The translations under genes were made by a program, and so were the position numbers. 29,009 bases of DNA, from the IMG/VR virus record IMGVR_UViG_3300034198_017984, positions 1 to 29,009 of that record; one strand, given 5' to 3'. The DNA comes from a virus. The stretch's first letter is position 1. Each line of letters starts with the position of its first letter. The notes under the pieces were generated by a model. It ran no database searches. It saw nothing but the letters and a program-made list of their open reading frames with translations, and was not told the origin of the DNA. Shown in pieces: positions 1 to 29,009 of the stretch.

Positions 1-3
1 CTC

Positions 4-32
4 TTGATTAGGTATCGAAAGTTTGCTATACT
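4..32 (+). promoter_or_regulatory. sigma70-type promoter for a short RNA
   Basis: A -35 box TTGATT (4-9) and a -10 box TATACT (27-32) are separated by exactly 17 bp. Transcription would start near 39 and meet a strong terminator at 71-103. The match to the sigma70 consensus is seen directly; activity is inferred. Confidence 0.6.
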
Positions 33-38
33 TTCAAG

Positions 39-103
39 TCTACACTCGTTTTTCTTTTCGTTTGAATTGAAACCCTCTAGTTAAAACCTAGAGGGTTTTT
101 TAT
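39..103 (+). ncRNA. putative ~65-nt small RNA or attenuated leader
   Basis: The segment lies between a good promoter (4-32) and a terminator (71-103) and holds no usable ORF. Its bases 49-63 are a perfect 15-nt complement of bases 159-173, just inside the start of the next gene. It could act in trans as a small antisense RNA, or in cis as a leader folding onto the coding start after readthrough. The paired stretch is A/T-rich, so chance complementarity is possible. Confidence 0.4.
71..103 (+). terminator. rho-independent terminator
   Basis: A perfect 10-bp stem, AACCCTCTAG (71-80) with CTAGAGGGTT (88-97), has a 7-nt loop and continues into a T-rich tail. On the minus strand there is no comparable tail, so it works rightward. 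It may end the small RNA, and perhaps also the late operon if the genome is circular. Confidence 0.8.
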
Positions 104-133
104 TTGCAATAAATATGTAAAGCCTTTTATAGT
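104..133 (+). promoter_or_regulatory. promoter of the 140-640 gene, leaderless type
   Basis: TTGCAA (104-109) and TATAGT (128-133) are 18 bp apart. The -10 box ends only 6 nt before the ATG at 140, so the transcript would start at or next to the start codon. No SD precedes that ATG. Confidence 0.5.
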
Positions 134-139
134 ATTTGT

Positions 140-640
140 ATGAAAGTTGCAAATATGGAAACGAAAAGAAAAAAAGATTATACGCAAGAGTTATATTTTG
201 ACGTTATTGAGGAAATTAAAAGACAATATGGAGAGCATATTTTTAGAGAGAAGCCTAATCTATTTGCTCAAGTAGCTGAGTTGATTAATGGAGATAAAGC
301 AGAAAAAAAGAGAGAAACAGCTATAGCCAATCTTAGCAAAAGAAAAAACGTTAAACCTTTACCAGTATGGACTGGCAGAAGAACAACTATCTTAAAGCCT
401 GAAAGCCAAGCCGTGAAAGACTGTATTTTAAAGTTAGGTGCTAATGGCGTATGGTTCACAAGATCGGAAGCAAAGGAAGCGATTAAATCTGTTCTAACTA
501 ATTTGGATAATATAGATAGCACTATTCATTCACAGCTTGTAGTTCTACAAAAACATGGGATTATCAAGAAGGTTGGAGAAGGTAAAAGTAAGATTAGCAC
601 TACGGGTAAGAAGAAGATTAATTATTATGCTTTAGTGTAA
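140..640 (+). CDS. probable winged-helix DNA-binding regulator
   Basis: A 166-aa basic protein with no family I can name. The N-terminal ~60 residues are Lys/Arg/Glu-rich and probably helical. Residues ~92-166 have a helix-turn-helix-wing pattern (GVWFTRSEAKEAI, then a helix, QLVVLQKHGIIKKVGEG, ending NYYALV), the usual order of small winged-helix regulators. It is the only rightward gene at this end and faces the leftward operon across shared terminators. Two starts are possible: ATG 140, which sits 6 nt after a -10 box and has no SD (leaderless), or ATG 155. The 15 nt after ATG 155 are complementary to the upstream short RNA, suggesting post-transcriptional control. The regulator role is inferred. 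Confidence 0.75.
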   Translation: MKVANMETKRKKDYTQELYFDVIEEIKRQYGEHIFREKPNLFAQVAELINGDKAEKKRETAIANLSKRKNVKPLPVWTGRRTTILKPESQAVKDCILKLGANGVWFTRSEAKEAIKSVLTNLDNIDSTIHSQLVVLQKHGIIKKVGEGKSKISTTGKKKINYYALV

Positions 641-680
641 AAAAAAGCACTAGGGGAAAAATTAAAAAACCTAGTGCTTT
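636..680 (-). terminator. bidirectional hairpin terminator, stronger leftward
   Basis: A perfect 11-bp stem, AAAGCACTAGG (644-654) with CCTAGTGCTTT (670-680), has a 15-nt loop. Read leftward it is followed by a T run (643-636); read rightward the tail is weak. It sits directly after the stop of the 140-640 gene and is the last of three terminators met by leftward transcription. Confidence 0.75.
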
Positions 681-691
681 ATTGTGTATGG

Positions 692-720
692 AAGGAAAGA
701 AAAAACCGCTTAAGTGGTTT
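692..720 (-). terminator. leftward rho-independent terminator (second of three)
   Basis: A 7-bp stem, AAACCGC (703-709) with GTGGTTT (714-720, one G-T pair), has loop TTAA. Read leftward it runs into a T-rich tail. Confidence 0.65.
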
Positions 721-734
721 CATAAATAATATAC

Positions 735-776
735 CACAAAAACAAAAGCCCTGCAAAGCTGAAGGGCAAGCAGGGC
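735..776 (-). terminator. leftward rho-independent terminator (first of three)
   Basis: A 7-bp G/C-rich stem, GCCCTGC (748-754) with GCAGGGC (770-776), is followed leftward by TTTTGTTTTTG. It is the first terminator met after the M15 peptidase gene. Confidence 0.7.
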
Positions 777-824
777 AGTTAGGTTATATGCTTTTCTTTA
801 TATCTGATGGAATTTAAGGTTTGG

Positions 825-1241
825 TTAATATGCCCAAGTGGCATAATCTGCCCTTAAGTCTAAATGAATAAAATTCGCAGCAGGGTTTATAGCCCTACCA
901 CCTTTCTTAAAAGTCGCATTAATAAAAGCATAGACTTCTGCAAGTGGAACACCTGAAACTCTAAAATCAGCAGCTAGCCCGCTAGTATGCTGAGATTTAC
1001 CGCTTCTGTTTCTTTTTAATTCCCAAGTTACAGGTCTAAAGCCACTCGTAATAATTAATGGCTTGCCGTAATAATCCCTAATAATCTGCAAAGCAGTAGC
1101 AAGTTTAGTTAAGTTTCTTTCTACTTCTATGCTCCATGCTTGCTCAATCGCTGGGGCTATCTCAGCCTTGTTTACAGTAGGCGTATAAAGTAATTCATAA
1201 AGGCTTATGTTGGGTGTTAATTGGCGGTTTAAAATCGTCAT
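825..1241 (-). CDS. M15-family peptidoglycan peptidase (endolysin-type)
   Basis: A 138-aa protein of the Peptidase_M15_3/DUF882 type, which cleaves peptide cross-links in peptidoglycan and uses Zn2+. The zinc-site motif HxxGxAxD is intact (H85, D92) and the distal HLD pair is H126/D128. SGFRP (66-70) is the usual conserved arginine loop. There is no signal peptide, so export would rely on a holin. It is the last gene of the leftward operon and has its own candidate promoter at 1270-1297. A second lytic enzyme, a GH24 lysozyme, lies at 8737-9189. In other phages such proteins also act as virion-associated hydrolases, so the exact role is open. Confidence 0.88.
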   Translation of the reverse strand: MTILNRQLTPNISLYELLYTPTVNKAEIAPAIEQAWSIEVERNLTKLATALQIIRDYYGKPLIITSGFRPVTWELKRNRSGKSQHTSGLAADFRVSGVPLAEVYAFINATFKKGGRAINPAANFIHLDLRADYATWAY

Positions 1242-1269
1242 GATTATATTCTACCCCTTATTTGATTTA

Positions 1270-1297
1270 ATAGTACCTCCATACTGTGGAGAGTCAA
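1270..1297 (-). promoter_or_regulatory. promoter with an internal dyad, upstream of the M15 gene
   Basis: TTGACT (1297-1292) and TACTAT (1275-1270) are 16 bp apart. The spacer carries a perfect 5-bp dyad, CTCCA (1277-1281) and TGGAG (1287-1291) around TACTG. An operator between -35 and -10 would allow the lysis gene to be controlled apart from the operon. Inference from sequence only. Confidence 0.5.
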
Positions 1298-1351
1298 TAA
1301 AACCCTTTGGCTATCAGCGTTTGCTTATTTGATGGTTATTTGATTCATGTT

Positions 1352-1753
1352 TCATTTCCATGTGGGATTCTTAAGCCTATTCCATCCAACAACTGCTAAG
1401 TAAGCAGCTTTACGCCGCCAAAAAGGAAAGCCATCAACTTTTAAAATTAACTCAAATAATTTATGGGTAACTTCTTGGCTTTTGATTTGATAACAGCATA
1501 GGGCATCGTGGAAGAGGGCAGCTCTTAAAGTAGTTCCTTCAAATGGTTCACCTACAATAGGTTGTAACCATTTGGGGATACTCATTCCATCGGTTAGATA
1601 GTCTTTAGGAACTACTGCCTCGACACCATGTAGCTTATGCTTAGGTTTAGTTACCTTAGCATGATAGTTCTTCTTGACACGCAGCAGTAATTTGACCTGC
1701 GAGAAATCAATCTCCAAGTCCTGTTTAAAATCAAATTCGCTAAATTCTAGCAC
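1352..1753 (-). CDS. DUF1353 family protein
   Basis: A 133-aa protein with the DUF1353 signature TDGMSIP (54-60) and FHDALC (81-86). The family is common in phages, often near lysis or tail genes; its biochemical role is not established. The start codon is GTG at 1753, overlapping the end of a 24-codon ORF upstream, with a weak AAGGT in front. The gene lies between the small Lys/Pro-rich ORF and the M15 peptidase, so it belongs to the terminal cell-wall/lysis group of the operon. Confidence 0.85.
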   Translation of the reverse strand: MLEFSEFDFKQDLEIDFSQVKLLLRVKKNYHAKVTKPKHKLHGVEAVVPKDYLTDGMSIPKWLQPIVGEPFEGTTLRAALFHDALCCYQIKSQEVTHKLFELILKVDGFPFWRRKAAYLAVVGWNRLKNPTWK

Positions 1754-1821
1754 TTACCTTTTTTACCAGTCTTTGGAGCTGGCATAGATTTTTTAGGAGC
1801 TGGTTTTGATTTAATCTTCAT
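1747..1821 (-). CDS. 24-aa Lys/Pro-rich small ORF
   Basis: ATG at 1821 to TAG at 1747 encodes 24 residues dominated by Lys, Pro and Ala (PAPKK and PAPKTGKK segments). Its 3' end overlaps the GTG start of the DUF1353 gene by 7 nt, as expected for coupled translation. No good SD precedes it. It may be a real micro-protein or only a leader peptide. Confidence 0.35.
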   Translation of the reverse strand: MKIKSKPAPKKSMPAPKTGKKGKC

Positions 1822-1835
1822 AAAGAAATTATATA

Positions 1836-2069
1836 CTATTCTTTAAAACCTACATCCTTTTCAAATTTAACACTAATCTCGAACTGATAGCCGTTTGAAT
1901 TATATTTATAAGTCTCATCGATCTTTTTCATGTGGTCGCTACTCCCTGTAACGATCATGGCTTCAACAAAGCTTTCTAAGTGTTTGCTCAAGTAAGCCTT
2001 AATCGCATTAAGCTTTAAACTTGGCTCTGTAATTTCTTTTAGTTTTTCTTTAAATTTTTCAATTAGCAT
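1836..2069 (-). CDS. small conserved-context protein, unknown function
   Basis: 77 aa, Lys/Glu-rich, mostly helical N-terminal half and a beta-like C-terminal part (GYQFEISVKFEKD). No domain recognised. The start overlaps the 3' end of the two-helix membrane protein gene by 11 nt and has GGAG 10 nt upstream, so the two are probably co-translated. Confidence 0.75.
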   Translation of the reverse strand: MLIEKFKEKLKEITEPSLKLNAIKAYLSKHLESFVEAMIVTGSSDHMKKIDETYKYNSNGYQFEISVKFEKDVGFKE

Positions 2070-2307
2070 TTTGTTTTTTCTCCAATTCTTCTGTTTTCAA
2101 AGATTCTAGATGAAGAGCTAACGTTAAAAAATAAATAAGCATAAACCAAAATAAAAAGATCACCAAAAGACAGCTGGCTACTGGAATTGGAGGGCGACAA
2201 TAGTATAGAATACAAAGATAAAAAGGAATGGTCAAGGTAAATGTAATTAAAAAACAAACCGTTTTAGTGGCTATTCTTTCTATTTTTGTCATTTCAACGT
2301 GTTTCAT
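2059..2307 (-). CDS. two-helix membrane protein, holin candidate
   Basis: 82 aa with two hydrophobic helices (about 16-36 and 43-67), a charged N-terminus and a charged C-terminal tail ending KTEELEKKQNAN. This is the layout of class II holins, which open the inner membrane for endolysin. The start is fixed by an ATGA overlap with the RusA gene stop. Peptidoglycan peptidase and DUF1353 genes lie just downstream. Function is inferred from topology and position, not from sequence homology; it could be another small phage membrane protein. Confidence 0.75.
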   Translation of the reverse strand: MKHVEMTKIERIATKTVCFLITFTLTIPFYLCILYYCRPPIPVASCLLVIFLFWFMLIYFLTLALHLESLKTEELEKKQNAN

Positions 2308-2765
2308 TCAAAAATCCTTTTAACTAAATCAACTTCTAATCTAGACTCTTCTTCTTTAAGCTCTTCAATTATCACACCGATAAAAGGTGTTTCTGCATAA
2401 AATTTGCAAAAAGGCTCTTTAAAAGTTATAACTTGTGCATCATCGTGGTAAGCATAACCATTAAGTGAATCTAACACTAACTTCGCAAAGTTGTCTAAAT
2501 CTGGCTTAACGGTAGGTCTAATTAACCCTGAAAGCATTAAAGCTCTTTGCTTTTTAGGAGTAGATTTAGCAACAGGATAACCGCCTACTAAGGTTAGCTT
2601 TAAAGGTATTCCCTTCTCAAAGCTCATTTTAGATTGGGTTAGCCAAGCCTCCCTAATGATATCTTCTGCCTGTTTAGTCTTAGCTGGTGTATATGCTATT
2701 CCTCTTCTAGTAAATCTTGGTCTAGCTTTGCCTTGCGGGTTCATATCTATTTTTAGTTTAATCAT
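2304..2765 (-). CDS. rusA: RusA-family Holliday junction resolvase
   Basis: 153 aa. RusA is a dimeric, Mg2+-dependent endonuclease that cuts four-way DNA junctions. The family core is clear: KPDLDN (87-92), then K95, D99 in VLDSLNG and the HDDAQV motif (108-112). These supply the acidic catalytic residues (D89, D91, D99 by analogy with E. coli RusA). The N-terminal GKARPRF is also typical. The ATG overlaps the preceding stop by 4 nt, as in most genes of this operon. It would process recombination or replication intermediates made with the ERF annealase encoded upstream. Confidence 0.93.
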   Translation of the reverse strand: MIKLKIDMNPQGKARPRFTRRGIAYTPAKTKQAEDIIREAWLTQSKMSFEKGIPLKLTLVGGYPVAKSTPKKQRALMLSGLIRPTVKPDLDNFAKLVLDSLNGYAYHDDAQVITFKEPFCKFYAETPFIGVIIEELKEEESRLEVDLVKRIFE

Positions 2766-2992
2766 TCAAGCACCTTCTTTATTAAATTATTGACCTTGTT
2801 CAAGTTCTCTTGTTTAGTCATGTCTAACATAGCTTCTTCACCTACATCTGCCACGTCATCGAAAAATATAAATTTGTTGTTCCCGATATCTTCCACAGAA
2901 AGATATTTACCCTTGTGTTCTAGTACAAGCTGAATCCCAATAATCACGCCTTCATCGTCTACTACAGGGTCATAAAAAATCTTTAAACTCAT
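2762..2992 (-). CDS. small acidic protein, unknown function
   Basis: 76 aa, acidic, with a beta-rich first half (IFYDPVVDDEGVIIGIQLVLEHKGKY has alternating hydrophobics) and a helical end. No family recognised. It overlaps both neighbours by ATGA, so its reading frame and start are well supported by context. Confidence 0.78.
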   Translation of the reverse strand: MSLKIFYDPVVDDEGVIIGIQLVLEHKGKYLSVEDIGNNKFIFFDDVADVGEEAMLDMTKQENLNKVNNLIKKVLE

Positions 2993-3180
2993 TTTGTTTT
3001 TAGCCTCACTATGTTAAACCCTTTATGGTTAAAGATAAAATTCTTTTCAAAAGGCAATCTAAGCTCTAAATACTCAAGGTGTCTAATAGGGTGTATATCA
3101 GGGAAAAGTTGCCTGATTTTTCTAAACTCTCCCTCTGTTTCGACTGTCAATATTCTAGGTTGTGGTTTTGGTTTTTTCAA
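2989..3180 (-). CDS. small basic protein, unknown function
   Basis: About 63 aa, basic and Pro/Lys-rich at the N-terminus (KKPKPQPR). Only TTG starts are available: 3186 (65 aa) or 3180. The SD AAGGA is 7 nt before 3180 but only 1 nt before 3186, so 3180 is preferred. The gene overlaps the one upstream by about 26 nt and the one downstream by ATGA. Confidence 0.68.
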   Translation of the reverse strand: MKKPKPQPRILTVETEGEFRKIRQLFPDIHPIRHLEYLELRLPFEKNFIFNHKGFNIVRLKTK

Positions 3181-3472
3181 TTTCAAATCCTTTTTTTAAA
3201 TTTTCTATAGCATCTAAACAAATCTCAATAGCTTCTTTAGCTGCTTCTTCTTTGCTCTCTGCCTCTAAAAGCATGTCACGCAAGCCTAGGGGGACAAAAG
3301 AAAAAGTCCAACGACTAGGATAATCACGATGTCCGTAAACTATTACAATTGACTGCCAATCGTTAATCCTAGTTCCAAATACGTTAGACTGCTTATTTCG
3401 AGGATTCTCTCCTTTTTGATAAGTTGTTTTGTCTACCCAAGTTCTTCCGTCAATTTCAAAATCTTCTGTCAT
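3155..3472 (-). CDS. hypothetical phage protein
   Basis: 105 aa. N-terminal part has Trp/Tyr-rich beta-like segments (WQSIVIVYGHRDYPSRWTF); the C-terminal 35 residues form a charged helix. A perfect SD, AGGAGG, sits 5 nt before the ATG. Unknown function. Confidence 0.8.
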   Translation of the reverse strand: MTEDFEIDGRTWVDKTTYQKGENPRNKQSNVFGTRINDWQSIVIVYGHRDYPSRWTFSFVPLGLRDMLLEAESKEEAAKEAIEICLDAIENLKKGFEIEKTKTTT

Positions 3473-3481
3473 TCAATCCTC

Positions 3482-4597
3482 CTAAAACTCTAAGTTTAAA
3501 CTCAAATCTTGATTTTTTAAATTATAGACTTTTCTTTTTAGCTTTGAGTTCCTAATGAATGTGGCCGTTGGCATATTTTCTGGCTTGTCGTTAGTTTTAC
3601 TCCACGGAGTTAGGTCTGCAAACATGGGATTAACTGACTCCAACCTTATGTTATATCTGCCTTTTGCCAGAATGGCATTAAACTCGCCTAGTTCTTTTTT
3701 TAAAGCATCAATCTCGATGTTGCAGGTTTTTTCGGGGTCGTCTAAATTAATAAAAGTTAGCCTAGCTGCCTTAACTGGAACACCTTTCCAAGATACTGTT
3801 CCAGAAATTTTTACAATATCTACGTCTTGGGCAAGACCCACAGCTTCCTTAAATTTGACTTTGTCTTCAAACATTATTTTAGCTGCCTCTTGTGCTGGTG
3901 TTGGATACATAATAGGCACTGAATCGCCTATCTTACCTATTACCCATTGCCTTTTTTTAGCACCCTCAAATAAATAATCATATTTGACTGTGTCTCCTTG
4001 ACTGTGATTTAAAAAATAGTGCAAAAATTCATGTACTAACACATTAGCTTTGGCATCATCTATCATGTCTTCTCTGTCAAGAAAAAAACTGACTAACCTT
4101 AAGTTACCTCCTAAAATCTCGTACATATCTCTGTCTTCATCTAGTGCAAAGTTACCTTCTTGTAAATTAGCGTATGCTAACAAAGCTCTGAAATAAGGAG
4201 AATCTCCTGGGTAGATGACTGCAAAATTGAAGCAGCTATCTTTCCCTACAGCAAAAGCATCTTCGTTTACTGCGGTTTGACTTTCCAGAGTTCCTGCGGG
4301 TAAATCTAATAATTCTTGCTCTATTTTCAGCAAGACCAGATCTCTTATTTGTTTAGGGATGTCTTGAGAGAATTGAAATCTAGGTAAATTTGTTTTTTCA
4401 TCTTTGATAGGTTTCCAGAAAGTATATTTAAGATTTTCCTGGGTGCAAGAACCACTACCACAGACGAGTGAACCATCACCATTCCAAGTAGCTCTAGAAG
4501 TTTTTATGTTGTTACTGTTTAGTAGGTAGCTAGAACAGGCTTGAGCTTGATTAAGCCCTATTGCCAGTAAGCTAGTTAGTATTGTTGTTTTTTTCAT
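3482..4597 (-). CDS. secreted zinc-peptidase-like protein with C-terminal Ig-like domain
   Basis: 371 aa. Residues 1-20 form a signal peptide (MKK, hydrophobic core, cleavage near AQA|C); the residue after the site is Cys, but the -2 Gln makes a lipobox unlikely. A zincin motif HEFLH (189-193) is followed by H198 and, at 228-233, PIMYPT, which looks like a metzincin Met-turn. The third His is one residue closer than in canonical HExxHxxGxxH, so the family is uncertain. Residues ~262-325 (KISGTVSWKGVPVKAARLTF onward) have the pattern of a carboxypeptidase-regulatory-like beta-sandwich. A periplasmic or secreted protease in a replication operon is unusual; a role in envelope modification or superinfection control is speculation. 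Confidence 0.82.
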   Translation of the reverse strand: MKKTTILTSLLAIGLNQAQACSSYLLNSNNIKTSRATWNGDGSLVCGSGSCTQENLKYTFWKPIKDEKTNLPRFQFSQDIPKQIRDLVLLKIEQELLDLPAGTLESQTAVNEDAFAVGKDSCFNFAVIYPGDSPYFRALLAYANLQEGNFALDEDRDMYEILGGNLRLVSFFLDREDMIDDAKANVLVHEFLHYFLNHSQGDTVKYDYLFEGAKKRQWVIGKIGDSVPIMYPTPAQEAAKIMFEDKVKFKEAVGLAQDVDIVKISGTVSWKGVPVKAARLTFINLDDPEKTCNIEIDALKKELGEFNAILAKGRYNIRLESVNPMFADLTPWSKTNDKPENMPTATFIRNSKLKRKVYNLKNQDLSLNLEF

Positions 4598-4940
4598 GAA
4601 TCTTCTTTAGTTTTTCAAACATTTCCATCTGCCCGATTAATTTTTTTAATTCTTCTACGTGTTTGTTCATTGTTTCTAAGGCTTCTTTTGTGTTAAAACG
4701 CTTTTTTACTTTTGACTGAAAATAGATTTTAGATTCTGGCTGCATTAACTCTGAACTCGATAAACATATTTGCTGATTTTCCTCGACGCAAAGAATAACT
4801 ACTTCTTCTGGGTACTCTGCTAGATTGGCTCCAGTAGCTATTAGGGTTCGCTTGTTTGTCGAATCCCAAAACCTATAAGTGTATTCAGGATCAACTTTGA
4901 CTAAATCCATTGCCATTTTATTTATTTCTTCTTTTTTCAT
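4572..4940 (-). CDS. hypothetical protein with C-terminal coiled coil
   Basis: 122 aa. Residues ~85-117 are a heptad-like helix (MNKHVEELKKLIGQMEMFEKLKK). The 3' end overlaps the metallopeptidase-like gene by 26 nt. No known domain seen. Confidence 0.78.
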   Translation of the reverse strand: MKKEEINKMAMDLVKVDPEYTYRFWDSTNKRTLIATGANLAEYPEEVVILCVEENQQICLSSSELMQPESKIYFQSKVKKRFNTKEALETMNKHVEELKKLIGQMEMFEKLKKIHEKNNNTN

Positions 4941-5149
4941 AATTTAAAACACTCTTCTAAATATTCGTTCGCCAAGTGCCTGTTAATGATTCGTTCGGTT
5001 TCAAGAATGCACCCTAATTCATAAAGGCAATTTTTAATTACTTCCATTCCTGCCACTGTCCTATAATCGCCATCTAAGGCAGCTTTTAAACTAATAGCTC
5101 TAACTAATTTAAGTGATTCTATTACATCTTGTTTTTCGTTATTTATCAT
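4937..5149 (-). CDS. small helical protein, unknown function
   Basis: 70 aa, all-helical by composition, with three Cys residues. GGAG lies 10 nt before the ATG, and the stop overlaps the next ATG by ATGA. Unknown function. Confidence 0.76.
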   Translation of the reverse strand: MINNEKQDVIESLKLVRAISLKAALDGDYRTVAGMEVIKNCLYELGCILETERIINRHLANEYLEECFKL

Positions 5150-5168
5150 TTACCTGTGTCTCCTAATA

Positions 5169-5390
5169 TTAATTTATTAAATTGGCAAACGTGGATAAGT
5201 TCTCTTTGTAAACGTCCTCCCACGACGATGGGAAGGATTCTGTGAAACTTTTAGTCCTGTTCGGGGTTTTAAATCCATAAACTCTAATAAGCTTGCGAAT
5301 ATATCCTATTCGCTGAATCAAAGACATTCCCTCTGCATAGGGATGTTTCTTTATCAAGATCATCAAATACATTTTTAATCTATTAAACAT
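5169..5390 (-). CDS. small basic protein, unknown function
   Basis: 73 aa, basic N-terminal half with a hydrophobic stretch (MYLMILI) too short for a confident membrane helix. SD GGAG is 6 nt before the ATG, inside the end of the upstream gene. Unknown function. Confidence 0.74.
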   Translation of the reverse strand: MFNRLKMYLMILIKKHPYAEGMSLIQRIGYIRKLIRVYGFKTPNRTKSFTESFPSSWEDVYKENLSTFANLIN

Positions 5391-5679
5391 TTATATCTCC
5401 ATTTATCAAAGCCCTAACTAGCCCTGCTCTGCCTTCTTCTCCGATTTTAACGCCTTTTCTTAAGGCTTCCATTCCTAGAAAACGCCATTCATCATCAGTA
5501 GCCGTTAAGCCATGGCGTACCCTGTCTTGTTTTTCAACTTTTTTATAGACAGGTTTAATTTCGCCTGCCTTATATCTGGCAATCAAAACAGTCAAGAAAT
5601 TATCAGGAAGTTTATTATTTTTGACTTTGTATTTCTCTACTGAGCCGATTTCTAGATTAACTATTCTTACCTTTTTCAT
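5383..5679 (-). CDS. small basic protein, unknown function
   Basis: 98 aa from ATG 5679, chosen because it forms an ATGA overlap with the upstream stop; an in-frame ATG at 5712 would give 109 aa but lies inside that gene. The protein is basic; the C-terminal DDEWRFLGMEALRKGVKIGEEGRAGLVRAL resembles a compact helical DNA-binding fold, but I recognise no family. Confidence 0.76.
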   Translation of the reverse strand: MKKVRIVNLEIGSVEKYKVKNNKLPDNFLTVLIARYKAGEIKPVYKKVEKQDRVRHGLTATDDEWRFLGMEALRKGVKIGEEGRAGLVRALINGDINV

Positions 5680-6008
5680 TGCGTAACCCCTAAATATTCG
5701 AACTCTACGCATTCCTCATCCCCCCTGAAATCTAAATAAATTGCAAATATTTCTGATTGAATTTGGAAGCCTTCCAGTCTCATTGAAGTATTCAACCCAA
5801 GATAAGTGTTAATCTTTTGATGATCTTTTAAGCTGGAATGAATACTACAAATAAATTCAAGCAGTTTTGTTATTTCATTGGAATTATCTAGCCATTCGAC
5901 TAAGGTATCTAGTTTTTGACTTTTAAGGTATTCGTGAAATTCGTCATAATTAATTTTAATTTCGATTGATGTTACTCGCCCTATTTGTTTAAGTGTTTTT
6001 TTTGTCAT
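5676..6008 (-). CDS. hypothetical phage protein
   Basis: 110 aa, helical first half and beta-like acidic end (FAIYLDFRGDEECVEFEYLG). Start overlaps the preceding stop by 1 nt (TAATG). Unknown function. Confidence 0.78.
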   Translation of the reverse strand: MTKKTLKQIGRVTSIEIKINYDEFHEYLKSQKLDTLVEWLDNSNEITKLLEFICSIHSSLKDHQKINTYLGLNTSMRLEGFQIQSEIFAIYLDFRGDEECVEFEYLGVTQ

Positions 6009-6307
6009 TATATCTGCTCCTTATCCAGCTCTCTCTGGGCTTCGGCTTTAGGGTCTATTTCGTCCTTCTCGATGATGGCTATTTTTTCATCTAACCATTG
6101 AACCATGTCCTCTAAATTTTTTTCTGTTGTGGCATAAATTCCCATCATGGAAAAATCGGAACTCCAGTACATGAAATCCAAATGAAGAGTTAATCCAGCA
6201 TTAGTAACTTTAAGCGTGGCTTTTACGCTTTGATTTCTCTCGTTAAAATCCATAACTCTATTTACTAGGGTTTCTACAAGACAGCGTATATCATTGTTTA
6301 ATTTCAT
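6008..6307 (-). CDS. hypothetical phage protein
   Basis: 99 aa; a beta-like middle (ATLKVTNAGLTLHLDFMYW) and an acidic helical end. It is joined to the SSB-like gene upstream by a 1-nt TAATG overlap, so it is probably made together with the recombination proteins. No family recognised. Confidence 0.78.
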   Translation of the reverse strand: MKLNNDIRCLVETLVNRVMDFNERNQSVKATLKVTNAGLTLHLDFMYWSSDFSMMGIYATTEKNLEDMVQWLDEKIAIIEKDEIDPKAEAQRELDKEQI

Positions 6308-6975
6308 TAGAACGGCACCTCTTCGGTCTCTACTGCTGTTTTAGCTTTAGATTTAACTAAATTATCCTTAGCTAAATCAATCTGCCCTTGAGTTACAGGC
6401 TTTTTTTTAACTGAACTAGGCATGATTCTAGGAGCTTGTTTATTTAACTTCTCAGTAAATCTTGCATCCTTTTTAGATACTACATACTTTTCATAGAAGC
6501 TAGCAGCATCAGGGAAAAGCTCATCAGATTGTGCTAAATCTTCATCTGAAAAATCAATATCAGGAATGCTTGTTACTGGCGTACCGTAATTTTCTAAAAA
6601 CTTTTCTGAAACGTAATCATTCCATTCAAGCCTTACTGATAATCTTTCTTTGTCTAACCAGCCTCCGATTGTAAAATATAAACCAAAATCAGTAATTAAA
6701 TCACCACCAATACTAACGCTTCCATTTTTTGTTTGATTAACAAAAAGAGTAATATCTGGTTTTTCAATTTGATAGCTTGTGCCATCGCTTTTTTCGATAG
6801 TTTGCATCTCGGTTTCTTTACCCTCTAAAAAAAGCTCGATCAATTGATTACTATTCTTAGTGACTTTTTTTTGTCCTTTAATTGAAGCGATAGCTTTTTC
6901 TTTGTAGTAAAAATAGCCTTCATATTTCTCTGCTTCATTCTTTCTTATTCCGATTATTACGTTTTCTGCTTTCAT
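6307..6975 (-). CDS. SSB-like single-stranded DNA-binding protein candidate
   Basis: 222 aa. The extreme C-terminus, TEEVPF, matches the acidic tip of bacterial and phage SSBs (consensus DDDIPF), which recruits partner proteins. The first ~125 residues are beta-rich, compatible with an OB fold (YFYYKEKAIASIKGQKKV, ITLFVNQTKNGSVSIGGDL), followed by a Lys-rich linker (KKKPVTQ) before the tip. The next gene upstream encodes an ERF annealase, a usual SSB partner. SD AGGAG precedes the start closely. I cannot show the OB fold by homology, so the assignment rests on tail, layout and neighbours. Confidence 0.6.
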   Translation of the reverse strand: MKAENVIIGIRKNEAEKYEGYFYYKEKAIASIKGQKKVTKNSNQLIELFLEGKETEMQTIEKSDGTSYQIEKPDITLFVNQTKNGSVSIGGDLITDFGLYFTIGGWLDKERLSVRLEWNDYVSEKFLENYGTPVTSIPDIDFSDEDLAQSDELFPDAASFYEKYVVSKKDARFTEKLNKQAPRIMPSSVKKKPVTQGQIDLAKDNLVKSKAKTAVETEEVPF

Positions 6976-6987
6976 GTTTTCTCCTTT

Positions 6988-7437
6988 TTAGAAAATTGTT
7001 TGTTTAGTTGGTTTTGCTGCTGGCTTTGCTTCTGCCGTTGGCTCTTGTGAATCTGGGTCGTCCTTGTCATCTGCATCTATAGCAAACAATCCTGCTAGTC
7101 CATATTTACGAGCATAAGTTATCGCACTGCCTGTGGTCTGGCTTTCATCCATTTTTGGCTTACATTTAGGCTCTCTGATTTTAATAGAATGCTGGATTGT
7201 CTCGCCATCACAATTTCTTAAAGTGATAGTTTCATCTACATAAAATCTTATGCCTATCTGCACTACGTCATCTTTGAAACCTATAGTAAGTTTTTTTCTT
7301 TTAGTGACTTCTAGAGCTTTAAATTTGCCTAAAATATCTTTGACTGTAAAGTATTTAAATTTACCAAAAGTGTTATTGGTGTCTTTATCTACTTTTAAAT
7401 TACTTTGGATTTCAAAAAGATCATCATAAATACTCAT
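6988..7437 (-). CDS. erf: ERF-superfamily single-strand annealing protein
   Basis: 149 aa. ERF proteins anneal complementary single strands in phage recombination and genome circularisation. The family core is clear at 100-114 (QTTGSAITYARKYGL), followed by an acidic stretch DADDKDDPD typical of ERF. The C-terminal ~20 residues are an Ala/Lys/Pro tail. It lies between the Gam/Gp157-like gene (ATGA overlap) and the SSB-like gene, a standard recombination cassette; the RusA resolvase is further down the same operon. It is shorter than P22 Erf, lacking most of the variable C-terminus. Confidence 0.9.
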   Translation of the reverse strand: MSIYDDLFEIQSNLKVDKDTNNTFGKFKYFTVKDILGKFKALEVTKRKKLTIGFKDDVVQIGIRFYVDETITLRNCDGETIQHSIKIREPKCKPKMDESQTTGSAITYARKYGLAGLFAIDADDKDDPDSQEPTAEAKPAAKPTKQTIF

Positions 7438-7871
7438 TCTTTCCCTCCGAATTGCAGATACATTTTCTCATAAGCTGGTACTGCTTCCACGCCTTCAATA
7501 TTCTCACCATCTTTTAAGATGGCTTCTTTTAATTTAGAATTGTCTAGCTCTAAAGATATTTTTTCTTTAAAAAACTCTTTAGGCACTAGAGTTTTATCGT
7601 AAATATTTATACTTGGAGCTAAAGATTTAAATTGCACCGTTCCTTGAAAGGTCTTAAGATTTTTAGATTTACTAAAGTTTATCTGGCTTCTAGCAAAGAC
7701 TTCTGCTTGAACACTAAACCTTTCCTTTAGCCTTTCTAGGCTTGTTTCTACTTCTTTAAGCATAGCTTCTGATTGAGCTTTAATAGTCTCAATCTCTAGT
7801 TCTGTTTCTCTAATTTTTTTTAAATACCATTCAAGGCTTTTGATATCGTCTATCCTAAATTCTTCGTTCAT
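7434..7871 (-). CDS. Gam/Gp157-like recombination accessory protein
   Basis: 145 aa. Residues ~10-65 are a long coiled coil, then KTFQGTVQFKSLAPSINIYD and LDNSKLKEAILKDGENIEGVEA. This two-part layout, coiled coil followed by a small beta domain with a DxxxLKExLkxGExixG-like end, is shared by Mu Gam-type DNA-end binders and siphovirus Gp157 proteins. Mu Gam protects linear DNA from RecBCD; Gp157 proteins are linked to recombination modules. Adjacency to ERF supports the call. I cannot separate the two families by eye. Confidence 0.72.
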   Translation of the reverse strand: MNEEFRIDDIKSLEWYLKKIRETELEIETIKAQSEAMLKEVETSLERLKERFSVQAEVFARSQINFSKSKNLKTFQGTVQFKSLAPSINIYDKTLVPKEFFKEKISLELDNSKLKEAILKDGENIEGVEAVPAYEKMYLQFGGKE

Positions 7872-7895
7872 AACTTCCTTTCCTTATTTGTTTTA

Positions 7896-8108
7896 TTAGC
7901 CATCACCAGAGCCATAGCCATAGCCATCGCCATCACCAGAGCCAGAGCCAGAGCCATCGCCATAGCCAGAGCCAGAGCCATTGCCAGAGCCATCGCCATA
8001 GCCAGAGCCAGAGCCATCGCCAGAGCCATAGCCAGAGCCATCACCAGAGCCATAGCCATAGCCAGAGCCAGAGCCATCGCCATAGCCAGAAATAGTATCC
8101 CTAAGCAC
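7896..8108 (-). CDS. Gly-rich low-complexity protein, 32 [S/Y/D/N]-G dipeptides
   Basis: 70 aa: six leading residues, then 32 uninterrupted X-G dipeptides where X is Ser, Tyr, Asp or (once) Asn. The start is GTG at 8108, overlapping the stop of the DUF6948-like gene by 8 nt, with GAGG 6 nt upstream. A second frame of the same DNA is open from 8083 to 7868 (Met/Ala/Leu repeats) and ends in an ATGA overlap with the Gam-like gene; the Gly-rich frame is preferred because it has the SD and coupled start. A frame slip at the upstream stop would fuse the repeat to the DUF6948-like protein. Function unknown. Confidence 0.6.
   Translation of the reverse strand: MLRDTISGYGDGSGSGYGYGSGDGSGYGSGDGSGSGYGDGSGNGSGSGYGDGSGSGSGDGDGYGYGSGDG
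7899..8090. repeat. 32-unit hexanucleotide repeat (192 bp)
   Basis: On the plus strand, exactly 32 tandem hexamers: mostly GCCAGA, GCCATA and GCCATC, with three ACCAGA and one GCCATT. Variation falls almost only in the codon deciding the X of X-G, so the repeat keeps period and frame while the residue order varies. Six-bp units can be gained or lost by slippage without a frameshift. Confidence 0.95.
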
Positions 8109-8472
8109 GATACACCTCGAATGATTTTATGTTACTTTCGGCTAGTGGTGAACAAGGAATTATTTCGATTGCCTCTAACCAAAGCTGAGGAACGGACTCA
8201 CATACCCGCGTCCCATCTTTCGCTAAGCCAGTATTTGCAACTTCACTTAACGAAATACCCTTGTTTGTCGTATTCCAGTGCCAAAGCCTTCTTGCATCTG
8301 TTAGGATTACTTCTTTTCCTTCTTTCATTGAAAGAATGCCCGCATGAACTCCCGCCGAATAAGTGCGGATAATTACATATTTCCCGATCAAAGAATCCGT
8401 TATTTTATTTTTGGGCGTTTCTTCTCCGCCTTTTAATAGTTCAGCTAATTTAATTAAAGTGTCAATGTTCAT
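8101..8472 (-). CDS. DUF6948-like phage protein
   Basis: 123 aa. The central block GKYVIIRTYSAGVHAGIL (30-47), then EVILTDARRLWHW and AIEIIPC near the C-terminus, matches what I recall of the DUF6948 family of small phage proteins; its function is unknown. It has a candidate internal promoter at 8497-8521 and precedes the Gly-rich repeat gene, with which it overlaps by 8 nt. The family assignment is from memory of its motif pattern and should be checked by profile search. Confidence 0.75.
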   Translation of the reverse strand: MNIDTLIKLAELLKGGEETPKNKITDSLIGKYVIIRTYSAGVHAGILSMKEGKEVILTDARRLWHWNTTNKGISLSEVANTGLAKDGTRVCESVPQLWLEAIEIIPCSPLAESNIKSFEVYRA

Positions 8473-8496
8473 TTTTTATTTTCCTTTTCTTGTTGT

Positions 8497-8527
8497 ATTA
8501 TATCATATATCATTGTGTCAATGTTAA
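8497..8527 (-). promoter_or_regulatory. internal leftward promoter candidate
   Basis: A perfect -10 TATAAT (8502-8497) has two imperfectly spaced -35 candidates: TTGACA (8521-8516, only 13 bp away) and TTAACA (8527-8522, 19 bp away). The 11-mer AACATTGACAC here is repeated at the start of the following gene (8469-8459). Confidence 0.45.
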
Positions 8528-8530
8528 GAA

Positions 8531-8737
8531 TTAACCAAAAAAAGTTTTTTTAAGCCTTTGTTTTATTGCCCTTAGATCAGGAGGCAGTATTAGCGCTTCT
8601 CTTTGTTCTTTTTGTTTTTTTAGTATTCTTTGACAAGCTGGCTGCTCTAGGTATGTTTTCGGGAACATCTCCATCGCTAAAGCCCACTCTAGGGTATCTA
8701 TTTTCTTTTCTAGCTCTGCTTCTTTTTTTGTTGGCAT
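8531..8737 (-). CDS. small charged helical protein, unknown function
   Basis: 68 aa from ATG 8737, chosen because it overlaps the lysozyme stop as TAATG and has AGGAG 9 nt upstream; an in-frame ATG at 8761 lacks an SD. Rich in Lys, Glu and Leu, probably all-helical. Follows the lysozyme in the transcript. Unknown function. Confidence 0.75.
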   Translation of the reverse strand: MPTKKEAELEKKIDTLEWALAMEMFPKTYLEQPACQRILKKQKEQREALILPPDLRAIKQRLKKTFFG

Positions 8738-9189
8738 TAACTGTACTCCTGATATATGCAAGTAAAATTCTTTTTTTTGTTTTCTTTATTTAAAAGAGCT
8801 ACTTCTAAAGTTCTTCTTTTCCTGTGCCCTGCTTCGGCTTTAGTTCCTTTGTTTATTTTATTCTTCATTACCCAAACAGCAGCAGGTTTATCGCCTTTAG
8901 CTGCCAATTTAACAGCTTTAGCACATCCGCTTAGTCCTGCGTTATAACAGTAGCTAACGAGAGCGTCATGCTCATTTTGTTTAGCACCTGGAAACAATGA
9001 TAGTACGTGTTTAGAATCCAGCTCTAAATGCTTAACCATTCTAGATTTAGCCTCGGTCTTGCTTATACATTCCCATTTGTCCTTAGCCTTAGTTCCAAAG
9101 CCGTTTGACCATTGCGAAACATCCCAGTATGCACAGCTAGAGAAGCCTTCCAAGCTGATAATGAATAGTAATAGTGATTGGTTAATCAT
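8737..9189 (-). CDS. GH24 (T4-type) lysozyme endolysin
   Basis: 150 aa. GH24 muramidases cut the MurNAc-GlcNAc bond of peptidoglycan. The active-site region is E14-GFSSCAYW-D23-VSQW-S28-NGFGT: catalytic Glu and Asp are in place, and the T4 Thr26 position is Ser by my alignment. NEHDALVSYCYNAG and GHRKRRTLE match later family motifs. The N-terminus (LLLFIISLEGF) is hydrophobic but too short to be a clear signal-anchor, so release likely needs a holin. Starts in an ATGA overlap with the spanin-like gene upstream. Confidence 0.92.
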   Translation of the reverse strand: MINQSLLLFIISLEGFSSCAYWDVSQWSNGFGTKAKDKWECISKTEAKSRMVKHLELDSKHVLSLFPGAKQNEHDALVSYCYNAGLSGCAKAVKLAAKGDKPAAVWVMKNKINKGTKAEAGHRKRRTLEVALLNKENKKKNFTCIYQEYS

Positions 9190-9521
9190 TTAGCTACCCC
9201 CTTACAGTAAAGGATAAAATATCCATCTTTCCAATCAGGGTCTTGTTTTACGCTAAATTGCCCTTTGTTGCAAGCACATTTATATTTAAGCCATTCAACT
9301 GATTTTTCGGGTATTGAACCGACAGAACCCGTTGCGAGCATTTCTTTTTCTTGCTGGTATTGCTCTTGAATTAAGTTTTGTTGCGATACCCATTCGTCAT
9401 AAGCTTTCGTAGAAGCTTCTCGCTCTGCCTCTAATTTTGTTTCTCTAGATGCTTGAATTTGAGGATCGGTAATTATCGCCATGCAAATAAGTAAAGATGC
9501 TGCACTTACTATTTGAATCAT
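9186..9521 (-). CDS. membrane-anchored coiled-coil protein, i-spanin candidate
   Basis: 111 aa. A hydrophobic N-terminal segment (about 4-18) is followed by a charged helix (~24-62: SRETKLEAEREAS and on) and a Cys-containing end (KCACNKGQ, LYCKG). One N-terminal anchor plus a periplasmic coiled coil is the layout of inner-membrane spanins, which fuse the membranes at lysis. It overlaps the lysozyme gene by ATGA, the usual spanin context. The sequence is not otherwise diagnostic; no partner o-spanin is evident. Confidence 0.72.
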   Translation of the reverse strand: MIQIVSAASLLICMAIITDPQIQASRETKLEAEREASTKAYDEWVSQQNLIQEQYQQEKEMLATGSVGSIPEKSVEWLKYKCACNKGQFSVKQDPDWKDGYFILYCKGVAK

Positions 9522-9901
9522 CCCATCACCTCGTCAAACTTTTTCTTAAGCTCTTCTGGGTAATTTTCGTGACACCATAGGAAAGCTTCAAATGCTGAAT
9601 TAAGCTTTTGGCTAATACAAATCAGCTCAGGAGAATATTCGCCAGTATCTAGGTCAAACAAATTATGTCCAAACCATTCATCACTGCACCAGTTGTGCGA
9701 ATAACGCAAACTAGGCAAGCACGCCTCTAGAGCAGCTTTGGGGATTAGTGGAATAAACAATTCTCTATTAAGGTAAGAAGTGTAAGATGGTTTTAGTTTT
9801 TTGCCTTTTTTTGATGCAAAATGTGTAGCAATGTTTTTAAAATCATAGCCCAATTCAAGAATCTTTTTAGATTCCTCGTAAGTTAAGTTAAGCTCAATCA
9901 T
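9518..9901 (-). CDS. hypothetical phage protein
   Basis: 127 aa, Trp/Tyr/Cys-containing (SHNWCSDEWFGHNLFDLDTGEYS), with an amphipathic C-terminal helix (ENYPEELKKKFDEVMG). Overlaps its neighbours by ATGA and 8 nt. No family recognised. Confidence 0.78.
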   Translation of the reverse strand: MIELNLTYEESKKILELGYDFKNIATHFASKKGKKLKPSYTSYLNRELFIPLIPKAALEACLPSLRYSHNWCSDEWFGHNLFDLDTGEYSPELICISQKLNSAFEAFLWCHENYPEELKKKFDEVMG

Positions 9902-10220
9902 AAGTTTCTCCTTCTCCGTTAAGTTCAGTAAAGATTACCTCTAACAGTCTGGTCGTACCTTCGCTAGCTAAACATCTAGCGGGGTCTCTTCTACCTTGTC
10001 CTTCTACCCTGTAAACTTCCCAGTAGGGCTGAGGGCAAGCCCCTAGGGCTTGTTTTAAGTCAAGGTAAACGCTAACTTTGTTGTTCGATACAATGTCTCT
10101 AATCCAAAAACGAGCATCTGCAGCATTAGCTGGAATGATAGTAATTCTCCAGTTTTCAGGAAGTTTCATTTCCTCAAATCTCGATATTGGCGGTTTAGGT
10201 TTAATTTCTTCGTTAATCAT
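9894..10220 (-). CDS. hypothetical phage protein
   Basis: 108 aa, mixed alpha/beta, with one RFWIRD motif and a Gly/Arg loop (VEGQGRRDPARC). ATGA overlap with the exported protein gene upstream. Unknown function. Confidence 0.77.
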   Translation of the reverse strand: MINEEIKPKPPISRFEEMKLPENWRITIIPANAADARFWIRDIVSNNKVSVYLDLKQALGACPQPYWEVYRVEGQGRRDPARCLASEGTTRLLEVIFTELNGEGETYD

Positions 10221-10546
10221 CTCCCAATCCTCCTAATCCCAGTCTCGGCTAATCTAGGCTCGTGCTGATAAGTAGCCCCGATGCGAGTATGTGATTCAGC
10301 GCTAGAAAGAGCTGTTAACCTAGACTGTTCCTCTAGCTTCTCCATTAACTCCACCGTTTTAGCAGAACTAGATAAAAGCCTGTTAGACTCTAAATAGTTT
10401 CTTTTAGCCCTGCGATACTCTGCTTCTGCATACCTTTGATTTTCTCTATGAATGTTTAGTGCATCTCTAGCGATTTGCAGATTAGGCACGTCTGCTAGTG
10501 CAGCTTGTCCGATTAATATTAATGATAGTATTATTGTTTTTTTCAT
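10217..10546 (-). CDS. exported coiled-coil protein
   Basis: 109 aa from ATG 10546, which has a perfect AGGAGG; the longer in-frame start at 10576 would spoil the signal peptide. Residues 1-18 (MKKTIILSLILIGQAALA) are a Sec signal peptide with ALA|D cleavage. The mature part is an Arg/Glu-rich helix (~20-85). Location periplasmic. It is a few hundred bp upstream of the spanin-like and lysozyme genes, so a lysis or envelope role is possible. Confidence 0.78.
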   Translation of the reverse strand: MKKTIILSLILIGQAALADVPNLQIARDALNIHRENQRYAEAEYRRAKRNYLESNRLLSSSAKTVELMEKLEEQSRLTALSSAESHTRIGATYQHEPRLAETGIRRIGR

Positions 10547-10569
10547 TGTTTTTCCTCCTGTTTGTTTTA

Positions 10570-10755
10570 TTACCATTCCAAATCGATGATTTCTTTTTTG
10601 TCGTTCAAGACAACCGTGACATTGTCTTTCATGAAATCTAAAATTTCCTCTTCTGTAATATTGGCTTCTAATACGCCGCCTCTATCTATGAATATCTCGA
10701 CTGCTTCGTTTTGTTGGCATGGGGTCGCATGTCTAAACTTTTCTTTATCTGGCAT
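10570..10755 (-). CDS. small acidic protein, unknown function
   Basis: 61 aa, acidic (NITEEEILDFMKDNVTVVLNDKKEIIDLEW). Stop region lies about 20 nt before the exported protein start. Joined to the upstream gene by a 1-nt overlap (TAATG). Unknown. Confidence 0.7.
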   Translation of the reverse strand: MPDKEKFRHATPCQQNEAVEIFIDRGGVLEANITEEEILDFMKDNVTVVLNDKKEIIDLEW

Positions 10756-10955
10756 TAAACAAACCTCCTAAAAATTATCCTATCGTAAGACTTCGAGCCA
10801 TCTGAGTAAGGCTTGCTAAGATCAAATAACATGACTGTTAAAAGCCCTATTTGTTTCTTAAATTGGACTCCCTGCTTCTGTAGTTCAAGCTGTACTAGCT
10901 CTATAGCCTCTTTAGAGTCCACTGGTAACCATTTTTTTCTGTCTAGTTCTTTCAT
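10755..10955 (-). CDS. small basic protein, unknown function
   Basis: 66 aa, Lys/Arg/Leu-rich, helix then beta-like end (DRIIFRRFV). ATGA overlap with the gene upstream. Unknown. Confidence 0.72.
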   Translation of the reverse strand: MKELDRKKWLPVDSKEAIELVQLELQKQGVQFKKQIGLLTVMLFDLSKPYSDGSKSYDRIIFRRFV

Positions 10956-11218
10956 CCCAAGTACCTCCCAACGGTCACAGCTACAGCTAGAATAGCCATA
11001 ACCACAACAAGGTTAATTATTAATTGCACTGTCTTTAATTCGTTTAAATCGTTCATTTGTTCCTCCATTAGTCTTTTCATTTGCATTTGTCTCATGTCAT
11101 TTAAACCGCTTTCAAGAATATGATTGCTTCCATTTTGTTTAAAATGATAGTTCCAAGTGTCAAAGAAATTAGAATTGCTTGTGTCCTTGATTGGGAATTT
11201 TTCTTTTAAATCGTTCAT
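10952..11218 (-). CDS. small tail-anchored membrane protein
   Basis: 88 aa with a single hydrophobic helix at the C-terminus (~67-84: LIINLVVVMAILAVAVTV) and a polar, Met/Gln-rich region before it. SD AAAGGA precedes the start. It could be a lysis regulator or a membrane tether for phage complexes; no family recognised. Confidence 0.75.
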   Translation of the reverse strand: MNDLKEKFPIKDTSNSNFFDTWNYHFKQNGSNHILESGLNDMRQMQMKRLMEEQMNDLNELKTVQLIINLVVVMAILAVAVTVGRYLG

Positions 11219-11248
11219 TAATTTCCTTTAGTAACTTAAGTTCTGCTT

Positions 11249-11434
11249 CTACCACCTAACTTTCAGCCTAAGGTTCCGTATATGTGTCGCTAAAGGTTCA
11301 ATTACCTCTAGAATCTCTTGATGCCTTTTCTCTTTCAGGATCTCTTCAAACATCTTGTGATCGTCTATAGCTAGCCCAAGCTGTGCCTTTAAATCCCCCA
11401 GTGCCTTAGCTATCTCTAATCTTGTATCTGCCAT
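11249..11434 (-). CDS. small helical protein, unknown function
   Basis: 61 aa, all-helical by composition. GAGAGG lies 10 nt before the ATG. A candidate promoter (11455-11484) is directly upstream, so this gene may start an internal transcript. Unknown function. Confidence 0.72.
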   Translation of the reverse strand: MADTRLEIAKALGDLKAQLGLAIDDHKMFEEILKEKRHQEILEVIEPLATHIRNLRLKVRW

Positions 11435-11454
11435 TATTTTCTTTCCTCTCTCTT

Positions 11455-11484
11455 ATTATTCCACGTCTTATGACATTATATCAA
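11455..11484 (-). promoter_or_regulatory. internal leftward promoter candidate
   Basis: TTGATA (11484-11479) and AATAAT (11460-11455), 18 bp apart, between the zinc-finger gene and the 61-aa gene. Good consensus match; activity not shown. Confidence 0.45.
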
Positions 11485-11864
11485 CTCTTTGGTTGATTTT
11501 TTATTTGTTTTTTGATCTTGTATTGTTTTTTATATGCTTTAACTTTTTTTTTATTATCTTCTCGGTATTTTTTGGTTTGAGCTTTGAATTTTTCAGGGTT
11601 ATTTTTATATTTGTGTTTATCATTACATTTCCTAGAGCAAAATTTGGCGTTATGGCTTTTAGTTTCAAACTCAATACCGCAATACTGACACTTAATTATT
11701 TTAGATATTCTGACTTTCAAATGTTTTTTTGGCGGCTTCTTCTCTTTCTTTAGATGAAAAATTTTTGGGCGGCAAAATGTTGGCTTAGCTTCATTCGCTT
11801 TGTTTCTACACAAGCATGCCAAAAGAATTTTAATGGCTATTCTTAATTGCTCTTCTGGTTCTAT
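11481..11864 (-). CDS. zinc-finger protein with Lys-rich tail, likely AUA start
   Basis: 127 aa if started at ATA 11864. CxxC (C59, C62) and CxxxC (C76, C80) form a probable zinc ribbon; the tail (NNPEKFKAQTKKYREDNKKK onward) resembles the basic repeats found before HNH nuclease domains, but no HNH core is present. The open frame has no ATG or GTG start; the only conventional candidate is TTG 11822 (113 aa), which lacks an SD. ATA 11864 has AGGAG 7 nt upstream and overlaps the previous stop as ATAG, mimicking the ATGA junctions elsewhere. Nucleic-acid binding is inferred. Confidence 0.7.
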   Translation of the reverse strand: MEPEEQLRIAIKILLACLCRNKANEAKPTFCRPKIFHLKKEKKPPKKHLKVRISKIIKCQYCGIEFETKSHNAKFCSRKCNDKHKYKNNPEKFKAQTKKYREDNKKKVKAYKKQYKIKKQIKNQPKS

Positions 11865-12052
11865 TTTTCTTCTCCTATTTGTTTTTCAAGTTTGATCATT
11901 AGATTCAATCGTTTAAGGTGTATTGTGTCAAATTCTTTTTTCTGTTGGACCAACTTCTTGAAAGTCGCTCCAGTCTCTCTAAGTATCTTTATAGTGTCTT
12001 TACAGCCCAGTCCGTCTGCTTCTGCTTCGAGTCTTTCCCATTCTTCATCCAT
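11861..12052 (-). CDS. small acidic coiled-coil protein
   Basis: 63 aa, acidic and helical. ATG starts one base after the upstream stop. Its 3' end carries the AGGAG that serves the next gene. Unknown function. Confidence 0.74.
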   Translation of the reverse strand: MDEEWERLEAEADGLGCKDTIKILRETGATFKKLVQQKKEFDTIHLKRLNLMIKLEKQIGEEK

Positions 12053-12448
12053 TTAATTCTCTCCCTGCTTGTGCCTTCTGCTTTGAACATGCTCTTTAAC
12101 GATCTTAGAAATTCTCTTTTGTGCTTCTGATTCGTCTATCTCGGGGTTCAAGAGCCTGAAAGCCTCGATCTTTAAAGTTAAGTCCTTGTAGACTGGGTTG
12201 TTTATAGCTGGTGGTAAAGCACAGAATGGGGCCGCAATTTCATTATCCAGCTCTTCATTTAGGATTGTAAATTTACGATCAACGTTATTTAACCAGTGGT
12301 GATGTACTTGCCACTTGAGGATAGCGTTATCAGAATCTTTAACCAGTAAGCCTAGTCTGCGGCTAACATCTTTAATTTTTTCAGCATAATTTAAAAACTC
12401 TCGATGAAGTTCTTTAAGTTCTGCTTGGATTTCTATTAGGTCGTTCAT
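12053..12448 (-). CDS. hypothetical coiled-coil protein
   Basis: 131 aa. N-terminal helix (~3-40) with heptad spacing, a His/Trp-rich middle (WQVHHHWLNN) and a helical C-terminus ending in basic residues. ATGA overlap upstream. No family recognised. Confidence 0.77.
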   Translation of the reverse strand: MNDLIEIQAELKELHREFLNYAEKIKDVSRRLGLLVKDSDNAILKWQVHHHWLNNVDRKFTILNEELDNEIAAPFCALPPAINNPVYKDLTLKIEAFRLLNPEIDESEAQKRISKIVKEHVQSRRHKQGEN

Positions 12449-12639
12449 GGTGTTACCTCTGTTAATTTTTCCAAAAAATCCGCAATTCTATTTAAAACTT
12501 TTAAATTTTCTTCATGCCTCATGTGTCTTAAAAACTCTTCCATGGTTATAGGTTCATAATCTTCAAGGTGTTCTGTATTTAGCCACAACTGACAAAATTC
12601 TTCTAATTTGTCGTTCCATGATTTATATTCATTGTTCAT
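12445..12639 (-). CDS. small acidic protein, unknown function
   Basis: 64 aa, acidic, helical. GGAG precedes the ATG inside the end of the replication gene, with an 11-nt overlap. Could be a small partner of that protein. Unknown. Confidence 0.74.
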   Translation of the reverse strand: MNNEYKSWNDKLEEFCQLWLNTEHLEDYEPITMEEFLRHMRHEENLKVLNRIADFLEKLTEVTP

Positions 12640-14437
12640 TTATTTTTTCTCCTTTTGCTATAAACTGCCAATCACTTTTAGAAAGTTTTATGATAGTACC
12701 AAGAGAGCCTTGCTCCATTTCTTCAAATATCTTGCGTAACTTCTCGGCTTTTTTCTTCTGATCTTTAAAGATTAAGTCCTCGTCATGCTTACGCCATACC
12801 GTAGTGTTTAGTTTATCTATTGTTCTTGCTTCTAATGGAACAGCAAGGATAGCTTTAATTAGCTTCTCTTTTGGAGTCTGTTCATCGCTAATGAATAAGC
12901 TTTTAGCTTGTGCAATGTAGAAAGCTGTAACTAAAAAAGCGTCTGCTGTAGTACTAGAGGATATAGTTTTAGTTCTTAATGGCTTGCCCGAGTAATGGCA
13001 GTTGATCAAGTGCAGGACTACTGCGATACGCTGGAAGAAATTAAAGCACTTACCGATATAGTTTTTCATTGAGTTTGGGGATTCGTTCTTTTCGTCATTC
13101 AAGTATTCAGATACGCAATCAATTTGTGATTCATCCTCAAAAGCAAAATGAACTGGTGCTTCTGATTGTGATTCTTCAATAATTGCTTCATAAAAATTAG
13201 CGATTATAGCTATATCTATTGGTATCTTCTCGGCACGTGGAGTTAATACGGTGTAGTTATTTCTTTCAGTAAAGAATATAAACCTTCCCCAAAATCCATC
13301 ATCAACGCTTAAGGCTCTAAGCCATTCATCCATCTTTGCGGGTTGAATACCACCAGTAAGAGACAACCTAGCCCCGTATGCCTGTTCGCTATCGCTGCTA
13401 ACTGTATGCTTGATGACTGACTGCCCTGCAAGCAATTCAAGTAGGGTATCTTTATCTGAGCCTTGACCTCGCTTATATTCGTTCATCCCTGAAAAGACCC
13501 CGCTAATTTCATCTTTAGCGTAAAGAATCCCATTGGGGTTTAGTGACAATAATTTAATTAAAGCTTCTGTAGTTGCTTTAGTTGTTAGAATTGTTTTTTC
13601 AATAGGCTTTTCTGGTGGGTCTAGTTCGGATCCCTTTTTTTCTAGTTTTTTATACTGATTTAAAGTTTTGTTGTAGATTTTAAGCTCTTCCAGATATTTC
13701 AAGCGATATTCTGATTGTTTGTTTTCAATAGGCTTAGTTAATATTTCGAGATTATCTGACTTGCCAACAGAAGAATCCATATTGACAATAGATGATAGTA
13801 TTGTCTTAACAATTCGACCATCACGGACTAAATAGAAGTGAGAGCCAGCTAAACCCGCAACGATAGAAAGTAAGTGTGTGAATGTTGCCTCAATTGGGAA
13901 ATTGCTGTATGCGTGCGTTGCTACTGATTTTAAGAAACGAAATAAGACTGGTGGAGTTACGCTTGACACGTCTAATTTTCTCGCAGCATGTGACTCTGCG
14001 ATGGCTTTAAAATCAGCACGGGATTTAGGGGTGTTTAACTCCGATAATTCAAGTATCTGCTCAGCTTTAGAGGTAATGACTTCTAAATTATCTGATTCTG
14101 ACATCTCAAAAGCTGTTAACTTTACAGCTCTAGTTTTATAAACTTTAGATATTTCATCTGCATAATATTCGGCATTTGCAACTGAGCCATAATCTATTAA
14201 TTGAACTAGATAAGTTGAGCCACCAATTAAATCTAACTTATCTTTATCTTTTAACTTAGACCTGAGAGTAACTAGATCAATCTCGATTTCATCGAGATAT
14301 AGGCTTATCATTGCCTTATAAATAACTTTATGCTTCTCTGCTTCAAAGAAAGAGTCTTTAGTTAATATTTCATAGACTGTTTCAAAACAAGAGCTATCCT
14401 TGAGAATAGCCCCTAATATTGCTTGTTCCTCGATCAT
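12629..14437 (-). CDS. DnaB N-terminal domain fused to DUF3987 (replication ATPase)
   Basis: 602 aa. Residues ~1-95 match the DnaB helicase N-terminal domain (EEQAILGAIL, LTKDSFF, HKVIYKAM, LIGGSTYLVQL), the part that contacts primase. Residues ~150-550 look like DUF3987, a primase/helicase-associated P-loop family: MDSSVGKS (220-227) is a degenerate Walker A, LYAKDEISGVFSGMNEY a Walker B-like region, and LSLTGGIQPAKM with DGFWGRFIFF the typical later motifs. The RecA-like core of DnaB is absent. It likely initiates or drives phage DNA replication. AAAGGA precedes the start; the ribbon-helix-helix-like gene and the palindrome lie just upstream. Confidence 0.85.
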   Translation of the reverse strand: MIEEQAILGAILKDSSCFETVYEILTKDSFFEAEKHKVIYKAMISLYLDEIEIDLVTLRSKLKDKDKLDLIGGSTYLVQLIDYGSVANAEYYADEISKVYKTRAVKLTAFEMSESDNLEVITSKAEQILELSELNTPKSRADFKAIAESHAARKLDVSSVTPPVLFRFLKSVATHAYSNFPIEATFTHLLSIVAGLAGSHFYLVRDGRIVKTILSSIVNMDSSVGKSDNLEILTKPIENKQSEYRLKYLEELKIYNKTLNQYKKLEKKGSELDPPEKPIEKTILTTKATTEALIKLLSLNPNGILYAKDEISGVFSGMNEYKRGQGSDKDTLLELLAGQSVIKHTVSSDSEQAYGARLSLTGGIQPAKMDEWLRALSVDDGFWGRFIFFTERNNYTVLTPRAEKIPIDIAIIANFYEAIIEESQSEAPVHFAFEDESQIDCVSEYLNDEKNESPNSMKNYIGKCFNFFQRIAVVLHLINCHYSGKPLRTKTISSSTTADAFLVTAFYIAQAKSLFISDEQTPKEKLIKAILAVPLEARTIDKLNTTVWRKHDEDLIFKDQKKKAEKLRKIFEEMEQGSLGTIIKLSKSDWQFIAKGEKINEQ

Positions 14438-14569
14438 TTATTGTCCTTTAGCTAACCAAGCTTTTAATAGCTCCAATAAAAAGTAATCCCAAGTCATCCC
14501 ACTTGGCTTAAAACTTTTAAGTTTCTCAACGCTTTCGGCGTGTAAACTTAATCCTATTTTTTCTCTCAT
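14438..14569 (-). CDS. ribbon-helix-helix-like protein (leftward copy)
   Basis: 43 aa. A short beta-like strand (KIGLSLH), helix (AESVEKLKSF), turn, second helix (GMTWDYFLLELLKAW): the ribbon-helix-helix layout of CopG/Arc-type regulators. The second helix resembles GVTWEYLLKKLLEKV in the protein at 18126-18275, so the two are probably related. It ends directly before the DnaB-N/DUF3987 start. No SD; TGGTAATAT ends 7 nt before the ATG, suggesting a leaderless transcript. A regulator or origin-binding role is inferred. Confidence 0.7.
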   Translation of the reverse strand: MREKIGLSLHAESVEKLKSFKPSGMTWDYFLLELLKAWLAKGQ

Positions 14570-14576
14570 AAAATAA

Positions 14577-14585
14577 ATATTACCA
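14577..14585 (-). promoter_or_regulatory. extended -10 promoter of the ribbon-helix-helix gene
   Basis: TGG-TAATAT (14585-14577) ends 7 nt before the ATG at 14569. TTGACT is present (14600-14595) but only 12 bp from the -10 box. Confidence 0.4.
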
Positions 14586-14655
14586 CCTTTTAATAGTCAA
14601 TAACCTACTAATTAATCTAATTTGTTTTTATGTTGAGTTGTGAGTTTTATTTTTC

Positions 14656-14887
14656 TTCTGTAAGTCCTGTTATTTTCTTTAATGAGTTGCAGGGTCTATA
14701 ATGTATACCTAGTCTCATTATTGGGTATTCTTCTGCATTTCTGCAAGATTACTATAGTATATATATATATTATACTTATTATTATTATAGTATAGAGTGC
14801 AGAAATGCAGAACTAGGTTAAATATAGGCTCTAGGTCTATGTTTTAGACCCTGTAAGTGGTTACAGGAATTGCAAGGACTTGCAGAA
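14656..14887. repeat. 232-bp interrupted palindrome with TTCTGCA iterons, candidate origin or operator
   Basis: Four arm pairs share one centre (14771.5): 14656-14668/14875-14887 (12 of 13), 14687-14698/14845-14856 (11 of 12), 14707-14712/14831-14836 (6 of 6) and 14731-14745/14798-14812 (15 of 15). The core is AT-only over long stretches. TTCTGCA or its complement occurs at 14731, 14739, 14798, 14806 and 14881. Most of the non-coding gap 14570-14993 is this structure; nothing else was seen in it. Confidence 0.8.
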
Positions 14888-14993
14888 AATATTTATCGAA
14901 TCCCCGCCTAGTCCAATGATAGTAGCTCTAGGCTTGCCTATCCAAGTATCCTGAAATTCCAGATAGTTCAAATGTCAAGGATTACTTGACTGT

Positions 14994-15194
14994 TCAAGCT
15001 TGACGATTGATAACTTCTCCAAAGAATACCCTAGACTTGTTAGCAATCACTAGCCTATTTAACTTACTGAATGTCTCTCTATCTAGCATGTTTCTAAGGC
15101 ACCTAGTGGAACTTATACACCACCATTGAGCAAATTCACTGTAAGTATTAAACACATGCAAGTTATTACTCGCATCCCTGAATTCTATTTGCAT
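14994..15194 (-). CDS. small hypothetical protein
   Basis: 66 aa with Trp pair and Cys residues (FAQWWCISSTRC). A strong SD, AGGAGG, precedes the ATG, and it lies just after a 57-aa gene. Unknown function. Confidence 0.72.
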   Translation of the reverse strand: MQIEFRDASNNLHVFNTYSEFAQWWCISSTRCLRNMLDRETFSKLNRLVIANKSRVFFGEVINRQA

Positions 15195-15205
15195 TTGATT
15201 TCCTC

Positions 15206-15379
15206 CTAATCCCTAAACTCACTATTATCGGTAATATCTATAACGCTATAGCTACCCTCTTGTGCCTCTTGTGCTTTATCAATCAAGAGCTTAGTAGTGA
15301 TACTTAGTTTTAATTCAGCTATCTCGGATAAGATATTTTCTAACTCTTCAATAGCTGATTGTTTGTTTATTTCTTTCAT
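15206..15379 (-). CDS. 57-aa small acidic protein
   Basis: ATG 15379 to TAG 15206. Helical first part (SAIEELENILSEIAELKLS), acidic tail (DITDNSEFRD). GGAG precedes the start, and its stop overlaps the AGGAGG of the next gene, supporting coupled expression. No family recognised. Confidence 0.68.
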   Translation of the reverse strand: MKEINKQSAIEELENILSEIAELKLSITTKLLIDKAQEAQEGSYSVIDITDNSEFRD

Positions 15380-15423
15380 TTGTTTATCTCCCCCGTAAAC
15401 TTTATATACAAGATAATTGTTAA

Positions 15424-15786
15424 TTATTGGTTATTAAACTCACGCTTAGTATGATAAGCGTGCAAGTTCTTTTCTTTTATTTTTTTTCTGAAATTAAGAT
15501 CACTAGCGTATTTATTTCTTAACTTCTCATTCCTCTTAGCCTTAGATGGACTAAGAGAACGATTATATTCCTTGACTATCTTCACTTGCTCTGATTCACA
15601 ATATGAATCTAATTGAGATTCGTCATATCCAGATTCACTGGACTTCACGTAGTTGTCTATGCACTGATTCGCATAGACAATAGCTTCACGCATACTGTGA
15701 GGTATATTTGCAAGGCATTGAGTGCCTTCAACGTCATACATCTTTATTGCATAACTAATTTTTCTTCTCAATTCAGATCTTTTCAT
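15424..15786 (-). CDS. basic hypothetical protein
   Basis: 120 aa. C-terminal ~40 residues are highly basic (SPSKAKRNEKLRNKY, FRKKIKEKN) and resemble DNA-binding tails before HNH domains, but no nuclease core is present. SD AGGAG before the ATG. DNA or RNA binding is possible. Confidence 0.76.
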   Translation of the reverse strand: MKRSELRRKISYAIKMYDVEGTQCLANIPHSMREAIVYANQCIDNYVKSSESGYDESQLDSYCESEQVKIVKEYNRSLSPSKAKRNEKLRNKYASDLNFRKKIKEKNLHAYHTKREFNNQ

Positions 15787-15824
15787 TTTTCTTTCTCCTT
15801 TTGTTTTTTTGTTTGATGATAGTT

Positions 15825-16070
15825 TTAATTATTTAATTGAAACTCTAAATACCTCTTAATTGAAGCCTCTATATCTACTTCATTTAAACTTCTTGATTGG
15901 ATTATATACAAGTCATTACCTTGCTCAGAATAGTGAACTGTATAAGTTACAGTCCCATCAAAAAATGGTATTTCCTCGATTACATAACTACCACCGTGAA
16001 GGCTTAATTTTCTTAAGCCTGATTGCATTTCTTTCTCAATGATTTTATTGATATACTCTGCTTTTGTCAT
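15825..16070 (-). CDS. small hypothetical protein
   Basis: 81 aa; helix, then beta-like segments (GTVTYTVHYSEQGNDLYIIQS), then helix. SD AGGAG before the ATG. Unknown function. Confidence 0.76.
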   Translation of the reverse strand: MTKAEYINKIIEKEMQSGLRKLSLHGGSYVIEEIPFFDGTVTYTVHYSEQGNDLYIIQSRSLNEVDIEASIKRYLEFQLNN

Positions 16071-16120
16071 TTCTTTCTCCTTAAGCAGTTTATTGACTTG
16101 CTTAGGTCGCTTGGTACTAA

Positions 16121-16372
16121 TTAATTGAATGCTGCTTCTAACTCAGCTTTATAGTTTTTAACAGCTTCTAAAGCTGCCTCTAGATTCTCGTAAGAACCTA
16201 GATACTCAGTATCTGCTATAGATTTAGCGGTCCAAAGGAAAGTACCTAGCTTCTTTGCTGTTCCGAAAGTATTACCGAATTGTGTTTTAACCAAGCTATC
16301 TTCTGTTAATTCCTTAGACAGGCTTACGAACATAGTTCCTGATTGTGTAGTGAATAGATTTAATTTGCTCAT
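16121..16372 (-). CDS. small hypothetical protein, first gene of the 16-kb leftward block
   Basis: 83 aa: a beta-rich N-terminal half and a C-terminal Ala/Glu helix (YENLEAALEAVKNYKAELEAAF). CGGAGA lies about 5 nt before the ATG. Being first after the promoter region, it is probably expressed early and strongly. No family recognised. Confidence 0.78.
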   Translation of the reverse strand: MSKLNLFTTQSGTMFVSLSKELTEDSLVKTQFGNTFGTAKKLGTFLWTAKSIADTEYLGSYENLEAALEAVKNYKAELEAAFN

Positions 16373-16421
16373 GATTTTCTCCGATTAGTTGATTAGCTCT
16401 CGCTTAATCTCTATATACCCT

Positions 16422-16430
16422 ATAGTATCA
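16422..16430 (-). promoter_or_regulatory. extended -10 promoter for the leftward operon
   Basis: TGA-TACTAT (16430-16422) without a recognisable -35 box. Start would be near 16415, leaving a ~43-nt leader with an SD before ATG 16372. Confidence 0.45.
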
Positions 16431-16616
16431 TGTTATAACTAAGAATGTGTTGAATATTTAAATTATTTTTGAAATATTTTTATCGAAGACCTATAACCTT
16501 GCTCTAATCAGGTTTTACTTTAAAAGTTTTTTTTAAGATCATTCGTTTGGGGGAGATGATGATAGTTGATACCTTGGGTTTTTGGATTTGGTTTTTTGTT
16601 CGAAAATAAAAAGTAT

Positions 16617-16652
16617 ATTGACCCTCGTCTAGTCATTGACCCTAGTCACTAG
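16617..16652. repeat. ATTGACCCT / CTAGTCA interleaved repeats
   Basis: ATTGACCCT occurs at 16617-16625 and 16635-16643 (18-bp period). CTAGTCA occurs at 16629-16635 and 16642-16648, the second running into CTAG. Looks like a tandem protein-binding site. Confidence 0.6.
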
Positions 16653-16758
16653 ATATCCTTATCAGCTAATCGTATATAACGATTTACTGGTTTCGCTAAA
16701 AGCCACGAAAAACTGACAGATTTAAATTATTTATCAGGAAAACAACGGATATCAAGTC

Positions 16759-16812
16759 AGTCACTTAGATTACTCAAGATAATATAAAGTTATCTTGAAT
16801 ATAAACGTGACT
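16759..16812. repeat. nested inverted repeat
   Basis: Inner perfect 9-bp stem TCAAGATAA (16774-16782) / TTATCTTGA (16790-16798) with loop TATAAAG; outer 6-bp pair AGTCAC (16759-16764) / GTGACT (16807-16812) at nearly the same centre. No T-run follows, so a protein site or cruciform is more likely than a terminator. Confidence 0.6.
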
Positions 16813-17247
16813 CCAAAGCCATTTCTTTTAGTCCGTTAAGATAATAAACAAAAAACACTTAACAGGGGTACCTCTTGATCTCTTGATTTTTTTCAAATTT
16901 CACTGATTAAATGCCTAAAATATTTTTGATACCCCCCCCCTATGCCTGTTATCGTTCCCCCACCACCCCCGTGTCGAGTGCGTATATCCCCATCTACCAC
17001 GAAACATAAAATTTCAAAACCAGTGTAATACATATTAATCAAACAAATACACCCTCAACACTATTCAAAAGCAACACAAAACCCCTTTAAAATCCTCAAG
17101 GTTGAAAGAAAACCACGTCAAAGCTATGACTATCTCAAAAAAGAAAACAAATCAATTTAAAGCGATTTAAATAGGTAATGAATAAACACATAGAAATCCA
17201 TGTTATTAAACCGAAAGACTAGAGTATTCAATGCAGGCTAGTGAGCA

Positions 17248-17544
17248 TTAGAAGTATAAAGTTCCGCCAAAGTATCTATTGAATATAAACAATTTAGTGC
17301 CAATGGGCAGTATATCGTTGCCATCTGGATCGAGATCTAGTAATTGAATATCTAATTGAGAAAAGTCGTGGTTGGCTCCAATAATTAGCCATTGAGTATC
17401 GTCGAATTCATGTGCTAATTTTGTTGCACCGCATTTAATTTCTCTATTAAATGGGTTTGATTGGGTTGGGGGAACGATATCGATTGTTATTATTCCTAAG
17501 GTGTGACCACTTAGGGTAGACGTTAGAGTTACAAAGTTTGGCAT
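17248..17544 (-). CDS. hypothetical protein, probably leaderless
   Basis: 98 aa, beta-rich (FVTLTSTLSGHTLGIITIDIV) with an acidic LDLDPDGND loop; no family recognised. No SD precedes ATG 17544. TATAAT (17556-17551) ends 6 nt before it, so the transcript should begin at the start codon. It is divergent from the rightward operon, sharing a 73-bp control region, a position often held by a regulator, though its sequence shows no helix-turn-helix. Confidence 0.7.
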   Translation of the reverse strand: MPNFVTLTSTLSGHTLGIITIDIVPPTQSNPFNREIKCGATKLAHEFDDTQWLIIGANHDFSQLDIQLLDLDPDGNDILPIGTKLFIFNRYFGGTLYF

Positions 17545-17550
17545 GTTTAT

Positions 17551-17556
17551 ATTATA
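17551..17556 (-). promoter_or_regulatory. -10 box TATAAT for a leaderless transcript
   Basis: Perfect TATAAT 6 nt before ATG 17544; the -35 region is weak (CTGTTA-like at 18 bp). Confidence 0.5.
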
Positions 17557-17579
17557 GCCAAAATATATTTAAATTAACA

Positions 17580-17609
17580 GTGGTATATTTTTATATATCG
17601 TGGTATATT
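17580..17609 (+). promoter_or_regulatory. tandem extended -10 promoters / operator repeats
   Basis: GTGGTATATT occurs at 17580-17589 and 17600-17609, a 20-bp period. Each contains TGG-TATATT, an extended -10 promoter. The second ends 8 nt before ATG 17618, again a leaderless arrangement. The two copies may also be operator half-sites on one DNA face (two helical turns). Confidence 0.5.
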
Positions 17610-17617
17610 GTTGATTA

Positions 17618-18136
17618 ATGAATGAATTTGATTTAGCAAAAGATTGGGAAAAAGCTTTACTTAATCAACCAAGAATTAAAGGCTTAGAGCATTGGTGTCT
17701 TTATAAGTTGGCTAAGGATGGCACAGTATACGATATAAACGTTAAGGAATTAGATCAGGTATTTTGTGCTGGTTATCATTCTTTGAATTTTGAGTCTATT
17801 AGGAAGTTTATTCCTTGGGTAAAAGAGAATTGCACTTTGTTGCAAGAATTTAAGGATAGTGAAGTTTATGCTTTGCCTTTGTCCCATAAGATTAAATACT
17901 TAAGTGCTGAAATGAAGGCGGTTATTGCTTATATTCAGAATCGGGATGATAATAATTTTGTTATTTGTTCTAATCAGATTATTCATAGTGCTAAATATGA
18001 GGGGTTCTGGTTTAGTTTATGGATGCAATTTAGGTTCTTAACTGGGTTTTATAGCAAGTTTATCCATGGTTTATTCAGGGTTAAACAGTTAGATGAAGCT
18101 TGTGAGATGATTGAGAGGCGTGAAAATGAAACCTAA
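17618..18136 (+). CDS. hypothetical protein, first gene of the rightward operon
   Basis: 172 aa with Trp/Tyr/Phe-rich segments (GFWFSLWMQFRFLTGFYSKF), possibly membrane-associated near 128-152. No SD; start follows an extended -10 box by 8 nt. The 3' end overlaps the ribbon-helix-helix-like gene by 11 nt. Unknown function. Confidence 0.76.
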   Translation: MNEFDLAKDWEKALLNQPRIKGLEHWCLYKLAKDGTVYDINVKELDQVFCAGYHSLNFESIRKFIPWVKENCTLLQEFKDSEVYALPLSHKIKYLSAEMKAVIAYIQNRDDNNFVICSNQIIHSAKYEGFWFSLWMQFRFLTGFYSKFIHGLFRVKQLDEACEMIERRENET

Positions 18137-18275
18137 AAAAGAAAAGTATCTAATCTCTATAAGCAAGGAATTTTCAGAAAAGATGATAACTAAGCTTGGA
18201 AAGACTGAGGGTGTTACTTGGGAGTATTTGCTTAAGAAGTTATTGGAGAAGGTTGAAGGACTGGAGGAAAGATAA
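18126..18275 (+). CDS. ribbon-helix-helix-like protein (rightward copy)
   Basis: 49 aa: beta-like strand KYLISIS, helix KEFSEKMITKL, second helix GVTWEYLLKKLLEKV. This shares the G[MV]TW[DE]Y..L..LL pattern with the 43-aa protein at 14438-14569. GAGAGG precedes the ATG, which lies inside the upstream gene; the stop overlaps the next ATG by 1 nt. A small DNA-binding regulator is the best guess. Confidence 0.7.
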   Translation: MKPKKEKYLISISKEFSEKMITKLGKTEGVTWEYLLKKLLEKVEGLEER

Positions 18276-18637
18276 TGTTTAAATTTTTTACAAAGAGATG
18301 GGTAAGCAGGTTATATCTTGAGCGAGCAGAGGGAGAGCTTAAAGATATGCGGGCAAGACTTTATTCAGCTCAAGACGAATATCAAAAAAAGAACAATGAG
18401 CTTTTAGATATTGTTGAAGCAAAAGAAAAAGAGATACAGAAGAAGATTGAAGAAATATTTGCTTTCCGTGAAACACTTGTTAGAACACGATTAATGTTAG
18501 AGGCAAAAGAAAAGGAAGCTAAACAGCTTAAGAAAAAAGTCGAATTATGGCAAAAAAAAGCACGAATAGAAACGGAAAGAAGCGAGATATTAGCTGAGCA
18601 ATACTGGGCGTTAAAGGAGAAAGAGAATGAAATTTGA
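18275..18637 (+). CDS. long coiled-coil protein
   Basis: 120 aa, nearly all coiled coil (residues ~15-118), with KEKE-type heptads. SD GGAGG before the ATG. The 3' end overlaps the next gene by 11 nt. Unknown function; may be a structural spacer or a scaffold helper. Confidence 0.78.
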   Translation: MFKFFTKRWVSRLYLERAEGELKDMRARLYSAQDEYQKKNNELLDIVEAKEKEIQKKIEEIFAFRETLVRTRLMLEAKEKEAKQLKKKVELWQKKARIETERSEILAEQYWALKEKENEI

Positions 18638-19157
18638 ACAGTTAGAATTTTTGAAAAAGAAGATGGAGGCAGTGGCTCCTGGAATTTCTGGCAGAAGCTA
18701 TTATACATACGATAAGGGGCAAAAAGAGAAAGAGCTTATGGACAGGGTAGGGAATGTTCAAGATATGCTGCGTTCAATGGCTTCTGTTGCAGATTGTTTT
18801 CTTGGTATGTTAATGGATGATATGAAGGTAAAGGATAATCTAGAGCTTCAAAAGCCTATAGAGTTTCCCGTCCAAGAGGTTAATCAAAACGATGTATTCA
18901 TTTTAGATAACAAGGGGTGTTTAAAACAGATTTTAAGACCTGTTGAGTCAAAAGATATAGAAGCTTCGATACTTCCCTATTGTATTAGCGAGTTGCAAAA
19001 GTTAAATAAAAAACTAATGGAATATACTCCATCTAATCCTGAACTGGCAGGATTGACAATAGAAAAGATTGTTTGCAAGCTTTCAATAGAAATGCAAATA
19101 CAGAATAATGTTTTAATGACAGCATTTAGGCATTTGATGGGGAAAACGGATGAGTGA
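18627..19157 (+). CDS. hypothetical protein
   Basis: 176 aa, mostly helical, with Met-rich helices (DMLRSMASVADCFLGMLMDDM). Overlaps both neighbours. No family recognised. Confidence 0.78.
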   Translation: MKFEQLEFLKKKMEAVAPGISGRSYYTYDKGQKEKELMDRVGNVQDMLRSMASVADCFLGMLMDDMKVKDNLELQKPIEFPVQEVNQNDVFILDNKGCLKQILRPVESKDIEASILPYCISELQKLNKKLMEYTPSNPELAGLTIEKIVCKLSIEMQIQNNVLMTAFRHLMGKTDE

Positions 19158-19380
19158 ATTTTTAGATAAGATAAACGCACTAGAAATCAAAGAAAAGCTA
19201 GAAGACTTAAACGATAAAATAGATTATCAGTTTGCTATAAGCCAAGCGACTGGCAATGAGGAAAAAGCTAAAATCTGGAATGACTATGTGGCTTTAAGAG
19301 ATCAAAGATTTGAACAACGTCTTAAGTTAAATGAAACTCTTTTTGAAAAACCAACTAGAATGACTACTAAGTGGATATAG
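19150..19380 (+). CDS. small coiled-coil protein
   Basis: 76 aa, charged helices. The N-terminal SEFLDKI is echoed in the acidic protein at 19496-19636 (SEFLDKL). ATG is inside the upstream gene end. Unknown. Confidence 0.74.
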   Translation: MSEFLDKINALEIKEKLEDLNDKIDYQFAISQATGNEEKAKIWNDYVALRDQRFEQRLKLNETLFEKPTRMTTKWI

Positions 19381-19398
19381 TGTCAAAAGTGAGTTAAT

Positions 19399-19503
19399 AT
19401 GAAAATAATGCTTAAAGATATATTTACTGTATTAAATACTTTAGTGCTAAAGGTCGGGGAACTTACCGCAGCGATCAATAAATTAAGAGGCACAGATGAT
19501 TAA
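19399..19503 (+). CDS. 34-aa micro-protein
   Basis: ATG 19399 to TAA 19503: a single amphipathic helix (LKDIFTVLNTLVLKVGELTAAINKL would span it) with a GTDD end. A GTGAGTTA stretch precedes the start but is a weak SD. Its stop overlaps the following ORF by 8 nt, as in the rest of this operon. Could be real; too short to judge by sequence alone. Confidence 0.5.
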   Translation: MKIMLKDIFTVLNTLVLKVGELTAAINKLRGTDD

Positions 19504-19636
19504 TTGGTCTGAGTTTTTAGATAAGCTTGATAAGGTCGAGGAAGATCTGCTTGGTGATATTAATTTCTTTGATATGGATATACTATTTGATATAGAAGCG
19601 ATAGACGAAATAAGAGAAATGATTTATGGAGAATGA
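19496..19636 (+). CDS. 46-aa acidic protein
   Basis: Strongly acidic (KVEEDLLGDINFFDMD, FDIEAIDEIREM). Begins with SEFLDKL like the 76-aa protein upstream. AGAGG lies 9 nt before the ATG, and it overlaps both neighbours (8 and 11 nt), which supports a coding assignment. DNA mimicry is possible but unsupported. Confidence 0.6.
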   Translation: MINWSEFLDKLDKVEEDLLGDINFFDMDILFDIEAIDEIREMIYGE

Positions 19637-19904
19637 AAAGGATAAAATTGAAAGATCAATAGATCGCTTTGATTGGGATTATGCTTCTGAGTTAAGCTGG
19701 GGAAATTTACAAGGTTACATTAGAAAGCAATTATCTTCACTTTGGAAAGAATATTACCGCTTAACTAAAGTGATTTACGAAATGAATACGAGGATAAAGT
19801 ATTTGAAGACCTCTATCGAGGAACAAAAAGAAGTTACAACGCAGATTAAGTTAATTAATGAAATAATTAAGATGTCGGAGAGAGATAGTGCGAGAGCCAG
19901 TTAG
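19626..19904 (+). CDS. coiled-coil protein
   Basis: 92 aa, Trp-containing N-terminal part (RFDWDYASELSWGNL) and a coiled coil (~35-85). GGAG-like sequence before the ATG. Unknown function. Confidence 0.76.
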   Translation: MENEKDKIERSIDRFDWDYASELSWGNLQGYIRKQLSSLWKEYYRLTKVIYEMNTRIKYLKTSIEEQKEVTTQIKLINEIIKMSERDSARAS

Positions 19905-20208
19905 TGATATTTTGAAAAGATTAAATTTTAATCCTACTGAAAAGCAGGTTGAATTGTTTAATAAGCTTGAAGAAAATAAGTCAATTATCAAGACTGTTGA
20001 ATCGAATGATTATAATTTTCAATTTAATGCAAATATGCGAATAAATGAGCTTCAAAATCAAGTTTTAAATGATTTACAAGGCGGTTTAGAAAAAGAAGAT
20101 GAGATACAAGCAGGAAAAGAGGGTAAAGTTGTTCCAATGGGGATGCTTTTATCGGGCTTTAAGGCTGTAACAGATGGGATGAATTTGATTGATGGAGCAA
20201 AAGATTGA
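19888..20208 (+). CDS. hypothetical protein, GTG start
   Basis: 106 aa from GTG 19888, preceded by GGAGAG at 5-6 nt spacing. Helical, Asn/Glu/Lys-rich, with a short hydrophobic end (PMGMLLSGF). Precedes the candidate small terminase. Unknown. Confidence 0.74.
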   Translation: MREPVSDILKRLNFNPTEKQVELFNKLEENKSIIKTVESNDYNFQFNANMRINELQNQVLNDLQGGLEKEDEIQAGKEGKVVPMGMLLSGFKAVTDGMNLIDGAKD

Positions 20209-21022
20209 ATCTCGCCTATGTTATGGCAGGCGTAAATACGTTGAAATCCACGAGGCTTTAAACCGTAAAGACCTTGAGGCAGTCAATGGAGTTTTGCAAG
20301 AAATTCGCTTAAAGTTTGGGGCTTTAGACTCGGGAGAGGTTCACGATATCCCCTTAATTGTCGTGCAAATTGCAGATTGGGTTATTAGTTATGTTAATGG
20401 TAGAGAAATTGATTTAGACCGAGTATTTGAGGGATTAATTAATTGCATTAATTCTCATTTGGATGAATATGTTTTTAATAATCCAACGAATCGGAAAAAA
20501 TATAATAGTTTTGTGTCTTCGGGGGTTATATTTTCACAGTTAATTAGTCGTGTTTTACAGGGTGAAATTCCTGTTAATCCAATAGAGGTTGAAGTTGTTA
20601 ATTTTGGGCGAATGCTTCTTTTGCGTGAGGAGTTAACTAAATGGTTAGATAAAGCTTGCCTTGATTATCAAGCTGAAAAGAAAAAGCAAGCAGAGATACA
20701 GGAATTAAAGAAATACGCAAATGTTCGAGGTGGAAAATTATCAGATCGCATTGAGCCAATAATTGAGATGTTAATTGACACTTTAGTCGAAAGGCTAGAG
20801 AATGCAGAGGAATTAGATATTACAGAATTAACCAAACTGCTTAATACTGTTTTAGTTCCTGCCGCCAAGATGAGAAAAGAGCTTAACGATGGAACAGAAA
20901 TTAATATTACTAAAAATAATGTTTTTGCTCAGATTATGAAAATTACAAGCACGCCTGAAGAAAAAGAAAAATTAATTGAAACATCAAGGGCTACTTTAGA
21001 AGCAGAGTATAAATTGCTATGA
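20192..21022 (+). CDS. putative small terminase subunit (by position)
   Basis: 276 aa from ATG 20192 (a TTG lies one codon earlier). It overlaps the large terminase start by ATGA, the usual place of the small subunit, which recognises DNA for packaging. The protein is helical and charged; the middle (DKACLDYQAEKKKQAEIQEL) is a coiled coil as in oligomeric small terminases. I see no clear helix-turn-helix, and it is longer than most small subunits, so this rests on context only. Confidence 0.5.
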   Translation: MEQKIESRLCYGRRKYVEIHEALNRKDLEAVNGVLQEIRLKFGALDSGEVHDIPLIVVQIADWVISYVNGREIDLDRVFEGLINCINSHLDEYVFNNPTNRKKYNSFVSSGVIFSQLISRVLQGEIPVNPIEVEVVNFGRMLLLREELTKWLDKACLDYQAEKKKQAEIQELKKYANVRGGKLSDRIEPIIEMLIDTLVERLENAEELDITELTKLLNTVLVPAAKMRKELNDGTEINITKNNVFAQIMKITSTPEEKEKLIETSRATLEAEYKLL

Positions 21023-22620
21023 GTGATATTTTTAATGAAGATATTGCCCGTCCTCATTTGGATGCAATTTTAAATGATCCTGAAAAGTTAATTGAAAGAA
21101 CTAATTTGTATCGGGAAAATTTTCTTTTATGGTTTTTAGATTGCGTTAATACAGTAGATGAAGGACGAGGAAAATTATTAGCTGCTCCACGTTTTGCTTA
21201 TCTTAAAGATTTATACGAAACAATGGAAGGGATAGGCTGCGAAAGACCGCATATACTATGGGTTGAAAAAGCACGTCAAATTTTTGTTACTTGGTTTATG
21301 GTAGCTTATTGTCTATGGCTTTTAATGTATCGGGAAAATATACGTTTAATTTATGGATCAAGGGTCGAATCGCAAGTTAAGGATATGATCGAAACTCGTT
21401 TTAAGGTAATGTATGAAAATCTTACTAAGGGAATTCCCTATCCTGATTTAGATTTTTTATCAACAATGATTAAATGCCCTTCAAGAAAAACTTTACTAAT
21501 GGGGCTTGCAAGCTCAGGTGAAGGGGCGAGGGGTTCAACTGCTTATTTAGTTTGGTTAGATGAGATCGCAAAACAGGAAAAACAATCGCAAACTTTAGCT
21601 GCTGCAATTGAAGCGGTTAACGCTCCTGAGTCTCAATTGATTGGAGTTACTAACCCGAATCCAGAGCCTTTAGCTGATGAGATTAGGCATATTATCGCTG
21701 ATTCGATTGATGCCAAAATGAAGGCTGAAAAATTAAGCCGTGGGGTTGAAAGGCTGAAAAATATTCAAGGGCATACAATTTTAAGATTAAGGTTTAATGC
21801 ACATCCCGCTAAAGATGAAGAATGGGAAAAAGCAAAAAGGTTAGAGATTGGGCAAGATCGTTTTGAAATTGAGCATGGCTTAAATTGGCGTGTTGCTAAA
21901 GGGAAACCCTGTTTTTGGGCTTATGAGCCATCAAGAAGTATTAGGGCCATAAATTATAATCCTTATCGGATTTTACACATAGGGGTTGATCCTGGAACAA
22001 ATAATCCCGCTGCTGTATTTTTTCAAAAAGATGAATATGGTCGCTGCGTTTTGCTCAAAGCTTTTGTTAAACAAAATACAAGGTTAAATGATTTTTGCGT
22101 TTTTATTGAAGAGGTATTAGCAGAAGAATTTAATAGCACCAATGATCTTAGGTTCCATATTGATCCAGCAGGAGCCAAGAATAATGGGCAAGGTACAGAT
22201 ATTGCGGCAGAAGTTATCGAGGATTATTTTAATTGTTTTGTTGATCCTGCTCCTGTTTCTAAACCAGAGGATCGAATAATCTTAATGAATGAATTTTTCG
22301 GGGCGACTTCTTTAGCTTCTGATGCTAGCTCTATGATTATTCTTCCTGAAAGATTTGGAGAGTTTTATACCTTTGATGGGAAGTTGGAAACGGGCTATTT
22401 TTCAGATATGCTAACAATGGGTTATGTTCGAGACAGCAGGGGCAAAGCAGTTAAGGATAATAAATACGACCACATAGCCGATGGCTGGGGCTATGGTTTT
22501 ATTAATATTTTTAAAGCGAGTGATGTTCAAATGGTCAATTATGCTTTAAAAGGGAATCCACTTTTCAATATAGGAAAAGATAAGAAAAAGCAAAAGAAAA
22601 AACCTTTTTTGATTCGCTAG
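21019..22620 (+). CDS. terL: terminase large subunit
   Basis: 533 aa: the ATPase and nuclease that cuts and packages DNA into proheads. ATPase part: KARQIFVTW (84-92) is the Walker A-type segment, YLVWLDEIA (176-184; D181, E182) Walker B, and GVTNPNPE (209-216) the coupling motif. Nuclease part: RNase H-like acids at D324 (HIGVDPGTNN), D382 (FHIDPAG) and D488 (YDHIADGWGYG). Length and order are usual. The start overlaps the upstream stop. It is followed by a late promoter module. Confidence 0.95.
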   Translation: MSDIFNEDIARPHLDAILNDPEKLIERTNLYRENFLLWFLDCVNTVDEGRGKLLAAPRFAYLKDLYETMEGIGCERPHILWVEKARQIFVTWFMVAYCLWLLMYRENIRLIYGSRVESQVKDMIETRFKVMYENLTKGIPYPDLDFLSTMIKCPSRKTLLMGLASSGEGARGSTAYLVWLDEIAKQEKQSQTLAAAIEAVNAPESQLIGVTNPNPEPLADEIRHIIADSIDAKMKAEKLSRGVERLKNIQGHTILRLRFNAHPAKDEEWEKAKRLEIGQDRFEIEHGLNWRVAKGKPCFWAYEPSRSIRAINYNPYRILHIGVDPGTNNPAAVFFQKDEYGRCVLLKAFVKQNTRLNDFCVFIEEVLAEEFNSTNDLRFHIDPAGAKNNGQGTDIAAEVIEDYFNCFVDPAPVSKPEDRIILMNEFFGATSLASDASSMIILPERFGEFYTFDGKLETGYFSDMLTMGYVRDSRGKAVKDNKYDHIADGWGYGFINIFKASDVQMVNYALKGNPLFNIGKDKKKQKKKPFLIR

Positions 22621-22646
22621 CCGATAAGTAAGATATCTGATATATT
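22620..22646 (+). promoter_or_regulatory. late promoter module 1
   Basis: The 12-bp element GCCGATAAGTAA (22620-22631), a 6-bp gap, then extended -10 TGA-TATATT (22638-22646). No -35 box is evident. The same element, inverted, with the same gap and -10 box lies before the capsid gene at 27139-27165. Confidence 0.6.
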
Positions 22647-22666
22647 AATTGCAGGAGTAATATATA

Positions 22667-23335
22667 ATGACTGCAAATAATAATACATCGGCAACGATGA
22701 ACATCGCTCAAGGTGCTAAAGATCTTGGCCCTGCGATAAAAGCTTTAAATGCTGCGGTGGGAGTTGGTGCTTCAACTACTCAACCTCAGCTTGATTCAAT
22801 TTACACAACATCTAAACAAGGTTTAATGGGTGGCGTGGTAAGTGTTTTTGATACACAGAGCGGTGTCACTTACGCGGGAGTAAACGGTGTCATGCTCGGT
22901 GCTGCCCCTTGCTTAGAATATTTTTACGAGCCAGCTAAAGATGGTGGAACAAGTGGGCAAAATTATTTATTGCGTGGTATTCCAATTCCTGCAAACTTTG
23001 TTATTGAAGATGCAAGTTTCCATGTTTCAGTAGCTTTTGTTGGTGCTGGTGCTTCAATTTCAATTGGTACATCAACTTTCTTAGTTGGTTCAGGTACTTT
23101 ATCAGGTTTATCTGGTGCTTCAATCGTTTCAGCAAATGCAACGAATCTTTACGCTGTAACAGCTCTTGCAACATTTGGTACAGTTGGCAAAAAGCAAGGT
23201 ATCCCCGATTTTGCAACAGCGGCAGATGCTTTAGCGATTACAACTGAATCTTTACCAGTAATTGCTGTTTCTGGTGGTACTTTAACAGCAGGTAAACTTT
23301 CTCTTATCCTTCGTGGAAGAATTGTCAATCTGTAA
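22667..23335 (+). CDS. beta-rich structural protein candidate
   Basis: 222 aa, rich in Gly, Ala, Ser and Thr, poor in charge; alternating hydrophobics (FVIEDASFHVSVAFVG, SISIGTSTFLVGSG) suggest an all-beta fold such as a head decoration or fibre protein. It has a late promoter module and AGGAG upstream, so it is likely made in quantity. Position between TerL and portal is unusual for a decoration protein. No family recognised. Confidence 0.72.
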   Translation: MTANNNTSATMNIAQGAKDLGPAIKALNAAVGVGASTTQPQLDSIYTTSKQGLMGGVVSVFDTQSGVTYAGVNGVMLGAAPCLEYFYEPAKDGGTSGQNYLLRGIPIPANFVIEDASFHVSVAFVGAGASISIGTSTFLVGSGTLSGLSGASIVSANATNLYAVTALATFGTVGKKQGIPDFATAADALAITTESLPVIAVSGGTLTAGKLSLILRGRIVNL

Positions 23336-23338
23336 AAC

Positions 23339-23788
23339 ATGGCAACAACTAGAGATACAAGTAATATTTTCTCGGCGGCGGGAACAGGGACGGGCGTGTC
23401 CAGTTCTTGGTTCCCTACCAAAGATTTAGAGAAGATTAGTTTTTGTCTTTATATGGCTACGACTGCGGGTAGTGGTTCAGACACTTTAGATATTATCATT
23501 GAGCAAGCTCCGACAAATGATGCAACAACTTTAGCGGCAAGCCCACATTTAATAAGGGCTATACCAATAACAAATGTTTTAACAAATGCTATAGCAAGCA
23601 AAATGACTCAAGTCGTGGGTGGAACTTCTTTACCTTCTGACACTTCAACAGCAACAACGCTAAGACAGCAATGGGATGTTAAAGAGAATAATATTGATAC
23701 CTATGTTAGAGTTAAACAAGTTATAGCTGGTACTGCTTCTAACTTAGGGGTTATCAACCTTCGAATGATTGCAGACAGGAAGCTATAA
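23339..23788 (+). CDS. second beta-rich structural protein candidate
   Basis: 149 aa, Thr/Ser/Ala-rich and low in charge (LYMATTAGSGSDTLDIIIEQAP). It starts 3 nt after the previous stop, and the two probably work together in the capsid. No homology recognised. Confidence 0.72.
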   Translation: MATTRDTSNIFSAAGTGTGVSSSWFPTKDLEKISFCLYMATTAGSGSDTLDIIIEQAPTNDATTLAASPHLIRAIPITNVLTNAIASKMTQVVGGTSLPSDTSTATTLRQQWDVKENNIDTYVRVKQVIAGTASNLGVINLRMIADRKL

Positions 23789-23796
23789 TATGAATT

Positions 23797-26175
23797 ATGA
23801 GCGGAATAGAAAGCTTAAATTTAACAGAAGATCAAGCTAAAGAGCTTGATTCTTTTTTATATGATGTTAAGAAAAACGCTTTCTATCGTAAAGATTACGA
23901 ATATAAAAGATTTTGTTTAGATGCAGCACTTAAAAAGAAAAGCTTAAGCAGTGCTTACCGTCAAGATTTATCAAATTATTGGTTAAATAAAGCTGATATC
24001 AAAGAGCTTTCGGGGCTTGATCTTGAACAAGACAACCAATTAGATGAATTTAGTAAGTTGTATGTTCCAGTCTTGCTTGAAATATCAAGGGCAATTAACC
24101 GCTTGGTTGGAAATATCTGTTTTCCTTTAAATGGCGATGTTGTAGGAATTGATAGAACTTATTCAAAGTTTTGTGAAGAAAATGGAATCGGTGAATTTTT
24201 ACCAACACTAAATAAGTGTATTCAAAAAATATTAGAAAGAGAGAATGCAAATTTTAACTTTAAAGATGTTTACAAATCGGTATTACATGAAGGTTTGCAG
24301 CACTCATTTTGGGCTTTAGGGCATGAATACGATACTATTAATCACGTTGTTGATGTTTTCGCTCCAGGTGTTCAATCTGTCGGGGTTTTCCCCACTTGTG
24401 CAGATTGGCGGAAAACTAACAGGGTTTTTGTTTCGGATCGTAATTATTCAGAATTATTTGGAAGAGAAGATTTAGACAGGAATATTATAGAAAAGATTAA
24501 GCCACAAACGGCAGTTAATCAAACTAGCACTGATTTTTACAAACAAAAAACAAGCCCTAATAGTGGTTCAATGGCAGATGTTCCTTTCGGGCAAGTGCGT
24601 TTATTAAGCATTTTTTGTCCTAGTGTTTATCTTGAGGGCAAGGCAGGTGGGGAGCCAGTGGTTATTAAAGGCTTGCACGTTTTAGCTGTTGAGAATCCAA
24701 TGTTCAAGGATAATCAAGGGCGAGAGCAAGAAGGGATTAAAGATAAAAAAGTATTAATCCTTAAGTCGCAAATTGATGTAGAAAGAGATTATCACGGTTT
24801 ATTGCTTGGTACGCCTTTAGTATCGGCTCCTAATGAGTTTTACAATGAAGGTTTATTTTATCCGTGGTTAGATCATCAGATATCAGCAAACGCAATTAAC
24901 GCAAGCAATGTGCGTTTAAGTTCTTATATGTCTCAAGGGCCACTCAATGCAGAAGTAACTCGCGGCGGTAATCTTGATAGCATTGAAGATGATCTTGAAG
25001 GCGGATGGAGAGCTAATCAGGTTCTAAGGGGCGTTCGTTTAACTCCCGTGTTTGGTGCAGAGTTTACTAACTGTATCAATGTAGGTAATGCAACAATTCA
25101 AAATATCACTTCTCAAATTAGGGGTGGAATTGGAGTCGGGCAAAATATTAATGCTTCGTTAAACACTGGGCGAAATGGTAAAGAAGAAGTTGCAAGCGTG
25201 TTTAGAACTGGTGATTTAGCTGTCGCAGATTACGCAATTTCTTTTATCGAAAAAATACAAGTTCCAAGTTTTTATACAAGGCTTAAGGTTCAAGGTGAAA
25301 TTTTAACATCACAGGTGCTTTCTACTTTACAGGAGACTAAAGGTCTTTTGTTAGCTGAGGATTTAGAGCAAAACACTAATGTTCAGTTAGACGATAATGT
25401 AATCATTGAGACTATTCTTGATAATAATCCTTTATTTCAAAGGCTTATAAACTACTCTGGGATTAAAAAAGAGTATGCTTTATTTTATAAAAAAAGAAAA
25501 AGAGATATTATTGAAAATGAGAAAATAGCGATAGACATTTTATATGCTAAGCAGGAAGTTGAGCAGAAAATGATGTTCTCTCAAAGTCCAATTGCTCCAT
25601 TACCCCCAATGCCAGCTAATATTATGCGTAATGAATTGGGGCAAGAGATCAAGCAAGAAGTTCCAAGAGAGGTAGAAGCTCAAAGGCAGATGGAATATTT
25701 CCAACAAGAGCAAGCCAAAAGGCAACAGGCAGCTAAAGAGGTTCAGTATCAAATTAAAGATATTGAGCTTAAGGAATTAACTTTACAGCCTTTATCCGAT
25801 ATTCCTCCTGTAAGCAATTTATTGTTACTTCAGTTGATTGTAGAGCCGATAGAAGAATCAGACATTCAAATGAATGGAGCAAAAGAGGCATTACTCAAGG
25901 CTATCAAGGATGAAGACTTAGGACGTTTCGTTCAACTGCTTCAAGTGATGACTCAAATAGACCCAAGTGTTTTAAAGAAATATGATGCTTCTAAGTTAAT
26001 CAGTTTTGCCACTAGAGGGAATCCCGATTTTGTGGCATCATTGATAGAGAAAGATCCTGAAAAAATATTAAGAGAAGAAGAGGCGGACAACCAAAGGGCT
26101 AAGATTGGAACTGAAATGCAAATGATGATGGCAAGAAATCCAGGCTCACAAACTCCGCAAAACCCGATGATATAA
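23797..26175 (+). CDS. probable portal (head-tail connector) protein
   Basis: 792 aa, the size of large podovirus-type portals. Portals form the 12-subunit ring through which DNA enters. The assignment rests on size, place between TerL and scaffold/capsid, and the pattern of an N-terminal helical region (~1-130), a mixed middle (~250-480) and a C-terminal Gln/Glu-rich coiled coil (~600-660). ATG 23797 is used because the ATG at 23790 is out of frame and soon stops. Not a definite homology match. Confidence 0.75.
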   Translation: MSGIESLNLTEDQAKELDSFLYDVKKNAFYRKDYEYKRFCLDAALKKKSLSSAYRQDLSNYWLNKADIKELSGLDLEQDNQLDEFSKLYVPVLLEISRAINRLVGNICFPLNGDVVGIDRTYSKFCEENGIGEFLPTLNKCIQKILERENANFNFKDVYKSVLHEGLQHSFWALGHEYDTINHVVDVFAPGVQSVGVFPTCADWRKTNRVFVSDRNYSELFGREDLDRNIIEKIKPQTAVNQTSTDFYKQKTSPNSGSMADVPFGQVRLLSIFCPSVYLEGKAGGEPVVIKGLHVLAVENPMFKDNQGREQEGIKDKKVLILKSQIDVERDYHGLLLGTPLVSAPNEFYNEGLFYPWLDHQISANAINASNVRLSSYMSQGPLNAEVTRGGNLDSIEDDLEGGWRANQVLRGVRLTPVFGAEFTNCINVGNATIQNITSQIRGGIGVGQNINASLNTGRNGKEEVASVFRTGDLAVADYAISFIEKIQVPSFYTRLKVQGEILTSQVLSTLQETKGLLLAEDLEQNTNVQLDDNVIIETILDNNPLFQRLINYSGIKKEYALFYKKRKRDIIENEKIAIDILYAKQEVEQKMMFSQSPIAPLPPMPANIMRNELGQEIKQEVPREVEAQRQMEYFQQEQAKRQQAAKEVQYQIKDIELKELTLQPLSDIPPVSNLLLLQLIVEPIEESDIQMNGAKEALLKAIKDEDLGRFVQLLQVMTQIDPSVLKKYDASKLISFATRGNPDFVASLIEKDPEKILREEEADNQRAKIGTEMQMMMARNPGSQTPQNPMI

Positions 26176-26178
26176 ATT

Positions 26179-26436
26179 ATGGCTTACCAAAAACACCAAT
26201 CACAAGATTTTCAAAATTCAAATCCTGAAACGATAGATCAGTTAAGGACTGCAACTCGTCAAGCGACTAAGACGATAGCTCAACTATGCCCCAAAGAATG
26301 GGGTATAATTGGGGAATATCTCAGATCTTTAACCGTTCCACGTGCAATGCACGAGAATAGAGAAGAAGCAGCGGACTTATATTTAAAACATTCGCATTAT
26401 GCTTCAATCGCAAATGACTTGGGATTTTTCAATTAG
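26179..26436 (+). CDS. small hypothetical protein
   Basis: 85 aa, helical, with Cys-Pro-Lys-Glu and Ala/His stretches. Lies 3 nt after the portal stop; no SD, so translation is probably coupled. Unknown. Confidence 0.72.
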   Translation: MAYQKHQSQDFQNSNPETIDQLRTATRQATKTIAQLCPKEWGIIGEYLRSLTVPRAMHENREEAADLYLKHSHYASIANDLGFFN

Positions 26437-26442
26437 TAAACA

Positions 26443-26461
26443 AAGGAGATAAGATAAGATG
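26443..26461 (+). promoter_or_regulatory. strong RBS module, copy 1
   Basis: AAGGAGATAAGATAAGATG, ending in the scaffold start codon. The identical 19 bases precede the gene at 28459 (28443-28461). Confidence 0.8.
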
Positions 26462-27121
26462 TCACTAGAAGATAACATGCCAGAGATAGAGATCGAAGAA
26501 ACACAGGATAGAGCGGAAGAAACGGAAGTAATTCCCGTTGATCCGAATTATGTTCCTAAGTATACAGAAGCAGATTTTGATTTTCTTGCAAGCACAATGT
26601 ATGAAAAAGCACAGCAAGAAATTTCATCACAACTAGAAAAAGTACAAGCGGTAGCTCCTTCTTCAACAGAAACAGAAGAAGATAAACCTTTAACTAAAAA
26701 AGAATTTGAAGCTTTAAGAAAGCAAGAGCAGGATGCGTATCTTGCAGACCAGCAACAACAAATATATACGGCTGGATTAACTCATCACGCTCAAAATCTA
26801 CCAAATTTATTAAATAAACTTGGATTAACAACGGAAAGAGATAAAGACCATGTTGAGGCAAAGTTTGACCAATTTTTAAACCACAGTCTAAGCAAGTTCG
26901 GACAAGGTAAATTAGGAGAAGCGGCTAAAGATGCAATCAGCTCTCACCTTGCTTGGATGCAAGTTACCTTTGGTAAAAATGTAACTGATTCTCAAGGGAA
27001 GTTAGAGCATAGTAAAACTGGCGGTAAAGGCATTGAAAGGGCTAACACTCAACCAAAACCAGTAGATGTTAAGAGTTTATCCTTGGTAGAACAACTAAAA
27101 GTTTTAAACGGAAAAAAATAA
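26459..27121 (+). CDS. probable capsid scaffolding protein
   Basis: 220 aa, acidic N-terminus (EIEIEETQDRAEETE), Gln/Glu-rich helices in the middle and a basic, flexible C-terminus. Directly before the major capsid gene, with a strong SD: the classic properties and position of a scaffold, which shapes the prohead and is then lost. Sequence is not diagnostic by itself. Confidence 0.7.
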   Translation: MSLEDNMPEIEIEETQDRAEETEVIPVDPNYVPKYTEADFDFLASTMYEKAQQEISSQLEKVQAVAPSSTETEEDKPLTKKEFEALRKQEQDAYLADQQQQIYTAGLTHHAQNLPNLLNKLGLTTERDKDHVEAKFDQFLNHSLSKFGQGKLGEAAKDAISSHLAWMQVTFGKNVTDSQGKLEHSKTGGKGIERANTQPKPVDVKSLSLVEQLKVLNGKK

Positions 27122-27138
27122 GAACGCACGTAAATAAT

Positions 27139-27165
27139 TTACTTATCGGCAATATGTGATATATT
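27139..27165 (+). promoter_or_regulatory. late promoter module 2 (capsid)
   Basis: TTACTTATCGGC (27139-27150), the exact reverse complement of the element at 22620-22631, then a 6-bp gap and TGA-TATATT (27157-27165). Placed 23 nt before the capsid ATG. Confidence 0.62.
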
Positions 27166-27188
27166 ATGCTTATAAAGGATAGTATAAT

Positions 27189-28430
27189 ATGCCAAATTTA
27201 GTAACTGGTGCAGCAGAATTTGACTCCTCATACATGAGCGAGGCGGTTTTTAATAATTTAAAAGTAACATCGAAAACGGATGTTCCTTTCTTCTCTAATC
27301 ACATGAAAAAGGTTTCCGAGGCGGATTCGACTGTCAAGATTGCGGATCGTTCGGCTCCTGCTTCAACTGTAACGCTAGGAGCGGGATATACTGCGGCTAG
27401 TGGTGTTATGACATTAAGCGTTCATACTTTGTTTAACGATTACCGTGTAAATCTAATTCCAGGTTATTCAGAGATCCACACTCCATTGAGTGCAGCGATT
27501 TACAGAGTAACAGATTTTGATCCAGTAACAAGGATTGTTAAAATTGAAAGACTTTTTGGTACTGATTCAACTTTAGCTAGCGGTACTACTCTTCAATTAA
27601 AGAGACATAACGATAGAGGTTCTTTACCAAATCCAAATAACGATGTTACTTATGGTGGTGGTGATTACAATTACTGGTCTTACTTTAATTACACATTTAA
27701 AATAACAGACGATTTAATGAACGGTAAATTTAAGACTGATATTAATGAGTATTCGCTAGATTATCACCTTAAAATGACTATGCCTGATATGTACAAAAAC
27801 TTTAGTACTAAGGCTTTATTTGACCCAAGGGTAGCTGGTACTGGTGCAGGAGCAAGAATCCCTGATGGCAGTAATCAAGGTGGAACAGGGCAGAGATCAG
27901 GTGGAGTTGTTACGCTTGGAAGAGCAAGAGGACTTTTAGAATCGAATGTTGCTGGTTTGCCTCTTTCTATCAATTTATTAATGGGAATAGATGAGCAGTT
28001 AGAAGATAGACAAGCTTGGAGTACAGCAGATTCAATTCAAACTGCTATCGGATTAAGACACGCGACTGTTTATATTGATCCATTGTTTATTAACGAGCCA
28101 AGTCGTTTAGCTGTTTTATCTGGTTCAGATGAAGCACTTTTAGACGTAGGGCAAAAAATAGATGGAATGCTTGGTATTTACTCAAGAAAAGTATTAGCTG
28201 GTCAAACAGTTTACTCTTTCATTAGAGAAGATGCTTTCAAGGGAACGGGAGCGATGTTTATTGAGACGAATATTGATGATATCGAGATCGACGTTCTGCA
28301 TTTCCAAAACTTAACAGAGCTTGCTAAACCAGGTGCTTATACGCACTGGATGGCAGAAAATGCATTTGCGACTAAATTTAGTTGCCCGTGGAGACACGCA
28401 TTAGTTTCTGGACTTGCTAAACTAGGCTAA
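27189..28430 (+). CDS. major capsid protein candidate
   Basis: 413 aa, within the usual capsid range. It has its own late promoter module, AAAGGA 9 nt before the ATG, and a scaffold gene upstream. The C-terminal IDVLHFQNLTELAKPGAYTH with a final AENAFATKF stretch resembles SU10/DUF5309-type major head proteins, though I give this only as a possibility. A Gly-rich loop (residues ~217-240) is compatible with a flexible capsid loop. Confidence 0.78.
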   Translation: MPNLVTGAAEFDSSYMSEAVFNNLKVTSKTDVPFFSNHMKKVSEADSTVKIADRSAPASTVTLGAGYTAASGVMTLSVHTLFNDYRVNLIPGYSEIHTPLSAAIYRVTDFDPVTRIVKIERLFGTDSTLASGTTLQLKRHNDRGSLPNPNNDVTYGGGDYNYWSYFNYTFKITDDLMNGKFKTDINEYSLDYHLKMTMPDMYKNFSTKALFDPRVAGTGAGARIPDGSNQGGTGQRSGGVVTLGRARGLLESNVAGLPLSINLLMGIDEQLEDRQAWSTADSIQTAIGLRHATVYIDPLFINEPSRLAVLSGSDEALLDVGQKIDGMLGIYSRKVLAGQTVYSFIREDAFKGTGAMFIETNIDDIEIDVLHFQNLTELAKPGAYTHWMAENAFATKFSCPWRHALVSGLAKLG

Positions 28431-28442
28431 GATACAAAAAAC

Positions 28443-28461
28443 AAGGAGATAAGATAAGATG
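28443..28461 (+). promoter_or_regulatory. strong RBS module, copy 2
   Basis: Same 19 bases as at 26443-26461, ending in the start codon of the last gene of the window. Confidence 0.8.
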
Positions 28462-29009
28462 CCATTCGTAAGTAAATCAACGAGTATAACAATATTTAAT
28501 GGTTCAATAGAGCCGCCAAGGAGGGGAGAGCTTCCAACTCCCCCTCTTGTTTTGGCTTGCATTGGGAGTGTAGGGCTAGACCCAACGACAGATGAATATA
28601 AAAAATTCATTATAGAAGGTGATCCAAGAGAGGATGGGACTTCTTGGTCAAGATACCCAATAGTGAGAATCACTACAGAGAATCTTGGTAAAGAAGATTG
28701 GGATCGTTTTCTTGCTTGGTTTGAAGTGCAAAAGGGCAAGGTCGGGGCATTAGTGGATTATCAACCTGAAATATACGACATTGTTGATTTAGAGTATGAA
28801 GTTAGGGCCTTGCCTTCATGGGTTTTAGAATATTTACAAAAGAAAAAACACATTGAAACGGCAAGATCAGAATTTAAACTTACTCATTCAAGCACTGAGA
28901 GAAGAAAGTTTACAGATGATGCAGCTTATGAAAAGTTCTTAAAAGCAATCAAAGAAAGATTTGATAAAGAAGCAGAAGAAAAGAAAAAGCTAGAACAGGA
29001 AAAGGAAAA
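28459..29009 (+). CDS. truncated gene at the window end, unknown function
   Basis: At least 183 aa, open to the window edge. The first ~125 residues are mixed and Pro/Trp-rich (EPPRRGELPTPP, DWDRFLAWFEV), the rest a Lys/Glu coiled coil (FDKEAEEKKKLEQEKEK). The strong RBS suggests abundant expression, as for a virion or connector protein. No family recognised from the visible part. Confidence 0.78.
   Translation, partial: MPFVSKSTSITIFNGSIEPPRRGELPTPPLVLACIGSVGLDPTTDEYKKFIIEGDPREDGTSWSRYPIVRITTENLGKEDWDRFLAWFEVQKGKVGALVDYQPEIYDIVDLEYEVRALPSWVLEYLQKKKHIETARSEFKLTHSSTERRKFTDDAAYEKFLKAIKERFDKEAEEKKKLEQEKE

What the first reader, a model, noticed from the sequence alone, without database searches (positions are those of the whole stretch)
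14656..14887. 232-bp palindrome with TTCTGCA iterons next to the replication gene
Four arm pairs share exactly one centre, with five TTCTGCA heptamers placed symmetrically and an AT-rich core. It lies just upstream of the ribbon-helix-helix and DnaB-N/DUF3987 genes. Iterons plus an AT-rich unwinding core fit a replication origin; multi-site repression is the alternative.
Basis: partly seen in the sequence, partly recalled or inferred. Interest (0 to 1): 0.68.

Follow-up and report, generated by a model that had tools for sequence, protein, structure and literature searches.

The report
Phage replication origin with swappable iterons
A long mirror-image DNA element in an uncultured phage is very probably where its DNA copying starts, and relatives show that its short repeated recognition words are exchanged together with the neighbouring helicase gene, which points to that poorly characterised protein as the one that reads them.

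Summary
The palindrome is real: centre 14771.5, 69 of 116 symmetric matches, against a maximum of 57 in 60 block-shuffled windows. Its TTCTGCA words are mirror-placed: five exact plus a sixth with one mismatch. It lies upstream of a small ribbon-helix-helix (RHH)-like ORF (14438-14569) and the DnaB-N/DUF3987 gene (12629-14437).

Six related phages carry an element at the same place with the same plan: iterons pointing inward from both sides onto an AT-rich core. There are four iteron types: TTCTGCA (window, L003, L006), TTGTCACA (L019), TTTTCCGTC (L021), TTTTCCGCC (L018, L022).

Iteron type follows the DUF3987 allele (Mantel r=0.98, exact p=0.0002). It does not follow the RHH protein (r=0.17) or a neighbouring conserved 131-aa protein (r=-0.03). 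Between close relatives, the element and DUF3987 are both replaced while the RHH region between them and both flanks are kept.

This supports the origin reading and argues against the RHH-operator alternative. The best model is a bidirectional origin whose iterons are bound by the DUF3987 protein acting as initiator-helicase, as in SaPI Rep-ori and P4 alpha-ori. Binding and replication start are inferred, not shown. A strand-biased excess of G.T pairs in the window's palindrome remains unexplained.

The parts
14656..14887 (.). palindromic element (proposed replication origin), centre 14771.5
14656..14745 (+). left arm (the arm nearer the RHH and DUF3987 genes)
   Evidence: inverted repeat I1
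14798..14887 (-). right arm, 70% complementary to the left arm
   Evidence: inverted repeat I1
14656..14662 (+). outer iteron, degenerate (TTCTGTA)
   Evidence: sequence; mirror of 14881-14887
14731..14737 (+). iteron TTCTGCA (proximal pair)
14739..14745 (+). iteron TTCTGCA (proximal pair, 8-bp spacing)
14798..14804 (-). iteron TTCTGCA (proximal pair, other side)
14806..14812 (-). iteron TTCTGCA (proximal pair, other side)
14881..14887 (-). outer iteron TTCTGCA
14746..14797 (.). AT-rich core between the inner iterons, proposed unwinding element; asymmetric (AAT)n/(AT)n
   Evidence: similar (AAT)n/(AT)n cores in most relatives even when the iterons differ
14696..14702 (+). CTATAAT motif in the arm; CTATAA/TTATAG-type motifs also occur in arms of relatives with other iterons; role unknown
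14438..14569 (-). 43-aa ORF resembling a ribbon-helix-helix protein; does not track iteron type
   Evidence: no Pfam match; RHH assignment by eye
12629..14437 (-). DnaB-N/DUF3987 P-loop protein, proposed iteron-binding initiator-helicase
   Evidence: (PF13148 E 7e-38, PF00772 E 7e-24)
14448..14636 (-). RHH ORF and its leader, conserved at DNA level between phages whose iterons and DUF3987 differ
14915..14991 (-). conserved upstream flank (outer border of the exchanged block)
   Evidence: 95% with L019, 83-86% with L021/L022
12042..12519 (-). conserved downstream flank with the 131-aa ORF (12053-12448), other border of the exchanged block

Best explanation
The element is the phage's replication origin. 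Copies of a short word (iterons) sit in inverted orientation on both sides of an AT-rich core. The DnaB-N/DUF3987 protein encoded just downstream binds the iterons, assembles as a helicase on each side, melts the core and starts bidirectional replication; its DnaB-type N-terminal domain may recruit host primase. SHOWN by sequence: the architecture, its conservation across four iteron types, and co-exchange of iterons with the DUF3987 gene but not with the RHH gene between them. INFERRED: direct binding by the DUF3987 protein, melting of the core, bidirectionality, primase recruitment, and that the 43-aa RHH protein is only a regulator of the operon.
For: (1) Same place, same plan in all seven phages: iterons forward on one side of an 86-94% AT core, reversed on the other; 55 of 62 iterons (allowing 1 mismatch) point inward. 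(2) Four different iteron types; the three 8-mer types occur almost only in their own elements (one stray TTTCCGCC in the window). (3) Iteron similarity follows DUF3987 identity, r=0.98, exact Mantel p=0.0002, even in degree (TTTTCCGTC vs TTTTCCGCC go with 56-57% identical proteins); RHH r=0.17, 131-aa ORF r=-0.03. (4) Mosaic: between the window and L019/L021 the flanks and the RHH stretch are 73-95% identical, but the element and DUF3987 on its two sides are both replaced. (5) Across genomes the window is nearest to L018/L019/L021/L022 (many proteins 78-98%) and far from L003 (mostly 29-62%), yet shares iterons and a 66% identical DUF3987 with L003. (6) Walker A and B motifs are kept in all seven proteins; N-terminus is DnaB-like; C-terminal 88 residues are predicted winged-helix-like at moderate confidence. 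(7) No separate initiator gene was recognised beside it, unlike an Acinetobacter phage where a DnaB-type helicase follows an annotated replication initiation protein. (8) The element is inverted relative to the gene in L003, tolerable for a symmetric DNA site.
Against: No binding, melting or replication data. GC skew gives no independent support: it follows gene direction and does not switch at the element in the window. The winged-helix reading has only weak fold matches (best Foldseek E 0.16), and the full-length model is unusable (pLDDT 38). All domains of DUF3987 track the iterons, so the reading domain cannot be named. Seven phages in only three or four DUF3987 groups is a small sample. 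The long imperfect symmetry beyond the iterons and the G.T excess on the + strand are not required by this model.
Confidence: 0.84

Rival explanations
1. Multi-site operator for the 43-aa RHH protein, which represses the RHH-DUF3987 operon (RHH proteins of the MetJ/Omega type bind tandem 7-8 bp boxes).
For: The RHH-like ORF is next to the DUF3987 gene in all seven phages; proximal iterons have 8-bp spacing; a repressor gene preceding a replication protein is known in the pRN1 replicon (PMC4234260).
Against: RHH and iterons are decoupled: the RHH proteins of the window, L019 and L021 are 71-83% identical but the iterons are three different types, while the window and L006 share iterons with RHH proteins of 26% identity; Mantel r=0.17, p=0.22.
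Confidence: 0.04
2. A structured RNA (long hairpin) is transcribed from the element, for instance as a primer or regulator.
For: All elements fold well as single strands (z -4.5 to -14); in the window the mismatching pairs are 11-12 G.T to 0-1 A.C on the + strand; arm pairs co-vary.
Against: In L003 and L006 the strand bias is weak (8:6 and 8:4 in the arms); the element is inverted relative to the genes in L003; no Rfam match; no T-run follows the hairpin on either strand (sequence); inverted iterons alone yield hairpins.
Confidence: 0.06
3. Binding site for another phage protein, such as a partition (centromere-like) site or the operator of a repressor encoded elsewhere that has been exchanged together with DUF3987.
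For: Inverted arrays of short boxes also occur at centromeres and operators (general knowledge).
Against: Of the window ORFs compared (0.8-19.4 kb) only DUF3987 is clearly closer to L003/L006 than to the overall nearest relatives; the AT-rich core is kept when iterons change.
Confidence: 0.05
4. Telomere-resolution (protelomerase) or recombination site.
For: Concentric inverted repeats around an AT-rich centre.
Against: The centre is not palindromic in any relative, whereas protelomerase sites have a perfectly palindromic core (general knowledge); the element is internal to the contigs; no recombinase was recognised among the window proteins scanned.
Confidence: 0.01

Closest known systems
SaPI Rep-ori (staphylococcal pathogenicity islands) and SCCmec Cch2-ori
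   Same: A self-loading initiator-helicase recognises short iterons at an origin next to its own gene, proposed as two hexamers; in SaPI Rep and Cch2 the C-terminal domain reads the iterons (PMC7581432).
   Different: Initiator is DnaB-N/DUF3987, not the DUF927 or D5/Primase_Cterm types; the origin lies upstream of the gene, not downstream; long imperfect palindrome beyond the iterons; a phage, not an island.
Phage P4 alpha protein and its origin
   Same: Multifunctional protein binds origin repeats through a winged-helix domain, then unwinds and primes (PMC4234260).
   Different: No Toprim primase domain was found in the present protein; DnaB-like N-terminus instead; iterons not compared with P4's here.
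Herpes simplex oriS/oriL
   Same: Inverted binding boxes for an initiator-helicase on both sides of an AT-rich spacer; folded single-strand form bound by the initiator (PMC12543377).
   Different: Eukaryotic virus, SF2 helicase, three boxes only in oriS; resemblance of layout, no homology.
Lambda ori-O
   Same: Phage iterons beside an AT-rich region, read by a phage initiator encoded at the same place (PMC7466680).
   Different: Lambda iterons lie inside the O gene and on one side of the AT-rich region; O is not a helicase.
Crenarchaeal plasmid pRN1 replicon
   Same: Small repressor gene followed by a multifunctional replication protein; origin with a large stem-loop (PMC4234260).
   Different: No iterons at its origin.

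Membership tests
Iteron-type replication origin with its own initiator | several copies of one short word, concentrated at one place | tested here: met
Iteron-type replication origin with its own initiator | adjacent AT-rich unwinding region | tested here: met
   86-94% A+T over 50 bp in all seven
Iteron-type replication origin with its own initiator | iteron sequence specific to a linked replication protein | tested here: met
   by co-variation: Mantel r=0.98, p=0.0002; binding itself not tested
Iteron-type replication origin with its own initiator | initiator binds iterons and replication starts there | not testable with these tools
   needs EMSA/footprinting and origin mapping
SaPI Rep / Cch family | initiator of DUF927 or D5/Primase_Cterm type | tested here: not met
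   protein matches DnaB-N and DUF3987 only in Pfam
RHH operator array | box sequence follows the RHH protein | tested here: not met
   r=0.17, p=0.22
Structured non-coding RNA | compensatory change with a consistent strand preference | tested here: inconclusive
   co-variation present; strand preference clear only in the window
Structured non-coding RNA | match to a described RNA family | tested here: not met
Protelomerase target site | perfectly palindromic core | tested here: not met
   asymmetric (AAT)n/(AT)n core
Winged-helix origin-binding domain (P4 alpha-like) | C-terminal winged helix | tested here: inconclusive
   predicted helices followed by two strands, pLDDT 75; Foldseek hits to winged-helix proteins but E >= 0.16

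The most novel reading that the evidence does not exclude
The DnaB-N/DUF3987 proteins are a further family of self-loading initiator-helicases. Each reads its own inverted iteron set, so origin and helicase form a unit that phages exchange even around an unchanged gene lying between them; in the TTCTGCA group the whole 230-bp strand additionally folds into a conserved hairpin that takes part in initiation.
Probability: 0.35. Interest if true: 0.75.

Novelty: new variant of a known kind. Interest (0 to 1): 0.62.

Why it matters
DUF3987 is still labelled a domain of unknown function in Pfam and had been predicted only to be a helicase (PMC5862659). The seven phages amount to a natural swap experiment that points to this protein as an origin-reading initiator and supplies four candidate protein-iteron pairs that can be tested directly for specificity. 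It also shows origin-initiator exchange around a retained gene in phages known only from metagenomes.

Tried and rejected
RHH operator array (decoupled). RNA gene (weak strand preference outside the window; no Rfam match, no terminator-like tail). Protelomerase site (asymmetric core). L005, found by an iteron pattern, is a different phage with no 230-bp palindrome. GC skew: follows gene direction, uninformative. DNA similarity of the element to phage and plasmid collections: none. Genome-contig scan with DUF3987 gave only DnaB-N-type partial hits. Terminase query found no relatives in viral contigs. Full-length structure prediction failed. Cultured phages in the collection match only parts of the protein, so no cultured example of the cassette was found. 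Searches were failed attempts (missing file, wrong string length, short term); one search was a first report with misformatted fields.

Full report
THE OBSERVATION. The window is a virus record of 29,009 bp with no isolate. A scan of every possible centre gives 14771.5 as the best by far: 69 of 116 symmetric positions are complementary, next best 55; block-shuffled windows reach at most 57. The arms 14656-14745 and 14798-14887 are 70% complementary. Five exact TTCTGCA words plus one TTCTGTA lie in mirror positions. The core is about 90% A+T and not itself symmetric: (AAT)n on one side, (AT)n on the other. In the two relatives with the same iterons the element is also by far the strongest palindrome of its contig (75 against 53; 81 against 51).

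SURROUNDINGS. The element lies between co-oriented genes on the - strand. Downstream come a 43-aa ORF of ribbon-helix-helix type (14438-14569; assigned by eye, no Pfam match) and a 602-aa protein with DnaB-N and DUF3987 domains (12629-14437). Elsewhere in the window are an ERF annealing protein, RusA, lysozyme, peptidase M15 and a terminase. No separate initiator gene was recognised.

RELATIVES WITH THE SAME ITERONS. DUF3987 searches found two phages in IMG/VR, L003 (66%) and L006 (72%). Both carry the palindrome in the same place. On a three-way alignment 90.1% of the arm cells pair, against 83.9% in shuffles and 41-45% when slid; 22 pairs have changes on both sides against 11.5 in shuffles. 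At variable arm positions the two arms of one phage agree more often (57%) than arms of different phages (43%; 25 columns better, 7 worse). So the arms do not drift independently, though with three sequences gene conversion between arms is as good an explanation as selection on pairing. In L003 the element, core included, is inverted relative to the gene.

RELATIVES WITH OTHER ITERONS. A search with the neighbouring 131-aa protein found four more phages, L018, L019, L021 and L022, whose 131-aa protein is 87-92% identical but whose DUF3987 protein is only 31-34% identical to the window's. Upstream of the same genes they carry the same plan with other words: TTGTCACA (L019), TTTTCCGTC (L021), TTTTCCGCC (L018, L022). 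Over the seven phages 55 of 62 iterons point inward to an 86-94% AT core. The three 8-mer words do not occur elsewhere in the held sequence of the phages that use them.

WHICH PROTEIN READS THE ITERONS. With all 5040 label permutations, iteron similarity follows DUF3987 identity (r=0.98, p=0.0002) but not RHH identity (r=0.17, p=0.22) nor that of the 131-aa protein (r=-0.03, p=0.41) (the result holds with 7-mers, r=0.83 against 0.24 and 0.18). This is not simple linkage: the RHH gene lies between the two and is retained. Between the window and L019 or L021 the upstream flank, the RHH stretch and the downstream region are 73-95% identical at the DNA level, while the element and DUF3987 are replaced. 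Conversely the window is a distant relative of L003 in most other shared proteins (29-62%) yet shares iterons and a 66% DUF3987 with it. The last 25 residues of DUF3987 do not track (r=0.20), which marks a likely exchange border. All other domains track, so the reading domain cannot be named; the C-terminal 88 residues are predicted winged-helix-like (pLDDT 75), with no significant fold match.

MECHANISM. Shown by sequence: architecture, its persistence, co-exchange with DUF3987. Inferred: DUF3987 protein, which keeps Walker A and B motifs, binds the iterons on both sides, forms a helicase on each, melts the core and starts two forks; the DnaB-like N-terminus may recruit host primase. The layout resembles SaPI Rep-ori and SCCmec Cch2, where the initiator-helicase's C-terminal domain reads iterons (PMC7581432), P4 alpha, whose winged helix binds origin repeats (PMC4234260), and herpes oriS with inverted boxes about an AT-rich spacer (PMC12543377). 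It is not a member of the SaPI Rep families by protein type. DUF3987 had been predicted to be a helicase (PMC5862659); in the papers searched no origin had been tied to it, but that library is partial.

WHAT DOES NOT FIT. In the window's palindrome the mismatched arm pairs are 11-12 G.T to 0-1 A.C on the + strand, and that strand folds far better (-98 against -67 kcal/mol). In L003 and L006 the same tendency is weak. The element's + strand is G- and T-rich, which alone favours G.T about two to one (inference from the composition), so chance is possible. A role for a folded single strand is not excluded. GC skew is uninformative.

LIMITS. Seven phages, three or four DUF3987 groups, no cultured member, no experiment. 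The 43-aa RHH assignment rests on pattern reading.

Noticed in passing
window 14656-14887: Mismatched arm pairs are 11-12 G.T to 0-1 A.C on the + strand, so that strand folds much better as single strand; weak in L003 and L006.
   Followed up: partly
L003 (=L004) 1001-1250: The whole palindromic element, core included, is inverted relative to the downstream genes compared with the window and L006.
   Followed up: partly
L022 3634-3657 and 3729-3752: Exact 24-bp duplication (CTTGGATAATCAAGCCTAGAGCTA) of the conserved upstream flank inside the origin element.
   Followed up: no
window 7868-8088: 71-aa ORF made almost wholly of M/A/L residues, on a 6-bp tandem repeat of 32 copies; probably not an ordinary protein gene.
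   Followed up: no
window 16373-17247: About 0.9 kb without a listed ORF of 60 aa or more between the left (-) and right (+) gene blocks, near the GC-skew turn.
   Followed up: no
L005 3095-3200: Another phage with several TGCAAT-like words inside a coding ORF just upstream of a DnaB helicase gene, possibly a lambda-O-like origin within a gene.
   Followed up: no
window 14696-14702; L019, L021 arms: CTATAAT/ATTATAG and CCTAG/CTAGG motifs recur in the arms even when the iterons differ; perhaps sites of a shared or host factor, or -10-like sequences.
   Followed up: partly
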